From: Rhodoferax sp. WC2427 | GTDB lineage: Bacteria; Pseudomonadota; Gammaproteobacteria; Burkholderiales; Burkholderiaceae_C | Length of the DNA: 64,000 nucleotides | Direction: 5' to 3' | NCBI RefSeq assembly: GCF_040822085.1 | Contig: NZ_CP162006.1 | Coordinates: forward strand, 1,674,001-1,738,000 | In this document: positions 1 through 64,000 of the stretch, piece by piece | Position numbering within the stretch: position 1 is the first letter of the stretch | Layout of the letters: each line of letters opens with the position of its first letter | Notes under the pieces: model-generated | The model's input: the letters and a program-made list of their open reading frames with translations, nothing else | The model's database searches: none | What the model was told of the DNA's origin: nothing | Translations under genes and position numbers: made by a program

Positions 1-1463
1 TCGATGTCCTGGTAGGCGCCGTGCACCAGGGCGGGCGTGCTGCGGCGCAGGGCCAGCAGGCGGCGGTGGTGGTGGTAGATGGACTGCGGGTCGGCGGTTT
101 GGGCCGCGGCGTTCCAGTCGGGGTAGTCGGGGTTCACGGCCAGCCAGGGGGTGCCGGTGGTGAAGCCCGCGTGGGCATCGGCGCTCCATTGCATGGGGGT
201 GCGGGCGTGGTCGCGGCTGGTTTCACGCAGGTGGGCCAGGTACTCGGCGGCGGGCACCTGGCCGGTCTCGACCAGCATGCGCCAGTTGCCTTTGACCTCC
301 ACGTCGTCGTACTGTTCGATGCGCTCGAACGGGTAGTTGGCCATGCCCAGCTCGTCGCCCTGGTACAAAAACGGCGTGGCGCGCTGCGTCAGCGTGAGGG
401 TGGCCAGGGCCTTGGCCGACAGGGCGCGCCAGGCCGGGCGGTCGTCGCCGAAGTGGGACACGGCGCGCGGGTTGTCGTGGTTGCCCAGAAAGGCGGCGTT
501 CCAGCCGTGGCTGCCGCCGGTCTGGTCGATGCGGGTGTACACGGCCTTGAGCTGGGGCAGCGTCCAGGGGATCTTGCGCCAGTTGTCGCGGTCCAGCCGC
601 ACGATGTCGAAGTGGAACACCATGCTCAGCTCGCCCCGGCGCGCGTCGGTAAACAGTGGGGCGGCGGCAAAGTCCACGCCAAAGGCCTCGCCCACGGCCA
701 CCGCGCCGTAGGGAGCCAGCACCTCGCGGTGCATGTCCTGCAGGTACTGGTGCACGCGCGGGCCGCTGGCGTAGACGGCCTCGGGGTGGGCCAGGTGCTC
801 GGGCGGCAGGTTGGGCAGGCCGTCTTGCTTGGAGATGAAGGGGATCACGTCCATGCGGAACCCGGCCACGCCTTTGTCGAGCCAGAAGCGCATCACCTCG
901 TAGACCTCGTGGCGCACGGCGGGGTTTTCCCAGTTCAGGTCGGGCTGCTTGGTGGCGAAGTAGTGCAGGTAGTACTGGCCGGTGTGCGCGTCCCACTGCC
1001 AGGCAGAGCCGCCGAAGAACGAGGGGTAGTTGTTGGGCGGGCCGCCGTCTACCGGGTCGCGCCAGATGTAGTAATCGCGGTAGGGGTTGTCACGGGATTG
1101 GCGGCTTTGCTGGAACCAGGCGTGCTCGTCGCTGCTGTGGTTGACCACCAGGTCGATGATGAGCTGGATGCCGCGTGCCTTCAGCCCGGCCAGCAGGTGG
1201 TCGAAGTCGGCCATGCTGCCAAACTCGGCCATCACCTGGCGGTAGTCGCGGATGTCGTAGCCGTTGTCGGCGTTGGGGCTGTCAAAGTGCGGGCTCAGCC
1301 ACACCACGTCCACGCCCAGTTCTTGGAGGTAATCCAGCTTGGCGCGGATGCCGTTCAGGTCGCCTATGCCGTCGCCGTTGCTGTCCATGAAGGAGCGTGG
1401 GTAGATCTGGTACACCACGGCATCCTTCCACCAGGCAGCGTTTGAAAGTGGGCGTTTTTCCAT
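1..1463 (-). CDS. alpha-glucosidase, GH13 family (3' end cut by window edge)
   Basis: Glycoside hydrolase family 13 enzyme, probably an exo-acting cytoplasmic alpha-glucosidase (maltose, isomaltose, sucrose or trehalose-derived sugars). The reverse-strand reading begins MEKRPLSNAAWWKDAVVYQIYP, continues with the typical SFMDSNGDGIGDLNGI segment, and carries the four conserved GH13 regions: DLVVNH near residue 104, GFRMDVI with the nucleophile Asp205, the acid/base Glu in a GEAFG motif, and GNHDNPR. No signal peptide is present. The start ATG at 1461-1463 is preceded by a modest purine stretch. About 488 codons are in the window; family members are usually about 540-560 residues, so a short C-terminal part is missing off the left edge. 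Substrate cannot be told from sequence alone. Confidence 0.9.
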   Translation of the reverse strand, partial: MEKRPLSNAAWWKDAVVYQIYPRSFMDSNGDGIGDLNGIRAKLDYLQELGVDVVWLSPHFDSPNADNGYDIRDYRQVMAEFGSMADFDHLLAGLKARGIQLIIDLVVNHSSDEHAWFQQSRQSRDNPYRDYYIWRDPVDGGPPNNYPSFFGGSAWQWDAHTGQYYLHYFATKQPDLNWENPAVRHEVYEVMRFWLDKGVAGFRMDVIPFISKQDGLPNLPPEHLAHPEAVYASGPRVHQYLQDMHREVLAPYGAVAVGEAFGVDFAAAPLFTDARRGELSMVFHFDIVRLDRDNWRKIPWTLPQLKAVYTRIDQTGGSHGWNAAFLGNHDNPRAVSHFGDDRPAWRALSAKALATLTLTQRATPFLYQGDELGMANYPFERIEQYDDVEVKGNWRMLVETGQVPAAEYLAHLRETSRDHARTPMQWSADAHAGFTTGTPWLAVNPDYPDWNAAAQTADPQSIYHHHRRLLALRRSTPALVHGAYQDI

Positions 1464-1524
1464 GGCGGTGTTTCCGATTTTTGGGGCAGTTTAGCGCAGA
1501 GTACAGGGCTTTTGTGATGTGCAT

Positions 1525-1554
1525 AAAATAGGCGGTTTACGCTCTGTGTGTAAA
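1525..1554 (-). promoter_or_regulatory. possible sigma70 promoter of the alpha-glucosidase gene
   Basis: Reading the minus strand, TTTACA (1549-1554) is followed after 18 bases by TATTTT (1525-1530), about 60 bases ahead of the GH13 start codon. The -35 region lies in a small inverted repeat (GTTTAC/GTAAAG) that could be an operator. Weak matches, so only a candidate. Confidence 0.3.
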
Positions 1555-1558
1555 GACT

Positions 1559-1587
1559 TTTAGCTATATTTTTGGTAGTAAATGCCG
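1559..1587. repeat. short interspersed palindromic repeat (AGCTA type)
   Basis: The segment AGCTATATTTTTGGTAGTAA belongs to the family of short imperfect palindromes seen about fifteen times in this window, built on AGCTA...TAGC-type half sites around an AT-rich centre. Here it lies in the divergent gap just ahead of the patatin-like gene. Confidence 0.5.
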
Positions 1588-1591
1588 GGGC

Positions 1592-2518
1592 GTGTTTCTT
1601 ATGATCTTTTTTCCTCTGGCCACTGTCGGTCGGCGCCGTGTGGCCGTGGGCCTGTTGGCGGCCTTGCTGGCGGGCTGCGGCACGGCCCCGGTCGAGCCGA
1701 ACCCGCCACCCGCCACCAACCCGCCCGCTGCCAAACGCCTGCCGCGCATCGGCCTGGCGCTGGGCGGCGGTGCAGCGCGCGGTTTTGCGCATGTGGGCGT
1801 GGTGCAGGTGCTGGAAGAGGCGGGCATCCGCCCGGACCTGGTGGTGGGCACCTCGGCGGGCAGCCTGGTGGCATCGCTGTACGCCAGCGGCAAGAGCGGC
1901 GCGCAGATGCAGCAGGTGGCCGAGACCATGGAAGAGGCCGCGTTCACCGACTGGACCCTGCCCATCTTCAGCCGCGGCGTGCTGCGCGGCGACGCGCTGG
2001 CCCGCTACGTCAACGCCCAGGTGGCGAACCGCCCGATCGAGCGCATGCCGCTGCCCCTGGGCGTGGTGGCCACCGACCTGAACAGCGGCGAGGCCGTGCT
2101 GTTCCAGCGCGGCGATACCGGCACGGCGGTGCGGGCTTCCAGTGCGGTGCCCGCCGTGTTCCAGCCGGTGAAGATTGGCGGGCATGAGTACGTCGACGGC
2201 GGCCTGGTCGCCCCGGTGCCGGTGGGCTTTGCCCGGCAGATGGGGGCCGAGCTGGTGATCGCGGTGGACATCTCCAGCGCCCCTGAGGGCAACCCGGCCG
2301 ATGGCACGCTGCAAATCCTGCTGCAGACCTTTGCCATCATGGGCAAAAGCATCAACAGCTTCGCGCTGCGCGAGGCCGACGTGTTGGTGCGCCCGGTGCT
2401 GCTGGGCATGACCAGCGCCGACTTCGGCGGCCGCCGCCGGGCCATCGAGGCGGGGCGGGCAGCGATGCTGCAGGCGCTACCGGCGCTGCGGGCGGCGATG
2501 CTTGCAAAATCAAAATAG
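1592..2518 (+). CDS. patatin-like phospholipase family lipoprotein
   Basis: Predicted serine lipid acyl hydrolase of the bacterial patatin/RssA-like family, 308 residues. It has an N-terminal membrane segment ending in a lipobox (LLAGC, Cys29), so the protein is probably a lipoprotein. A proline-rich linker follows, then the patatin domain: glycine-rich oxyanion loop GGGAARG (58-64), nucleophile elbow GTSAGS with Ser88, and the catalytic Asp in DGG (Asp202). The GTG at 1592 and the ATG at 1601 are both possible starts; neither has a strong Shine-Dalgarno, and both preserve the lipoprotein signal. It stands alone between the divergent alpha-glucosidase and the convergent phasin gene. The lipid substrate is unknown. 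Confidence 0.88.
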   Translation: MFLMIFFPLATVGRRRVAVGLLAALLAGCGTAPVEPNPPPATNPPAAKRLPRIGLALGGGAARGFAHVGVVQVLEEAGIRPDLVVGTSAGSLVASLYASGKSGAQMQQVAETMEEAAFTDWTLPIFSRGVLRGDALARYVNAQVANRPIERMPLPLGVVATDLNSGEAVLFQRGDTGTAVRASSAVPAVFQPVKIGGHEYVDGGLVAPVPVGFARQMGAELVIAVDISSAPEGNPADGTLQILLQTFAIMGKSINSFALREADVLVRPVLLGMTSADFGGRRRAIEAGRAAMLQALPALRAAMLAKSK

Positions 2519-2570
2519 TCCAGGTACTCAACCAGTTCCCACGCAGCGTGACAAACGCGCCTTCCAGACG

Positions 2571-2600
2571 AAAAAAAGCCCCGTCTTGCGGACGGGGCTT
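2571..2600 (-). terminator. intrinsic terminator of the phasin gene
   Basis: A perfect 10-bp stem AAGCCCCGTC/GACGGGGCTT (2576-2585 and 2591-2600) with a 5-base loop. On the minus strand it is followed by a run of T, as expected for termination of the phasin transcript about 110 bases after its stop codon. Read on the plus strand, the T-tract is too short to be convincing. Confidence 0.8.
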
Positions 2601-2706
2601 TGAAGGATTCCTGAGCCTGATGGCATCGAAGGAACCCGAGGAGACGACTGGAGAGAACCGGGGTTCCCAAAAGTGTCTTGCGGGTCTGCGGGCAGACCCG
2701 GCGTAA

Positions 2707-3261
2707 TTAACGCTTCTTGGTGGCAGCAGCGGCGGTGGTGCCAGCAGCGGACACGGCCTGGGCAGCTACAGCCTTGAAGTTGGCTTCGGCAGCGTCAGAA
2801 GCTTGCTTGACAGCCTTTTGAACGGATTCAAAAGCGTTGTTGGCAGCAGTCACGGCGCTCTTCATCACGGCCACGGCAGGCTCGGAACCGGCAGGTGCGT
2901 TCTTGGTGGCGGACTCGATCAGGCCAGCAATCTTCTTTTGGGCTTCAGCGGATTGGCCTTCAACAGCCTTGCTGAACTCAGAGCTGGTGCCCTGGGCGAT
3001 GTCATACAGGTGACGGCTGTAAGCAGCGGTCTTTTCGGCCAAAGGCTGCAGCAGGCTGGCTTGCAGAGCCAACAGTTCTTGTGCGTCTTTCACGCTCAGA
3101 ACGGCTTGCGAGTGGCTGGAAGCTTCGGACAAAGCAGCCTTGGAAGCGCTCAGGTTCAGTTCGACCAGCTTTTCCACGCCTTCGAAAGCCTTGGTGGTCA
3201 GACCAAACAGGGTTTCAACGGTAGCCTTGTGCGAAGCCAGGATTTGTTCAGTAGTCATCAT
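2707..3261 (-). CDS. phaP: phasin (polyhydroxyalkanoate granule-associated protein)
   Basis: Small amphipathic, Ala/Gln/Lys-rich helical protein of 184 residues matching the PhaP phasin family (Phasin_2): [21 protein letters not shown] at the start, long helices, and a Lys/Ala-rich tail ending AAATKKR. Phasins coat polyhydroxybutyrate granules and control their number and size. The start is set by GGAG located 8 bases before the first of two consecutive ATG codons. The gene has a good sigma70 promoter with two PhaR-type operator palindromes (3329-3402) and its own terminator, so it is monocistronic and probably induced when PHB accumulates and titrates PhaR. No other pha gene is in the window. 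Confidence 0.93.
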
Positions 3262-3328
3262 GTCAATATCTCCAGTTTAAAAAAAAGAAAAGGTTGCTAT
3301 CTGCTCTGACTTAGTCCGTTACCGGTTA

Positions 3329-3402
3329 TGTTGCAGTGCAGCATGGAATAAATTATAGGCCGTCCATTGCGGCTTGCAATAGGCGTTTGCTGCACCGCAG
3401 CA
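3329..3402 (-). promoter_or_regulatory. phasin promoter with two PhaR-type operators
   Basis: Minus-strand promoter: TTGCAA (3374-3379), 16-base spacer, consensus TATAAT (3352-3357). Site A, TGTTGCAGTGCAGCA (3329-3343), lies at the expected transcription start. Site B, TGCTGCACCGCAGCA (3388-3402), is a perfect dyad just upstream of the -35. Both fit the CTGC-N3-GCAG pattern reported for the PHB-responsive repressor PhaR. Site B also lies upstream of the divergent deacetylase-like gene, so that gene could be co-regulated. Confidence 0.65.
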
Positions 3403-3447
3403 TTCTAGAGATTCGACTCTATCGCCGGACAAATTCACCCAATAGAC

Positions 3448-4398
3448 ATGTTTCTCATGCGCGCATATTACTCGGACCACTTTGTTCTGCCCCTGCCCGA
3501 AGGCCACCGTTTTCCGATGGCCAAGTACCAAATGCTGCGCGACCGCGTGGCTGTGGAACTGCCCGGTGTGCAGATGCAACCGGCTCCGCGCGCCAGCGAC
3601 GGCGAGCTGGCACTGGCCCACCATCCGGCCTATATCCGGGCCATTGCCGATGGCAGTATCCAGCAGCTCCACCCAGCGGCCATGCGGGAAATCGGCTTCC
3701 CGTGGAGTGAGGCGATGGTGGAGCGTTCGCGGCGGTCGGCCGGGGCCACGGTGGCCGCGGTCCGCGACGCGTTGGCCGGCCACGGCATTGCCGCCAATAT
3801 GGCCGGTGGCACCCACCATGCCACGGCCGACAAGGGCGGCGGATTCTGTGTTTTCAATGATGCAGCCGTGGCCGCGCGGGTCGCGCAGGCCGAGTGGGGC
3901 CGCCAACACCGCCAGCCTTTGCAGGTGGCCGTGGTGGATTTGGACGTGCACCAAGGTAACGGAACGGCACATATTTTTCAAAACGATACAAGTGTTTTCA
4001 CCCTCTCGCTGCACGGCGAAAAGAATTTTCCGTTCCGCAAGGAGGCCAGCGACCTGGACGTGGCCTTGCCCGATGGCTGCGGTGACGACGCCTACATGGA
4101 AGCGCTGGAAACAGCGCTGGACCACCTGGCGCAGCGTTTTGCGCCCGGGCTGGTGATCTACCTGGCCGGTGCCGACCCGTTCGAGGGCGACCGGCTGGGC
4201 CGCCTGAAGCTCTCGTTTGACGGCCTGCAAGCCCGCGATCGCCGGGTCTTCGACTGGGCCTGGCAGCGCCGCGTGCCGCTGGCCTTTGCCATGGCGGGGG
4301 GCTACGGCGTGCGCATTGAAGAGACGGTGCAGGTGCAGATCAACACCTACACCGTGGCCCTGGAGTACGCCAAGCGCTATGCGCAGCCAGGGCGGTAG
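3448..4398 (+). CDS. histone deacetylase-like (acetoin utilization type) amidohydrolase
   Basis: Zinc-dependent deacetylase of the arginase/HDAC fold, 316 residues, slightly shorter than typical family members. Seen directly: the active-site GGTHHA motif with the His-His pair 123-124, the metal-binding DLDVHQGNG segment (Asp166, His168) and the third ligand in GADP (Asp243). A glycine-rich AGGYG motif occurs near the C-terminus. Bacterial members deacetylate acetylpolyamines, small acetyl-amides or acetyl-lysine; the substrate here is unknown. It is divergent from phaP and shares its promoter region, including the PhaR-type palindrome, so expression may be tied to carbon storage or acetyl-CoA status. 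ATG codons at 3448 and 3457 are both possible starts. Confidence 0.88.
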   Translation: MFLMRAYYSDHFVLPLPEGHRFPMAKYQMLRDRVAVELPGVQMQPAPRASDGELALAHHPAYIRAIADGSIQQLHPAAMREIGFPWSEAMVERSRRSAGATVAAVRDALAGHGIAANMAGGTHHATADKGGGFCVFNDAAVAARVAQAEWGRQHRQPLQVAVVDLDVHQGNGTAHIFQNDTSVFTLSLHGEKNFPFRKEASDLDVALPDGCGDDAYMEALETALDHLAQRFAPGLVIYLAGADPFEGDRLGRLKLSFDGLQARDRRVFDWAWQRRVPLAFAMAGGYGVRIEETVQVQINTYTVALEYAKRYAQPGR

Positions 4399-4466
4399 CT
4401 ATATGCTTTCTAGGTCGCTAGCGCCTACTGGATAAGCGTAAGCAGCTATTTATTTTGTAGCAATAC
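4399..4466. repeat. interspersed palindromic repeat copy
   Basis: Contains GCGCCTACTGGATAAGCGTA followed by AGCAGCTATTTATTTTGTAG, i.e. both halves of the recurring element: a GATAAGCGTA/GGGCGT-like part and an AGCTA...TAGC palindrome. It fills the gap between the convergent deacetylase and azoreductase genes, where it may act as a weak bidirectional terminator. Confidence 0.6.
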
Positions 4467-4468
4467 TT

Positions 4469-5083
4469 TTAAGCAGCCAGCGCCTCGATTTCTTTGGTGG
4501 CCGAGGCCAGCGCAGCGGCTTTGGCATCCGGGCCCATGGCTACGCCCTCGGCGCGTACGAAGCGCACGTCGGTGATGCCCAAAAAGCCGAACACCACGCT
4601 GAGGTAGCTTTCCTGGTGTTCCATGGCGCGGCCACCTTCAGAGGCAGAGTACACGCCACCGCGGCCCAGAGCCACGATCACGGTCTTGCCACCGGCCAGG
4701 CCGACGGGCCCGGTTTCGGTGTACTTGAAGGTGCGGCCAGCCTGGCAGATGCGGTCGATCCAGGCCTTGAGCTGGGTGGGGATGGTGAAGTTGTATAGCG
4801 GCGCGCCAATCACGACCACGTCGGCCGCCAGGAATTGCAGCACCAGCTGCTCAGAGATGGCGTTTTCTGCACGCTGCGCCGGGCTCAGGGCGGCATCGGT
4901 GGGGGGCATGCGGAAACCCAGTGATTCGGCGGACAGGTGGCTGGGCGTGGCCACGGCCAGGTCCAGGTGCTCGACCGTGGTGCCGGGGTTGCTGGCTTGC
5001 CACTGCGCGCTGATCTGGGCGGTGAGGGTGCGGGTCACGGAGTTGGCGCCCAGGATGCTGGAGTCGATGTGCAGGAGTTTCAT
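4469..5083 (-). CDS. azoR: FMN-dependent NADH-azoreductase
   Basis: Flavodoxin-fold NADH:quinone/azo reductase of the AzoR (formerly AcpD) family, 204 residues. The N-terminal [19 protein letters not shown] phosphate-binding segment, the APLYNF motif and the GRGGVYS loop are characteristic FMN contacts. The start is the ATG at 5081-5083, giving the canonical MKLLHIDSS beginning; an in-frame GTG further upstream is unlikely. The enzyme is cytosolic and reduces quinones and azo dyes, probably protecting against electrophile stress. It is divergent from a LysR-type regulator, the usual arrangement for regulator and target. Confidence 0.92.
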
Positions 5084-5172
5084 AAGGTGTACCAGAGGTG
5101 GAGCCACAAATGTGGCGATGGATAGAGTTTCTCACCACTCCAATGCTTCGATAAGTGGGTGAAAATGCACTA

Positions 5173-5196
5173 CATCGTCCTGCTGGTGGGACGATG
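5173..5196 (+). promoter_or_regulatory. inverted repeat in the azoR/lysR leader
   Basis: Perfect 8-bp arms CATCGTCC (5173-5180) and GGACGATG (5189-5196) with an 8-base spacer, ending immediately before the GGAG Shine-Dalgarno of the LysR gene. It could be a regulator-binding dyad or an mRNA hairpin limiting regulator translation. Confidence 0.4.
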
Positions 5197-5206
5197 GAGC
5201 CCCAAC

Positions 5207-6115
5207 ATGCAGGATCTGAACGACATGGCTTACTTTGCCGAGGTGGTGGAGCGGGGTGGATTCGCCGCCGCCGGGCGGGCGCTGGGTTTGCCAAAATCCC
5301 GGCTGTCGCGCCGGGTGGCCGAGCTGGAGGCCCGGCTGGGCGTGCGCCTGCTGCAACGCACCACCCGCAAGCTGTCGCTGACCGAGGTGGGCGAGGTCTA
5401 CCACCGCCACTGCATGGCCATGCGCGACCAGGCCGATGCGGCGGCCGATGCCGTGGCCCAGGCGCAAACCGAGCCGCGCGGCACCATTCGCATCGCTTGC
5501 CCGGTGACCTTGGCGCAAACCACATTGGGCCAGGTGATGCCGATGTTTCTGGCGCGCTACCCGCTGGTCAAGGTGGACATGCGGGTCAGCAACCGGGTGG
5601 TGGACCTGGTGGAAGAGGGCGTGGACGTGGCCCTGCGGGTGCGGCTGACACTGGACGACAGCGGCACCCTGGTGGTGAAAAGCTTTGGCATGGCCCACTC
5701 GCTGCTGGTGGCCAGTCCGCAACAGCTCGAGCGCCAGGGCCCGCCCGCCACGGTGGAGGATTTGGCGCGGCTGGATTCGGTCAGCATGTCGGCCAGCGAC
5801 GGACGGGCCGTGTGGCACCTGCTGGGGCCGGACGGCGAGATCCGCACTGTGTCGCACCAGCCGCGCTATGTGGCCGACGACTTGCTGACCCTGAAACTGG
5901 CGGTGCTGGGCGGCACCGGCATCAGCGTGCTGCCCGCCTACATGTGTGCCGACGAAATCCGCCACGGCCAGTTGGTGCCTGTGCTGCCCGGCTGGGCCCC
6001 GCACCCGGGGGTGTTCCACGCGGTTTTTCCGTCGCGCCGGGGCATGGTGCCCGCGGTGCGGCGGTTTCTGGATTTCCTGGAAGAGCACCATTTGAACGAT
6101 GGGCTCCAGGCTTGA
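5207..6115 (+). CDS. LysR family transcriptional regulator
   Basis: 302-residue LysR-type regulator. The N-terminal winged HTH (MQDLNDMAYFAEVVERGGF ... LSRRVAELEARLGVRLLQRTTR) is followed by the periplasmic-binding-like effector domain. The start at 5207 is chosen because it gives the canonical LysR N-terminus and has GGAG 7-8 bases upstream; a longer reading from 5159 would add 16 atypical residues through the leader hairpin. It is divergent from azoR and therefore likely its regulator, responding to a quinone or electrophile. Effector unknown. Confidence 0.9.
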   Translation: MQDLNDMAYFAEVVERGGFAAAGRALGLPKSRLSRRVAELEARLGVRLLQRTTRKLSLTEVGEVYHRHCMAMRDQADAAADAVAQAQTEPRGTIRIACPVTLAQTTLGQVMPMFLARYPLVKVDMRVSNRVVDLVEEGVDVALRVRLTLDDSGTLVVKSFGMAHSLLVASPQQLERQGPPATVEDLARLDSVSMSASDGRAVWHLLGPDGEIRTVSHQPRYVADDLLTLKLAVLGGTGISVLPAYMCADEIRHGQLVPVLPGWAPHPGVFHAVFPSRRGMVPAVRRFLDFLEEHHLNDGLQA

Positions 6116-6141
6116 ATGGCCTGTAGCGGTGGAGGTAAATT

Positions 6142-6182
6142 TGTCGAATATATTTGACATTATGGAAGCCAAGAGTTAGTCT
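6142..6182 (+). promoter_or_regulatory. palindromic operator and promoter of the XRE/AbiEii pair
   Basis: TGTCGAATATATTTGACA (6142-6159) is an 18-bp dyad matching its complement at 16 of 18 positions. Its right half forms the -35 TTGACA (6154-6159); 17 bases on lies a weak -10 (TAGTCT, 6177-6182). Transcription would start close to the ATG at 6189, so the mRNA may be nearly leaderless. The position is that expected for autorepression by the XRE protein. Confidence 0.6.
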
Positions 6183-6188
6183 GCAGGC

Positions 6189-6698
6189 ATGTCTCCACTG
6201 TTTGAAATGGGTGCTGCGGTCAGGGTTCGCCGAGCCGATATGGGCTTGACCCAATTGATGCTGGCCAAGCTCTGCGGTTTGTCGCGGGCTACCGTGAACC
6301 AGGTCGAGAGCGGCACGATCAAGGACCTCAGCATGGCACGGGCGTCCAGGCTGCTAGAGGCTTTGGGGTTATCCTTGGTGATCGCACCGCCCCGCCCCAG
6401 AGGGCGGTCCTCAGGCCCTGCATCCAGCCGGGCACTGGAGATTGCGGCACGTACCGCCAGCGTGAGTTACCGAACCTCGATGGATGCAGCCCAGCTCAAG
6501 GCTGTTTTGGTGGATGCTGCGCAAATATCCAGCGTACAGCCTCATCTGCATGCCCTGCTGGACGAAGCCCCGGTTTCCTTGCTGGCATCCGTGGTCGAAC
6601 AATTGCATGCCGAGGAAGGCGTGGAACGCGCATGCCTGTGGCAACGTATGCGCGAATTGGCCCACCAACTCATGAGCACCCGGGCGCTGTGGCAATGA
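6189..6698 (+). CDS. XRE-family HTH antitoxin/repressor, partner of AbiEii-like toxin
   Basis: 169-residue protein with an N-terminal Xre/Cro helix-turn-helix (about residues 5-60: AAVRVRRADMGLTQ ... GLSRATVNQVESG) and a Ser/Arg-rich linker leading to a helical C-terminal domain that I do not recognise. The ATGA overlap with the downstream nucleotidyltransferase gene shows translational coupling. The pair looks like an AbiE-type toxin-antitoxin module in which the usual AbiEi antitoxin is replaced by an XRE-type repressor; HTH proteins paired with DUF1814 toxins are common. The palindrome 30-47 bases upstream is the likely autoregulatory site. The antitoxin role is inferred from context. Confidence 0.75.
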   Translation: MSPLFEMGAAVRVRRADMGLTQLMLAKLCGLSRATVNQVESGTIKDLSMARASRLLEALGLSLVIAPPRPRGRSSGPASSRALEIAARTASVSYRTSMDAAQLKAVLVDAAQISSVQPHLHALLDEAPVSLLASVVEQLHAEEGVERACLWQRMRELAHQLMSTRALWQ

Positions 6699-7360
6699 GT
6701 GCGCTCGATATGGGACGGCCAGGGGTGTGGCAGCAGCTTTTCCCACATGCGCTGGTGCTGATGGCGCACCTGGAGAGGCAAACCCAACAGCCTGTCTGGA
6801 CCTTTGGCGGAGGCACGGTGCTGATGCTTCGCCTGGGTCACCGCCAGAGCAAAGACATCGACCTTTTTGTGCCGGATCCGCAGTACCTGGGCTATCTCAG
6901 CCCGCGCCTGAGCGACGTTGCAGAGCAGATCACCACAGACTACGAAGAAAACGCAGAATTCATCAAGTTGTTTCTACCCGCCGGGGAAATAGATATTGTG
7001 GTTGGCACTGCACTTACGCCACATCCGTTTGATGTGATGGAGTATGCGGGCAGAAACATCCGGGTCGAAACCAGCGCAGAAATCATCGCCAAAAAAATGT
7101 GGCACCGTGGCGACCGTGCCAAGGCACGTGATCTTTTTGATGTGTGTGCTGTTGCCGATGCAGAGCCGCAGGCCATAGCCCTGGCCGCTCCGTTTTTCAG
7201 CAGACACGGTGCTGCGTTTTTAGAGCGGCTGCAGGAACGTGCTGGCTTGGCCAAGGCAGAGTTTGAAGCGATTGACGCGCTTGGCTTTCAACGCTCTTTT
7301 GCCGATTGCCTGGACCAGGCACACCAACTGATAGGGCCACTGCTGCGTAAACCGGCTTGA
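6695..7360 (+). CDS. AbiEii/AbiGii (DUF1814) family nucleotidyltransferase toxin
   Basis: 221-residue minimal nucleotidyltransferase. The fold is diagnosed by GGGT (38-41), the metal-binding pair in DIDLF (Asp54, Asp56) and the third acidic residue in EIDIVV, followed by the AbiEii-type HRGDRAKARDLFDV segment. AbiEii toxins transfer nucleotides to RNA, for instance tRNA ends, and cause reversible growth arrest; AbiE modules give abortive phage infection. The start is the ATG overlapping the stop of the XRE gene (ATGA at 6695-6698); a longer in-frame start at 6632 would overlap the antitoxin unnecessarily. All key catalytic residues are present, so the toxin looks active. The target is unknown. 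Confidence 0.82.
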   Translation: MSALDMGRPGVWQQLFPHALVLMAHLERQTQQPVWTFGGGTVLMLRLGHRQSKDIDLFVPDPQYLGYLSPRLSDVAEQITTDYEENAEFIKLFLPAGEIDIVVGTALTPHPFDVMEYAGRNIRVETSAEIIAKKMWHRGDRAKARDLFDVCAVADAEPQAIALAAPFFSRHGAAFLERLQERAGLAKAEFEAIDALGFQRSFADCLDQAHQLIGPLLRKPA

Positions 7361-7390
7361 ACGCTGCCGTTTGCTCTGGGTCCGTAAACC

Positions 7391-8599
7391 TTAAGTCTTC
7401 AAAAACAAATCCCGGTCCGGCGCAAAGTTGGCATGCAGCGGCAGCAGCGCGCCGCCCAAAGCCCGGGCATCCGAGCCGATGCTGCCCGCTACCAGCTCGG
7501 TGCGCCACAGGCCTTCCCAGTTGAAGTGGGCCAGCGCCAGGCGGGTGCGCTCCAGCAGCAGCTCCAGCAGGGGACGGCACAGCGAGCCGTCGATGACCAC
7601 GGCTTCCAGGTCGAGAAACGCGGTGCCACTGACCACGCAGTGCGCCAACGCCGCAGCGGCCTGGGCCACCCAGGCCTGGGTCTCGGCCACAAACGGGGCC
7701 ATGAGCGCCCGGTCGTCGTAGGCGGCAGTGGGGTCCAGGCCTTTGCCCAGCAGGCGCTGCTCCAGCTCCCACAGCGAGGCGTGGGCCACCAGCTGGTCGG
7801 GTGCGCTGCCGGGCGTGGTGGCCAGTTGCATGGGCAAAGAGGCGACCGCGCCCGCGTTGCCGTGCAAGCCACCGTGCAGGTGCGAGTTGACTACCAGGCC
7901 CCCGCCCACAAAGGTGTCGATAAAGATGTACAAAAAAGTCTTCAGATCGCGGCCCCGGCCCGCCACCAGCTCGGCCACGCAGGCCGCCGCGGTGTCTTTG
8001 GCAAAGCTCACGGGCAGGTCGGTCATGGCCTGCACCGCCGCACCCAGGTCCAGGGCGTTCCAGGCGCTGGACTGCGCGTCCGACAGGCCCAGCATCTTGT
8101 GCCAGCCGCCCATCTGGAAGGGCGCGGCCACGCCGATGCCCACCAGCCGCGACTGCAGCGGCCCCAGGCTGTCGCGCAGGGTGTGCATGTGCTCGGCCAG
8201 CGCGGGCAGCAGGACCGTGGTGTCGGGGAACACATAGGGCAGGGTGACGCGTTGGCGTACTTTGCCGGTGAAGTCGACCAGCAGCCAGTCGGTGTTGCGG
8301 CGTCCTACCTTGATGCCGATGGAGAAGGCCCCGTCGGGGTTCAGCGCCAGCGGCACCGAGGGCTGGCCAATGCGTCCGCGCACCGGTTGGTGGCGCAGCA
8401 GCAGGTCGTCTTCTTCCAGGCGGTTGGTGATCAGGCCGATGGTCTGGGCCGTGAGGTGGGTGAGGCGGGCCAGGTCGGCCTTGGGCAGGCTGCCGTGCTG
8501 GCGGATGGCCTGCAGCACCACCCGTTCGTTGAACTGCCGCATCCCGACGTGGTTGGAGCCACGCGGGCGCAGCAGGGGAGGGGCGAGTTGGGCGTTCAT
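7391..8599 (-). CDS. ROK family transcriptional regulator
   Basis: 402-residue ROK repressor. The N-terminal winged HTH (about 20-80: MRQFNERVVLQAIRQHGSLPKADLARLTHLTAQTIGLI) is followed by an ASKHA sugar-kinase-like domain with a degenerate phosphate motif and a VGGGLVVNSHLHGG segment. The start codon overlaps the stop of the mutarotase gene upstream by 4 bases (ATGA). It is the last gene of a sugar ABC operon, so it probably senses the imported sugar or its phosphate and represses the operon at the inverted repeat 12011-12035. It resembles FrcR-type regulators of fructose import. Confidence 0.88.
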   Translation of the reverse strand: MNAQLAPPLLRPRGSNHVGMRQFNERVVLQAIRQHGSLPKADLARLTHLTAQTIGLITNRLEEDDLLLRHQPVRGRIGQPSVPLALNPDGAFSIGIKVGRRNTDWLLVDFTGKVRQRVTLPYVFPDTTVLLPALAEHMHTLRDSLGPLQSRLVGIGVAAPFQMGGWHKMLGLSDAQSSAWNALDLGAAVQAMTDLPVSFAKDTAAACVAELVAGRGRDLKTFLYIFIDTFVGGGLVVNSHLHGGLHGNAGAVASLPMQLATTPGSAPDQLVAHASLWELEQRLLGKGLDPTAAYDDRALMAPFVAETQAWVAQAAAALAHCVVSGTAFLDLEAVVIDGSLCRPLLELLLERTRLALAHFNWEGLWRTELVAGSIGSDARALGGALLPLHANFAPDRDLFLKT

Positions 8600-9048
8600 G
8601 TCCGCAGATTTTCGCCGATGACTCCTTTGCGCAGAATGAAGTTGCCGAAGGGCTGCAACTCGCCCGTCAGCACGATGGCGTAGACATTCGCCACGCGTTC
8701 ATAAAACGCAAAGCGTTCAATCGGCTCGGCCTGCTGGCCCGGCAGCAGGCTGGGCTGGAGCATGTCCAGCACCTCGCGCTGCAAGGCGGAGCGGTAGGGC
8801 GCAGTGGTGCCAGAGACCTGCATGAAGGCCACCGGGGCGTCCACGTCGGCCGCCAGCGGCAGCACCGATTCCACCGCCTGCACGGCCCGCTGCATGCCCA
8901 CGCCCGGCAGGTACAGCACCGGCTTGCCTGCGGCCAGGCGCAGGGCCGTGAAGTTGGCATCGGCCAGCAACACGGCGTCGTCGTGCCCCATCTCGGCCAG
9001 CACTTTCAAGAGCTCTGGCGTGAGCAGAGGGTCGATTCCTTTGAGCAT
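8596..9048 (-). CDS. RbsD/FucU family sugar mutarotase
   Basis: 150-residue protein of the RbsD/FucU family: MLKGIDPLLTPELLKVLAEMGHDD at the start (the family GHDD motif with catalytic His), and a C-terminal region with a Tyr-Glu-Arg segment (FYERV) and an ANVYAIVLTGE motif. Family members interconvert alpha and beta anomers of ribose, fucose or related sugars after uptake. It lies between the transporter ATPase and the ROK regulator in one operon. Whether the substrate is ribose, fucose, fructose or another sugar cannot be decided from sequence. Confidence 0.88.
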   Translation of the reverse strand: MLKGIDPLLTPELLKVLAEMGHDDAVLLADANFTALRLAAGKPVLYLPGVGMQRAVQAVESVLPLAADVDAPVAFMQVSGTTAPYRSALQREVLDMLQPSLLPGQQAEPIERFAFYERVANVYAIVLTGELQPFGNFILRKGVIGENLRT

Positions 9049-9058
9049 GTCGGTGACC

Positions 9059-9856
9059 TTAGTGCGCCAGCGACTCGGCGGGCAGCTCGTCCGGGCGGAT
9101 GGCCCCGGTCATGACTGCCACGGTGTCGGCCATGCTGATCTTGTGCGGATTGAGCACGCAGCCGCGCTTGCCCAGGCGGGCCACGTGGATGCGGTCGGCA
9201 ATTTCAAACACATGGGGCATGTTGTGCGAGATCAAGATGACCGACAGACCCTTGTCGCGCACCCGGCGGATCAGGTCCAGCACCATGTTGCCTTCTTTCA
9301 CGCCCAGGGCGGCGGTGGGCTCGTCCATGATGACCACGTGCTGGGCAAAGGCCGCAGCGCGCGATACGGCCACGCACTGGCGCTGGCCGCCGGACAGTGT
9401 TTCCACCGCCTGCGTCATGGAGCGGATGCCGACCTTCAGGTCTTTCATGCGGGAGATGCTTTCTTCCAGCATCCGCTTTTTGTCCAGCATGCGCAGCACG
9501 TTGCCAGCAAAGCCGGGGCGGCGGATTTCGCGGCCCAGGAACAGGTTTTCCGAGATCGACATGGCCGCGGCCACGGCCAGATCCTGGTACACCGTCTCAA
9601 TCCCGGCTTGGCGGGCATCCATGGGACTCTTGAAGTGGATCTGCTTGCCGTCCAGCAGGATCTCGCCTTCGTCGGGGATGGTGGCACCGGACAGGCACTT
9701 GATCAGCGAGGACTTGCCTGCACCGTTGTCGCCGATCACGGCCAGGATCTCGCCTTCGCGCAGTTCCAGGTCGGCACCGTCGAGGGCCGTGACCTGGCCG
9801 TAGCGCTTGATCAGGCCGGTGGCCTTCATCACGATTTTGTGTTGGGGAGCAGACAT
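9059..9856 (-). CDS. frcA: sugar ABC transporter ATP-binding protein (FrcA type)
   Basis: 265-residue ATPase with a single nucleotide-binding domain. Walker A is GDNGAGKSS (42-50), signature LSGGQRQ (154-160), Walker B VVIMDEP (174-180) and H-switch His211. Ribose-type importers usually have duplicated ATPases (RbsA, XylG); the single-domain form is typical of FrcA of the rhizobial fructose importer. Its ATG overlaps the permease stop by one base (TAATG), so translation is coupled. The gene name is assigned by architecture only. Confidence 0.85.
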   Translation of the reverse strand: MSAPQHKIVMKATGLIKRYGQVTALDGADLELREGEILAVIGDNGAGKSSLIKCLSGATIPDEGEILLDGKQIHFKSPMDARQAGIETVYQDLAVAAAMSISENLFLGREIRRPGFAGNVLRMLDKKRMLEESISRMKDLKVGIRSMTQAVETLSGGQRQCVAVSRAAAFAQHVVIMDEPTAALGVKEGNMVLDLIRRVRDKGLSVILISHNMPHVFEIADRIHVARLGKRGCVLNPHKISMADTVAVMTGAIRPDELPAESLAH

Positions 9857-10815
9857 TAACGGCCTCCTTTGCGGGACAACTGGTCGATAGCGACCGCCAA
9901 AATCACCAAGATGCCGGTGATCAGCACCTGGTACACCGATTGCACACCCATCAGCGTCAAGCCGTTGCGCAGCACGCCGACGATGATGGCGCCCACCAGG
10001 GTGCCCAGGATCACGCCACGGCCACCAAACAGGCTGGTGCCGCCCAGCACCACGGCGGTGATGGCATCCAGATTTTCGGTCTGTCCGGCGTTCGGGTCAC
10101 CGGCACCGGTACGTGCCACCGACAGCAGCGAGGCCACGCCGTACAAGATGCCGGCCAGCACATACACGCCCAGCAAGACGCGCTCGGTGGGGATACCGGT
10201 GAGGCGTGTGGCTTCGGGGTTGTTACCCACCGCGTACACGTGGCGACCGGCGGCGGTTTCGCGCAGGTAGAACCAGATGCCGCCGTACAGTGCCAGCATC
10301 AGCAGCGTGCTGTAGGCCACGGCCGTGCCGCCCACCTGGAAGGTGTTGCCCAGGGCCGTCATCAATGGAGGCACGTCGGTGATGGTCTGCGAATTGGAGT
10401 ACAGCTGGGTGATGGCGAAAGCAATGTTCAATGTGCCCAGGGTGACGATGAACGGCGGCAGCTTGATGCGCGTCACCAACAAGCCGTTGAGCAGACCGAA
10501 CGCGGCCGTGGCGGCAATGCCGCACAAGATGGCCAGTGCCGGTGGCAGGCCCAAATCGCTGGAGAGCTTGGTCATGACGATGCCGCCCAGGGCCATCACC
10601 ATCCCGCACGACAGGTCGATACCGGCCGTCAAAATAATCAGGGTCTGGCCAATGGCGATCACGCCGACCACGGTGACCTGTTGCAGGATCAGCGAGAAGT
10701 TGGTCGCCGACAAAAAGCGTTCGCTCTGGGTGGCGAAGACGATGCAGGCGATCAGCAGGGCAATGAACGGCCCGAGCGTGCCAATCGGCGGTAGTTTTTC
10801 TTTGAGTGTGCTCAC
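9856..10815 (-). CDS. frcC: sugar ABC transporter permease (FrcC/RbsC type)
   Basis: 319-residue inner-membrane permease of the BPD_transp_2 (RbsC/XylH/FrcC) family with about eight to ten hydrophobic segments and the conserved GIDLSCGMVMALGG and VVLGGTSLFGGRG loops. It forms the channel through which the sugar delivered by the binding protein passes, powered by the adjacent ATPase. A hairpin terminator-like structure separates it from the binding-protein gene upstream. Confidence 0.9.
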   Translation of the reverse strand: MSTLKEKLPPIGTLGPFIALLIACIVFATQSERFLSATNFSLILQQVTVVGVIAIGQTLIILTAGIDLSCGMVMALGGIVMTKLSSDLGLPPALAILCGIAATAAFGLLNGLLVTRIKLPPFIVTLGTLNIAFAITQLYSNSQTITDVPPLMTALGNTFQVGGTAVAYSTLLMLALYGGIWFYLRETAAGRHVYAVGNNPEATRLTGIPTERVLLGVYVLAGILYGVASLLSVARTGAGDPNAGQTENLDAITAVVLGGTSLFGGRGVILGTLVGAIIVGVLRNGLTLMGVQSVYQVLITGILVILAVAIDQLSRKGGR

Positions 10816-10838
10816 GGTGTGCCTTAAAAAATGGGTTG

Positions 10839-10873
10839 AAAAAACGGGGCAGCCGGTGTGGGTGGCTGCCCCG
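10839..10873 (-). terminator. intercistronic hairpin with T-tract between frcB and frcC
   Basis: Perfect 10-bp stem CGGGGCAGCC/GGCTGCCCCG (10845-10854 and 10864-10873) with a 9-base loop, followed on the minus strand by six T. It should partly terminate transcription and protect the 3' end of the binding-protein message, giving more binding protein than permease. Confidence 0.7.
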
Positions 10874-10907
10874 GCGGGTGCTAGTGGGTACTAGTCAGGC
10901 AAAGAAA

Positions 10908-11906
10908 TTACTTGTTGCCCCAGCACAGGTCCATACCAACTTTGGTGTCCTTGCTTTCCACGCCTGCCTGGGGCTTGTCGGTGATCAGGGTCACGCCGGT
11001 GTCGGTGTAGCCGGTGGCCTTCTTGCCGTCTTTGGCGAATGCCACACCAGCAGCCACGCCCATGCTGGCCATCTTCAGCGGGTACTGTTGCGAGGTGGCG
11101 GCGATCATGCCGGCCTTGACGTTCTTGACACCGGCGCAGCCGCCGTCCACCGACACGATCAGCACGCCTTTTTCCTTGCCAGCAGCCTTCAGCGCCTGGT
11201 AGGCACCGGCAGCGGCGGGTTCGTTGATGGTGTAGAGCACGTTGATGTCGGGGTTCTTTTGCAGGCAGTTTTCCATGGCGGTCTGGCCCTTGGCCTGGTC
11301 GCCAAAGCTGTCGGCCATGCAGACGATTTCAGCCGTCTTGGAGAGTTCGTTGCTCTTGGCATCGGCAGCAGCCAGGCCAAAGCCGTTCATGAAGCCGTTG
11401 TGGCGTTGCGCGCCCACGGGGTGGCCGGGGAACAGGTCGAGCGTGGCGATCTTGGCGGGCTTGCCAGCCATCACGGCCTTGGCGTACTGGCCGATCAGGA
11501 TGCCGGCCTTGTAGTTGTCGGTGGCAAACAGGGCGTCGGTGCCTTCCACGGGGTCGGTCGGGCTGTCCAGGGCGATGAACATCACGCCTTGGGCCTGGGC
11601 CTTCTTGATGGCGGGGATGATGGCCTTGGAGTCATTGGGGGTGATCATGATGGTCTTGGCGCCCGCTGCAATCATGTTTTCAATAGCGGTGATCTGGCCG
11701 GCGTTGTCGCCGTCTTGCTTGCCAGCGGCGCTGAGCAGCTTGGCACCGAGTTTCTTGGCTTCGGCTTGCGCACCTTCCTTCATCTTCACGAAAAATGGGT
11801 TCGTTTCGGTCTTGGTGATCAGGCCGATCACGGGTTCTGCAGCACACGCCGTGGTGGCGGCAAAAGCCAGAGCGGACAGCACCAGGGTGGCGGTAGATTT
11901 TTTCAT
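10908..11906 (-). CDS. frcB: sugar ABC transporter substrate-binding protein (FrcB type)
   Basis: 332-residue periplasmic binding protein of the ribose/galactose (Peripla_BP_4) family. It has a Sec signal peptide (MKKSTATLVLSALAFAATTACA, cleavage before Glu-Pro) and then the typical first strand VIGLITKTETNPFFVKMKEGAQ, with DSPTD and VSVDGG ligand-binding segments. The start at 11906 is chosen for its AGGAGACAAC ribosome binding site and the signal peptide; a longer reading from 11981 lacks both. It is the first gene of the operon and is preceded by a promoter with an overlapping inverted repeat. Ligand predicted to be fructose or a related monosaccharide, by family resemblance only. Confidence 0.9.
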   Translation of the reverse strand: MKKSTATLVLSALAFAATTACAAEPVIGLITKTETNPFFVKMKEGAQAEAKKLGAKLLSAAGKQDGDNAGQITAIENMIAAGAKTIMITPNDSKAIIPAIKKAQAQGVMFIALDSPTDPVEGTDALFATDNYKAGILIGQYAKAVMAGKPAKIATLDLFPGHPVGAQRHNGFMNGFGLAAADAKSNELSKTAEIVCMADSFGDQAKGQTAMENCLQKNPDINVLYTINEPAAAGAYQALKAAGKEKGVLIVSVDGGCAGVKNVKAGMIAATSQQYPLKMASMGVAAGVAFAKDGKKATGYTDTGVTLITDKPQAGVESKDTKVGMDLCWGNK

Positions 11907-11992
11907 GTTGTCTCCTAGAGAGGGGTGAACGCAAGGGTTCGGTTGGGGAACAGGGTCCAGCGGGAGTGTGAGGTTTTTCACGCTGGTGCTGA

Positions 11993-12035
11993 ACTATAAA
12001 ACGATGGGACTAACTAAATCAAGTTGCTTTAGTTA
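11993..12035 (-). promoter_or_regulatory. promoter of the sugar ABC operon with ROK-type inverted repeat
   Basis: On the minus strand, TTGATT (12017-12022) and TATAGT (11993-11998) are separated by 18 bases. The inverted repeat TAACTAAA (12011-12018)/TTTAGTTA (12028-12035), spacer 9, covers the -35 element. The TTAGTT/AACTAA arms resemble operators of ROK repressors such as XylR. Binding here would block RNA polymerase. Confidence 0.6.
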
Positions 12036-12144
12036 TCGGAAACCCTAGGTTTTTGAACTAATTGGTGGCGCCCGACCCATCCCCTACACTTTGCGCGGTT
12101 CGGCATTTATTCTTGTACGTAGTTGCCCTGTAGGGCCCACTTTT

Positions 12145-13341
12145 ATGATCATCACCAGCCTGCTCGACACCGACCTCTACAAGTTCACGATGATGCAGGT
12201 GGTGTTACACCATTTCCCTGCGTCGCAGGTGCAGTACCGCTTCAAATGCCGCAACCCCGGCGTGCAGTTGGCACCGTTCGTGGCCGAGATCCAGGACGAG
12301 ATACGCGGGCTGTGCCGCCTGGGTTTCAGCGAGGCCGAGCTGGGTTATCTGCGCTCCATGCGCTTCATCAAGAGTGATTTTGTGGACTTTCTGGGGCTGT
12401 TTCGGCTCAACGAGAAGTACATCACCGTGACCCCGCTGCCCAATGGCGAGATCGACATCTCCATCCAGGGCCCGTGGCTGCACGTGATCCTGTTCGAGAT
12501 CCCGGTGCTGGCCATCGTCAACGAGGTGTACTTTCGCCACGCCAGCACCATGCCCAGCTTCACCCAGGCCCGCCAGCGGCTGCAGGACAAGATCGTGCAA
12601 CTGCGCGGCGACGGCCTGGCCGAGCTCAAGATTGCCGACTACGGCACCCGCCGCCGCTATAGCAAGGCCTGGCACGAAGAGGTGTTGCGCACCCTGGTGG
12701 CGCAGCTAGGGTCTGGCTCCCAGGGGCAGTTTGCGGGCACCAGCAATGTCCTGTTTGCCATGCAACTGGGCCTGACCCCGCTGGGCACCATGGCCCACGA
12801 GTACCTGCAGGCCTGCCAGGCGCTGGGGCCGCGCCTGCGCGACAGCCAGGTGTTCGGTTTCGAGATGTGGGCCAAGGAGTACCGCGGCGATTTGGGCATC
12901 GCGCTGAGCGACGTGTACGGCATGGATGCCTTCTTGCGCGACTTCGACATGTACTTCTGCAAGCTCTTCGACGGCGCGCGCCACGACAGCGGCGACCCGT
13001 TCCAGTGGGGCGAACGCCTGCTGGCGCATTACAAGAAGAACCGTGTCGACCCGCTGACCAAGGTGCTGATCTTCAGCGATGGCCTCACCGTGCCGCGCAC
13101 CATTGCGCTGTACCAGCAGTTCCGGGGCCGCTGCCTGCTGGCCTTTGGCATTGGCACCAACCTGACCAACGACATGGGCGACCCGCCGCTGCACGTGCCA
13201 TTGCAGATCGTCATCAAGATGATCCGCTGCAACGGCCAGCCCGTGGCCAAGCTGTCGGATTCACCGGGCAAGAACATGTGCGAGGACGAGAAGTACGTGG
13301 GCTACCTGCGCCAGGTGTTCGAGATCGAGACCGCCCCATGA
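12145..13341 (+). CDS. pncB: nicotinate phosphoribosyltransferase
   Basis: 398 residues, close to the 400 of E. coli PncB. It converts nicotinate, PRPP and ATP to nicotinate mononucleotide in NAD salvage. Characteristic segments include [13 protein letters not shown] at the N-terminus, [10 protein letters not shown], the GTSNV loop with GTMAHE (the region of the regulatory phospho-histidine), and the C-terminal [20 protein letters not shown]. The start at 12145 gives the canonical [13 protein letters not shown]; a longer in-frame extension from 12091 is not family-like. The stop overlaps the ATG of the following transporter gene. Confidence 0.95.
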
Positions 13342-14675
13342 GCGGCGCTGGCATGTCCGCGGTCTGGGGCATCCCGTTCGCGGGCATTTTGCTGTCGATT
13401 GCGCTGTGCCCGCTATGGGCACCGGGCTTTTGGCACCACCATTTCGGCAAAGTGTCGGCAGCGTGGTCGCTGGCTTTTTTGCTGCCATTGGCTTGGGTGT
13501 TCGGGTGGGATGCTGCGGCCCATAGCCTGGTGCATGCGCTGCTGGCCGAATACCTGCCGTTCATCATTTTGCTGACCGCGCTCTACACCGTGGCCGGCGG
13601 CATTTTTATCCGCGGCAACCTGCACGGCAGCCCGCGCCTGAACGTGGCGCTGCTGGCCATTGGTGCGGCACTGGCCAGCGTGATGGGCACCACCGGCGCC
13701 TCTATGCTGATGCTGCGCCCGCTGCTGCGCGCCAACGACAACCGCATCCACAAGGTGCACGTGGTGGTGTTCTTCATCTTCATCGTCTCCAACGCCGGGG
13801 GGGCGCTGACCCCGCTGGGCGATCCGCCGCTGTTTTTGGGATTTTTGCAGGGCGTGGACTTCTTCTGGACCGTAGGCCACCTGTGGCAGCCCACGCTGTT
13901 TTTGGTCGGCGTGCTGCTGGCGTTGTGCTTCGCCATCGACCGCTACTACTACGCCAAAGAGGGCGTGCTGCCGGTGGACCCCACGCCCGACACCCCACGC
14001 ATCGGCTTTGACGGCGGCGTGAACTTTGCGCTGCTGGGCGCGGTGGTGGGGCTGGTGCTGCTCAGCGGCTTCTGGAAGTCGCCCGTGGTGTTCCACGTGG
14101 CCGGGGCCGAGGTGGGCTTGCCGGGGCTGGTGCGCGACGCGGGCCTGGTGCTGGTGACCCTGCTGTCGCTGCGCTGGACCCCGGCCCAGGTGCATGCCGA
14201 CAACCAATTCAGCTGGGGCCCGATGCTGGAAGTGGCCAAGCTGTTTGCAGGCATCTTCCTGACCATCATCCCGGTGATCGCCTTGCTGCGCGAGGGCCTG
14301 CACGGCCCGTTTGGCGCGGTGGTGGCCGCCGTCACCCGGCCCAATGGCACGCCCGACCCGGCCATGTACTTCTGGGCCAGCGGCTTGCTCAGCTCGTTTC
14401 TGGACAACGCGCCCACCTACCTGGTGTTTTTCAACACCGCCGGTGGCGACGCGCCTACGCTGATGACCACGCTGGCCCCCACGCTCATGGCGGTGTCTGC
14501 CGGTTCGGTCTTCATGGGGGCCAACAGCTACATCGGCAACGCGCCCAATATGATGGTCAAAGCCATTGCCGAGCAGCGCGGTGTGGCCATGCCCAGCTTT
14601 TTTGGCTACATGGCCTGGTCGTGTGCCATTCTGGTCCCCCTGTTTTTCGTGATCACCCTCATTTGGTTCAAATAA
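13338..14675 (+). CDS. sodium:proton antiporter / CitMHS-like membrane transporter
   Basis: 445-residue polytopic inner-membrane protein with about 11-12 hydrophobic segments. The patterns [23 protein letters not shown] and [15 protein letters not shown] are typical of the NhaD/ArsB/CitM (ion transporter) superfamily as found in proteins annotated as sodium:proton antiporters. It starts at the ATG overlapping the pncB stop (ATGA), with an internal ATG 15 bases on as an alternative. It ends directly before the next gene (TAA then ATG with no gap), so pncB, this gene and the dehydrogenase form an operon. The transported ion is not established. Confidence 0.8.
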
Positions 14676-15662
14676 ATGCCCAAACCCGCCATCCTGGTCG
14701 CCCGCAAAATCTTCCCCGCCACCCTTGCCGCGCTGGAGCAGCATTTCGAGGTGGAGTCCAACCAGGAAGATGCCTCCTGGAGCAAGGCCGAGCTGATTGC
14801 CCGGCTGCAGGGCAAGGTGGGGGCCTTCACCACCGGCAGCGAGCGCATCGACGCCGAGCTGCTGGCCGCCTGCCCTTTATTGCGCATCTGCGCCAACATG
14901 GCCGTGGGCTACAACAACTTTGACATCGACGCGATGAGCGCCGCGGGCGTGCTGGCCACCAACGCCCCCGACGTGCTCACCGAGACCACCGCCGACTTCG
15001 GCTTCGCCCTGCTGATGGCCACCGCCCGCCGCATCAGCGAGAGCGAGCATTTTCTGCGCGCCGGGCTGTGGAAGAAGTGGAGCTACGACATGTTTGCCGG
15101 GGCCGAGATCCACGGCAGCACCCTGGGCATCATTGGCATGGGCCGCATTGGCCAGGGCATTGCCAAGCGCGGGGCCCATGGCTTTGGCATGAAGGTGGTC
15201 TACCACAACCGCAGCCAGCTCGATGCCGCCACCGAGGCCGACTGCAAGGCCCGTTTTGTCTCCAAAGAAGAGCTGCTGAAGACCGCCGACCACGTGGTGC
15301 TGGTGGTGCCGTATTCCGCCGCCTCGCACCACACCATCGGCGCGGCCGAGCTGGCGTTAATAAAGCCCACCGCCACCCTGGTCAACATCGCGCGCGGCGG
15401 CATCGTGGACGACGCGGCCCTGGCCGTGGCCCTGCGTGAGGGCCGCATTGCCGCCGCCGGGCTGGACGTGTTCGAGGGCGAGCCCAGCGTGCACCCCGAC
15501 CTGCTGACTGTGCCCAACGTGGTGCTGACCCCGCACATCGCCAGCGCCACCGTGGCCACCCGCATGGCCATGGCCCAGCTGGCCGCCGACAACCTGGTCG
15601 GATTTCTTATACAAAACAAGCCTCTCACGCCCATCAATGCGGCGCAAGTAGCTAGAAAATAG
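14676..15662 (+). CDS. D-2-hydroxyacid dehydrogenase (glyoxylate/hydroxypyruvate reductase type)
   Basis: 328-residue NAD(P)-dependent D-isomer-specific dehydrogenase similar to GhrB/GyaR. Substrate motif NMAVGYNN (74-81), Rossmann motif GMGRIG (154-159), NADP-preferring His-Asn-Arg-Ser after strand beta2 (177-180), and the catalytic triad Arg240 (NIARGG), Glu269 (FEGEP) and His287 (TPHIAS). It probably reduces glyoxylate or hydroxypyruvate. The last codons and the stop (AAQVARK then TAG) are supplied by a copy of the interspersed repeat, so the C-terminus looks remodelled. Confidence 0.9.
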   Translation: MPKPAILVARKIFPATLAALEQHFEVESNQEDASWSKAELIARLQGKVGAFTTGSERIDAELLAACPLLRICANMAVGYNNFDIDAMSAAGVLATNAPDVLTETTADFGFALLMATARRISESEHFLRAGLWKKWSYDMFAGAEIHGSTLGIIGMGRIGQGIAKRGAHGFGMKVVYHNRSQLDAATEADCKARFVSKEELLKTADHVVLVVPYSAASHHTIGAAELALIKPTATLVNIARGGIVDDAALAVALREGRIAAAGLDVFEGEPSVHPDLLTVPNVVLTPHIASATVATRMAMAQLAADNLVGFLIQNKPLTPINAAQVARK

Positions 15663-15672
15663 ATAGCATTAA
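15623..15672 (+). repeat. interspersed repeat copy forming the 3' end of the dehydrogenase gene
   Basis: CTCACGCCCATCAATGCGGC followed by GCAAGTAGCTAGAAAATAGATAGCATTAA. It contains both parts of the family element (the ACGCCCAT half and the TAGCTA...ATAGC palindrome) and encodes the final eight residues plus stop of the hydroxyacid dehydrogenase, then runs up to the rmuC start codon. Confidence 0.65.
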
Positions 15673-16985
15673 TGAGTTTGATTGAATGGGGGCTGCTGGC
15701 GCTGGCCGTACTGAACTTTGCGCTCTTGCTGGCCCTGCTGCTGCGCAAGCCGCCCGAGGCGGATAACGCTGCCCTGGACCGGCTGGAGCGGGGGTTGCGT
15801 GAATCGTCGCGGGCCGACCGCCAAGAGCTGGGCACCAGCTTCGCCAACTTCCAGCGCACCCTGGTGCAGCAAAGTGCCGAGGCCACGCGCACCCAAAACA
15901 CCCAGATCGACGCGCTGGCCCAGCAGCTTGCCTTGCTGCAACGCTCGGTCAGCGACACCCTGAGCACCCAACTCCTGGCCCTGGGCGAGTCCAACGCAAG
16001 GCGCATGGGCGAGGTGCGCGCCACGCTGGAGGCCCAGCTGCAGCAGCTGCAGCAAAGCAACGCCGCCAAGCTGGATGAAATGCGCCAGACCGTGGATGAA
16101 AAGCTGCAGACCACGCTGGAAACCCGCCTGGGCGAAAGCTTCAAGCAGGTGGCCGACCGGCTGGAGCAGGTGCACAAAGGCCTGGGCGAAATGCAGTCGC
16201 TGGCGCAGGGCGTGGGCGACCTGCAGCGCGTGCTGACCAACGTCAAAACCCGCGGCATGTTTGGCGAAGTGCAGCTAGAGAATTTGCTGGAACAGGTGCT
16301 GACGCCTGAGCAGTACGGCAAGCAGATCGAGACCAAGCCGCGCAGCAACCAGCGCGTGGACTTCGCGGTGCGTTTCCCCGGCCGCAGTGCCGACGGCGCG
16401 CCCGTCTGGCTGCCCATCGACGCCAAGTTCCCCCGCGACGACTACGAGCGCCTGCTCGATGCCCACGAGCGGGCCGACGTCGTCGCCGCCGAGGCATCCG
16501 CCAAAGCCCTGGAAGCCCGCATCCGCGCCGAGGCCAAGTCCATCGCCGAGAGCTACCTGGCCCCGCCCCACACCACCGATTTCGCCATCCTGTTTTTGCC
16601 CATCGAGAGCCTTTACGCCGAGGTGCTGCGCCGCCCCGGCCTGATGGACAGCCTGCAGCGCGACTACCGCGTCACCCTGGCAGGCCCCACCACCTTGCTG
16701 GCCATGCTCAACAGCCTGCACATGGGTTTCCGCACCCTGGCGCTGGAGCAGCAGGCCAGTGAAGTGTGGAAGGTGCTGGGCGCGGTGAAAACCGAGTTCG
16801 AACGCTACGGCGAATGGGTCGCCCGCATCCGCGAGCAAGTGCAGAAGGCCTCGGATACGCTGGATAAGGCCGATACCCGCACCCGGCAGATGCGGCGGGC
16901 GCTGAAGGTGGTGGAGGCGTTGCCGGATGCGGAGGCGCAGGCGCTGTTGCCTGTGGGGGGAGATTTGGAGGAGGGGAATGTGTAA
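15672..16985 (+). CDS. rmuC: DNA recombination protein RmuC homologue
   Basis: 437 residues: an N-terminal membrane anchor (about 3-24), a long Gln/Leu-rich coiled coil (about 40-190), then the RmuC nuclease-like core (KTRGMFGEVQLENLLEQVL; RVDFAVRFPG; PIDAKFPRDDYERL). RmuC homologues limit inversions between short inverted repeats, possibly as PD-(D/E)XK-like nucleases at replication forks. The C-terminal residues are Glu-Gly-Asn-Val, and the TAA stop (16983-16985) lies inside the outer core site of an integron-type attC, so a cassette array abuts this gene exactly. Confidence 0.93.
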   Translation: MSLIEWGLLALAVLNFALLLALLLRKPPEADNAALDRLERGLRESSRADRQELGTSFANFQRTLVQQSAEATRTQNTQIDALAQQLALLQRSVSDTLSTQLLALGESNARRMGEVRATLEAQLQQLQQSNAAKLDEMRQTVDEKLQTTLETRLGESFKQVADRLEQVHKGLGEMQSLAQGVGDLQRVLTNVKTRGMFGEVQLENLLEQVLTPEQYGKQIETKPRSNQRVDFAVRFPGRSADGAPVWLPIDAKFPRDDYERLLDAHERADVVAAEASAKALEARIRAEAKSIAESYLAPPHTTDFAILFLPIESLYAEVLRRPGLMDSLQRDYRVTLAGPTTLLAMLNSLHMGFRTLALEQQASEVWKVLGAVKTEFERYGEWVARIREQVQKASDTLDKADTRTRQMRRALKVVEALPDAEAQALLPVGGDLEEGNV

Positions 16986-17035
16986 CGGTTGAGATGAGCA
17001 GCCGGTCGCGGTCCGCTCGATGAAAGGGTTAGGGC
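16981..17035 (-). repeat. integron attC-like recombination site 1
   Basis: On the minus strand: R'' core CCCTAAC, L''-like CTTTCATCGAG, a GC-rich centre, L'-like CTCATCTCAACC, then R' core GTTACA. The layout and the characteristic CCTTTCATCGAG/CTCATCTCAA wording match attC sites of gene cassettes. The L''/L' arms pair with one unpaired extra base, as needed for the folded single-strand substrate. The stop codon of the upstream channel gene lies in the R'' box, and the rmuC stop codon lies in the R' box. Confidence 0.8.
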
Positions 17036-17973
17036 GCACTCCGCGGACTGCCCAGCAAACTGACAAGGTAACCTACCAACAAGACACTGAAGATCAACTG
17101 AGTTAAAACGAACACTCGAACCATTCGACTGTTGGGAACGATGTCGCCGAAGGTTGTCGTAGTGGAGACTCCAACACTAAAGTACAAGAAGTCGATCCAC
17201 TGAAGTCTGGCTGTACGCTTTGAATACCAATCCTCAAGGCGATTGAAAGCCTTTCCGCGAAGGTCTGCCAATCTTCCCATGAGGGAGATCTGTTCCTTGC
17301 GTAGAGTGGCTAGCTTTGTCTCAGTTGCATCGAACTTTGCTGTTGTGTTCGGATCGGCCAATTCCCGTAGATGGTGAAGCACATAGTCGCCGGTGTCAGC
17401 TTGACGGACAGCCAATACATATTGAGCCTTTGCCACGTCAACTTTTGCGTTGGCAGCCGCGATTGCCGCGGCTGGTGAAGGTGATTTTTGTGCGGCGCTT
17501 GCTAGCGCATCGGCCACGGTTGTCGCACGTTCAACTGCTGCGGACTCAACAGCAACTGCCTTTTGCTTGTATTGTTCGACGTTTGACCAAAGCTTGGCGG
17601 AGTGCTCTTCATACACTGCCTTCGCCGCTAGCTCAATCGTTTTTTGTTCTCGTTCCAGTGCGCGTAACTGGTTCTGGGCCGCAGATGCCTCACGATCAAT
17701 CTCGTCGACACTCTTGGAGAACTCGTCTAGTTCAATGGCTGATGTTGCAGACGAAGCTGCGGTGGAGTCCCACATAGCGCCAGGGCTTGGTGACCATAAT
17801 TTGGCCAGGAGTTGGTCGTAGGGCGTTAGATTAAATTCCCTGTTCAAGATAAAGCTGTCAGGTCGAGTTACCCACGCCCCCCAGTACATAAGGGAAAACA
17901 TCAGGACCGACAGCATCCAAACGACGGCAGTAGCGGCTTTACGGTTGCATAGAAGGTGACGGACTGGTGGCAT
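17029..17973 (-). CDS. two-TM pore-loop ion channel-like protein with central coiled coil (cassette gene)
   Basis: 314 residues. TM1 is at about 14-34, followed by a long Ala/Glu/Lys-rich, coiled-coil-forming region (about 80-250, presumably periplasmic or cytosolic depending on topology). A pore-helix/filter segment FLYFSVGVSTTTTFGDIVP (262-280) and TM2 (284-308) end the protein almost immediately. The segment matches the ion-channel (Ion_trans_2) pattern, but the K+ filter T-V-G-Y-G-D reads T-T-T-F-G-D, losing the first Gly and the Tyr. Two-TM pore modules occur as membrane effectors. The size of the coiled-coil insertion between TM1 and the pore is unusual. Ion selectivity and role are unknown; the start is directly after the cassette core site. 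Confidence 0.72.
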   Translation of the reverse strand: MPPVRHLLCNRKAATAVVWMLSVLMFSLMYWGAWVTRPDSFILNREFNLTPYDQLLAKLWSPSPGAMWDSTAASSATSAIELDEFSKSVDEIDREASAAQNQLRALEREQKTIELAAKAVYEEHSAKLWSNVEQYKQKAVAVESAAVERATTVADALASAAQKSPSPAAAIAAANAKVDVAKAQYVLAVRQADTGDYVLHHLRELADPNTTAKFDATETKLATLRKEQISLMGRLADLRGKAFNRLEDWYSKRTARLQWIDFLYFSVGVSTTTTFGDIVPNSRMVRVFVLTQLIFSVLLVGYLVSLLGSPRSAP

Positions 17974-17978
17974 TGGGT

Positions 17979-18047
17979 ATGTAACGTTTGAGATGAGCGG
18001 CGTGACCTGGCTTGCCGGGGCACGTCGTCTCGATTGAAGGGTTGGAT
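17979..18047 (-). repeat. integron attC-like recombination site 2
   Basis: On the minus strand: R'' core ATCCAAC (a perfect RYYYAAC), CCTTCAATCGAG as L'', a GC-rich imperfect stem, CTCATCTCAAACG as L', then R' GTTACAT. The ends share the same bases with attC 1 while the centres differ in sequence and length (69 against 55 bp), which is the hallmark of attC families. Confidence 0.82.
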
Positions 18048-18048
18048 T

Positions 18049-18876
18049 TCACGCGCTGGCTTTCGGCAGGATGGAGACGCGCACTTCAATGCCGTGGTCT
18101 CCAGTATTGAGGTCGGATTCGATGCCTGCCGGATTGGCGACTCTGCCCTCCGGGTCATAGACGAAGCACACCAGGCGACGGCATTGCGGATGCTTCTTGT
18201 ACTTTGCGATATCGATGATGAGTTGCTCGCCAACACTCTTCGCGTTAAGCCCTGACCGCGTTTTCTTGATTTCGATGACGGTGTCAATTTCGGGGAGTAG
18301 AAAGTCTGTGCGTGATGCACTTCCAGCGTAGCTTGGTACCCACTCTTCAGGTCTTACATCATTGAAGTGAAGCCGCAGAAGAGCATGCATCAAGTCTTGA
18401 ACGTCATATTCGTCATTTACGTCAAGAGTAGGCCGCTCGGCATGACGACTACGTAGCTGTACAGCTACGGCATGAAAGCGAAGAACCAATTCATCGAGCG
18501 CATCGAGAAGCCTGCGTTGATCAGTGCCTGATTCAATCGAGCCCGTTGCTACCGTGAAGAGCGTTGGGTTTCGCTCAATTCGTGTGATCACTGCGCAAAC
18601 GACACCTCGAATCTCTTCCACACTTGCGTATGAGGACGAGTTGTAGAAATTGCTAATTCCGTCGTTGTACGAGTTTGTAACCAAGCGAATGTGCTGTGCC
18701 GACCCAGGAACGTGATCACGTAGTAAGTCGACGAGTTCAGTTGTGATGGTTCGAAGTCGATAGTTGTCTTGGCTGTCGATTGATATGCGCTCTCGAGTTC
18801 GCGTAAAGCGACCAAGAATGGTCGCAAGTTCAACTTTGTATTTCTGTAACGCTTCGAGGACTTCGGCAGCTTGCAT
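18049..18876 (-). CDS. DpnII/MboI-like PD-(D/E)XK nuclease domain protein (cassette gene)
   Basis: 275 residues. The N-terminal half (1-150) is helical and unrecognised. The C-terminal domain has a PD-(D/E)XK signature: Thr-Asp191-Phe-Leu-Leu-Pro, then VIEIKKTR with Glu202 and Lys204, followed by GEQLIIDIAKYKKHPQC and a FVYDPEGRVANPAGIESDL segment. The same arrangement is typical of the DpnII-MboI-type endonuclease domain found in many defence-island proteins that lack a methylase partner. It probably cleaves nucleic acid when triggered. No methyltransferase is nearby. It has no Shine-Dalgarno; translation may be coupled to a leader ORF upstream. Defence function is inferred. Confidence 0.72.
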   Translation of the reverse strand: MQAAEVLEALQKYKVELATILGRFTRTRERISIDSQDNYRLRTITTELVDLLRDHVPGSAQHIRLVTNSYNDGISNFYNSSSYASVEEIRGVVCAVITRIERNPTLFTVATGSIESGTDQRRLLDALDELVLRFHAVAVQLRSRHAERPTLDVNDEYDVQDLMHALLRLHFNDVRPEEWVPSYAGSASRTDFLLPEIDTVIEIKKTRSGLNAKSVGEQLIIDIAKYKKHPQCRRLVCFVYDPEGRVANPAGIESDLNTGDHGIEVRVSILPKASA

Positions 18877-18881
18877 ATGAA

Positions 18882-18940
18882 ATCTAACGAGATGTGTGCC
18901 GTAAAACCTGAGGTTTAAATCGGCGACTGAGGTTTAAATC
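18882..18940 (-). other. attI-like junction: GTTAGAT core preceded by two direct repeats
   Basis: Minus-strand core GTTAGAT (18882-18888) fits GTTRRRY exactly and marks the 5' end of the first cassette. Upstream are two identical 14-bp repeats GATTTAAACCTCAG (18927-18940 and 18908-18921) spaced 19 bases apart. attI sites of mobile integrons likewise consist of a core site plus two direct repeats bound by integrase. It could also be a degenerate attC, since the bases next to the core (CATCTC) recall an L' box. Confidence 0.45.
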
Positions 18941-18946
18941 ATCCAT
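18884..18946 (-). CDS. 20-codon leader ORF ending in the cassette core site
   Basis: A short minus-strand ORF begins at ATG 18946 behind a strong AGGAG with 6-base spacing and reads MDDLNLSRRF ... HTSR, ending at a TAG that lies inside the GTTAGAT core. The nuclease ATG follows 7 bases after this stop and has no ribosome site of its own, so reinitiation is plausible. This parallels the short ORF in attI1 of class 1 integrons, which boosts translation of the first cassette. Too short to confirm as expressed. Confidence 0.45.
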   Translation of the reverse strand: MDDLNLSRRFKPQVLRHTSR

Positions 18947-19446
18947 CGAAATCTCCTGGGATTGGTTTGCAAACTGGGTTTTCATGAGTTGAGTCAGTTT
19001 TTATACAGGTATAAAAATTTCGATAAACCCAGCATCTTCGATGTGTCGTCCACTATAGCCCGCCGAAGTCTTGCGGCACCCTTTGATCGGGTATTTGTCC
19101 TTCAAAAGAAGGGGCGTGAAATGTTCTTTTTTTCGTAGCTTTTTGTGCTGGCGGAATAAGCGTCGGAGCCGGTTTTCTCTTAAAAATTTTGATGTAGGTT
19201 TGTGGTGAATACAGCTCGGGGTGGGGGTACTCGCGCCCTAGGCGCGATGCCTGGCGTAGCCGGGCCGATCCCGCGCCCCGGGGTCCCCCTCTGCAATGCG
19301 CCGAGGAGCACAGCTTTGGGCGGATCAGGGCTGGCGTCTGTTTGAGCGCCAGCGAGTTTAGCCAGACCCCGCACAAAGCGCGCACCGCAGGTTCCCCGAC
19401 GCGATAGCGGCGGGGCGCTGGCAGTGGGGGCGCCTTTCTTTTGGTG

Positions 19447-19472
19447 ACTTTTCTTTTGCGCAAAAGAAAAGT
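19447..19472. repeat. 26-bp perfect palindrome, terminator-like
   Basis: ACTTTTCTTTTGC/GCAAAAGAAAAGT is perfectly self-complementary with no spacer, and the pairing continues after one mismatch (GT-G...T-AC). Such CTTTTCTTTTG/CAAAAGAAAAG hairpins occur often in Burkholderiales genomes and could terminate transcription in both directions. Confidence 0.6.
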
Positions 19473-19542
19473 TACTGCGCCGCCGGGCGCATCACCCGGC
19501 CGGGGATGCTGGCAGGCACCCAGAAAACGTCGGCATCAACCC

Positions 19543-19630
19543 GCCAATAGGGGTCGGAGCCCAAATGCGGGCCACGCCGTGCTCCAGCCGCAAGCAACCC
19601 CCGCGCAATTGGGATCCGACCCCTATTGGC
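19543..19630. repeat. REPIN-like long inverted repeat
   Basis: Two 22-bp arms (19543-19564, GCCAATAGGGGTCGGAGCCC..., and 19609-19630, its complement with one mismatch) are separated by 44 bases. Each arm is itself a small GGGTCGGAGCCC-type palindrome. The arrangement matches REP doublets (REPINs) mobilised by RAYT transposases. No RAYT gene is in the window. Confidence 0.55.
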
Positions 19631-19837
19631 TACTGCCCGTGCAATTGATGGAGTTTGCTTCCCAATTGATAGTAAAAAACAGGAGCACGTTGCGCCCATT
19701 CCATCAGCGCTAGAGGCCATTTTGGCATCTGAAAATGGGCTTAAATCCTAGAAATAGCGACCTAACCAGGCGGCCCCTATCCACCCACAGCGCTTGGGTT
19801 CGCAGAGCGGGTAAGCTCGGGAGCATTTGCCCGCACC

Positions 19838-21067
19838 ATGGCTACGAACGCGGGCTTTCCCTGGCGCTTCTTTCCCTCTCGCAACACCTCTATGACCCCC
19901 GCATTGGCCCGCCTCATCGCCGCCCAGATCTGCCTGCACGCCTGCATGACCGGCATCCGCCTGGCGGCGCCGTTGCTGGCCTTGCGTGAAGGCTTCAGCG
20001 GGCTGGCGGTGGGTTTTTTGCTGGCCTTGTTTGCGCTGACCCAGGTGTTTCTGGCCCTGCCCGCCGGGCGCTATGCCGACCGCCACGGTCTGCGCAAGCC
20101 AGTCACCGGCAGCGTGGTGATGGCAGTGCTGGGGGCCGGCCTGGCGGCGGTGTGGCCTGTTTACCCGGTGCTGTGCCTCAGCGCGCTGCTGACCGGCGGG
20201 GCCACCGGCATTGCGGTGATTGCGCTGCAGCGCCACGTGGGCCGCGCAGCCGAAGGTGCGACGCAGCTGAAAACCGTGTTCAGCTGGCTGGCGCTGGGGC
20301 CTGCGCTGTCGAATTTCATCGGCCCGTTTGCGGCCGGGCTGCTGATTGACCACGCGGGCCGGGTGCCCGCCGACCTCACGGGTTTCCAGGCGGCGTTTGC
20401 GCTGATGGCGCTGTTGCCCCTGGCCACCTGGGCGCTGGTGCAGGGCGTGCAGGAGCTGCCCGCCATCCACGCGCCCACCGGGGCCGCCAAGCCGCGCGTA
20501 CTCGACCTATTGCAAGACCCGATGCTGCGCCGCCTGCTGCTGGTGAACTGGTTTTTGTCGTCCTGCTGGGACGTGCACACCTTTGTGGTGCCCATCCTGG
20601 GCCACGAGCGCGGCCTGAGCGCGTCCACCATCGGCACCATCCTGGGCGGCTTTGCCATCGCGGCGGCGGTGGTGCGCATGGCCATGCCCCTGGTGGCGGC
20701 GCGGCTGCGCGAGTGGGCGGTGATGGTGGGTGCCATGTGGATGACGGCGGCGCTGTTTGCGCTTTACCCGCTGCTGCCCAGCGCGGCGGCCATGGGCGTG
20801 TGTTCGGTGTTTCTGGGCCTGGCGCTGGGGTCGGTGCAGCCCATGATCATGAGCACCTTGCACCAGATCACCCCCGAGCACCGCCACGGCGAAGCCCTGG
20901 GCCTGCGGCTGATGAGCATCAACGCGTCGAGCGTGGTGATGCCGCTGCTGTTTGGCGTGGCCACCGCCTATGTGGGCGTGGCCGGGCTGTTCTGGGTGGT
21001 GGGGGCGGTGGTGGGCGGTGGCTCGCGCACCGCCTGGGGGCTTAAATCTTATAAAACGCCTGGATAG
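19838..21067 (+). CDS. MFS transporter
   Basis: 409-residue major facilitator with about 11-12 TM helices, a motif-A-like GRYADRHGLRKPV loop between TM2 and TM3 and a central cytosolic loop near residues 205-225 (GAAKPRVLDLLQDPMLRRL). Substrate unknown; the overall look is of drug or sugar exporter-type MFS proteins. The ATG at 19838 and the ATG at 19892 are both possible starts; the latter begins just before TM1. The 3' end overlaps the convergent LOG gene by 26 bases, and the last residues (after TM12) look like a read-on into that overlap. Confidence 0.85.
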   Translation: MATNAGFPWRFFPSRNTSMTPALARLIAAQICLHACMTGIRLAAPLLALREGFSGLAVGFLLALFALTQVFLALPAGRYADRHGLRKPVTGSVVMAVLGAGLAAVWPVYPVLCLSALLTGGATGIAVIALQRHVGRAAEGATQLKTVFSWLALGPALSNFIGPFAAGLLIDHAGRVPADLTGFQAAFALMALLPLATWALVQGVQELPAIHAPTGAAKPRVLDLLQDPMLRRLLLVNWFLSSCWDVHTFVVPILGHERGLSASTIGTILGGFAIAAAVVRMAMPLVAARLREWAVMVGAMWMTAALFALYPLLPSAAAMGVCSVFLGLALGSVQPMIMSTLHQITPEHRHGEALGLRLMSINASSVVMPLLFGVATAYVGVAGLFWVVGAVVGGGSRTAWGLKSYKTPG

Positions 21068-21905
21068 CGGCCCAGGCAGCCTCGGGGGTGTCGACGAAGG
21101 TGAACAGCTCCACATCATTGGGGGAGATGGCGCCCTCTTCGATCAGCAGATCGAGGTTGAACAGCTTTTTCCAGTAGTCGACACCAAACAGGATGATGGG
21201 CACGGCCTTGGCTTTGCCGGTTTGCACCAGGGTCACCACTTCGAACAGTTCGTCCAGCGTGCCAAAGCCGCCGGGGAAGGCCACCAGGGCTTTGGCGCGC
21301 ATCATGAAATGCATTTTGCGCAGCGCAAAGTAGTGGAACTTGAAGTTCAGGCTGGGCGACACATAGCGGTTGCCACCTTGCTCGTGGGGCAGGGCGATGC
21401 TCAGGCCCACGGTCAGGGCGCCTGCCTCAAAGGCGCCACGGTTGGCCGCCTCCATGATGCCGGGGCCGCCGCCGGTGCAGATATAGAGGCGGTCGGCGGC
21501 GGGAAGCTGGGCGCTGTGGGTGGCTACCAGCCCGGCGAACAGGCGGGCCTGGTCGTAGTAGTGGGCGTTGCGCATGCGGCGCTGGGCGACCTTCAGGGCC
21601 TCGGCATCGCCGTTGGCCTGGGCGGCCACCAGTGCGGGCAGGGCATCTTCGGGGGCCGGGAAGCGGGCGCTGCCAAACACCACCACCGTGCTCTCAATGC
21701 CCTGGGCTTGCTGGGCCAGGTCGGGTTTGAGCATCTCCAACTGGAAGCGGATGCCGCGGGTTTCGCGGCGCAGCAGAAATTCGGGGTCGGCGAAGGCCAG
21801 GCGGTAGGCGTCGGTGTCGAGCTTTTGGCCGTTGTTGGCGTGGGCTTGCAGCTCGGCCCAGGCGAGGGCGACGCTGCGGTCGTTCAGTGCATCGGTATTT
21901 TCCAT
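21042..21905 (-). CDS. LOG family protein (TIGR00730, cytokinin-activating type)
   Basis: 287 residues with a Rossmann-like lysine-decarboxylase-type domain. Diagnostic motifs are CTGGGPGIMEAANRGA and PGGFGTLDELFEV (PGGxGTxxE). LOG proteins are nucleoside 5'-monophosphate phosphoribohydrolases, releasing the base from cytokinin or purine monophosphates. The N-terminal 70 residues are an extension seen in the longer proteobacterial subgroup. Start ATG at 21903-21905. It overlaps the end of the convergent MFS gene; the physiological substrate is uncertain. Confidence 0.88.
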   Translation of the reverse strand: MENTDALNDRSVALAWAELQAHANNGQKLDTDAYRLAFADPEFLLRRETRGIRFQLEMLKPDLAQQAQGIESTVVVFGSARFPAPEDALPALVAAQANGDAEALKVAQRRMRNAHYYDQARLFAGLVATHSAQLPAADRLYICTGGGPGIMEAANRGAFEAGALTVGLSIALPHEQGGNRYVSPSLNFKFHYFALRKMHFMMRAKALVAFPGGFGTLDELFEVVTLVQTGKAKAVPIILFGVDYWKKLFNLDLLIEEGAISPNDVELFTFVDTPEAAWAAIQAFYKI

Positions 21906-21974
21906 ACGCGGATTGTGGTCCTAAAACATGGCACTTTTGTGTGGCAAAGCGGTAAATTGCAGCCCGGGCGGGCC

Positions 21975-22010
21975 AAAAAAAAGCAGCTTGCGGCGTGTAC
22001 CGCAAGCTGC
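21975..22010 (-). terminator. intrinsic terminator of the BON-domain gene
   Basis: A perfect 11-bp stem GCAGCTTGCGG/CCGCAAGCTGC (21983-21993, 22000-22010) with a 6-base loop. On the minus strand it is followed by eight T, 25 bases after the BON-protein stop codon. Confidence 0.85.
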
Positions 22011-22034
22011 CTGGCCGGGAGGTGAGGCGGCTTT

Positions 22035-22352
22035 TTACGGGCGAACCACCAGGTCGTTGCGCACCGCGGCCACGCCCTTGACGTTACGGGTGATGGATTC
22101 GGCTTGGGCCTTTTCGGCGGCCGACTTGGCAAAACCCGACAGAATGACCGTGCCCTTCAAGGTTTGCACGCTGATGGCTCCGGCGTCTACGGTCTTGTCG
22201 GACACAAAACGGGCCTTGACCGAGGAGGTGATGGCCGCGTCGTCCACGTAGGCACCCACGGTTTCCTGCTTGCGCACCACGGCACAACCGGTGGCAGCCA
22301 AGATGGTGGTACCTGCAATGGCAGCAAAAGCGATAGCACGGATGAATTGCAT
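22035..22352 (-). CDS. BON-domain lipoprotein
   Basis: 105-residue lipoprotein: signal segment with lipobox AATGC, a short linker (AVVRKQETVGAYVDD), then one BON domain (AITSSVKARFVSDKTVDAGAISVQTLKGTVILSGFAKSAAEK...). BON domains bind phospholipid or outer-membrane components; single-BON lipoproteins like this (OsmY/DolP relatives) are often envelope-stress-induced. The start at 22352 gives the signal peptide directly and has a GAGG upstream; longer readings add no signal. It has its own terminator. Confidence 0.88.
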   Translation of the reverse strand: MQFIRAIAFAAIAGTTILAATGCAVVRKQETVGAYVDDAAITSSVKARFVSDKTVDAGAISVQTLKGTVILSGFAKSAAEKAQAESITRNVKGVAAVRNDLVVRP

Positions 22353-22585
22353 GGAGGGGCCTCGGAAAAGTTGTGGAGAGACAGCTAAAACGCCGCCCAT
22401 CGGGTGTGGGCCGACAGCCGGGACAATGGATTTGTTACAAATTGCGCATGGCTCTGGGCTGTGCCTGTGGTGCACCAGGTTTCAACCGTAGTTCCCACAA
22501 TGGTGTAACGGATTTTTGGGCATAAATTGCCTAGTGTTCTGCTGCCTATGTGGGTAGCGATTTACTCAACCAGAAAGGTATGCCC

Positions 22586-23926
<1,341 letters not shown>

Positions 23927-23954
23927 GGAAGAAAATGGCCTTTTGTGCCGATTC

Positions 23955-23988
23955 TTATTGCACAAGCAGCTACTAAATAGATAGTGAA
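23955..23988 (+). repeat. interspersed palindromic repeat copy
   Basis: TATTGCACAAGCAGCTACTAAATAGATAGTGAA: the AAGCAGCTACTAAATAGATAG core matches other copies in the window (for example those at 15.6 and 28.6 kb). It lies just ahead of the dctA terminator. Confidence 0.65.
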
Positions 23989-23990
23989 TC

Positions 23991-24030
23991 AAAGCGCCAC
24001 CGCAGGCCTGCCTGCGGTGGCGCTTTTTTA
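23991..24030 (+). terminator. intrinsic terminator of dctA
   Basis: A perfect 16-bp stem AAAGCGCCACCGCAGG/CCTGCGGTGGCGCTTT (23991-24006, 24011-24026) with a 4-base loop, followed by further T. The remaining 240 bases up to the acylase gene show no gene; they presumably hold its promoter. Confidence 0.92.
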
Positions 24031-24273
24031 TTGGCGGGATCTTTTTTCAATGGATTCGTGCGGTCGGATTTGGCGCTGTTTTGGTGTGTTGTTGTGCTTA
24101 CCATTTTTAATACCAATGCACCATGAAAGTGCGCAAATTCATCCACAAAAATAGGTACATTTGCGGGGGCCCAAGGCGGCGTTACAGGGCTTGCAAAGTA
24201 CTATGGAATAAGTCCGTTATACGAAACAATCTGTACGTTCTATCGGTCTTAAATCCAAAATCAGGGAATGAGC

Positions 24274-26697
24274 ATGCAACTAACGACATCCATGCGCGGC
24301 ATTTATGCGGCGCGAATTGGGCTGATAACAGCCGCCGCTGCGGTACTGCTCACGGGCTGCTTGCCCACCGACTATGCGGCCTCGATCCGCACCACGTCCT
24401 ATGGCGTGCCGCATATCGTGGCCGACACCTTCACGGGGGCCGGCTACGGGTACGGCTATGCCTTTGCCCAGGATAATTTTTGCCTGTTTGCCGAAGAACT
24501 GGTCACCCTGCACGGCGAGCGGGCCAAATACTTTGGCGCTGCCGGTGGCTACCTGGGCCAGTTGGGCACCGTGTTTGGCAATGTCGACTCCGACTTCTTC
24601 TACAAGCTGGTGCTGAGTTCCGACCAGGCGGCCCGTTTCAAGGCGGGCTCCAGCCGCGCCACCCGCGAGCTGGCCGACGGCTTTGCCACCGGCTACAACC
24701 GCTACCTGTCCGATACCGGCCTGGCCAAGCTGCCCGTGGCCTGCCGCGGCAAAGCCTGGGTCAAGCCCATGACCGAAGAAGATGCCTTCTTGCGCTTCTC
24801 GCAGGCCGCCATGACCGGCAGTTCGCTGGGCTTCATCGGTGCCATCGGCAGTGCCGTGGCACCCGCCGCCGCCGTGGCCAAGGCGGCTACCACCACCACC
24901 ATGGCCAAAGCCAAGGTGCCGGCTGCGCCGTTCGAGTATGCCCAGTCGCCTGTGCTGATGGCCTTCCAGAGCCTGCGCGACCACACCATTGGCTCCAACG
25001 GCCTGGGCCTGGGCCGCAACGCCACCCAGAGCGGCAAGGGCCTGTTGATGGGCAACCCGCACTTTCCGTGGTGGGGCGCCCTGCGCTTGAACCAGGTGCA
25101 CATCACGGTCGCCAAAGAAAACTACGACGTGATGGGTGCCACCCTGCTGGGCGTGCCGCTGCCCCTGATCGGATTCAACGACAAGGTCGCCTGGACGCAT
25201 ACCTTCTCCACCGATAACCGCTTCACCGTGCGCTACCTGGCCATCGACCCCAGCAACCCCACGCGCTACCTGAAGGACGGCAAATCCATTGCCATGAAGG
25301 CCGTGCCACTGACCGTGTCGGCTCTGGGGGCCGATGGCAACCAGGTGCAAATCAAGCGCACCCTGTACACCACCGAGTACGGCCCCATGCTGAAGGACAC
25401 CAGCTTTGCCTGGACCACCGGCAGCGGCTATGCGCTGCAGGACGCCAATGCCACCAACTACCAGCTCATCGACCAGGTCATCTTGAACGGCAAGTCCACC
25501 AGCGTGGACAGCCTGCGCCTGGCACTGGCCACCTATAACGCCATGCCGTGGGTCAACACCATAGCCGCCGACCAGGCAGGCGATGCCTTGTATGCCAACT
25601 ACTCGGTGGCAGCCAATGTGCCGGACGCACAACTGGCGGCCTGTGTGCCCCCGCCGTTCCAGCCTTTGATGGCCAGCACCGGAGTGGTGGTCATGGCGGG
25701 TACCACGGCAGCCTGTGACTGGTCGGGCAGCATCCCCGCGGCCGGACGTCCCTGGGTCAAGCGCGCAGATTACGCGATGAACTCCAACGACAGCCACTGG
25801 TGGCCCAGCCTGAACACCTACCTGAGCGGCTTCGCCAAGATCATCGCCACCGGCCCCAATGCCGAGGCGACCGCGCAAAACAACCGTACCCGCACCGGCC
25901 ACGCCATGGTGCGCGACCGCCTGGCGGGTACCGACGGCCAGGGCGGCTACCGTTTCACCCTGGCCAACCTGCAACAGCTGTATTTGAAGAGCCGCTTCTT
26001 CAAGGCCGAGAAATGGCTGCCAGGTTTTGTATCGGGTTGCCTGGCCAGCCCGGGTGCCACCCCGGCGGCGCTGGACGCCTGCGCTGTGCTGCAAGCCTGG
26101 AGCACTGCCCACACCCCCTCCAGCCAGGGCGTGGTGCTGTTTGACGAGCTCTACGCTGCCCTGGGCGAATTGAACGACGCATCATGGTGGAGTGTGCCGT
26201 TCAATCCGGCCGACCCGCAGGAAACCCCGCGCGGTACCGCTAACCAGGCTGCAGCCATGGCGCAGCTGGAGACCTTGGTGGCCAGCTCGCAGTTCAATGA
26301 CCCCCTCAAGCGCCGTGCCCGGACCCAGGACGTGCAGTTGCTGCAGCGCGCCGAGGGTGTGCTGGCAGTGCCGGGTGGCCGCTCGACCTACAACAACTGG
26401 GCGGGCGTGCGCACCCAGGTGGCACCCGGCCAGTTCATCTACACCGCCGACCCCGCCACCAACGCCGGTGCCTTCGGCAACAGCTACATCCAGTTTGTGA
26501 CCTGGGACAGCGCCGGGCCGGTGGCCGAAGGCATCTTGACCTACAGCCAGTCGTCCGACCCGACCAGCAGCCACTTCAGCGACCAGACCCGCAAGTACGC
26601 AGCGGGCGAGTGGGTCAAACTGCCCTACACCGACAAGCAGATCAAGGCCGATCCCAACTACAGCGAACGCGTGCTGTACGAAACGCCCCTACCCTGA
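24274..26697 (+). CDS. penicillin/AHL acylase family lipoprotein (PvdQ/aculeacin acylase-like)
   Basis: 807-residue Ntn-hydrolase precursor. The lipoprotein signal ends in LLTGC (Cys29), then an alpha-chain region, an Ala/Thr-rich spacer (about 190-220) and the autocatalytic site Gly-Ser241-Asn, with Ser241 as N-terminal nucleophile of the beta chain. Downstream motifs GLLMGNPHFPWWGALRLNQ, GVPLPLIGFND and AWTHTFSTDNRFTVRYL follow the aculeacin A acylase/PvdQ branch, whose members cleave long acyl chains from acyl-homoserine lactones or lipopeptides. Envelope-anchored quorum-quenching acylase is the best guess; the substrate is not proven. The ATG at 24274 has AGGGA about 6 bases upstream; an ATG at 24268 is too close to it. 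Confidence 0.85.
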   Translation: MQLTTSMRGIYAARIGLITAAAAVLLTGCLPTDYAASIRTTSYGVPHIVADTFTGAGYGYGYAFAQDNFCLFAEELVTLHGERAKYFGAAGGYLGQLGTVFGNVDSDFFYKLVLSSDQAARFKAGSSRATRELADGFATGYNRYLSDTGLAKLPVACRGKAWVKPMTEEDAFLRFSQAAMTGSSLGFIGAIGSAVAPAAAVAKAATTTTMAKAKVPAAPFEYAQSPVLMAFQSLRDHTIGSNGLGLGRNATQSGKGLLMGNPHFPWWGALRLNQVHITVAKENYDVMGATLLGVPLPLIGFNDKVAWTHTFSTDNRFTVRYLAIDPSNPTRYLKDGKSIAMKAVPLTVSALGADGNQVQIKRTLYTTEYGPMLKDTSFAWTTGSGYALQDANATNYQLIDQVILNGKSTSVDSLRLALATYNAMPWVNTIAADQAGDALYANYSVAANVPDAQLAACVPPPFQPLMASTGVVVMAGTTAACDWSGSIPAAGRPWVKRADYAMNSNDSHWWPSLNTYLSGFAKIIATGPNAEATAQNNRTRTGHAMVRDRLAGTDGQGGYRFTLANLQQLYLKSRFFKAEKWLPGFVSGCLASPGATPAALDACAVLQAWSTAHTPSSQGVVLFDELYAALGELNDASWWSVPFNPADPQETPRGTANQAAAMAQLETLVASSQFNDPLKRRARTQDVQLLQRAEGVLAVPGGRSTYNNWAGVRTQVAPGQFIYTADPATNAGAFGNSYIQFVTWDSAGPVAEGILTYSQSSDPTSSHFSDQTRKYAAGEWVKLPYTDKQIKADPNYSERVLYETPLP

Positions 26698-26699
26698 AA

Positions 26700-26740
26700 C
26701 AGTAGCAGTAAAGCTATACGGAATAAGCGCTAGCCGCTTA
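26700..26740. repeat. interspersed repeat copy (degenerate)
   Basis: AGTAGCAGTAAAGCTATACGGAATAAGCGCTAGCCGCTTA carries the AGTAGC...AGCTAT and GGAATAAGCG segments of the repeat in altered order, between the convergent acylase and pyrD genes. It overlaps the pyrD stop codon. Confidence 0.5.
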
Positions 26741-27790
26741 TTTCGCCAGGTTCTTGAGGGCCAGGGCTGACTGGTGCACCAGAGCTGGGCCCTGGTAGAT
26801 CAGCCCGGTGTAGATCTGCACCACGTCGGCGCCAGCCTCGATCTTGGCGACCGCGTCGGCGGCGCTCAGGATGCCGCCTACGCCGATGATGGGGTAGGCC
26901 GGTCCCAGGGCGCTGCGCAGTTGGCGCACCACCCGGTTGCTCCCCTCGCGTACCGGCGCGCCACTCAGGCCGCCAGCCTCTTCACCATGGGCCATGCCCT
27001 GGACTGCATCGCGCGCCAGGGTGGTGTTGGTGGCAATGACCCCGTCCATGCCGTGGCGCAGCAGGGTGGCGGCGATCACCGCAACCTGGGCTTCGTCCAG
27101 ATCCGGCGCAATCTTCACAAAAATCGGCACCCGCTTGCCGTGCTGCGCGGCCAGCGCGGCGCGGCGCTCGGCCACGGCCCCCAGCAGGCCGTCCAGCGCC
27201 TCGTCGCTCTGCAGGGCGCGCAGGTTCTTGGTGTTGGGGCTGGAGATGTTGACGGTGACGTAGTCCGCGTGCGGGTACACCCCGTCCAGCGCCAGCAGGT
27301 AGTCGTCGGTGGCGCGTTCAATCGGGGTGGCGGCGTTCTTGCCGATGTTCAGGCCCAGCAGCATCGGCTGGCCGCCCTTGCGGCGGAACTGTGCCTGCTG
27401 CACATTGGCCACAAAAGCCGCCAAACCACCGTTGTTGAAACCCAGCCGGTTGATCAGCGCCTGCGCCGCAGGCAGGCGGAACATGCGGGGTTGGGGGTTG
27501 CCGGGCTGGGCCAGCGGCGTGACCGTGCCCACCTCCACAAAGCCGAAGCCCATGGCGCCCAGGCCGTCGATGCAGCGGGCGTTCTTGTCCAGCCCCGCCG
27601 CCAGGCCCACGCGGTTGGGAAACTGCAGGCCCGCCAGGGTGACGGGGTCGCTAACCCGGGTTTGGCGGTACAGGCATTCCAGTGGCGTGCCCTGGGTGCG
27701 GGCAATGGCGTTCAAGGTCAGGTCGTGGGCGGCCTCGGGGTCCATGCCAAACAAAAAGGGGCGGGCCAGGGCGTAGGGGATCAGGGGCAT
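26738..27790 (-). CDS. pyrD: dihydroorotate dehydrogenase (quinone), class 2
   Basis: 350 residues; membrane-associated FMN enzyme oxidising dihydroorotate to orotate with quinone in pyrimidine synthesis. Class 2 features are the N-terminal amphipathic segment ([19 protein letters not shown]), [35 protein letters not shown] with the catalytic Ser-Pro, and the FMN-binding IGVGGI plus [11 protein letters not shown] near the end. It is divergent from rpiA across a 49-base gap holding a perfect inverted repeat. The stop overlaps a repeat copy. Confidence 0.96.
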
Positions 27791-27798
27791 TGGATAAT

Positions 27799-27830
27799 TC
27801 CGGGGTTCTGCTTTTAGTTACAACCCCGGA
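27799..27830. promoter_or_regulatory. perfect inverted repeat in the pyrD/rpiA divergent promoter region
   Basis: TCCGGGGTT (27799-27807) and AACCCCGGA (27822-27830), 9-bp perfect arms with a 14-base spacer, fill most of the 49-base gap between two divergent start codons. It could be a shared operator, or a 5'-UTR hairpin for either gene. Confidence 0.45.
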
Positions 27831-27839
27831 TTTTCCCAG

Positions 27840-28532
27840 ATGACAAACCTCATTCCTGCTTTGACCCAAGACGAACTCAAAACCCTGGTCGGCCATGCCG
27901 CGCTGCGCTACGTGGTGCCCGGCGAAATTGTGGGCGTGGGCACCGGCTCCACCGTCAACAAGTTCATCGACGCACTGGCCACCATCAAGGACCAGGTCAA
28001 GGGCGCGGTGTCCAGCTCCGAGGCCAGCACGGCGCGGCTGCTGGCACTGGGCATTGCGGTGTTCGATGCCAACGACGTGGGCGAGCTGGCGGTGTACATC
28101 GACGGCGCGGACGAGATCGACCACCGGGGCCATATGGTCAAGGGGGGCGGCGCGGCACTGACCCGCGAGAAGATCGTGGCTGCCCAGTCGCGCCAGTTTG
28201 TCTGCATTGCCGACGAGAGCAAGCTGGTACAGGCGCTGGGCCAGTTTCCGCTGCCCGTGGAGGTGATTCCCATGGCTACGAACCGCGTGGCCCGCCAGTT
28301 CACTGCCATGGGCGGCACCGCCACCCTGCGCATGAAAGATGGCCAGCCCCTGGTGACCGACAACGGCCAGCACATCCTGGACGTGACCGGCCTGCAGATC
28401 ACCGACCCGCTGGCCTTCGAGTCACAGGTCAACCAGTGGCCGGGTGTGGTGTGCGTGGGGGTGTTTGCGCACCAGAAGGCCAGCGTCTGCCTGCTCGGTA
28501 CGGCCCAGGGCGTGAAGACGCTGGAGTTTTAA
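27840..28532 (+). CDS. rpiA: ribose-5-phosphate isomerase A
   Basis: 230 residues, pentose-phosphate pathway enzyme interconverting ribose 5-phosphate and ribulose 5-phosphate. Conserved segments are [14 protein letters not shown] (phosphate loop), [36 protein letters not shown] with the catalytic Asp/Glu/Lys, and the C-terminal [14 protein letters not shown] and GVVCVGVFA. No strong Shine-Dalgarno is seen before the ATG at 27840. Confidence 0.96.
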
Positions 28533-28547
28533 GGAAAAAAGGCCGCC

Positions 28548-28590
28548 CACGCCGATGGAATGGGCGTGAGTAGCTACTAAATAGCTAGCA
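28548..28590 (+). repeat. interspersed palindromic repeat, full-length copy
   Basis: CACGCCGATGGAATGGGCGTG forms a small hairpin (CACGCC/GGCGTG) and is followed by AGTAGCTACTAAATAGCTAGC. This is one of the best copies of the family, placed between convergent rpiA and the glutaredoxin-like gene, where it may end transcription. Confidence 0.75.
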
Positions 28591-28594
28591 AGCC

Positions 28595-29221
28595 TTAAAA
28601 CTGGATGCCACGCGGGTTGTTGCTGGTGTCGATGGGCTGCTCTTGCGCCGGAGCAGCCACCGGTGCGGCGGGTGCCACGGCCGGTGTGGCCGCTTTGCTG
28701 GCGACCAAGGGGCGCGGTGCGGACGGCTTGTAGCTGGCAGGCAGCACCGAGGTCTTGGGGTAGGCCGCCGCATCCAGGTACTGGGTCCATTCCACGTCCG
28801 AAAACCCCTTGAGCTGCTGGCCGCCGATGGTGCCAAAGGGCAGGGTGGTGTCGCCGCTGATGCGTTTCAGGGCTTCGCCGTCTTCGTTGGTGTTGACGGT
28901 GCGCTCGGTGAAAGGCACGCCGCGCGAGGTCAGCAGGTTGCGCGCGCTGGCGCAGGGGCTGCAACTGGCGCTGGTGTACAGCGTGACCGGGTAGCGCTGC
29001 ACCACTTCCTTGAGCTCGAACGGTAGCGACGCGTTCACCGCACTGCCGCCAGTGGGGGCCGCCGTGGTCACCCGGGCCTTGCTGGTGGTCGGGGGCGGCT
29101 GGTCGGAGAACGACACCTTGCCGTCCGGGCCGACGATGCGGTACACCGTTTGCGCGTGCGTGCTAGCGGCCAGGGCGATGGCGGCACAGGCCAGGGCGGT
29201 GGTGAACAGGGGTGTACGCAT
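28595..29221 (-). CDS. DUF4124 and glutaredoxin-like domain exported protein
   Basis: 208 residues. A signal peptide (MRTPLFTTALACAAIALAASTHA) is followed by a DUF4124 segment (TVYRIVGPDGKVSFSDQPPP, about 25-50) and a thioredoxin-fold glutaredoxin domain (about 75-150: VTLYTSASCSPCASARNLLTSRGVPFTERTV ... GGQQLKGFSDVEWTQYLD) with a CSPC redox site. A Pro/Ala-rich tail ends the protein. It is probably a periplasmic thiol protein of unknown partner. The start is fixed by GGAGACCCG ahead of the ATG at 29221. It lies 14 bases after the M3 peptidase gene and is probably co-transcribed with it. Confidence 0.85.
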   Translation of the reverse strand: MRTPLFTTALACAAIALAASTHAQTVYRIVGPDGKVSFSDQPPPTTSKARVTTAAPTGGSAVNASLPFELKEVVQRYPVTLYTSASCSPCASARNLLTSRGVPFTERTVNTNEDGEALKRISGDTTLPFGTIGGQQLKGFSDVEWTQYLDAAAYPKTSVLPASYKPSAPRPLVASKAATPAVAPAAPVAAPAQEQPIDTSNNPRGIQF

Positions 29222-29235
29222 CGGGTCTCCTTTTT

Positions 29236-31272
29236 TCAAGCCTCGGCCATGCCTTGGTGGCGCAGCAGTGCGTCCAGTGTAGGTTCGCGGCCCCGGAAGG
29301 CCTTGAACGATTCCATCGCCGGGCGGCTGCCACCGGCTTCCAGAATCGTTTCGCGGTACTTGCGGCCTGTCTCGATGCTGGGCAGGCCGTCGGCCCCGGC
29401 GGTTTCTTCGAACGCGGCGTAGGCGTCGGCGCTCAGTACCTCGGCCCATTTGTAGCTGTAGTACCCGGCAGCGTAACCCCCGGCGAAGATGTGGCTGAAG
29501 GTGTGCACGGTGCGGCTGAAGGCCGGGGCCTGCAGTACCGCCACCTCGTCGCGCACCTGGCGCAGCAGGGGCATGAAGTCCTGGGCCGGGTCGTGTTCGG
29601 TGTGCAGCAGCATGTCGAACAGCGAGAACTCGATCTGGCGCAGGGTTTGCAGGCCGCTCTGGAAGTTCTTGGCCTCGGTCATTTTGTCGAACAGGGCGCG
29701 GGGCAGGGCCTCACCGGTCACCACGTGGGCGGTCATGTGCTTGAGCACATCCCACTCCCAGCAGAAGTTTTCCATGAACTGGCTGGGCAGCTCCACTGCG
29801 TCCCATTCCACGCCGCTGATGCCGGACACGTCACGCTCGTTCACCTGCGTGAGCATGTGGTGCAGGCCGTGGCCGAATTCGTGGAACAGGGTGGTCACGT
29901 CGTCGTGGGTAAGCAGCGGTGGTTGACCGTCCACGCCTTCGGCAAAGTTGCACACCAGGTGGGCGACCGGGGATTGCAGTTGGCCAGTATCAGGGCGCAG
30001 CCAGCGGGCGCGCACGTCGTCCATCCAGGCGCCACCGCGCTTGCCGGTGCGGGCGGGCTGGTCCAGGTAGAACTGGCCAACCAGTTGCCCGTTGCGTTCA
30101 ATGCGGTAGAACTCCACCGAGGGGTGCCACACGGGCGCGCTGTCCTTGCGGATGGCCACCTCGAACAGGGTTTCGATGATCTTGAACAGGCCACCCAGCA
30201 CCTTGGGGGCAGTGAAGTATTGCTTGACCTCTTGCTCGCTGAAGGCATAGCGCGCTTCCTTGAGCTTTTCGCCGATGAAGGACCAGTCCCAGGGCTGCGG
30301 GTCGGCCAGGGCCAGGTGCTCGGCCGCAAAGGCGCGCAGGTCGGCCACGTCTTTCAGGGCGTAGGGTTTGGCACGCACTGCCAGGTCGCGCAGGAAGCGG
30401 GTTACTTCGAGTGGCGACTTGGCCATCTTGGGCACCACGGATACCTCGCCAAAGTTGGCGTAACCCAGCAGCTGGGCTTCTTCCAGCCGCAGCGCCAGGA
30501 TCTCGGCAATGATGGCCGAGTTGTCGAAGCGGGTGGCATCGCCCTCGGCCTGGTCGGAGGCGCGGGTCACGTAGGCACGGTACAGGCGCTCGCGCAGCGC
30601 GCTGCTGGTGGCGAACTGCATTACCGGCAGGTAGCAGGGCATCTTCAAAGTGAGCTTGTAGCCTTCTTTGCCTTCGGCCTTGGCCGCGGCCAGTGCGGTT
30701 TGCTGCACATCGGCGGGCACACCATCGAGCTCGTCCGCCGTGGCGTAGTAGGCAAAGGCATCGGTGGCATCCAGCGCGTTTTCGCTGAACTTCTGGCTGA
30801 TCTCGGCCTGGCGCTCCTGGATGCGGGCGAATCGCTCTTTGGCGGCCCCCACCAGGTCGGCACCGCTGAGCACAAAGTTGCGCATGGCGTTGTGGTGGGC
30901 CTGGAGCTGCTCGGGGTTCAGGCTGGCGGTGTCCACGGCCTTGTACTTGGCGTACAGGCGCTCGTCGGCACCCAGGCGGGTCCAGAATTCGGTAACGCGG
31001 GGCAGGGCCTCGTTGTAGGCGGCGCGCAGGGCCGGGGTGTCGGCCACGCTGTTGAGGTGGCTTACCGCACCCCAGGCGCGACCCAACTGCTCGGCACTGA
31101 CGTCCAGGGCTTTGGAGATGGCCGACCACTGCGCCGGGAAGTCGGGCTGGGTCACTGTTTCCAGCGCGGCATTGGCCTGGGCCAGCAGGGTGTCCATCGC
31201 GGGGCCTACGTGTTCCGGTTGGATCTGGTCAAACAGTGGCAGATCAGAAAAGTCGAGCAGTGGATTGGTCAT
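29236..31272 (-). CDS. prlC: oligopeptidase A, M3 family metallopeptidase
   Basis: 678 residues, matching the 680 of E. coli oligopeptidase A (PrlC/OpdA). The zinc site HEFGHGLHHML supplies two His ligands and the catalytic Glu; a downstream Glu in GISGVEWDAVELPSQFMENF is the third ligand. It is a cytosolic enzyme that degrades peptides released from signal peptides and other proteins. The start ATG at 31272 begins MTNPLLDFSDLPLFDQIQPEH, as in homologues. It lies 30 bases downstream of folD on the same strand, suggesting an operon folD-prlC-glutaredoxin-like gene. Confidence 0.95.
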   Translation of the reverse strand: MTNPLLDFSDLPLFDQIQPEHVGPAMDTLLAQANAALETVTQPDFPAQWSAISKALDVSAEQLGRAWGAVSHLNSVADTPALRAAYNEALPRVTEFWTRLGADERLYAKYKAVDTASLNPEQLQAHHNAMRNFVLSGADLVGAAKERFARIQERQAEISQKFSENALDATDAFAYYATADELDGVPADVQQTALAAAKAEGKEGYKLTLKMPCYLPVMQFATSSALRERLYRAYVTRASDQAEGDATRFDNSAIIAEILALRLEEAQLLGYANFGEVSVVPKMAKSPLEVTRFLRDLAVRAKPYALKDVADLRAFAAEHLALADPQPWDWSFIGEKLKEARYAFSEQEVKQYFTAPKVLGGLFKIIETLFEVAIRKDSAPVWHPSVEFYRIERNGQLVGQFYLDQPARTGKRGGAWMDDVRARWLRPDTGQLQSPVAHLVCNFAEGVDGQPPLLTHDDVTTLFHEFGHGLHHMLTQVNERDVSGISGVEWDAVELPSQFMENFCWEWDVLKHMTAHVVTGEALPRALFDKMTEAKNFQSGLQTLRQIEFSLFDMLLHTEHDPAQDFMPLLRQVRDEVAVLQAPAFSRTVHTFSHIFAGGYAAGYYSYKWAEVLSADAYAAFEETAGADGLPSIETGRKYRETILEAGGSRPAMESFKAFRGREPTLDALLRHQGMAEA

Positions 31273-31302
31273 GGTGAAGATATGGCGTTGGGCTCGTTGG
31301 AT

Positions 31303-32157
31303 TCAAGGTGCAGCAGAACGTTCCGCCGCTTCCAGCGTATTGACCAGCAGCATGGTGATGGTCATGGGGCCTACCCCGCCGGGCACCGGGGTGATGAAGC
31401 TGGCCACCTCTTTGATGCCGTCAAAGTCTACGTCGCCGCACAGCTTGCCGTCAGGGGTGCGGTTCATGCCCACGTCGAGCACCACGGCACCGGGCTTGAC
31501 CATGTCGGCGGTGAGCACGTTGCGCTTGCCCACGGCGGCGACGATCACGTCGGCCTGCAGGGTCATGGCTTTGAGATTGGCGGTGGCGCTGTGGCACACC
31601 GTGACGGTGGCGTTCTTTTGCAGCAGCAGCAAGGCCATGGGTTTGCCCACGATATTGCTGCGGCCAATCACCACGGCGTGCTTGCCGCGCAGGTCGTAGC
31701 CGATGCTCTCCAGCATCTTCATGCAGCCGTAGGGCGTGCAGGGCAGGAAGGCCGAGTTGCCGGTCATCAGGGCACCGGCGCTGGCGATGTGGAAGCCGTC
31801 CACGTCTTTCAGCGGGGCGATGGCCTCGATGACTTTTTGGGCGTCGATGTGCGCGGGCAGCGGCAGTTGCACCAGGATGCCGTGGATGGCCGGGTCGGAG
31901 TTGAGGAATTTGATGCGCTTGAGCAGCTCGGCTTCCGACAGGTCGGCCGGGTACTGCTCCAGTACCGAGTGCAGCCCCGCGTCGGCGCAGGCCTTGACCT
32001 TGTTGCGCACGTAGACCTGGCTGGCCGGGTTTTCACCCACCAGGATCACGGCCAGGCCAGGGGTGATGCCGTGGGCCTTCAGGTTGGCGGCGCGTGCAGC
32101 GACATCCAGGCGCAGGGTGCGGGAGAGGGCGATGCCATCGATCAGTTCAGCAGTCAT
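31303..32157 (-). CDS. folD: bifunctional methylenetetrahydrofolate dehydrogenase/cyclohydrolase
   Basis: 284 residues. FolD interconverts 5,10-methylene-, methenyl- and 10-formyl-tetrahydrofolate using NADP. Seen are the [13 protein letters not shown] segment with the catalytic Lys, the KDVDGFH motif, [12 protein letters not shown], the Rossmann [15 protein letters not shown] and [18 protein letters not shown] at the C-terminus. The start at 32157 gives [16 protein letters not shown]. It is the first gene of a leftward operon; the response-regulator terminator lies upstream. Confidence 0.97.
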
Positions 32158-32174
32158 GGGTTCAAAGTATCAAG

Positions 32175-32228
32175 TAAAAACGCCCGCTGATGCTTATCAA
32201 ACGGGCGTAAGGAGCTATAAATTCAGTA
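32175..32228 (-). terminator. terminator formed by an interspersed repeat copy
   Basis: On the minus strand the stem ACGCCCG/CGGGCGT (32202-32208, 32180-32186) is followed by TTTTTACTTG, 25 bases after the response-regulator stop. The adjoining GAGCTATAAATTCAGTAGCG carries the other half of the repeat family, so here the repeat serves as an intrinsic terminator. Confidence 0.7.
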
Positions 32229-32231
32229 GCG

Positions 32232-32858
32232 TCAGGTTTTTGGGGCAATCTGTCCCAGGGCAATCTTGAGCAGGTCGGCCACGGTGTTGGCGTTGAGCTT
32301 TTCCATGATGTTGGCGCGGTGCGCTTCTACCGTTTTGATGCTGATGCCCAGGTCGTCGGCGATTTGCTTGTTCAGGCGGCCGGCGACGATGCGCTCCAGC
32401 ACCTGGCTTTCGCGCGAGGTCAACTTGGACAGCAGCGCGCCGCGGCTGGCGGCTTGCTGGTGGTCGGTGAAGGCTTCTTTGGCGTGCTCCAGCATGCGTT
32501 CGACCAGGCCTACCAGTTCGTCTTCCTTGAACGGCTTCTGGATGAAATCCATGGCGCCTTTTTTCATGGTGTCCACCGCCATGGGCACGTCGCCGTGGCC
32601 GGTGATGAAGACGATGGGCAGGGGCGACTTGCGTTCGATCAGGCGGTCTTGCAGCTCCAGGCCGGTCATCCCACCCATGCGGATATCGACAATCAGGCAG
32701 GCCACTTCGCGGGCATCGAAGCGGCTCAAAAAGGACTCGGCCGAATCGAAGCAGCGAACCCGGTAGTCCTTGCCTTCGAGCAGCCATTGCAGCGAATCGC
32801 GGACGGCTTCGTCGTCATCGACCACGTACACAGTACCTTTTTTGGGGATCAAACTCAT
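32232..32858 (-). CDS. FixJ-family two-component response regulator
   Basis: 208 residues: receiver domain (VYVVDDDEAVRDSL, phosphoacceptor Asp58 in LIVDIRM, Thr in FITGHGD, Lys in IQKPF) and a LuxR-type HTH (about 140-200, LTSRESQVLERIVAGRLNKQIADDLGISIKTVEAHRANIMEKL). This FixJ/TodT-like architecture activates sigma70 promoters on phosphorylation. The gene lies 15 bases downstream of its sensor kinase. The pair is divergent from the pyruvate dehydrogenase operon and may regulate it, which is an inference from position. Confidence 0.92.
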   Translation of the reverse strand: MSLIPKKGTVYVVDDDEAVRDSLQWLLEGKDYRVRCFDSAESFLSRFDAREVACLIVDIRMGGMTGLELQDRLIERKSPLPIVFITGHGDVPMAVDTMKKGAMDFIQKPFKEDELVGLVERMLEHAKEAFTDHQQAASRGALLSKLTSRESQVLERIVAGRLNKQIADDLGISIKTVEAHRANIMEKLNANTVADLLKIALGQIAPKT

Positions 32859-32873
32859 GCAGTCACTCCGGGG

Positions 32874-35420
32874 TTAACGTAAAAGTTCGGGGGTGTTTGC
32901 TGGGCCGCTCTGCGCGGTAGCAGATTGCGCCAGCGGTATCCAGAATGAGAAACGGCACCCTGTGCCCTCGTTTCCATTGTAGAGGTTCTCGGCCTGCATC
33001 CGGCCCAGGTGGGACTCGACGATGGTGCGGCACAAATTGAGGCCAATGCCCATGCCTTCTGCCTTGGTGGAGAAGAAGGCTTCGAACAGCCGTTCCTTGA
33101 CTTCGGGGGCCAGGCCGTTGCCGGTGTCGGCGACCGAAAACTCGATCCCGGCCTTGTCGTTCACCACCTTGGGCACCACCCGCAGCTCGATGTTGCGGTT
33201 GGCCGTGGGGCGCTGCGCCAGGTCGATGGCTTCGGCGGCGTTGCGCAGCAGATTCACCAGCACCTGCTCAATCAGGATCGGGTCCACCTGCAACTGGGGC
33301 AGGCGAGCGGCCACGTAATGGCTCAGGCGCACGTTGCGTCGGCGCAGCTCGATACCGGCCAGCTCCATGGCCTCGAACACCATGTGTTCCACGTCGGACA
33401 GGCTGCGGTTGGGCTCGCTGCGTTTCACAAACGACTGGATGCGCTGGATGATCTGGCCCGCGCGTTGGGCCTGGCGGGCGGTCTTGTCCAGCGCGGCCAG
33501 CAGGTCTTCCTGGGCAATGCCCGGGCCTTTGATGCGCGACACCATGCCGTTGCAGTAGTTGCTGATGGCGGCCAGCGGCTGGTTCAGTTCGTGGGCCACG
33601 CTGGAGGCCATTTCGCCCATGGTGATCAGGCGGCTGGAGCTTTGGGCGCGCTCGGCCTGGGCGGCAGACTGCTCTTCGGCGCGGCGGCGCGGCGTGATGT
33701 CGGTGGCAATCACCATCTGCACCAGGCGGGCATCGACCCAGCTCAGGTAGCGGGTGCGCACCTCCAGCCACTTGCCCAGCTCGGGCACAAACACTTCGGT
33801 GCTTTCAGACTGGGTGTCGGTCAGGCTGTCGGTGGGCAGGCCGACAAACGCGTCCACGTCGTCGTCCATGGCTTCGTCGCTGGCCACAATGCTGGGCACG
33901 CCCGCTTCGGCCACCAGTTTTTCATGGCCATCGGTCTGCACGCCAAACCAGAGCCGGTACAGCTTGTTGGCAAACAGCAGTTCGTGGCTGTTGATGGGGG
34001 CCACGGAAACCGAGGCATCCAGTGCTTCCAACACCTTGGTGAAGCGCTCATACGAGGCCGACAACTGCTCGCGCACCCGGTTGGGCTCGGTGATGTCGGT
34101 CATCGAGGTCATCCAGCCGGTTTGCTTGCCCACTGCGTCGATCAGCGGCGAGACATACATGCGCCCGTCAAAGACACTGCCGTCGCGGCGCTTGACCCGT
34201 ACCTGGAAGCCGCCGGGCGGCGTGCGGCCATTGAGCTCGTCTTCCAGCCGCGCCACCAGAAAGTCGCGGTCTTCCTCGGGCCAGTGCACAAACGGCGCGG
34301 TGTGGCCCACCAGGGCGGATTCGCTCCAACCGGTCATGCGGCAAAACGCGGTGTTCACGTAGGTGATGCGGCCCTGCATGTCCAGGGCGCGCATGCCGGT
34401 GAGCATGGAGCTTTCCATGGCGCGGCGGAAGTTGGTTTCGGACACCAGGGCTTGCTGGGCCTGCAGGCGGCGGCGGGTGTGCTTCCAGTTGCCGATCAAC
34501 ATCCAGGCGGTCAGCACGCTCAGGGCCCCTACCAGCCAGAAGAGGCCGCTGCCAATCACACCTTGCGAGGTGCGGTAGGCCTGGGCCCGCAGCACCAGGC
34601 CATTGCCCACGGGCGACACGGGCACTTCATAAGGCTCGGACTGGCTGGACCAGGGCAGTAACCGTGCGCCCACCATGTGGATGGGCGCGGCATTGCCCGC
34701 CAGCACCTGGCCGTTGCCGCCGAGCAGCGCCACCGCGTATTTGGCCAGCACCTCGGCGGGTACTCCGTAGCGCAGCAGGCTCTCATTAGAGTATTCGGCC
34801 AGCAACACGCCAGCGAAGTGGCCCCGGTCGGACAGCGGGATGTGCAGTTGCAACAGCGGCACGCCGTCTTGCGTGCCTGCTGGCTGGGCGTACACCGGTT
34901 GCTGCAGGTCGCGCGCCAGGCTGAAGGTGCTTTCGGTGTCGCCGCCGGGCCGCAGCAGGGTGTCTGCCGCACGCACCTGGGGCGTGGGCAGGCTGGGCGC
35001 GGCGTAGCTGGCCTTGATGCGGCGGCGCTCGTCGATCCAGCTGACGGACTGCAAGTCAGGGTGCTGCGCCACCAGCGATTCCGCGCGGCTGATGAATTCC
35101 TCGGTGTCCACCTCTTCGTTGGAGATGTCGCGGCCAATGCGCATCAACTGCTCCTGGCGCTCCAGCAGGCGCAGGCGAATTTGCTGTTGTGTGTATTCCA
35201 CATCGCGTTTGACGGCCTCTTGTTCGCGGTCGATTTCCTCCAACCGCAAATACATGAAGGACGAGCCGATGGCGGCCAGAAACATCAGCACCGCAATCAG
35301 CGGCGCCAACATGGCAAAACGGTCTTGCCGGTGCGGCGTTTGGCGACCCCACCAGCGCTTCCACCAGCGTGCGGGTGCCAGTGCTGCGGGCATTTGAGAG
35401 GGTGAGGGGGAGCGCTGTGG
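32874..35420 (-). CDS. PAS-domain sensor histidine kinase (FixL/TodS-like)
   Basis: 848 residues. TM1 (about 35-57) and TM2 (about 290-312) flank a large periplasmic sensor region. Then come two PAS domains (about 330-445, MESSMLTGMRALDMQGRITYVNTAFCRMTGWS, and about 455-570), an H-box VAHELNQPLAAISNYCNGM with phosphoacceptor His, and an ATPase domain with N-box LLRNAAEAI, G1 DTGNGLAPE and GMGIGLNLCRTIVE. A conserved stretch AQAERAQSSSRLITMGEMASS precedes the H-box as in DctB/FixL kinases. The ATG at 35420 is taken as start; an earlier TTG is unlikely. The cue is unknown; pairing with the adjacent FixJ-type regulator is clear. Confidence 0.9.
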   Translation of the reverse strand, partial: PQRSPSPSQMPAALAPARWWKRWWGRQTPHRQDRFAMLAPLIAVLMFLAAIGSSFMYLRLEEIDREQEAVKRDVEYTQQQIRLRLLERQEQLMRIGRDISNEEVDTEEFISRAESLVAQHPDLQSVSWIDERRRIKASYAAPSLPTPQVRAADTLLRPGGDTESTFSLARDLQQPVYAQPAGTQDGVPLLQLHIPLSDRGHFAGVLLAEYSNESLLRYGVPAEVLAKYAVALLGGNGQVLAGNAAPIHMVGARLLPWSSQSEPYEVPVSPVGNGLVLRAQAYRTSQGVIGSGLFWLVGALSVLTAWMLIGNWKHTRRRLQAQQALVSETNFRRAMESSMLTGMRALDMQGRITYVNTAFCRMTGWSESALVGHTAPFVHWPEEDRDFLVARLEDELNGRTPPGGFQVRVKRRDGSVFDGRMYVSPLIDAVGKQTGWMTSMTDITEPNRVREQLSASYERFTKVLEALDASVSVAPINSHELLFANKLYRLWFGVQTDGHEKLVAEAGVPSIVASDEAMDDDVDAFVGLPTDSLTDTQSESTEVFVPELGKWLEVRTRYLSWVDARLVQMVIATDITPRRRAEEQSAAQAERAQSSSRLITMGEMASSVAHELNQPLAAISNYCNGMVSRIKGPGIAQEDLLAALDKTARQAQRAGQIIQRIQSFVKRSEPNRSLSDVEHMVFEAMELAGIELRRRNVRLSHYVAARLPQLQVDPILIEQVLVNLLRNAAEAIDLAQRPTANRNIELRVVPKVVNDKAGIEFSVADTGNGLAPEVKERLFEAFFSTKAEGMGIGLNLCRTIVESHLGRMQAENLYNGNEGTGCRFSFWIPLAQSATAQSGPANTPELLR

Positions 35421-35631
35421 CATGGGTGAAGTGTAGGTGACAGCGCTCTTAGACCCCAAAGCCCAAAAAAACTATGCGTGTTTTTACGCAGTTTTAAGCG
35501 CTTTTAAACCACATTGTGAAACGTGAATCCATATATTGAAAATTACAAACTTTTGTGCAAAAATAGACTTGCCGCCTTAAAAAGCCGTGCCAAACCCGCA
35601 AAATACCGTTACCCAACCTAGGAGACAAAGC

Positions 35632-38337
35632 ATGTCAGCTGTACCCGAAAGCCTGTCAGGAACTGCGCAAACCGATGCAGACAGCCAGGAAACCCGTGAG
35701 TGGATGGACGCGCTGTCCGCCGTCATCGAGAGTGAAGGCCCAGAGCGTGCCCACTTTCTTTTAGAGCAGTTGCTGGAACATGCGCGACAAAAAAGCATTG
35801 ACATGCCTTTCTCGGCCAACACCGGCTACGTCAACACCATTGAAGCCAACCAGGAAGTGCGTTGCCCCGGCAACATCGAGATCGAAGAGCGCCTGCGCGC
35901 CTACATGCGCTGGAACGCCATGGCCATGGTCGTCAAGGCGAACCGCCACCACCCCGTAGACGGTGGTGACCTGGGTGGCCACATCGGTTCGTTCGCTTCG
36001 CTGGCCCATATGTTTGGTGCCGGCTTTAACCATTTCTGGCATGCCGAGAACGAAAGCCATGGTGGCGACTGCCTCTACATCCAGGGCCACGTGTCGCCCG
36101 GCGTGTACGCCCGCGCCTACCTGGAAGGCCGCCTGACCGAAGAGCAGTTGCTCAACTTCCGCCAAGAGGTGGACGGAAAGGGCTTGTCGAGCTACCCGCA
36201 TCCCAAGCTGATGCCCAATTTCTGGCAGTTCCCCACCGTCTCCATGGGCCTGGGCCCGCTGATGGCCATCTACCAGGCCCGCTTCTTGAAATACCTGCAC
36301 GCCCGCGGCATTGCCGATACCTCCAACCGCAAGGTCTGGGTGTTCTGCGGCGACGGCGAAATGGACGAAGTCGAATCCCTGGGCGCTATCGGCCTGGCCG
36401 CGCGTGAAAAGCTCGACAACCTGATCTTCGTGGTCAACTGCAACCTGCAGCGCCTGGACGGCCCGGTGCGCGGCAATGGCAAGATCATCCAGGAGCTCGA
36501 AGGCGAGTTCCGTGGCTCCGGCTGGAACGTCATCAAGCTGCTGTGGGGCAGCGAGTGGGACCCTCTGCTGGCCCGGGACAAGGACGGCGCGCTCAAGAAG
36601 CTGATGATGGACACCCTGGACGGCGACTACCAGGCCTTCAAGGCCAACGACGGTGCCTACGTGCGCAAGCATTTCTTCGGCCGCGACCCGCGCACCCTGG
36701 AAATGGTCGCCCACATGACCGACGACGAAATCTGGTCCCTCAAGCGGGGCGGCCACGACCCCAAGAAGGTCTACGCGGCCTACCACCAGGCCGTCAACCA
36801 CAAGGACGAGCCCACCGTACTGCTGATCAAGACCGTCAAGGGCTTTGGCATGGGCAAGAGCGGCGAAGGCAAAAACAACGTCCACCAGACCAAGAAGCTC
36901 ACCGACGAAGACATCAAGATCTTCCGCGACCGCTTCAATATCCCGATCCCTGACAGCCAGCTGGCCGAGATCCCGTTCTTCAAGCCGGCCGACGACACGC
37001 CCGAAATGCAGTACCTGCACGAGCGCCGCAAGGCCCTGGGCGGCTACCTGCCACACCGCCGCGTCAAGGCCGATGAGCAGTTCACCGTGCCGTCGCTGGA
37101 AACCTTCAAGACCGTGATGGAACCCACTCCCGAAGGCCGTGAGATCTCCACCACCCAAGCCTACGTGCGCTTTTTGACCACGCTCTTGCGCGACCAGGCC
37201 CTGGGCCCCCGCGTGGTGCCCATCCTGGTGGACGAAGCCCGTACCTTCGGTATGGAAGGCCTGTTCCGCCAGATCGGTATCTACAACCCCGCGGGCCAGA
37301 ACTACACCCCGGTCGACAAAGACCAGGTGATGTACTACCGCGAAGACAAGGCCGGTCAGATCCTGCAAGAAGGTATCAACGAAGCCGGTGGCATGGCCAG
37401 CTGGATCGCTGCGGCCACCAGCTACAGCACCAGCAACCGCATCATGGTGCCGTTCTACGTGTACTACTCGATGTTTGGCTTCCAGCGCATCGGCGACCTG
37501 GCCTGGGCTGCTGGCGACATGCAAGCCCGCGGCTTCCTGCTGGGCGGCACCTCGGGCCGTACCACGCTCAACGGCGAAGGCCTGCAGCACGAAGATGGCC
37601 ACAGCCACATTCTGGCCAATACCATCCCCAACTGCGTCAGCTACGACCCCACGTTTGCCCACGAAGTCGGCGTCATCCTGCACCATGGCTTGAAGCGCAT
37701 GGTGGAAAAGCAGGACAACGTCTACTACTACCTGACCCTGCTGAACGAAAACTACCCCATGCCCGGCCTCACCGCGGGCACCGAGGAACAGATCATCAAG
37801 GGCATGTACATGTGCCAGCCTGCCGCCAACGGCAAGGGCACCGTGCAACTGTTGGGCTCCGGCACCATCCTGCGCGAGTCCCTGGCTGCACAAGAGCTGC
37901 TGGCTGCCGACTGGGGCATTGCCGCCAACGTCTGGAGCTGCCCGAGCTTCAACGAGTTGACCCGCGACGGCCAGGACGCCGAGCGTTTCAACCTGCTGCA
38001 CCCGCTGGAAACGCCGCGTAGCTGCTTTGTGGCCGACCAACTGGCGGGTTCCACCGGCCCGGTCATCGCGTCCACCGACTACATGAAGGCCTACGCCGAG
38101 CAGATCCGCCCGTTCATCCCCAAGGGCCGCACCTACAAAGTGCTGGGCACCGACGGTTTTGGCCGCAGCGACTTCCGCAGCAAGCTGCGCGAGCACTTCG
38201 AGATCAACCGCCACTACATCGTGGTCGCCACCCTCAAGGCGCTGAGCGAAGACGGCACCGTGCCAGCGGCCAAGGTGGCCGAAGCGATTGCCAAGTACGG
38301 CATCCAGGCCGACAAGGTCAATCCGCTGTACGCATAA
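35632..38337 (+). CDS. aceE: pyruvate dehydrogenase E1 component, homodimeric type
   Basis: 901 residues, similar in length to E. coli AceE (887). It decarboxylates pyruvate with thiamine diphosphate and reductively acetylates the lipoyl groups of E2. Evident segments are [22 protein letters not shown] near the N-terminus, the ThDP/Mg motif [13 protein letters not shown] ... [24 protein letters not shown], and the C-terminal [20 protein letters not shown]. The start at 35632 is preferred for its AGGAGACAAAGC site. It is the first gene of the aceE-aceF-proteasome homologue-lpdA operon and is divergent from a two-component system. Confidence 0.97.
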
Positions 38338-38351
38338 CAAAACCCCACCTT

Positions 38352-38376
38352 GCAGGACCACCACGGGTGGTCCTGC
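38352..38376 (+). promoter_or_regulatory. intercistronic hairpin between aceE and aceF
   Basis: Perfect 11-bp arms GCAGGACCACC/GGTGGTCCTGC with a 3-base loop (38352-38362, 38366-38376) and no T-tract, 23 bases before the aceF start. More likely an mRNA processing or stability element than a terminator. Confidence 0.5.
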
Positions 38377-38398
38377 GCGCAACTTTGGAGACACAAAC

Positions 38399-40078
38399 AT
38401 GGCATTGATTGAAATTCATGTCCCCGACATTGGGGACTTTGACGAGGTGACCGTCATTGAGCTGATGGTCAAACCTGGCGATACCGTCAAGGCCGACCAG
38501 TCGCTGATCACCGTTGAATCCGACAAAGCCTCGATGGAAATCCCGTCCAGCAGCGCGGGTGTGGTCAAAGAGATCAAGGTTGCCCTGGGCGACAAGGTCA
38601 AGCAGGGTTCGCTGGTGGTGATGCTGGAAGTCGCCGGTGACGCTGCCCCCGCCCCCGCTGAGGCGCCAAAAGCGGCTCCAGCGCCCGCCGCACCAGCACA
38701 AGCAGCTACAACTCCTGTAGCGGCAGCACCGGCCGCCGCACCGGCTGCCACCGGCCCGGTCGAGATCTTCATCCCCGATATTGGCGACTTCAAGGACGTG
38801 ACCGTCATCGAAGTCATGGTCAAGGTCGGCGACACCATCAAGCAAGAGCAGTCGCTGATCACCGTCGAGTCCGACAAAGCCTCGATGGAAATCCCTTCCT
38901 CTACGGCCGGCGTGCTCAAGGAGCTCAAGGTCAAGATGGGCGACAAGGTCAACATCGGCGACCTGCTGGCGATTCTGGAAGGCGCGGCGGCCCCCGCTGC
39001 AGCCGCGGCTGCACCGGCTGCCGCTCCCGCTGCTCCAGCCGCAACTGCTGCCGTCGCTGCCAGCCCTGCACCTGCCGCCGCGGCGCCCGCTGCCGCTGCA
39101 CCCGCCGCCCACAACCCCACCGTGGCCCCCACCGGCGCGCTGCCCCACGCTTCGCCCTCGGTACGCAAGTTCGCCCGCGAACTCGGCGTGCCGCTGGCAG
39201 AAGTCAAGGGTACGGGCCGCAAGGGCCGCATCACCGACTCCGACGTGCAAAGCTTCACCGCTTCGGTCATGTCCGGCGCGGTCAAGACGGCGGCCATGGC
39301 GGCAAGCCAAGCCAAGTCTGCCCCCGCAGGCGACGGCGGCGCTGGCCTGGGCTTGCTGGCCTGGCCCAAGGTCGACTTTGCCAAGTTCGGCCCGGTCGAG
39401 CGCAAGGACATGTCGCGCATCAAGAAGATCAGCGGCGCCAACCTGCACCGCAACTGGGTCATCATTCCGCACGTCACCAACCACGACGACTGCGACATTA
39501 CCGAGCTGGAAGCCTTCCGCGTGCAGATGAACAAGGAAAACGAGAAGGCGGGCATCAAGCTCACCATGCTCGCGTTCATGATCAAAGCCAGCGTGGCCGC
39601 GCTCAAGAAGTTCCCCGAGTTCAACAGCTCGCTGGACGGCGACCAACTGGTGATGAAGCAGTACTTCAACATCGGCTTTGCGGCCGACACGCCCAACGGC
39701 CTGGTGGTTCCGGTTATCAAGGATGCCGACAAAAAGGGTGTGGTCCAGATTTCGCAAGAAATGGGCGACCTGGCCAAGAAGGCCCGCGACGGCAAGCTCG
39801 GCCCCGCCGACATGAGCGGCGCCTGCTTCACCATTTCCAGCCTGGGTGGCATTGGCGGGCGCTACTTCACGCCCATCATCAACGCCCCCGAGGTCGCCAT
39901 CATGGGCGTGTGCAAGAGCGCGATCGAACCCAAGTGGGACGGCAAGGCGTTTGTGCCCAAGCTGATGCTGCCGTTGTCGCTGAGCTGGGATCACCGCGTG
40001 ATTGACGGCGCGGCTGCTGCCCGCTTCAACGCGTATTTTGGCCAGGTCCTCACCGACTTCCGCCGGGTCTTGTTGTAA
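38399..40078 (+). CDS. aceF: pyruvate dehydrogenase E2, dihydrolipoyl acetyltransferase
   Basis: 559 residues. Two lipoyl domains, with the lipoylated Lys in [12 protein letters not shown] (Lys43, and again about residue 160), are joined by long Ala/Pro linkers. A peripheral-subunit-binding domain follows (about 258-290, [28 protein letters not shown]), then a catalytic domain ending with [13 protein letters not shown]. The start ATG follows GGAGACACAAAC. The first linker contains a copy of the interspersed repeat in frame ([10 protein letters not shown]). The stop overlaps the ATG of the next gene by one base (TAATG). Confidence 0.96.
38696..38722 (+). repeat. interspersed repeat copy inside the aceF linker
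   Basis: GCACAAGCAGCTACAACTCCTGTAGCGGC has the AAGCAGCTAC...GTAGC palindrome of the intergenic family but lies in the reading frame of the first inter-domain linker, coding [10 protein letters not shown]. Low-complexity linkers tolerate such insertions. Confidence 0.55.
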
Positions 40079-40662
40079 TGACAACAGTCGTCGTGGTCAA
40101 AAAGGCGGGTCAGGTGGCGATTGCTGCCGACACGCTGGTGACCTTCGGCGACACCCGCCTGGGCCAACGTTTCGAAGACAACAGCAAAATCTTCAAGATC
40201 GACACCCCGGTGGGCCCCAGCTTTGTCGGCATGGCGGGCACCGTGGCGCACTTCCCCGCGCTGCGCCTGGCCATGGCCGGGCTGCCGCCCGAGCAGCTTT
40301 TGCTGGGCAGCAAAGACGAGGTGTTCACCACCTTCACCAAGCTGCACCCGGTGCTGAAAGAAGCCTTCTTTCTGCAAACCAAAGAAGACGACAACGACCC
40401 CTACGAGTCCAGCCAGTTCAGCGTGGTGGTGGCCAACGCCACCGGCATCTACGGCCTGTACAGCTACCGCGAAGTGTTCGAGTTCAAGGAATTCTGGGGC
40501 ATTGGCTCTGGCCGCAGCTTCGCGCTGGGTGCCCTGCACGCCAGCTGGGGCAGTGCCAAGTCGGCCCGCGATCTGGCCGTGCTGGGCGTGCAAGCCGCCT
40601 GTGAATTCGACAAGAACTCTGCCGGACCCGTTGAGGTTTTTACCGTCAAATTGAAAAAATAA
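40078..40662 (+). CDS. proteasome-like Ntn-hydrolase (HslV/BPH-type peptidase)
   Basis: 194 residues of the proteasome beta-subunit fold. After Met removal the N-terminus is Thr-Thr, as in HslV; the HslV-like pattern GQVAIAADTLVTFGDTRLG follows, with Asp17 (numbering from Thr1), the candidate catalytic Lys in NSKIFKI (Lys36) and the late IGSG motif (GIGSGRSFALGALHA). It is longer than HslV at the C-terminus and has no HslU partner nearby, agreeing with the described beta-proteobacterial proteasome homologue (BPH). Its ATG overlaps the aceF stop, and lpdA follows 15 bases later, so it is made with the pyruvate dehydrogenase complex. Such proteins are sometimes misnamed MFS transporter, although no TM segment is present. 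Confidence 0.82.
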   Translation: MTTVVVVKKAGQVAIAADTLVTFGDTRLGQRFEDNSKIFKIDTPVGPSFVGMAGTVAHFPALRLAMAGLPPEQLLLGSKDEVFTTFTKLHPVLKEAFFLQTKEDDNDPYESSQFSVVVANATGIYGLYSYREVFEFKEFWGIGSGRSFALGALHASWGSAKSARDLAVLGVQAACEFDKNSAGPVEVFTVKLKK

Positions 40663-40677
40663 GTGGAGATCAAACAA

Positions 40678-42522
40678 ATGGCATCCCTGGAAATCAAAGT
40701 CCCCGACATCGGCGATTTCGACGAAGTCACCGTCATCGAGCTGATGGTCAAAGTGGGCGACACCGTCAAACCCGACCAGTCCCTGATCACCGTGGAAAGC
40801 GACAAAGCCTCCATGGAAATCCCGTCCAGCGATGGCGGCGTGGTCACCGCGCTGAACGTCAAGCTGGGCGACAAGGTCAAGATGGGTTCCGTCGTTCTGA
40901 CGCTGGAAGTCGCGGGTGCTGCAGCAGCCCCAGCTTCTGAACCAAAACCGGCCCCAGCGCCCGCCGCATCGGCGCAAGCAGCTCCTAATGTTGTAGCGCA
41001 GGCGCCCGCGCCTGTGGCCTCCAGCTTCGCCGGTACGGCCGACCTGGAATGCGACGTGCTGGTCCTTGGCGGTGGCCCTGGTGGCTATTCGGCTGCCTTC
41101 CGCGCAGCCGATCTGGGCCTCAAAGTCGTCATCGTTGAGCGCTACGCCACCCTGGGCGGCGTGTGCCTGAACGTGGGTTGCATCCCCTCCAAAGCCCTGC
41201 TGCACGTGGCCGCGGTGATGGACGAAGTCAGCCACCTGGGTGCGCTAGGTATCGAATTCGGCAAGCCCGAAGTCAGCATCGACAAGCTGCGCGGGCACAA
41301 GGAAAAGGTCATCGCCAAGCTGACCGGTGGCCTGGCCGCCATGGCCAAGATGCGCAAGGTCACCACCGTGCGCGGCGTGGGCTCGTTCGTCGGTGCCAAC
41401 CACCTGCAGGTAGAAGAAACCACCGGCGCCCAAGGCCAGGAAAAGACCGGCAAAACCCAGACCATCGCGTTCAAGCGCGCCATCATTGCCGCAGGCAGCC
41501 AGGCCGTGCGCCTGCCCTTCATGCCCAACGACTCCCGCGTGGTGGACAGCACCGGCGCGCTGGCGCTGAAGGAAGTGCCCAAGCGCATGCTGATCCTGGG
41601 CGGCGGCATCATCGGTTTGGAGATGGGCACCGTCTACAGCACCCTGGGCGCACGCCTGGACGTGGTGGAAATGCTCGACGGCCTGATGCAGGGCGCCGAC
41701 CGCGACCTGGTCAAGATCTGGCAAAAGATGAACGCGCCACGCTTTGACAACATCATGATCAAGACCAAGACCGTCTCCGCACGCGCCTTGCCCGAAGGCA
41801 TCGAGGTTACCTTTGCAGCCGCAGAAGAGGGCGGCACCGCCCCCGCGCCCCAGGTCTACGACCTGGTGCTGCAAGCCGTGGGCCGCACCCCCAACGGCAA
41901 GAAGATCGCCGCTGACAAAGCCGGTGTGGCTGTGACCGACCGCGGCTTCATCAACGTCGACATCCAGATGCGTACCAACGTGCCGCACATCTTCGCCATC
42001 GGCGACATCGTCGGCCAGCCCATGCTGGCCCACAAGGCGGTGCACGAAGCGCACGTGGCCGCCGAAGTGATTGCCGGTGAACTGCAAGGCAACAAAGAGC
42101 TGGCCGCCGCCGCCTTCAACGCCCGCGTCATCCCCAGCGTGGCCTACACCGACCCCGAAGTCGCCTGGGTCGGCCTCACCGAAGACCAGGCCAAGGCCCA
42201 AGGCATCAAGGTCAAGAAGGGCCTGTTCCCCTGGACCGCCTCCGGCCGCGCCATCGCCAACGGCCGCGACGAAGGTGTCACCAAGCTCCTGTTCGACGAC
42301 AGCCCGGAAGCCCACGGCCACGGCAAGATCCTCGGCGGCGGCATGGTCGGCACGCATGCAGGCGACATGATCGGCGAGATCGCGCTGGCGATCGAGATGG
42401 GCGCGGATGTGGTCGACATCGGCAAAACCATCCACCCGCATCCCACGCTGGGCGAAAGCATCGGCATGGCCGCGGAAGTGGCGCACGGCAGCTGCACGGA
42501 CTTGCCGCCTGCGAAGAAGTAA
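40678..42522 (+). CDS. lpdA: dihydrolipoyl dehydrogenase (E3) with N-terminal lipoyl domain
   Basis: 614 residues. An N-terminal lipoyl domain (lipoyl Lys43 in [12 protein letters not shown]) almost identical to those of AceF is followed by an Ala/Pro linker and the flavoprotein: [17 protein letters not shown], redox disulfide [16 protein letters not shown] motif [15 protein letters not shown] and dimerisation domain with HPHPTLGE. It reoxidises dihydrolipoamide with NAD+. The start ATG at 40678 has GGAG 9 bases ahead; a GTG at 40663 is less likely. The linker holds an in-frame copy of the interspersed repeat ([11 protein letters not shown]). Lipoyl-E3 fusions are common in Burkholderiales and Neisseria. 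Confidence 0.96.
40972..40999 (+). repeat. interspersed repeat copy inside the lpdA linker
   Basis: GCGCAAGCAGCTCCTAATGTTGTAGCGCAG sits in the linker between lipoyl and flavoprotein domains, in the same reading frame (AQAA...VA) as the aceF copy, and matches the GCAAGTAGCT...ATAGC copies in intergenic DNA. Confidence 0.5.
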
Positions 42523-42530
42523 GTTGTCGA

Positions 42531-42589
42531 ATTGCTACTGATTCAGTAGCTGGCCGCGCTGGTTCCGAAAGGGCTGCGCGGCTTTTTTT
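42531..42589 (+). terminator. lpdA terminator preceded by a repeat copy
   Basis: Stem GCCGCGC/GCGCGGC (42553-42559, 42576-42582) with a 16-base loop followed by seven T ends the pyruvate dehydrogenase operon. Just ahead, ATTGCTACTGATTCAGTAGC (42532-42551) is the palindromic half of the interspersed repeat. Confidence 0.8.
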
Positions 42590-42658
42590 ATCTTCGACTT
42601 GAATAACGATCTGACCGCCTTCTGCCACCGCCCCAAGCCATGGGCCGCATAATGGCCG

Positions 42659-43717
42659 ATGACAGACCCCACCCCTCCCCACAAGCGCCGCGTACGTTAC
42701 GCGGGCACCCATCCCCGCCAGTTTGAAGAAAAGTACAAAGAGCTGGACCCCACGCGCCATGCGGCGGAGGTGGACAAGGTCATGCTGCGCGGGCAAACGC
42801 CTGCGGGCATGCACCGCTCTATTTGTGTGGATGAAATCCTCGCCATCCTCAAGCCCACGCCGGGCGAAACCGGCGTCGACCTGACCCTGGGTTTTGGCGG
42901 CCACACATTGGCCATGCTGCCGCTGGTGCAGCCGGGCGGGCGCATGTTTGGCATGGATGTGGACCCGATCGAGCTGCCCCGCACCACCGCGCGGCTGCGC
43001 GCCCTGGGCTTTGGCGATGAGGCACTGGTGGTGCACCGTGCCAACTTCAGCGAACTGGCCACCTTGCTGCCCCAGGCGGGCGGTGGCTTCGACTTTGCGC
43101 TGGCCGATCTGGGCGTGTCGTCCATGCAAATCGACAACCCGGCGCGGGGCTTCAGCTTCCGGGCCGATGGGCCGCTGGATTTGCGGCTGGACCCGACCAG
43201 CGGCCAGTCGGCCAGCGAACTGCTGCTGTGCGTGACGCGGCACCGGCTGCGCGACCTGCTCACCGACAACTCCGACGAGCCTTTCGCCCTGCCATTGGCC
43301 GCGGCCTTGCAAGGCCAGTACCTGGAAACCACGGTGCAGCTCGCCGACCTGGTGCGCTCCACCATGGAGCTGGCGTACAAGCGCAGCATGCCCGCGGAAG
43401 AGCGCCTGGCCGAAACCAAGAAGGTGCTGCAGCGCACCTTCCAGGCGCTGCGCATCGAGGTGAACGACGAGTTTGGCGTGCTCGACACGATGCTGCTGAA
43501 CCTGCCTGCGTGCCTGAAGCCGGGTGGGCGCGTGGCCATTCTGAGCTTCCATTCCGGGGAAGACCGGCGCGTGAAAAAGTGCTTTCAAACCGGCGAGCGC
43601 AACGGCACCTTCAGCAGCGTGGCCCCGGACCCGATCCGCGCCTCGTATGACGAGCAACGCAGCAACCCGCGCTCCACGTCCGCCAAATTGCGCTGGGCGG
43701 TGCGGGCGTTGCATTAA
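42659..43717 (+). CDS. RsmH/MraW-like SAM methyltransferase paralogue
   Basis: 352 residues related to 16S rRNA m4C1402 methyltransferase RsmH: VDLTLGFGGHTLAMLPLV (SAM motif, here LGFGGH against the usual TFGRGGHS), FALADLGVSSMQIDNPARGFSFRADGPLDLR, and the C-terminal KPGGRVAILSFHSGEDRRVKKCF. The genuine rsmH of beta-proteobacteria is in the dcw cell-division cluster; none of those genes is here, and the N-terminal 50 residues (KRRVRYAGTHPRQFEEKYKELDP) are unlike RsmH. It is therefore probably a divergent second copy with a different or accessory target. Function not established. Confidence 0.8.
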   Translation: MTDPTPPHKRRVRYAGTHPRQFEEKYKELDPTRHAAEVDKVMLRGQTPAGMHRSICVDEILAILKPTPGETGVDLTLGFGGHTLAMLPLVQPGGRMFGMDVDPIELPRTTARLRALGFGDEALVVHRANFSELATLLPQAGGGFDFALADLGVSSMQIDNPARGFSFRADGPLDLRLDPTSGQSASELLLCVTRHRLRDLLTDNSDEPFALPLAAALQGQYLETTVQLADLVRSTMELAYKRSMPAEERLAETKKVLQRTFQALRIEVNDEFGVLDTMLLNLPACLKPGGRVAILSFHSGEDRRVKKCFQTGERNGTFSSVAPDPIRASYDEQRSNPRSTSAKLRWAVRALH

Positions 43718-43830
43718 ACCGGGGCGAAAAGACGCAGTTTTATGTTCCAGATAGCGCGCAATACCGCGCCCGGTGCCCAGATGGTTGCCGAATTGGTGTA
43801 CAAGGTCAGTAGCTTGTTTGTGTGAACAAA

Positions 43831-46800
43831 ATGAATCTAGACAGTCCTCGCAACCGTTTCATTGCCACCGCCACCGCCGCCTATCTGGTTTTTGCACTCG
43901 TCTGGATTTTCCTGTCCGATCGGCTGCTGGGCGCTTTCACCGACATCTCGTCGATGATTTGGTTGTCCACCGCCAAGGGCCTGTTCTTCGTGGTCAGTAC
44001 GGCGGGCATGTTTTTTGTCGCGCTGCAGGCGGTCCCGTCGGCAGAAAGCTCGGGCAAGACCAGTCTGGTCGGCAGCCTGGACCAGGGCTTGAGCGTATTC
44101 CAAGCCCCGCGCTGGATGGTGTACCTCTTCGCGCTGTTGGTGACTGTGCTCATGGTGGGGGTGCGGGTCGGCATGGCGCATGGCCCGCTGGACAGGCCGA
44201 TGCTGATCTTGTTCATGATGCCGATCATTCTGAGCGCGCTCATGGGGGGCCTGGGGCCAGGCCTGCTGTCGACCCTGGTGGCGGCCTTCGGCGCATTTTG
44301 GGCGATTACGGCGTCTGGCATCTGGGTGTCCACCCAGGACCAGGTCCAGTTCGCCGCACTGGTGGTGAATGGTGTTGCGGTGAGCGTGCTCAGTGCGGTA
44401 CTGCGGCATGCACTGCGCCGTGCCGACAGCCAGCGCCGCCTGCTCGACAGTGTGGTCTCCGGCACCTCGGATGCCGTGTTTGTGAAAGACCGCGCGGGCC
44501 GCTACCTGCTGGGCAACCAGGCCACTGCGCAATTTATCGGAAAACCGCTGTCCGAGATTCTGGGCAAGGACGACACCACGCTATTTGACAGCGCGTCGGC
44601 TGCGCAAGTCATGGCCACGGACCAGGCGATCATGGAGGCCAACAAGACACAAACCCATGAAGAATCCGTCAAGACGCTGGATGGGCAGGAAATGGTGTTC
44701 CTGGTCACCAAGGGCCCGGTGCGGGATGCCGACGGCAAAGTGTCTGGCATTTTTGGCGTTTCGCGCGACATGACGGAGCGTCTGAAGGCCAAAAAGCTGC
44801 TGCGTGCCCGCGAGCGGCAACTGGCGCGGGTGGTGGAAGGCTCCGACCAGGGGTTTTGGGACTGGAACCTGCAAACCAATGTCTTCCAGGTCAGTCCACG
44901 CTGGGAAACCATGTTGGGCTACGCGCCCGGCGAGGTGGACGTTCGCGTGGAGCGTTGGGGTGACCTGGTGCCGCCGGACGACCTGGCCGCCGCCATGCTG
45001 TCGATCCAGCGGCACTTGGCGGGCGAGACCAGTAACCACGAAATGGATGTGCGGTACCGGGCCAAAAATGGCGAATTGCGCTGGATCCACACCCGTGGAC
45101 GGATTGTCGAATGGGATGGCGACGGCAAGCCCCTGGTCATGGCCGGGTCGCACACCGACGTCACCCAGCAGAAGGATTTTGAGCTGGCCCAGCGGGCGGC
45201 AAGTACCGTCTTTGAAAGCAGCTACGAAGGCTTGATGATGGTGCGGGCGGATGGTCTGATCACCAAGGTCAACCCGGCCTTTGTGCGGATCACCGGGTAT
45301 GCCGCAGAAGAGGTGATCGGCAAGTCGCCCCGCATCCTGGCGTCTGGTCGGCAAGGGGTTGATTTTTACCGGGCCATGTGGGCGGCCATTGCCACACAAG
45401 ACTATTGGCAGGGCGAAATATGGAACCGCCGCAAGGGCGGCGAGGTGTATGCCGAACTGTTGGCGATATCGGTGGTGCGCGATAGCGCCGGTGCGGTGGA
45501 GCACTATGTCGGCGTGTTTTCGGACATCAGCCGGCTCAAGTCGCACGAGGCCGAACTGGACCGCATTGCGCACTACGACCCGCTGACCGGTGTGCCGAAC
45601 CGACGTTTGTTGGCCGACCGTTTGGCGCAGGCCATTGCCCGTACCTCCCGCAGCGAACTGTCGCTGGCCGTCTGCTACCTCGACCTGGACAGCTTCAAAC
45701 AGGTCAATGACCGTTACGGCCACTCTGGCGGAGACCAACTGCTGGTGGGCGTGACAGAACATCTGAAAAAGATACTGCGTGCGGAAGACACCTTGGCGCG
45801 CCTGGGGGGCGATGAGTTTGTGCTGCTGCTGGCCGATATCGCTTCACCCGAAGAGTGTTCCATTGTTCTCGAGCGGGTATTGGCCGCAGTACGGACCCCG
45901 GTGCAGATCGATGGCCAGGCCGTGAGTGTGTCTGCCAGTATTGGCGTAAGTCTGTACCCGCAAGACCGCTCCGATGCCGACACCGTGCTGCGCCATGCCG
46001 ACCAGGCCATGTATTTGGCCAAAAATGCCGGCAGGAACGGCTTTCATCTGTTTGACCCGGAGAGCGACCGCAAGGCCCAGCAACACCGGGTGTATGTGGA
46101 CAGGGTCCGGTTGGCACTCAAGCAGGACGAGCTGGTGCTTTTCTACCAGCCCAAGGTGGACCTGCGCGATGGGCGCCTGATTGGCGTAGAGGCGCTGGTG
46201 CGCTGGCAACACCCGGAGCAGGGCTTGCTGCCACCTTCTGCCTTTTTGCCCCACATCCAGGGGAGCAACCTGGATGCGGTGTTGGGCGACTGGGTCATCC
46301 GGACTGCACTGGCCCAGGCGGCACGGTGGTGGGATGAAGGTCTGCAACTGGAGATGGGGGTCAATATCTCTGCGTCCCACCTGGTGCAGCCCGACTTTGG
46401 CGAAAAGCTGGCGGCCGCCCTGGCGGCGCAGCCACGACTGCCGCCCGGGACACTGGAGCTCGAGGTTTTGGAAACGGCGGCTTTCGAAGACATCAATGCG
46501 GCGGGTGCCATCTTGCGCCAATGCCAGACGCTGGGCGTGCGCGTCGCACTGGACGACTTTGGCACAGGCTATTCGTCGCTCACCTATCTGCGCAAGCTGC
46601 CGGTCGATACGCTGAAAATCGACCAGAGTTTTGTGCGCGACATGCTGACGGATGCCGATGACCGCGGCATTGTGGAGAGTGTCATTCGCCTGGCCAGTGC
46701 CTTCAACCGTGCAGTGATTGCGGAAGGGGTGGAGACCCTGGAAATTGGCGCGGCACTGCTGGGCATGGGCTGCCACCAGGTACAAGGCTACGGGGTGGCC

Positions 46801-46905
46801 CGGCCCATGCCGGCTTCGGCACTGGCCGACTGGGTGCGGCAGTGGCACCAAGAGGGCCGCTGGCGTGGTTTAGCCCCTTTCGACGCCCACAGCTATGCGA
46901 TCTGA
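43831..46905 (+). CDS. membrane-bound PAS-GGDEF-EAL protein (c-di-GMP turnover)
   Basis: About 1024 residues. The N-terminal membrane part has six hydrophobic segments, including a DUF4118/KdpD-like unit (LFMMPIILSALMGGLGPGLLSTLVAAFGAFWAI). Three PAS domains follow (about 205-320, 330-450, 455-575), then a GGDEF domain with intact RLGGDEF and an EAL domain with intact EALVRWQHPE, DDFGTGYSSL and AEGVETLE. Both catalytic signatures look active, so it may make and degrade cyclic-di-GMP according to its sensor input. The ATG at 43831 or the GTG three codons upstream could be the start; no clear Shine-Dalgarno. Confidence 0.92.
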   Translation: MNLDSPRNRFIATATAAYLVFALVWIFLSDRLLGAFTDISSMIWLSTAKGLFFVVSTAGMFFVALQAVPSAESSGKTSLVGSLDQGLSVFQAPRWMVYLFALLVTVLMVGVRVGMAHGPLDRPMLILFMMPIILSALMGGLGPGLLSTLVAAFGAFWAITASGIWVSTQDQVQFAALVVNGVAVSVLSAVLRHALRRADSQRRLLDSVVSGTSDAVFVKDRAGRYLLGNQATAQFIGKPLSEILGKDDTTLFDSASAAQVMATDQAIMEANKTQTHEESVKTLDGQEMVFLVTKGPVRDADGKVSGIFGVSRDMTERLKAKKLLRARERQLARVVEGSDQGFWDWNLQTNVFQVSPRWETMLGYAPGEVDVRVERWGDLVPPDDLAAAMLSIQRHLAGETSNHEMDVRYRAKNGELRWIHTRGRIVEWDGDGKPLVMAGSHTDVTQQKDFELAQRAASTVFESSYEGLMMVRADGLITKVNPAFVRITGYAAEEVIGKSPRILASGRQGVDFYRAMWAAIATQDYWQGEIWNRRKGGEVYAELLAISVVRDSAGAVEHYVGVFSDISRLKSHEAELDRIAHYDPLTGVPNRRLLADRLAQAIARTSRSELSLAVCYLDLDSFKQVNDRYGHSGGDQLLVGVTEHLKKILRAEDTLARLGGDEFVLLLADIASPEECSIVLERVLAAVRTPVQIDGQAVSVSASIGVSLYPQDRSDADTVLRHADQAMYLAKNAGRNGFHLFDPESDRKAQQHRVYVDRVRLALKQDELVLFYQPKVDLRDGRLIGVEALVRWQHPEQGLLPPSAFLPHIQGSNLDAVLGDWVIRTALAQAARWWDEGLQLEMGVNISASHLVQPDFGEKLAAALAAQPRLPPGTLELEVLETAAFEDINAAGAILRQCQTLGVRVALDDFGTGYSSLTYLRKLPVDTLKIDQSFVRDMLTDADDRGIVESVIRLASAFNRAVIAEGVETLEIGAALLGMGCHQVQGYGVARPMPASALADWVRQWHQEGRWRGLAPFDAHSYAI

Positions 46906-47001
46906 GGGCGCTTAGCGCGCGCCGAGCGCAGAAAGGGCTGTGCTACCGATGTCCGCTGCACGGGAGCCCCGTGCCAATCCAAACGGCACCCACAGCCCGC
47001 A

Positions 47002-47160
47002 GAATGGGCGTAGGCAGCTATTTTGTGGATAGCGTTTGAAAGGGTGGCTCGGTCCCATGGCCGTCAGCGGTGGCCATAGCCAGCCGGTGGGCACAGCGGC
47101 TTGACTTACAATTCAAGTGCTACAAATTCAATAGCTTGTCACGCCCATTCCTTGGGCGGT
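47002..47160. repeat. two interspersed repeat copies in opposite orientation
   Basis: Copy 1 (47002-47042) reads AGAATGGGCGTAGGCAGCTATTTTGTGGATAGCG. Copy 2 (47119-47160) is inverted: GTGCTACAAATTCAATAGCTTGTCACGCCCATTCC. They bracket about 75 bases in the 295-base gap before the methyltransferase gene; apart from them I see no gene in that gap. Together they could form a long cruciform or hairpin. Confidence 0.7.
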
Positions 47161-47200
47161 GGATGCCTATTTCGTTCATAACTATCCAAATACGCCCCTG

Positions 47201-48136
47201 ATGCAAGCCCTACTCGATGCCATCGCCACGATGGATCTGCCCACCGATGCGCAGCGTATTTTCCATGGACGGGGCGGGCTGCATCCGGGCTGCGAACACT
47301 GGGCGCTGGATGCGTTCCCACCGGTGTGGGTGTTGACCAGTTTCCTGCCTGCAACCGACGAGGAACTGGCCGCCATCGGCGCAGCCCTGGCCGCGCGCTG
47401 GCAGCAGCTGGCGCCAGACCAGCCGCTGAACTGGGTCTACCAGTGCCGCTTCGATGGCCGCACCGAGACCCGGCTGGTGGCCGGTGCCGTGCCCGACCCG
47501 CATGTGGTCACAGAGCAGGGCGCGCGCTACAAGCTGCACGTGCTCAAGGGGCAGAACCACGGCCTGTTTCTGGACATGGCCGAAGGGCGGCGCTGGGTGC
47601 GCCAGCATGTGGAGTCGTTGGCCCAGGTGCCGGGCCGTGCCGAGTTCCGGGTGCTGAACCTGTTTGCCTACACCTGCGCGTTCTCGGTGGTGGCCTTGCA
47701 GGCCGGGGCCAAGCAGGTGGTCAATGTGGACATGGGCCAGGGGGCCATCACCACAGGCCAGCAAAACCACCGGCTCAATGGCCTTGTCACAGGTGCCAGT
47801 TTTCTGCCGCATGACATCTTTACCACCTGGGGCAAGATCAATCGCAGCGGCCCGTACGACCTGGTCATCGTCGACCCGCCCAGCTTCCAGCGGGGCAGCT
47901 TTGTGGCCACCAAGGACTACGCCCGCCTGATGCGCCGCCTGCCCGATCTGCTGATGCACGGTGGCCATGTGCTGCTGTGCCTGAATGCGCCCGAGCTGGG
48001 CACGGCGTTTTTGCAAGACCAGATGCGCGAACTGGCCCCCGGGCTGGTGTTTGTGGAGCGGCTGGCGAATCCGCCGTCGTTTGCCGATGTATCGGATGAG
48101 CGGTCGCTGAAAGTATTGGTGTACCGCGGCCCATAA
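47201..48136 (+). CDS. class I SAM-dependent methyltransferase (RlmI/RlmK-like)
   Basis: 311 residues from the ATG at 47201. A divergent N-terminal part is followed by a Rossmann methyltransferase domain: KGQNHGLFLDMAEGRRWVRQH, the SAM loop VLNLFAYTCAFSVVALQAGAKQVVNVDM and the base-flipping motif DLVIVDPPSFQRGSF. This order is typical of RlmI/RlmK 23S rRNA cytosine/guanine methyltransferases, but the PUA domain is lacking, so the target is uncertain. The upstream in-frame GTG at 47159 would add 14 residues and would begin inside a repeat copy; no convincing ribosome site marks either start. Confidence 0.8.
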   Translation: MQALLDAIATMDLPTDAQRIFHGRGGLHPGCEHWALDAFPPVWVLTSFLPATDEELAAIGAALAARWQQLAPDQPLNWVYQCRFDGRTETRLVAGAVPDPHVVTEQGARYKLHVLKGQNHGLFLDMAEGRRWVRQHVESLAQVPGRAEFRVLNLFAYTCAFSVVALQAGAKQVVNVDMGQGAITTGQQNHRLNGLVTGASFLPHDIFTTWGKINRSGPYDLVIVDPPSFQRGSFVATKDYARLMRRLPDLLMHGGHVLLCLNAPELGTAFLQDQMRELAPGLVFVERLANPPSFADVSDERSLKVLVYRGP

Positions 48137-48140
48137 AAAA

Positions 48141-48170
48141 AGCCCCGGCACCGAAGTGCCGAGGCTTTTG
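48141..48170. terminator. bidirectional terminator between convergent genes
   Basis: Stem AGCCCCGGCAC/GTGCCGAGGCT with one mismatch and a CGAA loop (TTCG on the minus strand) is flanked by an A-tract on the left and a T-tract on the right, so it can serve both the methyltransferase and the Tim44-like gene. Confidence 0.82.
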
Positions 48171-48189
48171 CGTCTACGGCAAGCGCAGA

Positions 48190-49110
48190 TTACATCTGCT
48201 GGATACCCGACAGCACCCAACCACCCGCGCCTTGCAGCGGCTTGGTCAAATGCCACACCTCGTCAAACGGCTCCGACGGTGCCGTGGCTTCCTCGCGGAT
48301 CAGCCCGGTAAAGCGCACGCTCACCACGTAGTGGCCGTTCTCTTCTGCCACTTCCAGCACGTCGCCGTCGATGTTGACTACATCGGTCTGCTGCGCAGCG
48401 GTACCGCGGTCGCTCAGGTCCATCTTCAGCTGGGCAAACATTTCCGGCGTGGTGAACTGGCGGATGTCGTCCAGGTTACCGGCATCGTTGGCCGCTTGCA
48501 GGCGGATGAAGTTGACCTTGGCGTTGCGCACAAAACCGGCCACATCGAAGTCAGCAGGGATGGCCGAGCGCACCGGAACGCTGCCACCGATGCCGGAGCC
48601 AATGCCCGAGCCGATGTGGGAGCCGGTCGCGCTGCCGGGCATTTCCACCTTGTAGGCAGGCGCAGCAGGCGAGATGCTGGTGGGTGCACCCGCTCCGGCG
48701 TACTGCATGCCACCCACCGCGCCCGCCTTGGCCGCGGCGCGTTTGCGCAGGAAGAAGCCCACCGCCACCATGATGCCCGCGGCCAGCAGGCCCATCATCA
48801 GCATGGAGGCGAGTTCGCCACCGAAGCCAAAGTGCGATGCCAGTGCGGCCAGGCCCAGGCCGGCGGCGAGTCCGGCCAGCGGGCCCATCCATGAACGCTT
48901 GGGCGCTGCAGCGGCGGGTGCGGCAGCCGCAGCCGGGTTGGCCGCAGCTGCTTGTGTGGGAGCTGCTGTCGGTGCCTTGTTCGGTGTGGTGTCGCGCTGC
49001 ATGCCCAGGGATTTGCCTGCGCCCATGCGTTTTGCGGCTTCTGCGTCCATGGATACCGTGGACATGCCCAGGGCCATGACCACAGCCAGCAGGGAAAGTA
49101 ATTTTTTCAT
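48190..49110 (-). CDS. Tim44-like domain membrane protein
   Basis: 306 residues. A signal or anchor segment (MKKLLSLLAVVMALGMSTVSMDAEA) precedes an Ala/Pro-rich linker, a glycine-rich hydrophobic pair of segments (WMGPLAGLAAGLGLAALASHFGFGGELASMLMMGLLAAGIMVAVGFFL, about 74-122) and a C-terminal Tim44/TimA-like domain (about 180-300: DFDVAGFVRNAKVNFIRLQAANDAGNLDDIRQFTTPEMFAQLKMDL). Bacterial relatives are inner-membrane proteins of unknown function; Tim44 itself tethers chaperones to a translocon. The start ATG at 49110 has GGAGAACACC upstream. Confidence 0.88.
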   Translation of the reverse strand: MKKLLSLLAVVMALGMSTVSMDAEAAKRMGAGKSLGMQRDTTPNKAPTAAPTQAAAANPAAAAAPAAAAPKRSWMGPLAGLAAGLGLAALASHFGFGGELASMLMMGLLAAGIMVAVGFFLRKRAAAKAGAVGGMQYAGAGAPTSISPAAPAYKVEMPGSATGSHIGSGIGSGIGGSVPVRSAIPADFDVAGFVRNAKVNFIRLQAANDAGNLDDIRQFTTPEMFAQLKMDLSDRGTAAQQTDVVNIDGDVLEVAEENGHYVVSVRFTGLIREEATAPSEPFDEVWHLTKPLQGAGGWVLSGIQQM

Positions 49111-49240
49111 GGTGTTCTCCAGCGAAAACGAGTTGATGTGCCCGCGATACTAGGGGCATCAACCATCCTGAAAAAGCAGCTAAATAGAGATATTCATTTC
49201 TGAAAAACCAGAGGTTTTGGGGTCTGCGACACTACAGACC

Positions 49241-50155
49241 ATGGACAATGCCCACGCCACCCGCCTTTGTTTGCCACTGGATACCGACCTGGTCGCTGCG
49301 CTGGCCACCATGGTGGGGGCCATTGGCAGCCCCGACTGGTTCGATACCGTGCTCAATGTGCTGGGCACGGTGTGCGCCGTGGATTCGGGCGGCGCCATGC
49401 TGTTCCACCGCCACCAGCAGCCGCGCCGCATTCTGCACCGCTTCAACCCGCAGGAGCGCAGCCTGCCGGAAGATGCCTTTTTGTCCGGCCCGTACGTGCT
49501 GGACCCGAACTACCAGCTGTTTTTACAGGGCTGCCCCAGCGGCGTGTACTGGCTGCGCGACATCGCGCCGGATGATTTTTACGATTCCGAGTACTACCGG
49601 GTGTTTTATTCGCAGATCGGCCTGTCGGACTCGGTGGACCTGCTGTGGCGCATCAACGACGACACGGCTCTCAACATTTTCATCGAGCGCAGCATCCGCC
49701 ACACCCCGTTCCAGGCGACCGACCTGCTGGCGATCCGCACGCTGGCCCCCATCGTCATTGCCGCCACCGCCAAGCACCACGCCCTGACAGCCGCTGCCGC
49801 CGAGCGCCACAGCGACCGGCTGACCCACCGCAAGGTGCAGAGCACGGTGGAAAACTTCGCCAGCTCGTTGCTCACCCAGCGCGAGCGCCAGGTGCTGTTC
49901 TACATGATCAGCGGCTATTCGTCGGCGCTGACGGCCCAGCGGCTCAAAACCACCGAGGGCACCATCAAGATCCACCGCAAGAACATCCACCGCAAGCTCG
50001 ATATTGGCTCGCAGGCGGAGCTGTTCTCGCTGTTCATCCAGTGCATCCCGTTTGCCGAACCCGACGGGGCGGTAGACCCGCTGGCGGTCTACCAGAGCGC
50101 GCCTGCCGCCAGCCGTTGCAAGACGCTGCTGGAGGCCGGGCCCAGTACCGGCTGA
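49241..50155 (+). CDS. LuxR-type HTH transcriptional regulator
   Basis: 304 residues. The N-terminal 200 residues are a sensor region without a recognised family signature (possibly PAS/GAF-like). The C-terminal LuxR HTH is at about 208-265 (LTQRERQVLFYMISGYSSALTAQRLKTTEGTIKIHRKNIHRKLDIGSQAELFSLF). The start at 49241 (MDNAHATRLCLPLD) is chosen over an upstream in-frame ATG at 49217. The stop is directly adjacent to the convergent binding-protein gene. Two similar palindromic boxes lie upstream of that gene and dgcN and could be its targets, though this is positional inference. Confidence 0.85.
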   Translation: MDNAHATRLCLPLDTDLVAALATMVGAIGSPDWFDTVLNVLGTVCAVDSGGAMLFHRHQQPRRILHRFNPQERSLPEDAFLSGPYVLDPNYQLFLQGCPSGVYWLRDIAPDDFYDSEYYRVFYSQIGLSDSVDLLWRINDDTALNIFIERSIRHTPFQATDLLAIRTLAPIVIAATAKHHALTAAAAERHSDRLTHRKVQSTVENFASSLLTQRERQVLFYMISGYSSALTAQRLKTTEGTIKIHRKNIHRKLDIGSQAELFSLFIQCIPFAEPDGAVDPLAVYQSAPAASRCKTLLEAGPSTG

Positions 50156-50932
50156 TTACTTGCCGTACACGTCGAAATCGAAGTATTTGTCGGCGATCTT
50201 TTTGTAAGTGCCGTTGGCGTGCACGGTTTTCAGCGCGGCGTTGAAATCGGCCTTGAGCTGGGTGTCTTTTTTGCGCATGGCCACCCCGGTGCCGTAGCCC
50301 AGCACCGCCGGGTCTTTCAGTTCATAGGTGGCAAACTCAAACGGCTTGCCCTCGGGCTTGGCCAGAAAGCCCATCTTCATCTCTACCAGGTTGCCGATGA
50401 TGGCATCCAGCCGGCCCGAGGCAATGTCCAGGTACGAGTCCTGGGTGGACTCGTAGCGCTGCACGGTGGCCCCGGCCTTGGCGTAGTATTTTTCTGCGTA
50501 GTCGGCCTCGGTGGAGCCCTTGAGCACGCCGACCTTTTTGCCTTTGAGGGCGGCGGGCGAGCCGTCCAGGCCACTGCCGTGCTTGATGATCACGCGGTAG
50601 GGGATGTCGGTGATCTTGTCGCTGAAGGCCACGGTCTTGCGGCGGTCATCGGTCACCGTCATGCCCGACATGATCATCTCGAACTTGCGGGCCTGCAGCG
50701 ACGGCACCAGCGCGTCCCACGGCGACTCCACAAACACGCAGCGGCGCTTCATTTCGGCGCAAATGGCATGGCCCAGGTCGATCTCGAAGCCCACCAGCTT
50801 GCCGTCCGGGGCTTTGTACTCGAAGGGCTCGTAGGTGGCATCGGTGCCGATGCGCAGGTCTTTGGTGTCTGCCGCGTGGGCCGACAGACCCAGCGCAAGG
50901 CAGACCAGAGAGAGAAGATGGTTCAGTTTCAT
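50156..50932 (-). CDS. amino-acid ABC transporter substrate-binding protein (family 3)
   Basis: 258 residues. A Sec signal peptide (MKLNHLLSLVCLALGLSAHA) precedes an SBP_bac_3 domain: LRIGTDATYEPFEYKAPDGKLVGFEIDLGHAICAEMKRRCVFVE, IIMSGMTVTDDRRKTVAFSDK and the C-terminal NGTYKKIADKYFDFDVYGK. It resembles the lysine/arginine/ornithine and histidine binding proteins (ArgT/HisJ). No permease or ATPase gene is adjacent, so it must work with a transporter encoded elsewhere. It is divergent from dgcN and shares its promoter region, suggesting that it feeds amino acids to the D-glutamate pathway. Confidence 0.88.
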   Translation of the reverse strand: MKLNHLLSLVCLALGLSAHAADTKDLRIGTDATYEPFEYKAPDGKLVGFEIDLGHAICAEMKRRCVFVESPWDALVPSLQARKFEMIMSGMTVTDDRRKTVAFSDKITDIPYRVIIKHGSGLDGSPAALKGKKVGVLKGSTEADYAEKYYAKAGATVQRYESTQDSYLDIASGRLDAIIGNLVEMKMGFLAKPEGKPFEFATYELKDPAVLGYGTGVAMRKKDTQLKADFNAALKTVHANGTYKKIADKYFDFDVYGK

Positions 50933-51036
50933 CGGAGATTCCTGGAAGTGTGAACGCCATATCGGCGCAGATCGGTCGTGGGATGCAGGGAACGCGGCGC
51001 AAGAATACGGTGATTTTTTGGGCGGTGAACGGCCTC

Positions 51037-51107
51037 TACCCCCAAAGGGATAGCCCTATTTTTACGGGCTTGTCCGCAGGATCCGACGGCCTATCCCTGT
51101 GGGTGTA
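51037..51107. promoter_or_regulatory. two similar TAYCCC-N4-GGG boxes in the SBP/dgcN divergent region
   Basis: TACCCCCAAAGGGATA (51037-51052) and TATCCCTGTGGGTGTA (51092-51107) share the imperfect dyad TAYCCC...GGG..TA, with centres 55 bases apart, in the 290-base gap between the binding-protein gene and dgcN. Paired sites on near-helical spacing suggest a regulator; the nearby LuxR-type protein is a candidate. No gene is seen in this gap. Confidence 0.4.
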
Positions 51108-51222
51108 GGGCCCGCGCCGGGCCTGGTTTTGCCGGGCCAAACGGGCTTACGCTCCGGCTCGCCAAAGCCTTTGGCACGCGACCGGCTATGCGATGACAGG
51201 CCACTTGAACCGAATCAAAACC

Positions 51223-52230
51223 ATGCACCAACTCCGTAAACCCTATTTGTTGTTTCTGGGCGATGTCACGCTGAAGTCCGATGCCAAAACCGCCTTTGGC
51301 CTGCGCGACTGGTGTGCCGATGCTGTGCTGGGCGAATGGAGCCTGCCCAGCGCCACCGTCAGCCTGGGCCTGCCCCGTCTGTCGCCGCAGCAGGCGGCGC
51401 AGCAGGGCGCGGGCTCGCTGGTGGTGGGCGTGGCCGCCGTGGGCGGGGCCCTGCCCGAACACTGGCTGGCCGAGCTGGAAGCCGCGCTGGACGCAGGCCT
51501 GGACATCGTCAGCGGCCAGCACTCGCGCCTTACCGCGTTCCCGCGCCTGGTGCAGGCGGCCCAGCGCAGCGGCGCGCGCCTGATCGACGTGCGGCATTCC
51601 GACCAGAGCTTTCCGGCGGGCACGGGCCGCAAGCGCAGCGGCCAGCGGGTGCTGACCGTGGGCACCGACTGCGCGCTGGGCAAGAAATACACCGCCCTGG
51701 CCCTGGCCCAGGCGTTGCAGCGCCGGGGCGTGGACGCCACCTTCCGCGCCACCGGCCAGACCGGCGTGATGATCGCGGGCGAGGGCGTGGCCATCGATGC
51801 AGTGATCTCCGACTTTGTGGCCGGCGCCGCCGAGCAACTCTCGCCCGACAACGCGCCCCAGCACTGGGATGTGATCGAAGGGCAGGGCGCATTGTTCCAC
51901 CCGGCCTACGCGGGGGTGACGCTGGGCCTGCTGCACGGCTCGCAGCCCGATGCGCTGGTGCTGTGCCACGACCCGGCACGCGACTGCATCGAGGGCTACC
52001 CCGGCTTCCCCATTCCCGACCTGCAGGTCGCCATCGACCGCTATGTCGAGGCGGGCCGCTTAACCAACCCGGCGGTGCGTTGCGTGGGCATCAGTATCAA
52101 CTCGTCCAGCCTGTCGGATGCCGCCTGGGATGCCTACGCCCACCGGGTTGCCCGGGAGCTCCAATTGCCGGTAGTGGACCCGATGCGCGGCGGCGTGGAG
52201 GCCCTCGCCACGGCGCTGTTGGCGGCATGA
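51223..52230 (+). CDS. dgcN: DUF1611 family protein, DgcN-type D-glutamate N-acetyltransferase
   Basis: 335 residues from the ATG at 51223 (an ATG 30 bases upstream is an alternative). A DUF1611 N-terminal domain (KPYLLFLGDV ... KTAFGLRDW) precedes a P-loop NTPase-like C-terminal domain (VLTVGTDCALGKKYTALALAQAL; DVIEGQGALFHPAYAGVTLGLLHGSQPDALVLCHDP). The pairing with an enolase-superfamily racemase matches the DgcN/DgcA D-glutamate catabolic pathway, in which DgcN acetylates D-Glu. The ATGA overlap with the next gene shows coupling. No separate GNAT domain is present, so the assignment rests on family and neighbourhood. Confidence 0.82.
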   Translation: MHQLRKPYLLFLGDVTLKSDAKTAFGLRDWCADAVLGEWSLPSATVSLGLPRLSPQQAAQQGAGSLVVGVAAVGGALPEHWLAELEAALDAGLDIVSGQHSRLTAFPRLVQAAQRSGARLIDVRHSDQSFPAGTGRKRSGQRVLTVGTDCALGKKYTALALAQALQRRGVDATFRATGQTGVMIAGEGVAIDAVISDFVAGAAEQLSPDNAPQHWDVIEGQGALFHPAYAGVTLGLLHGSQPDALVLCHDPARDCIEGYPGFPIPDLQVAIDRYVEAGRLTNPAVRCVGISINSSSLSDAAWDAYAHRVARELQLPVVDPMRGGVEALATALLAA

Positions 52231-53210
52231 TCCGCTGCCACACCCGCATCGAACAGTGGGCGATGCGCGAACCCTTCGAGATTGCCCGCGAGGTCATCAC
52301 CGACCAGCCGGTGCTGCTGCTGACCCTGACCGACGGCGCAGGCCACACCGGCCAGGCCGAAGCCGCCGGGGTGGACTACGACGGCGAAACCCCCGCCAGC
52401 ATGGCCGCACAGATCGCCGCCGTGCTGCCGCAGCTGCACGATGGCCTGACTGGCGCCGAGCTGCTGCAGATGCTGCCCGCAGGCGGTGCCCGCAATGCGC
52501 TGGACTGCGCACTGTGGGACCTGCGGGCCAAGCAGACCGGCGTGCCGGTCTGGCAGGCCGCCGGGCTGGCGCAGTGGCAGCCGGTCACCACCGCCTACAC
52601 CATCGGCCTGGGCGACGAGGCCACCACCCGGCGCAAGGCCCGCGCGGCCCGGCACTATCCGCTGCTCAAGCTCAAGGTGGATGCGCAGCGGCACCTGGAC
52701 GTGGTGCGCATGGTGCGCGAAGAGCACCCGGCGGCCCGCATCGTGGTGGATGCCAACCAGGCCTGGTCGCCCGGGCTGCTGCGCGCGCTGTTGCCGCAAC
52801 TGGCCCAGGCCGGGGTCGAGCTGGTCGAGCAGCCGCTGGCGCGCGGCCAGGATGCCGCGTTGGACGGCCTGCAGTCGCCCATTCCTTTGGCAGCAGACGA
52901 GTCCTGCACCGACCGGGCCTCGCTGGTGGCCTTGGTGGGGCGCTACCAGTTCGCCAACATCAAGCTCGATAAATGCGGCGGGCTGACCGAGGCCCTGGCC
53001 CTGGCCGCCGAGGCCACCCGCCACGGCCTGGGCCTGATGGTGGGCAATATGTGCGGCACCTCGCTGGCCATGGCCCCGGCCTTTGTGCTGGCGCAGGGCT
53101 GCACCTATGTGGATCTGGACGGCCCCTTGCTGCAGCAGCACGACCGGGCGGCGGCCATGCAGTACGACCACGGTGTCATCCAGCCGCCGCGACCGGCTTT
53201 GTGGGGCTGA
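52227..53210 (+). CDS. dgcA: enolase-superfamily racemase, DgcA/dipeptide epimerase-type
   Basis: 327 residues, enolase superfamily with an N-terminal capping domain and a C-terminal barrel. The LKLKVD segment carries the catalytic KxK. Metal ligands are in VVDANQAW, VEQPL and ADESC, and the second catalytic Lys is in NIKLDKCGG. The fold is that of dipeptide (L-Ala-D/L-Glu) epimerases, but directly after DUF1611/dgcN it matches DgcA, which converts N-acetyl-D-glutamate to the L form. The start ATG overlaps the dgcN stop (ATGA at 52227-52230). Confidence 0.85.
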   Translation: MIRCHTRIEQWAMREPFEIAREVITDQPVLLLTLTDGAGHTGQAEAAGVDYDGETPASMAAQIAAVLPQLHDGLTGAELLQMLPAGGARNALDCALWDLRAKQTGVPVWQAAGLAQWQPVTTAYTIGLGDEATTRRKARAARHYPLLKLKVDAQRHLDVVRMVREEHPAARIVVDANQAWSPGLLRALLPQLAQAGVELVEQPLARGQDAALDGLQSPIPLAADESCTDRASLVALVGRYQFANIKLDKCGGLTEALALAAEATRHGLGLMVGNMCGTSLAMAPAFVLAQGCTYVDLDGPLLQQHDRAAAMQYDHGVIQPPRPALWG

Positions 53211-53246
53211 AGCGCTCCCTTTTTGGGGTGTTGCAGGGGGTGGGGG

Positions 53247-56200
53247 ATGGTTTTATGTCGTGTGTACGCGGTTGTACGCACGGCGGTTTTTGACGGTAGT
53301 ATCACCACACTACCGACCCTATCCATCTTGAACCAACGCCCTGATCCATTCCCCACGCCCACGCAGCAGGGTTGGACCCAGGCCCCGGAGCGTGGCGATG
53401 CCACCAACCCCTGGAAGCTCGCCTTGGAGGGCTCTGGCGTCGGCGTGTGGGACTGGGATCTGCGCACCAATACCCAAACCTATTCCCGGCACTGGGGCGA
53501 CATGCTGGGTTTCGGCAGCGATGAGGTCAAGCCCGCCTTTGCAGACTTCGCCAGCCGCTTGCACCCTGACGACTTGGCCCCCATGCAGGCGGCGGTAGCG
53601 GCCTACCTGGACGGCTCGGCACCGGGTTACAGCATGGATTTGCGCATGCGCCACAAGGACGGGCACTGGGTCTGGATTGCGTCGGGCGGCATGGTGGTCA
53701 GCCGCTCGGCCGACGGCACCCCTCTGCGGATGATCGGTACCCACACGGACATCAGCGCGCGCAAGCAGTCCGAGGCCGAGTTGCAGGCATCGCACGCCCA
53801 GTTGCTGGAGCAAACACGCCTGCTGCAGACCACCATGGCCAGTATCAGCCAAGGTATTTTTGTGTTCAATGCCGGGATGCATTTGATCTCGTTCAACCGG
53901 CGTGTGTGCGAGTTACTGGACCTGCCCGAAAGTTTTCTGGCTGCCCACCCGACACTGGAGCAGATCAGCCGTTTTCAGCTTGAACGGGGCGACTTCGGCC
54001 CCCAGGCCGAGTGGGTGGACGTGGCCGCCCGCCACTACGTGCTGGCGGGCGGCCATGCCGAGGTGCCTGCCCACTTTCTGCGCGTTACCTTGGCCGGTCA
54101 CACGTTGGAGGTCAAAACCCAGACGCTACCCGATGGCGGCATGGTGCGCACGTTTGCCGATGTGTCCGATTACGTGCAGGTGCAGGCGGCACGCAAGCGG
54201 CTGGACCAGTTGCTGGCCACCACCCAGGCGCTGGCCCAGGTGGGCGGATGGGAGGTAGACGGTGTGCGCGACCGGGTCTACTGGACCGAAGGGGTCTACC
54301 GCATCTTCCAGACCACGCCCGATGAATACACCCCGACCACCGCCTTGGAGACGCTGCGGCGGGTGCTTACACCGTCCGCCATGGCCAAGATACGCGCCTC
54401 ATACCGCGAGTCGGAAAGGCTCTCCAGCACCCATGATTTCGAGGTGGAAGCCATCACCTTTCGGGGCGAGTCCATCTGGGTGCACGCCATGGGCACCTCC
54501 ACCTGGGACCGCGGGCGGCTGCTGTCGCGCACTTCGGTGCTGCAAAACATCACCGAGCGCAAACAGGCCCAGATGGCGCTGCAAGAAACCGAAAACCGCT
54601 GGCGGCTGGCGCTGGAGAGCACCGGCGACGGCGTGTGGGACTGGCACATCCAGACCGGGGTGGAGCACCTGTCCAAGCGCCTGGTCGAAATGTACGGCTT
54701 TGCCGAAGGCGAAATCCCCGACCTGCCGACCGAACTGGACCAGCGCACCCACCCCGACGACCTGGCGCAGATGGACCGCGACCGCGATGCCCACTTTGCG
54801 GGCCTGACCCCCAGTTATTCCAACGAGCACCGGGTGCGCTGCAAAGACGGCCGCTGGAAGTGGGTGCTGAGCCGGGGCATGGTGATCAGCCGCGATGCGC
54901 AGGGGCAGCCCTTGCGGATGATCGGCACGCACACCGACATCACCGACCGCAAGGCCGCCGAGGTGCTGATCCGCCAGCAGGCATTTTTTGACACGCTCAC
55001 GGGCCTGCCCAACCGGCGCATGCTGCGCGACCGGCTGGAGCAGGAGATCAAGCGCTGCAAACGCGATGGGCAGCAGCTCGCCATTTTGTTCATCGACCTC
55101 GACCACTTCAAGGAAGTCAACGACACCCTGGGCCACGGCAACGGCGATTTGCTGCTGATAGAGGCGGCCCGGCGCATCCAGGCCTGTGTGCGCGAGGCCG
55201 ATACCGTGGCCCGCATGGGAGGCGACGAGTTCACTGTGGTGCTGACCGAAGTGACCGATGTCCTCCGCCTGGAGCCCACCCTGCAAAAGATCCTGCGGGC
55301 GGTGGAGCAGGTGTTTCAGCTGGGCAACGAACAGGTGTTCGTGTCCGCCAGCATCGGCATCACCCTGTACCCGCTGGATGCCCGGGACATCGAAGACCTG
55401 TTCAAGAACGCCGACCAGGCGCTGTATGTGGCCAAGGGCGCGGGACGCAACCGCTTCAGCTTTTTCACCCCGGCCCTGCAGGAAGCCGCGCAAACCCGGG
55501 TGCGTCTGGCCAACGATCTGCGCTCCGGCCTGCAGGAGCAGCAGTTCCGGCTGGTCTACCAGCCGATTGTTGAACTCGCCACCGGGGCCGTGCACAAGGC
55601 CGAGGCGCTGATCCGCTGGCAGCACCCGACGCGCGGGCTGATCAGCCCGGCCCAGTTCATCCCGATTGCCGAATCCAGCGGGCTGATCGTGGAGATCGGT
55701 GAATGGGTATTCCAGCAAGCGGCGCTGCAGGTGCAGGCCTGGCGCAAGCATTTGTGCCCCGGCTTCCAGATCAGCGTCAACAAGTCCCCGGTGCAGTTTC
55801 ACCACGAAGGCGAGGGCAAGCAGCCTTGGGCCGAGCAGCTCCAGGCCCTGGGCCTGCCTGGCTCCAGCATGGTGGTGGAGATCACCGAAGGCCTGTTGCT
55901 CGACACCAGCAGCCGGGTGAGCGACCACCTGCTGGAACTGGCCGATGCGGGCATCCAGGTGTCGCTGGACGACTTTGGTACCGGCTATTCGGCGCTGTCG
56001 TACCTGCAGCGCTTTGATATTGACTTCATCAAGATCGACCAGTCGTTTGTGCGCCACCTGGTGCCCGACTCCACCGACCTGGCCCTGTGCAAGGCCATGG
56101 TGGTGATGGCCCACGCCCTGGGCATGAAGGTGGTGGCCGAAGGGGTGGAGACCGCCCAGCAGCGCGATCTGCTGGCCGCCATGGGCTGCGACTACGGCCA

Positions 56201-56288
56201 GGGCTACCTATTCTCGCGCCCGGTGCCGGCGGCCGACTTTGAGGCCCTCTGGGCCGCCCGTCCGCCACCGGCATGGCTGGCGGCTTGA
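53247..56288 (+). CDS. soluble multi-PAS GGDEF-EAL protein (c-di-GMP turnover)
   Basis: About 1013 residues with no membrane segment. The first PAS/PAC domain (WKLALEGSGVGVWDWDLRTNTQTYSRHW) and the fourth (WRLALESTGDGVWDWHIQTGVEHLSKRL) are near-copies; two less regular PAS-type regions lie between them, one with PAS-7-like wording (ASISQGIFVFNAGMHLISFNRRVCELL). GGDEF has intact RMGGDEF, and EAL has intact EALIRWQHP, DDFGTGYSAL and AEGVETAQ. Start uncertain: the ATG at 53247 follows a G-rich stretch, but a 7-bp-arm dyad at 53294-53315 within the proposed N-terminus suggests that the true start could be a TTG near 53328. Confidence 0.88.
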   Translation: MVLCRVYAVVRTAVFDGSITTLPTLSILNQRPDPFPTPTQQGWTQAPERGDATNPWKLALEGSGVGVWDWDLRTNTQTYSRHWGDMLGFGSDEVKPAFADFASRLHPDDLAPMQAAVAAYLDGSAPGYSMDLRMRHKDGHWVWIASGGMVVSRSADGTPLRMIGTHTDISARKQSEAELQASHAQLLEQTRLLQTTMASISQGIFVFNAGMHLISFNRRVCELLDLPESFLAAHPTLEQISRFQLERGDFGPQAEWVDVAARHYVLAGGHAEVPAHFLRVTLAGHTLEVKTQTLPDGGMVRTFADVSDYVQVQAARKRLDQLLATTQALAQVGGWEVDGVRDRVYWTEGVYRIFQTTPDEYTPTTALETLRRVLTPSAMAKIRASYRESERLSSTHDFEVEAITFRGESIWVHAMGTSTWDRGRLLSRTSVLQNITERKQAQMALQETENRWRLALESTGDGVWDWHIQTGVEHLSKRLVEMYGFAEGEIPDLPTELDQRTHPDDLAQMDRDRDAHFAGLTPSYSNEHRVRCKDGRWKWVLSRGMVISRDAQGQPLRMIGTHTDITDRKAAEVLIRQQAFFDTLTGLPNRRMLRDRLEQEIKRCKRDGQQLAILFIDLDHFKEVNDTLGHGNGDLLLIEAARRIQACVREADTVARMGGDEFTVVLTEVTDVLRLEPTLQKILRAVEQVFQLGNEQVFVSASIGITLYPLDARDIEDLFKNADQALYVAKGAGRNRFSFFTPALQEAAQTRVRLANDLRSGLQEQQFRLVYQPIVELATGAVHKAEALIRWQHPTRGLISPAQFIPIAESSGLIVEIGEWVFQQAALQVQAWRKHLCPGFQISVNKSPVQFHHEGEGKQPWAEQLQALGLPGSSMVVEITEGLLLDTSSRVSDHLLELADAGIQVSLDDFGTGYSALSYLQRFDIDFIKIDQSFVRHLVPDSTDLALCKAMVVMAHALGMKVVAEGVETAQQRDLLAAMGCDYGQGYLFSRPVPAADFEALWAARPPPAWLAA
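53294..53315. promoter_or_regulatory. inverted repeat near the start of the second GGDEF-EAL gene
   Basis: CGGTAGT (53294-53300) and ACTACCG (53309-53315), perfect arms with 8-base spacer, immediately after TTTTTGACG. It looks like an operator in a promoter, which would place the real start codon downstream of it. Confidence 0.35.
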
Positions 56289-56320
56289 TTTTTATTTTTT
56301 AAGAAGAATCAAGGCCCTGT

Positions 56321-56365
56321 GCTGATGGAATGGGCGTGAGTAGCTACTTTTTCTGTAGCAAATCC
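56321..56365 (+). repeat. interspersed palindromic repeat, full-length copy
   Basis: GCTGATGGAATGGGCGTGAG followed by TAGCTACTTTTTCTGTAGCAAATCC: the complete two-part element, nearly identical to the copies at 28548 and 60908. It lies in the 202-base gap between the GGDEF-EAL gene and the DUF3455 gene, which otherwise shows no gene. Confidence 0.78.
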
Positions 56366-56490
56366 TGGGTGGGCTAAAAAATAGTGTCCATCCGCTGCAT
56401 CCAAAACCGGGTCTGGCGTGTAGTACCTGTAGCAGCGCACAAAAGCTGCCTGTTGTCCCTATCCGCCAAACCATTTTTTGGAGCACTTCC

Positions 56491-57045
56491 ATGCCGATCA
56501 AATCCCTCTCCCTGCTGGCTGCCGTCTCTGCCGCCGCCTTGCTCAGCGCCTGCGGCTCCATGGCCCCCACAAAACCCATGTTCAGCCAGGACAGCCTGCC
56601 CGAGGCCGTCAAGGTGCCGATGGGCAACCAGGTCGCCATGGAAACCGTGGGCGTGGGCGAGATCACCTACGAATGCCGTGACAAGGCCAACGCCCCCGGT
56701 ATGACCGAGTGGGTGTTCGTGGGCCCCAACGCCGCCCTGAACGACCGCAGCGGCAAGCAAGTGGGCAAGTACTACGGCCCGCCCGCCACCTGGGAAGCGA
56801 TGGACGGCTCCAAAATCACCGCCACCCAGCTCGCCGTGGCCCCCGCAGGCGCAGGCAACATTCCCTACCAGCTGGTCAAGGCCAACCCTGCCATGGGCAT
56901 GGGCGCGATGGCGGGCGTGACCCACATCCAGCGCGTGGCCACCCGCGGCGGCGTGGCCCCGGCCACGCTGTGCAGCCCGGCCAGCAAGGGTGCCAAGGAA
57001 GTGGTCAAGTACCAGGCCGACTACATCTTCTGGAAAGCGGCCTAA
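56491..57045 (+). CDS. DUF3455 domain lipoprotein
   Basis: 184 residues. A lipoprotein signal (MPIKSLSLLAAVSAAALLSAC, lipobox LLSAC with Cys21) is followed by a DUF3455 domain: VKVPMGNQVAMETVGVGEITYECRD, TEWVFVGPNAALNDRSGKQVGKYYGPPATWEAMDGSKI, IPYQLVKANPA and the THIQRVATRGGVAP...C motif. Function unknown; such proteins are often encoded beside an ECF sigma/anti-sigma pair as here and may be regulon members. RBS TTTGGAGCACTTCC before the ATG. Confidence 0.87.
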   Translation: MPIKSLSLLAAVSAAALLSACGSMAPTKPMFSQDSLPEAVKVPMGNQVAMETVGVGEITYECRDKANAPGMTEWVFVGPNAALNDRSGKQVGKYYGPPATWEAMDGSKITATQLAVAPAGAGNIPYQLVKANPAMGMGAMAGVTHIQRVATRGGVAPATLCSPASKGAKEVVKYQADYIFWKAA

Positions 57046-57057
57046 GTTTGGCGACTA

Positions 57058-57086
57058 CCATCGAAGGACCTCAATCCCTTCGATGG
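57058..57086 (+). promoter_or_regulatory. perfect 10-bp hairpin enclosing the proposed ECF sigma start codon
   Basis: CCATCGAAGG (57058-57067) pairs with CCTTCGATGG (57077-57086), spacer 9. The ATG of the sigma gene (57083-57085) lies in the right arm, so the start would be occluded when the mRNA folds. There is no T-tract, so a terminator is less likely. Confidence 0.5.
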
Positions 57087-57661
57087 AACCGCCCTTGACG
57101 ACAGCCCCTGATGATTTCGACTACGAGCGCGCCCTGCAAGGCTGCGCCCGTGGCGAGCGCCAAGCCCTGCAAGACATCTACCGGCAAGACAGCCGCCACC
57201 TGCTGGGCGTGGCCCTGCGCATCGTGCGCCAGCGCCAGCAGGCCGAGGACGTGGTGCACGATGCCTTCATGGCCATCTGGACCCAGGCCGCCAGCTTCGA
57301 TGCCCGGCGCGGGTCGGGGCGGGGCTGGATCTACAGCGTGGTGCGCAACCTGGCCCTCAACGCGGTGCGCAACGGCGCGCGCGAGGTATCTGTGGACGAA
57401 GAAACCGCCGAGGCCCTGGATGCCCAGCATTCGCTGGAAGCCCATGCGCAGATCGCCGATGCGTTTGACCTGCGCGTCAGCCTGGGCAAGCTCAACGACT
57501 GCCTGGCCCGGCTCGAGCCCGCCCGGCGCAACTGCATCCTGTACGCCTATGTGGACGGCTGCTCGCACGGCGAAATTGCCGAGCGCACCCAAACCCCCCT
57601 GGGCACCGTCAAGGCCTGGATCAAACGCAGCATGGGCAGCCTGCGGGAGTGCATGGCATGA
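57083..57661 (+). CDS. ECF RNA polymerase sigma factor (SigK/RpoE-like)
   Basis: 192 residues. Sigma region 2 (about 28-95: LLGVALRIVRQRQQAEDVVHDAFMAIWTQAASFDARRGSGRGWIYSVVRNLALN) and region 4 (about 130-185: CLARLEPARRNCILYAYVDGCSHGEIAERTQTPLGTVKAWIKRSMGSLRECM). The ATGA overlap with the downstream anti-sigma gene is the usual pairing. The start at 57083 lies in a strong hairpin; a TTG at 57095 is the alternative. The stimulus is unknown; the group is close to SigK/RskA-type systems responding to redox or envelope stress. Confidence 0.9.
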   Translation: MEPPLTTAPDDFDYERALQGCARGERQALQDIYRQDSRHLLGVALRIVRQRQQAEDVVHDAFMAIWTQAASFDARRGSGRGWIYSVVRNLALNAVRNGAREVSVDEETAEALDAQHSLEAHAQIADAFDLRVSLGKLNDCLARLEPARRNCILYAYVDGCSHGEIAERTQTPLGTVKAWIKRSMGSLRECMA

Positions 57662-58380
57662 ACCCGCAACAAGACAATCTTTCGCCGGACGAGTTGGCCG
57701 CCGAGTACGTGCTGGGCACGCTCTCGGCCACCCGCCGCCGCATGGTGGAGCAGCGCCTGCCCACCGACGCCGCCCTGCAGGCCGCCGTGCAGCGCTGGCA
57801 AGAACAGTTGCTGCCGCTGGCAGCCCTGGCCGAGCCGGTGGAGCCGTCTGCCGAACTATGGCAGCGGATCGACCGCAGCGTGGCCCACGCCGTGGCCCCG
57901 CGCCGTACGGCCATCGCCCCAGCCCCCCCGCCGTGGTGGGACCGCCTGGGCCTGTGGCGCGGCTTGGCCGGTGCCGGTTTTGCCACCGCCGCCATCCTGG
58001 CTTCGGTGCTGGTGACCCGCCAGGGCGTACTACCCGCCGGGCCGCAGTACATGGTGGTGCTGGTCGCGCCGCAAGACAAGGCACCGGGTTGGGTCATCCA
58101 GGCCAGCGACACCCGGCAACTCAGCCTCACGGCGCTGGGCCCGGTGGCCGTGCCCGCCGAGAAATCCCTGCAGTTCTGGACCAAGGGCGAGGGCTGGAGC
58201 GGCCCGGTGTCTCTGGGCCTGGTCAAGCCGGGGCAGACCATCACCATCCCGCTGGACAAGCTGCCACCGCTGCAGCCCAACCAGTTGTTTGAGCTGACCC
58301 TGGAGCCGGTGAACGGCTCGCCCCTCAATAAACCCACCGGCCCGATCCAGTTCATTGGCCGTGCGGTGAAGGTGCTTTAG
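57658..58380 (+). CDS. anti-sigma factor with RskA domain
   Basis: 240 residues. The N-terminal cytosolic segment (NLSPDELAAEYVLGTLSATRRRMVEQRL, the anti-sigma motif of RskA/RsgI-like proteins) would bind the sigma factor. One TM helix lies at about 103-122 (GLAGAGFATAAILASVLV), and the periplasmic RskA domain is at about 125-240 (YMVVLVAPQDKAPGWVIQASDTRQLSLTALG ... LQPNQLFELTLEPVNGSPLNKPTGPIQFIG). The start overlaps the sigma stop (ATGA). Release of the sigma factor presumably follows oxidation or proteolysis. Confidence 0.9.
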   Translation: MNPQQDNLSPDELAAEYVLGTLSATRRRMVEQRLPTDAALQAAVQRWQEQLLPLAALAEPVEPSAELWQRIDRSVAHAVAPRRTAIAPAPPPWWDRLGLWRGLAGAGFATAAILASVLVTRQGVLPAGPQYMVVLVAPQDKAPGWVIQASDTRQLSLTALGPVAVPAEKSLQFWTKGEGWSGPVSLGLVKPGQTITIPLDKLPPLQPNQLFELTLEPVNGSPLNKPTGPIQFIGRAVKVL

Positions 58381-58401
58381 TTCCAATGCGATAATCCGCA
58401 G

Positions 58402-58651
58402 AGATACCGGGAGAGACTGCTCCCCTTGCATTCGTGCAGGAAATCAGCGCCGAAGGAGCAACCGCCCCCGGAAACTTTCAGGCAAAAGGACCGGTATCTA
58501 CACCACACACATCTGAAGAGCGGTCGGGTTTCGTCACCCGGCTCACCGCAGGAGCAAGCGGCTGGCAGTTCCATAGAACGACCAGCCGCGAATCTCTCAG
58601 GTCCAAAACAGAGGGGGCGATGGCTGCGCACGCGTGCGGCTATCCCCCTGT
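58402..58651 (+). promoter_or_regulatory. tandem glycine riboswitch upstream of the D-amino acid dehydrogenase gene
   Basis: Aptamer 1 (58402-58499): P1 arms AGATACCGG/CCGGTATCT enclose GGGAGAGAC, GCCGAAGGAGCAACCGCCCC and AACTTTCAGGCAAAAGGACC, the diagnostic glycine-aptamer core. Aptamer 2 (about 58512-58613): GAAGAGCGG, CCGCAGGAGCAAGCGG and AATCTCTCAGGTCCAAAACAGAGG. A following hairpin (58608-58651, ACAGAGGGGG against CCCCCTGT) shares bases with P1 of aptamer 2, so it can act as the glycine-controlled expression platform; it ends near a TTTT. Confidence 0.92.
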
Positions 58652-58672
58652 TGACGTTTTGGAAATCTCATC

Positions 58673-59908
58673 ATGAAAAAGTTCGCAGCGAACATGGCCG
58701 TCATTGGCGGCGGTATCACGGGCGTTACCACAGCCTACGCCTTGGCCAAACGCGGTTACACCGTCACCTTGTTCGAAAAACACCGCTACGCGGCCATGGA
58801 AACCTCGTTTGCCAACGGCGGGCAGTTTTCGGTGTCCAACGCCGAGGTGTGGAACCACTGGTCCACCGTGCTCAAGGGCGTGAAGTGGATGTTGCGCAGC
58901 GATGCGCCGCTGCTGGTCAACCCCAAGCCCAGCTGGCACAAGATGGCCTGGTTTGCCGAGTTCATCGCCGCCATCCCGCAGTACGAAAAAAACACCATCG
59001 AAACCACCCGCCTGGCGATGGCCGCGCGCCAGCACCTGGATGCCTGGGCGGCCGAAGAAGGCCTGGACTTTGACCACAAGCGCGAAGGCATCCTGCACAT
59101 TTACCGCGACAAGGGCAACTTCGAGCACGCGGGCAAGGTCTCCAAGCTGCTGGCCCAGGGCGGGCTGGAGCGCCGCGCTGTCACCCCGCAAGAGATGCGC
59201 GCGATTGAGCCCACGCTGGCGGGCGACTACTACGGCGGCTACTTCACCGAGAGCGACACCACCGGCGACATCCACAAGTTCAGCACCGGCATCGCCGCCG
59301 CGGCCGAGCGCCTGGGCGTGCACACCCGCTACGGCCATGCCATCCAGACGGTTAAAAGCGACGGCAAATCCGTGACCATCACCGCGCACGACGGTGCAGA
59401 CACCCACACCAGCGTGTTCGACGGCGTGGTGGTTTGCGCGGGCACGGCCAGCCGCGACATTGCCGCCCAGCTGGGGGATCGGGTCAACATCTACCCGGTC
59501 AAGGGCTATTCCATCACCGTCAACCTGGACGACGCGCACAGCCAGGCCTCGGCGCCCATGGTCAGCCTGCTGGACGACGAAACCAAGCTGGTCAGCAGCC
59601 GCCTGGGGCTGGGGCGCTTTCGGGTGGCGGGCACGGCCGAGTTCAACGGCTACAACCGCGACATCCGGGCCGACCGCATCCGCCCGCTGGTGGAATGGGT
59701 GCAGCAGTGCTTCCCCGGCGTGCGCACCGAAAGCGTGGTGCCCTGGGCCGGACTGCGCCCCATGATGCCCAACCTGATGCCGCGCGTGGGCCCCGGCAAG
59801 CGGCCCGGCGTGTTCTACAACACCGGCCACGGGCATTTGGGCTTGACCTTGTCTGCTGTCACCGCCGACATGGTGGCGGCGATGGTGGGCGGGGCCATGC
59901 CGCATTGA
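58673..59908 (+). CDS. dadA: FAD-dependent D-amino acid dehydrogenase (DadA-like)
   Basis: 411 residues of the DAO superfamily. An N-terminal FAD motif VIGGGITGVTTAYALAKRGYTVTLFEK is followed by FANGGQFSVSNAEVWNHWS (DadA-type), VCAGTASRDIAAQLGDRVNIYPVKGYSITV and the C-terminal GLRPMMPNLMPRVGPGKRPGVFYNTGHGHLGLTLS. It oxidatively deaminates D-amino acids or glycine and passes electrons to quinone. The tandem glycine riboswitch directly upstream suggests that glycine is inducer and perhaps substrate. ATG at 58673 with GGAAAT about 10 bases ahead. No alanine racemase gene is adjacent. Confidence 0.92.
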   Translation: MKKFAANMAVIGGGITGVTTAYALAKRGYTVTLFEKHRYAAMETSFANGGQFSVSNAEVWNHWSTVLKGVKWMLRSDAPLLVNPKPSWHKMAWFAEFIAAIPQYEKNTIETTRLAMAARQHLDAWAAEEGLDFDHKREGILHIYRDKGNFEHAGKVSKLLAQGGLERRAVTPQEMRAIEPTLAGDYYGGYFTESDTTGDIHKFSTGIAAAAERLGVHTRYGHAIQTVKSDGKSVTITAHDGADTHTSVFDGVVVCAGTASRDIAAQLGDRVNIYPVKGYSITVNLDDAHSQASAPMVSLLDDETKLVSSRLGLGRFRVAGTAEFNGYNRDIRADRIRPLVEWVQQCFPGVRTESVVPWAGLRPMMPNLMPRVGPGKRPGVFYNTGHGHLGLTLSAVTADMVAAMVGGAMPH

Positions 59909-60070
59909 GCGTCCAGCCTGGGCCCTGCTGGGGGTTTTGGCATTTTTTTGGGTCTTAAGCAGCACCCAGATGGCCCGGAGCGGATACAGTCGGTTACACG
60001 GCGGGCCTGCGCGATGCAGCCGCCACTGTTTTGTCCGTTGGTCCATGTGCGGCGGGCTGAAAGGACGTTC

Positions 60071-60877
60071 ATGCGTATCCCTGCTCCCTGGGGTTTTTTG
60101 TTACGCCAGCTGCTGCCTGCCGCCATCCTGGCGTGCCTGGCTCCCACGGCGTGGGCGGCCGATGGCTGCAAGCAATTGGTGGCCACCGGCAACCCCGAAT
60201 ACCCCCCGTACCTGTGGCGCGATGGGGCCGACGGCAGCCGCCTGGTGGGGGCCAATGCCGATCTGGTGCAAATGGTGGCCCAAGAGATCGGCATCCCCAT
60301 CGAGGTGCGCTACGTGGGTTCCTGGGCCCGGGTGCAGGAAGAGGCCCGGCTGGGCCGCATCGACCTGATCGCCGGGGCGTTTTTCACGGTGGACCGGTTG
60401 GACTACATGGACTACGTGTACCCGGCGTTTCGCGACACCCGCTCGGTGGTCTGGGGGCGGCAGGTGGCTCCGCTGAAGTACCGGCAGTGGTCGGACCTGA
60501 AGAGCCTGTCGGGCATGACGGTGATCAACAACAGCTTTGGCGAGGATTTCGACCGCTACGCCAAAAAGAACCTCAAGATCAACACCGTGCCCAGCCTGGA
60601 GCAGGCCTTCAAGATCCTGCAACTGGGCCGGGTGGACTACCTGGTGTACGAGGAAGACCCGGGCCTGGCCTACATCGCCAAATTCGCCATGGCCGGGTTG
60701 GTGTCCGCGAGCGTGCCGGTGAGCAACGAAAGCCTGTACCTGACGCTCTCGCACAAGTCCCCCTGCAACACCACCGAAGTGCGCGCCGCCCTGGCCAAGG
60801 CCATGTACAGCCTGGCCAGGCAGGGCGTGATGAAGAAGATGGTCGATTCCAACATCCAACTCTGGCGCACCAAGTAA
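60071..60877 (+). CDS. family-3 extracellular solute-binding protein
   Basis: 268 residues. A signal peptide (ends ...LAPTAWA before ADGC) precedes an SBP_bac_3 domain: LVATGNPEYPPYLWRDGADGSRLVGANADLVQMVAQEIG, LGRIDLIAGAFFTVDRLDYMDYVYPAFRD, VINNSFGEDFDRYA and a C-terminal QGVMKKMVDSNIQLWRTK. The start ATG at 60071 has AAAGGA at good spacing; longer readings lack a signal. No permease or ATPase gene is present; several such orphan proteins act as polar-amino-acid receptors or with remote transporters. Located after dadA, but with a gap of 160 bases, so co-transcription is uncertain. Confidence 0.85.
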   Translation: MRIPAPWGFLLRQLLPAAILACLAPTAWAADGCKQLVATGNPEYPPYLWRDGADGSRLVGANADLVQMVAQEIGIPIEVRYVGSWARVQEEARLGRIDLIAGAFFTVDRLDYMDYVYPAFRDTRSVVWGRQVAPLKYRQWSDLKSLSGMTVINNSFGEDFDRYAKKNLKINTVPSLEQAFKILQLGRVDYLVYEEDPGLAYIAKFAMAGLVSASVPVSNESLYLTLSHKSPCNTTEVRAALAKAMYSLARQGVMKKMVDSNIQLWRTK

Positions 60878-60907
60878 ACCAGAATTTATAAAAAATATGG
60901 CTCCCGT

Positions 60908-60950
60908 GCTGATGGATAGGGCGAGAGTAGCTACTTTTTTGATAGCATTG
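60908..60950 (+). repeat. interspersed palindromic repeat, full-length copy
   Basis: GCTGATGGATAGGGCGAGAG followed by TAGCTACTTTTTTGATAGC and ATTGC. Both halves of the family element, between the convergent binding-protein and helicase genes; its last bases border the helicase stop codon. Confidence 0.75.
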
Positions 60951-60951
60951 C

Positions 60952-63678
60952 TTACATCCGGCTGCCGGTGCGCCCCCAGCGCCGGGCGGCTTCCTCGGGG
61001 GATGGGGCGGTGGTCGGGCTGCCCAACGGGGCCAGCAGCGCATCCAGGTCGGCCGCGTCAAACTTCAGCCCGCCCGCCGCATCAACGCCCAGCACGCTGT
61101 TGGCCAGCGCCAGTTTGCGGGCCTGCAGCTCCAGCATGCGCTCTTCGATGCTGCCTTCCACCACCAGCTTGTAGACGAACACGGGCTGGTCCTGGCCGAT
61201 GCGGTGGGCGCGGGCGGTGGCCTGCTCTTCCACGGCGGGGTTCCACCAGGGGTCCATATGGATGACGGTGTCGGCGGCGGTAAGGTTCAGGCCCACGCCC
61301 CCGGCTTTCAAACTCAGCAGCAGCACGGGCACCTCTTGCGCCTGGAAGCGCTGCACCACGCTGCCGCGCTCTTTGGGCGGGGTCTTGCCGGTGAGGCTCA
61401 GAAACGGCAGTTCCAATATCTCCAACTGCTCGGCCACCAGCGCCAGCAGCTCGGTGAACTGCGAAAACACCAGCACCCGCCGCCCCTCGGCCACCATCTC
61501 GGGCAGCATGTCGGCCAGCAGCGCCAGCTTGGCACGCTCCATGGTTTTGGCGGGCTTCTTTCCCTTGAGAAGATGCGGGTCGCAGCAGACCTGGCGCAGC
61601 TTGAGCAAGGCATCGAGGATGGTGACCTGCGCGCCGTTGAAGCTTTGGCGCTCCAGCACGCGGCGCACCTGCAGATCGGCGGCGGCGCGCACGCCTTCGT
61701 ACAGTTCGCGCTGTTGGCCTTGCAGCTGTACGCGTTGGATGACTTCGGTGCGCGGGGGCAGTTCGCTGGCCACGTCTTGCTTGCGGCGGCGCAGGATGAA
61801 GGGGCGCACCCGCTGGGCCAGCAGGGCGGCACGCAGGGTTTCGCCGTTTTCTTCGATGGGCTTGCGCCAGCGGGCAGCAAACTGGCGCGCATCGCCCAGA
61901 AAGCCGGGCATCAGCCAGTCGAACTGCGCCCACAGCTCGCCCAGGTGGTTCTCCAGCGGCGTGCCGGTCAGGCACAGGCTGTGGCGGGTTTGCAGGCGGC
62001 GCAGGGCGCGGGCGCTGCGGCTGCCTGCGTTTTTGACCATCTGGGCCTCGTCCAGAACCACCAGGTGGAAGTGCTGCGCCGCCAGCGCATCCATGTCGCG
62101 CCACAGCAGCGGGTAGGTGGTCAGCACCAGGTCGTGCGCCGCCATCTGGCCAAACAAGGTCGCGCGGTCCGGGCCCTGCAGCGTCAGCAGGCGCAGGCCG
62201 GGGGCCATGCGGCGGGCTTCGGCCTGCCAGTTGAAGATCAGCGAGGTGGGCAGCACCACCAGCGCGGGCAGGTCCAGCCGACCGGCCTGCTTTTCCACCA
62301 GCACATGGGCCAGTGCCTGCGCGGTTTTGCCCAGGCCCATGTCGTCGGCCAGAATGCCGCCCAGGCTGTGGGCGCACAGGTACTGCAGCCAGGCCAGGCC
62401 CTCCAACTGGTAGGGGCGCAACTGCACCTGCAGGCCGTCGGGTGCGGCTACCGGCCGGGGCGCGCCCAGGGCTTTGAGGCGCTTGGCCAGGCTGGCCAAT
62501 CCCAGGTCGCCTTCGAGCTGCCAGGCGTTCTGCGGGCCCACGCGGTGCGCGTCCAGCAGCCCGGCGCGCAGGGCTTCCAGCCGCCGTGCCTCCCACGCGC
62601 CCAGGCGCAGCAGGCCGTTGTTTTGGTGGCGTAGCGGGTCGGTGAGCAGATCGACCATCGCGCCGACGATGGCCTTCAGCGGGGCCGCCGGTGCGTCGAT
62701 GCGGCGGCCACCGGGTGCGCGCAGGCTGATCACCGCATGGTCGTCGATGGCGGCAATCTGGTCGGCATGCAGCCAGCGGCTGTCGCGCTGCAGCAGGTTG
62801 GCCAGCATGGGGGCCAGGTCCAGGGTTTCGCCGTCGATCTCGATGCCTAAGCTCAGCAGCCACGCGCCTTCGCGCTCGGGCAGGCGCAGCTTTTGTACGC
62901 CGCGCGCGGGGGGTACCAGCGGCTCGGCCAGTTCCTTGGACGCGATCTCGCCAGTGTCGGGGTGGACCACCAGCTTCCAGCGCTGCACCGGCACACTTTC
63001 ATGCGCAAAGCCGGGTTGCACGGCCACCGCCCAGCCTTTTGCCTGCAGGCGCGGCACCTGGTCGGCCCAGAAGTCGCCAAAGAAGGCCTCTTGCGCCAGC
63101 GTCCACACGGGGCCCAGGTCGGGCCGGTCATCTCGGCTACGCCACTGGAAGCTGTGCGCGGCCACCGGCACCAGGCCCATCTCCCACACCAAATCGATGG
63201 CATCGGCCTCGGCCGCCAGGTCGCGCTGTATCTGCACCACCGGGCCGCCGGTGTCGAACAGCTCCTGCACCGCGGCGGGGCGGTTGTTCAGGATGGAGGT
63301 GGGGGCGGGCGTGCTCCAGCGATGGCCGCCGTCGGTGCGATAGGTCCAGTCGATGCGCGTCAGCGTTACGCTGTCGCCGCGCGGCCCCAGCTTGCCCTGG
63401 GGTTTGAGCCCCAGCAGCCCGTCGCCCCGGCCCAGGGTGAGCAAGGTGATGCGCGGGCGGAAGTGGGCGGGGAGGGTGCCGGGGTCGGTTTCTGGCGCTG
63501 CGGGTGCCGCCTCGGGTGGCCTATCTTGCCGCAGCAATGCCATCACCCGCGCGGCATCGGCATCTGCCAGGGTGGGCAGGCCCTTGAGAGTCGCCGCGTC
63601 GGCCTGGTTGCGCAGCGCATCGACCCAGGCGGCGACGGCGCGGCTAGTGGACGGCGTGGACGTATTCGAGCGGGGCAT
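60952..63678 (-). CDS. SNF2-family DEAD/DEAH-box helicase (HepA-like)
   Basis: 908 residues. A large N-terminal part (1-420) has no assigned domain. The SNF2 ATPase then begins with LRPYQLEGLAWLQYL, motif I ADDMGLGKTAQAL, Ia VVLPTSLIFNW, II DEAQ (LVVLDEAQMVKN), III LTGTPLENHLGELW, and the C-terminal RecA domain with VLVFSQFTELL, LSLKAGGVGLNLTAADTVIHMDPWWNPAVEEQATARAHRIGQ. It is a bacterial SNF2 protein of unknown DNA-remodelling role. The start ATG at 63678 is chosen because a longer in-frame extension (to 63744) lies in unlike sequence. No methyltransferase or nuclease partner is beside it, so a defence role is not supported. Confidence 0.9.
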   Translation of the reverse strand: MPRSNTSTPSTSRAVAAWVDALRNQADAATLKGLPTLADADAARVMALLRQDRPPEAAPAAPETDPGTLPAHFRPRITLLTLGRGDGLLGLKPQGKLGPRGDSVTLTRIDWTYRTDGGHRWSTPAPTSILNNRPAAVQELFDTGGPVVQIQRDLAAEADAIDLVWEMGLVPVAAHSFQWRSRDDRPDLGPVWTLAQEAFFGDFWADQVPRLQAKGWAVAVQPGFAHESVPVQRWKLVVHPDTGEIASKELAEPLVPPARGVQKLRLPEREGAWLLSLGIEIDGETLDLAPMLANLLQRDSRWLHADQIAAIDDHAVISLRAPGGRRIDAPAAPLKAIVGAMVDLLTDPLRHQNNGLLRLGAWEARRLEALRAGLLDAHRVGPQNAWQLEGDLGLASLAKRLKALGAPRPVAAPDGLQVQLRPYQLEGLAWLQYLCAHSLGGILADDMGLGKTAQALAHVLVEKQAGRLDLPALVVLPTSLIFNWQAEARRMAPGLRLLTLQGPDRATLFGQMAAHDLVLTTYPLLWRDMDALAAQHFHLVVLDEAQMVKNAGSRSARALRRLQTRHSLCLTGTPLENHLGELWAQFDWLMPGFLGDARQFAARWRKPIEENGETLRAALLAQRVRPFILRRRKQDVASELPPRTEVIQRVQLQGQQRELYEGVRAAADLQVRRVLERQSFNGAQVTILDALLKLRQVCCDPHLLKGKKPAKTMERAKLALLADMLPEMVAEGRRVLVFSQFTELLALVAEQLEILELPFLSLTGKTPPKERGSVVQRFQAQEVPVLLLSLKAGGVGLNLTAADTVIHMDPWWNPAVEEQATARAHRIGQDQPVFVYKLVVEGSIEERMLELQARKLALANSVLGVDAAGGLKFDAADLDALLAPLGSPTTAPSPEEAARRWGRTGSRM

Positions 63679-63900
63679 GGTGGGATTGTGCTGCCTGGCC
63701 GCAGGGCGTTTCTCAAGGCTGCGACGGGCGGGGTTACCGGCCAATCAGCGTACGCTGTCTATAGCGACAAATGAACCGCCGAAGTCGGTGCCAATTCGGA
63801 CTTTCGACCAAATAGGTGCGGTCGATAATGTGAGCGTTGTCCAGAGACTATCGCGCCACAAGCGCTCTCGCAACCACAAGATTTCCCCCGCGCCGACCCT

Positions 63901-64000
63901 ATGACCGTTCCCATCCGCAACGCCGTCCGATGGACCGCCACCCAGCCGACGCGGCCCAGCCGCTGGCGTGGTGTCTCGGCGACGCTGTTGATCCCCGTGC
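63901..64000 (+). CDS. start of an unidentified gene (truncated by window edge)
   Basis: An open frame from ATG 63901 to the edge begins MTVPIRNAVRWTATQPTRPS and is turning hydrophobic (SATLLIPV), perhaps a first TM segment. Too short to identify. The 220 bases between it and the helicase gene show no other gene and probably hold both promoters. Confidence 0.4.
   Translation, partial: MTVPIRNAVRWTATQPTRPSRWRGVSATLLIPV

Follow-up and report, generated by a model that had tools for sequence, protein, structure and literature searches.

Results

The two minus-strand genes of this region, one for a probable DNA-cutting enzyme and one for a probable ion channel, are strongly supported by their sequence context as integron cassettes, and it is highly probable that together they make up an array behind an orphan attI, a site from which the integrase gene intI is absent (Table 1). 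The original prediction, made from the window (the whole 64-kb stretch of DNA analysed here), was right about the two cassettes but not supported in pairing them functionally, and it had overlooked the orphan attI lying upstream (18884-19073).

Table 1. Features of the cassette array and its borders in the window.
Feature	Position	Strand	Basis or remark
rmuC, host gene bordering the array on its 3' side	15672..16985	+	PF02646, E 2e-76
attC of cassette 2	16980-17034	-	model R1, 41.0 bits, E 4.7e-9
Cassette 2 gene, 314-aa two-TM K+-channel-like protein	17029..17973	-	PF07885
attC of cassette 1	17979-18047	-	model R1, 49.3 bits, E 2.1e-11
Cassette 1 gene, 275-aa PD-(D/E)XK nuclease, DpnII-MboI type	18049..18876	-	PF18742
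Recombination core GTTAGAT, attI/cassette 1 junction	18882..18888	-	ends of copy alignments
Orphan attI element, ~190 bp, no integrase	18884..19073	-	profile R2 positions 3-190 of 192
20-codon leader ORF MDDLNLSRRFKPQVLRHTSR	18884..18946	-	stop TAG inside cassette core GTTAG
attI direct repeat DR2, identical to DR1	18908..18921	-	repeat family D2
attI direct repeat DR1 (GATTTAAACCTCAG)	18927..18940	-	repeat family D2
Shine-Dalgarno AGGAG of the leader ORF	18953..18957	-	direct reading
Palindrome TTTTTATAC-AG-GTATAAAAA	18998..19017	.	direct reading; largely conserved in copies
TATAGT, -10-like box	19052..19057	-	near-constant place in orphan copies

Cassette array and attC sites

Each gene is followed by an attC with R''/R' and L''/L' pairing and extrahelical bases, and the coordinates predicted for the two sites were correct to within one base. 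Under a covariance model (R1) built from 17 attC sites of other loci and genomes, none of them the window's, and tuned to the attC types of the bacterium's own family, the two sites scored 49.3 and 41.0 bits, far above the only two remaining matches up to E 5 in the 64 kb (9.7 and 9.1 bits). The expected common outer words around unrelated centres were also present: a 22-nt direct repeat is 91% identical between the two sites, and CTCATCTCAANCGTTAC has two exact copies in the window, where 100 shuffles gave on average 0.16 matches with up to 3 mismatches and reached two matches in 2 cases. Start codons shortly after a GTT core and stops in or near R'' had likewise been anticipated: both genes start 9 nt after the core, the nuclease stop (18049-18051) lies just before R'', and the channel stop (17029-17031) lies inside it. 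The last core bases of the attC of cassette 2 are the rmuC stop codon on the opposite strand.

Over 20 sites, the window's two included, the attC fold covaries: 82.1% of cells were paired (at most 41% when the fold was slid), and 60 cells had changed on both sides versus 22.1 in shuffles. Cassette ends were self-complementary over 16 cassettes (mean run 9.1 versus 5.2 in shuffles). Of the window's own two, the nuclease cassette has 10 of 11 bases matching at its ends; in the channel cassette the match covers only 4 bases (4 of 5), which counts against it. Single-strand DNA folding of the minus strand found both sites no better than shuffles (z -0.61 and -0.60), while on the plus strand 17972-18052 folded better (z -2.63) and 16975-17040 worse (z +1.14); folding of this kind is not by itself proof that the two sites are attC. 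One pattern match in another genome (G003, L028) was discarded as an attC, being weak (18.2 and 15.7 bits).

The host gene at the border, rmuC, is present in 8 of 8 genus genomes, and a comparison of syntenic sites found the interval between rmuC and the MFS gene without the array in 7 of 7 other genus genomes. Each cassette protein occurred in one of 399 family genomes, its own (E 1e-20 and 1e-40), and neither gene was found in synteny in relatives. Two outcomes that would have refuted the cassette reading, background-level attC scores and synteny of the two genes in relatives, did not appear. Across the 64-kb window, an Rfam scan found a glycine riboswitch only.

The attI element and its leader ORF

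Upstream of the nuclease cassette, a profile (R2) made from 10 element copies, genus relatives only, matched the window with 130.1 bits (E 5.2e-39). By its sequence, this stretch is an attI-type element that heads the array: it is homologous to the attI, the site where cassettes join, next to intI in relatives, and two direct repeats precede its core. The element lies divergently beside intI, at gaps of 13-181 bp, in at least 16 of 43 family intI matches, an adjacency on which a plain intergenic repeat was rejected; at the intI loci examined it was present in 14 of 30, two of these being weak (14.5 and 12.5 bits). Among the matches listed, 27 of the 43 intI matches had no element within 400 bp, and it is therefore a feature of some integrons of the family and not of all; likewise the G097 integron has a different attI, since the R2 search of its locus (L027) gave no match. 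The repeats resembled each other within a site at 10.3 of 14 positions versus 7.1 when shuffled, over 50 distinct sites with kinship ignored and with out-of-register rows kept (L122, L144, L147, L148, L153, L156, L164, L184). The palindrome may be what is left of a divergent promoter/operator region that once separated intI from the cassettes. No match to the element was found in plasmids.

An SD-like word precedes the leader ORF in 11 of 12 intI-linked rows and in 10 of 14 from the genus. Measured from the 3' end of the element, TATAG begins 171-175 nt upstream in 12 of 13 genus copies and 169-175 nt upstream in 9 of 25 other rows of the family; no such word was found in the corresponding stretch of the 12 intI-linked copies. 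From its position the TATAGT box may act as a promoter; a sigma-70 scan of 16900-19300 found none. Transcription would start upstream of attI, ribosomes would load on the Shine-Dalgarno of the leader ORF, terminate at the UAG of the GTTAG core and resume at the nuclease ATG, 7 nt further on, whereby the SD-less nuclease gene would become translatable; expression of the channel cassette would rely on read-through. An upstream orphan attI with its leader ORF is thus a possible explanation for a cassette gene that lacks a Shine-Dalgarno.

Scattered attI copies and cassette exchange

No complete integron was detected in the bacterium's own genome, where the best intI match was partial, at 78.9 bits with the cut-off at 265, and none appeared at E 1e-60. 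The attI element, on the other hand, had at least six matches there, and 5 of 5 detected attC sites lay behind one. Genus-wide, at least 21 of 30 attC sites lay behind an attI element, the other 9 having none within 3 kb among the matches listed (at most six candidates per genome). Across the family, R2 matched 99 of 399 sampled genomes, about a quarter, among the matches listed. The genus orphan copies form one clade (100/99), inside which orthologous loci pair up; orphaning in the genus therefore preceded dispersal. The tree label "famOrphan" is mixed and hence not a count of orphans; L163 is intI-linked (same place as L178) and L149 adjoins a damaged intI.

At one orthologous orphan attI (L127, L129 and L136), three species without a detected intI carry three unrelated cassettes. 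The upstream 2.7-2.8 kb are 89.6-90.2% identical and the 3' flank 84-92% identical over 132-184 bp, while the cassette proteins have no detectable likeness. The common 3' flank is short: the contig ends there in G002, and in G007, whose copy has a damaged leader, the likeness ends within the next gene. Shared flanks around unrelated cassettes in three species indicate that cassettes were exchanged at this orthologous site; homologous recombination between the flanks could be an alternative source of the exchange. We give close to an even chance to a distributed integron in this bacterial family, in which attI and leader split from the integrase, multiplied to several fixed loci and were served in trans, offering many single expression slots with cassette turnover, each headed by a promoter-like sequence, versus one long and mostly silent array. 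On the main reading of an array at an orphan attI, insertion and exchange of the cassettes would be the work of an IntI supplied in trans, either formerly resident or visiting.

Cassette products

The product of cassette 1 matched PF18742 (E 9.4e-54, 181.5 bits versus a gathering score of 27), in line with the DpnII/MboI-like PD-(D/E)XK protein proposed for it. D191, E202 and K204 were invariant in 34 aligned nuclease sequences and are, by inference, catalytic. The C-terminal half matched the Aga_Helical-REase models of PADLOC (best E 7e-30), and the catalytic domain matched that of the pAgo-associated AgaN (PDB 23wq, EcbAgaN; E 1.3e-6 over 67 positions), while the N-terminal ~113 residues lie outside the PF18742 and AgaN matches. 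Unlike the DpnII/MboI and AgaN systems, the window nuclease has no adjoining methylase or pAgo gene: as regards type II restriction-modification, no methylase was found among the adjacent genes (channel cassette, rmuC, MFS gene), and as regards pAgo defence, no Argonaute gene adjoins it. In the order it was found in 2 of 399 genomes at E 1e-40, its own and G525 (49% identity). In genome_contigs 300 relatives were confirmed, and 209 plasmid records had a match, of which 8 covered 80% or more of the query and none exceeded 80% identity; no match was found in phages. With R1, the 80 genome_contigs nuclease loci gave no convincing attC, the best scoring 20.4 bits (E 0.05). Most likely the nuclease would cut foreign DNA as a defence against phages or plasmids; for phages in particular, such a role is plausible. 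Support for a phage-defence island is indirect, coming from the PADLOC match of the nuclease.

The other product, predicted as a two-TM pore protein with a long coiled coil, proved to match PF07885 (Ion_trans_2; E 5e-9, 36.3 bits versus a gathering score of 22.5), and a structure model placed a helical hairpin of ~180 residues between TM1 and the pore helix. TVGYG is the filter rule for K+ channels; this protein instead has TTTTFGD, within a filter region (TTTTFGDI) whose T270, T271, T273, F274, G275 and D276 were invariant in 27 sequences. Its pore fold resembles that of a NaK/K+ channel (2ahz; rmsd 2.2 A over 58 columns, probability 1.00), although the Foldseek E was only 0.30 and the long hairpin and TTTTFGD filter are the window channel's own; Foldseek gave no match at E 0.001 or better, and PADLOC nothing convincing (best E 0.014). 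The protein is rare: at least 31 matches, the window's own included, among 8000 scored candidates, no match in plasmids, and no relative confirmed in viral_contigs or genome_contigs with two short peptide patterns each. Most likely it would form a K+-channel-like pore with its coiled coil on the outer side, and be carried as independent cargo. A plasmid or phage home for the array was rejected, as no channel match was found in plasmids, no nuclease match in phages, and no channel relative in viral_contigs or genome_contigs with those peptide patterns.

Alternative explanations

The scattered elements may instead be dead remains of ordinary decayed chromosomal integrons (CALINs) that lost intI in place, a real possibility that we put somewhat below even. 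In some family copies (L145, L149, L151, L165) 5' fragments of intI do survive, with open frames of 55-115 codons, and L159 may retain an intI fragment too; orphan copies retain roughly a dozen bases resembling the intI start without its ATG, and the own-genome copy L132 is degenerate, matching R2 over 4-149 only. Decay in place sits poorly, however, with the single clade of genus orphans, where orphaning came before dispersal, with the different cassettes between common flanks at an orthologous orphan attI, and with a leader ORF that has stayed open in 13 of 14 genus rows. Far less credible is direct insertion of the cassettes at a genomic attG beside an unrelated intergenic repeat, which we regard as extremely improbable: insertion at attG is an established route (PMC12901181, PMC12444791), and the 3' end of the array falls on the rmuC stop codon, but alignments of the upstream element to the window end at the cassette core (18884-18886) in 11 of 16 other copies, and the element is the attI beside intI in relatives, an adjacency that largely refutes attG insertion without attI as a full account.

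As for the cargo, it appears very unlikely that the nuclease and channel act as one two-gene defence system on neighbouring cassettes. In its favour, the cassettes adjoin and share an orientation, AgaN-like relatives of the nuclease exist, and integron cassettes are known to carry anti-phage genes. Against this, each gene has its own attC, the two were seen side by side in one window only, and no channel relative was confirmed in genome_contigs (two peptide patterns) versus 300 nuclease relatives. Furthermore, nuclease relatives at L030, L032 and L034, in settings read as cassette-like from their ends, have different neighbouring sequence. A functional pair is not supported, and the two are separate cassettes.

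Comparison with known systems

Our analysis shows that integrase-less arrays can be headed by a genuine attI whose leader resembles ORF-11, that such heads are dispersed, and that orthologous heads are recognisable between species while their cassettes differ. Whether an integrase acting in trans still uses orphan attI sites as live slots has become testable. The attI profile offers a handle for finding cassettes in first position, which are likely to be expressed and may include new defence genes like the window nuclease, and the channel is noteworthy as a rare protein with an unusual coiled-coil insert.

A close parallel to the head is attI1 of class 1 integrons with ORF-11 (PMC8876359, PMC12901181): there too, the core is preceded by two direct repeats, and a short ORF with an SD crosses the crossover point and takes its TAG stop from the GTTRRRY core. 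The leader may be regarded as analogous to ORF-11 of attI1 (PMC8876359), the likeness being one of features; it has 20 codons versus 11, and no integrase adjoins it in the window. Within the literature searched, mostly at title and abstract level with subscription papers largely outside, no report of dispersed orphan attI was found, nor was one present in the accessible parts of PMC9892861 and PMC2426708.

The chromosomal integrons of two relatives (G009, G010) share with the window the attI type and R1-detected attC sites, but keep intI and have 4 and 6 attC versus two in the window. Integrase-less arrays at several conserved chromosomal positions are likewise described for Xanthomonas CALINs (PMC12444791), whose accessible text mentions no attI head at those loci, in contrast to the head present here. 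The window, with at least two attC and no intI near, also fits CALIN as defined for IntegronFinder (PMC9024848). It differs in that the array is headed by a recognisable attI with a leader ORF, that several such heads occur per genome, and that an orthologous head carries different cassettes in different species.

An integron array headed by a probable orphan attI

The two minus-strand genes, encoding a nuclease and a channel, are as good as certain to be integron cassettes. The site behind each carries CCTTTCATCGAG or CCTTCAATCGAG, plus CTCATCTCAANCGTTAC, and a covariance model (60 positions, 23 pairs) trained on 17 attC sites from other loci, none from the window, scored the nuclease attC at 49.3 bits (E 2.1e-11) and the channel attC at 41.0 bits (E 4.7e-9), versus 9.7 and 9.1 bits for the remaining two matches up to E 5 in the 64 kb; the test is independent by locus but not by attC type, because some training sites share the window's L boxes. 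The attC-like sites with shared outer words that were originally noted are confirmed, and the background-level scores that would have spoken against them were not seen. In an alignment of 20 attC sites, the window's two included, a fold with two extrahelical bases paired 82.1% of cells, 60 cells had changed on both sides versus 22.1 after shuffling, and pairing was at most 41% once partners were slid, a comparison biased towards the fold since it was hand-drawn from these 20 sequences.

Features of the array and other elements in the window
Feature	Position	Strand	Remark
rmuC	15672-16985	+	host gene
Last core of array	16980-16986		provides rmuC stop codon on the other strand
attC, channel cassette	16980-17034
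Channel gene	17029-17973	-	314 aa
attC, nuclease cassette	17979-18047
Nuclease gene	18049-18876	-	275 aa
Orphan attI	18884-19073	-	heads the array
Direct repeats in leader ORF	18927-18940 and 18908-18921		identical
Dispersed repeat block	19230-19571		upstream of orphan attI
Glycine riboswitch	58398-58503	+	60 bits

Both cassettes are mobile. Of the 399 genomes of the family, only that of the window gave a match to the nuclease (E 1e-40) or to the channel (E 1e-20). The host gene rmuC is present in 8/8 genus genomes, and in 7/7 others of the genus the sequence that follows it continues into the stretch bearing the MFS gene of the window. Roughly 20-430 bp separate the matching pieces there, and nothing in this interval matches the cassettes; the synteny in relatives that the original prediction had set against cassettes was not found there. 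Moreover, the nuclease cassette start GTTAGATTTCA is complementary to its own R'' at 10 of 11 bases, and over 16 cassettes the ends paired in a mean run of 9.1 versus 5.2 when shuffled, the channel cassette (4 of 5 bases) being the exception.

Sequence upstream of the nuclease cassette (18870-19200) is a dispersed element, matched in 6/8 genus genomes, the window's own counted. Seventeen copies were fetched, the window's included. When the 16 others were aligned to the window, 11 alignments broke off at 18884-18886, within the core (GTTAG) where the cassette joins, and nearly all copies have an open frame shortly behind the core, each a different one. The covariance model detected an attC in 12/16 (one truncated by a contig end), a count that is not independent because ten of those twelve gave training sites. 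A profile of 10 copies from relatives, none from the window's genome, matched the window at 130.1 bits and was found in at least 99/399 family genomes and 52/141 genera (up to six candidates per genome scored, under stricter filters). The integron integrase was sought with TIGR02249 at E 1e-60 in 80 genomes: 60 that carry the element, 19 of the listed genomes that lack it, and G097 from another family. At least 16 of 43 family intI hits, in 15 genomes, had a listed element divergent from intI within 400 bp (gaps 13-181 bp), and the profile matched 14/30 fetched intI loci, two of the 14 weakly; intI hits without a listed element presumably have another attI. Behind the element stood four attC sites in genome G009 and six in G010 (E < 0.01). 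The element heading the window's array is very likely an orphan attI.

Orphan sites without integrase and exchange of their cassettes

The top integrase match in the window's genome was partial and, at 78.9 bits, stayed well below the cut-off of 265. The attI profile matched six times there (five listed, one of these partial), and all five attC sites detected (150/3663 candidates scored) shared the strand of an element that lay 461-1850 bp ahead of them; across the genus, at least 21/30 attC were within 3 kb behind a listed element. At E 1e-60, intI was absent from 6/6 genus genomes and 34/60 element-bearing genomes tested, and 119/135 listed elements in the 60 genomes were not beside an intI hit, a figure inflated by sub-threshold intI fragments and contig ends. 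Genus orphans retain some intI-start-like bases with the ATG gone, and a TATAG box stands at near-constant distance in 12/13 of them, 9/25 other family rows (3 genera) and 0/12 intI-linked rows. A longer integrase-less array was seen at L026 (G048:C2:49001-68500; no intI hit in this genome at E 1e-60), with five clear attC and one weak partial behind an attI element. In the window's genome, L197 (G000:C1:4064500-4068500) is an orphan attI with a 130-aa protein, which we take to be of glyoxalase/VOC fold, and an attC behind.

Comparison of loci argues that the orphan attI dispersed first and that cassettes were exchanged later. All 13 genus orphans grouped as a single clade (100/99) when 50 elements were placed in a tree, and within it orthologous loci paired (L127 with L129, 98/98; L126 with L128, 100/99). 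At L127, L129 and L136 (G002, G000 and G007) the upstream 2.7-2.8 kb are 89.6-90.2% identical nearly to the core and the 3' flanks 84-92% over 132-184 bp, ending at a contig end in G002, while the cassette proteins (191, 146 and 174 aa) have no detectable likeness. In G002 and G000 this flank runs into a gene starting MAKDKTIYTC, presumably RadA-like; in G007 likeness breaks off inside that gene, and the attI there is missing part of the leader. At a second locus, one 3' flank is common to L123, L124, L132 and L134 (83-93% over 522-921 bp), the cassette proteins have no convincing likeness, and the L132 attI is degenerate. Homologous recombination could be the source of such exchange between alike flanks; an integrase acting in trans is the simplest reading and a likely one. 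The repeat block at 19230-19571 recurs close to several further orphan copies. It also stands, in both orientations, at the rmuC-MFS site of G007, where there is no attI, and possibly had a role in the spread of the orphan attI.

Cargo of the cassettes

The nuclease has a PF18742 domain (residues 127-272), D191, E202 and K204 are invariant in 34 aligned sequences, and neither a methylase nor an Argonaute gene is adjacent, in agreement with the DpnII/MboI-like PD-(D/E)XK protein without methylase originally proposed. PADLOC labelled its C-terminal half Aga_Helical-REase-like, and the sole PDB sequence match of its profile was EcbAgaN (23wq; E 1.3e-6, 67 positions). Among 80 nuclease loci from named genomes the covariance model found no convincing attC (0/80); in flanks read for 11 of them, cassette-type ends occurred at L030 (Comamonadaceae MAG, 93%), L032 (Deltaproteobacteria MAG, 59%) and L034 (Betaproteobacteria MAG, 50%). 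The label 'malate dehydrogenase', apparently a wrong one, is attached to many of the relatives listed from plasmids, those of E. coli among them.

The channel gave 31 hits, its own included, mostly from contigs <10 kb. Its predicted structure (mean pLDDT 83, pTM 0.54) comprises TM1, a helical hairpin (residues 76-253), then pore helix, filter and TM2, as would suit the two-TM pore protein with a long coiled coil first envisaged. The modelled pore is similar to that of NaK (2ahz), at probability 1.00 and with an rmsd of 2.2 A over 58 columns; the Foldseek E was 0.30, and no match reached 0.001 or better. From the basic N-terminus we infer a position of the hairpin on the outer side of the inner membrane.

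Among ten proteins encoded by cassettes at other copies in the genus, Pfam confidently identified a GNAT acetyltransferase, a DUF4844 and a PEBP-like protein, and PADLOC gave no convincing match (best E 0.0045); therefore the orphan sites as such are not a defence island. A defence role is plausible for the nuclease only. One of the ten, behind an orphan attI in G005 (L123:1573-2274), weakly matched two PADLOC models (E 0.0045 and 0.0055), one being CARF+HEPN Csx1/Csm6.

Comparison with attI1

Where a copy is linked to intI, it reaches into the first codons of that gene. The element includes a promoter-like palindrome, a Shine-Dalgarno and an ORF that is exactly 20 codons long and closes with the core's TAG or TAA. 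The ORF is open with a Shine-Dalgarno-like word in 11/12 intI-linked rows; among genus rows it is open in 13/14 and the word present in 10/14, and a few rows have core TGG or TAT and hence no stop. The leader's direct repeats are more alike within than between sites (10.3 versus 7.1 of 14; n=50, relatedness uncontrolled). According to PMC12901181, attI1 too possesses DR1, DR2, L and R boxes. As described in PMC8876359, ORF-11 of attI1 spans the crossover point, is ended by a TAG that the inserted core supplies, and aids cassettes without Shine-Dalgarno. By analogy, the similarly core-terminated 20-codon leader with its Shine-Dalgarno would aid translation of such a cassette, and an ORF-11-like leader would explain the lack of Shine-Dalgarno originally noted in both cassette genes.
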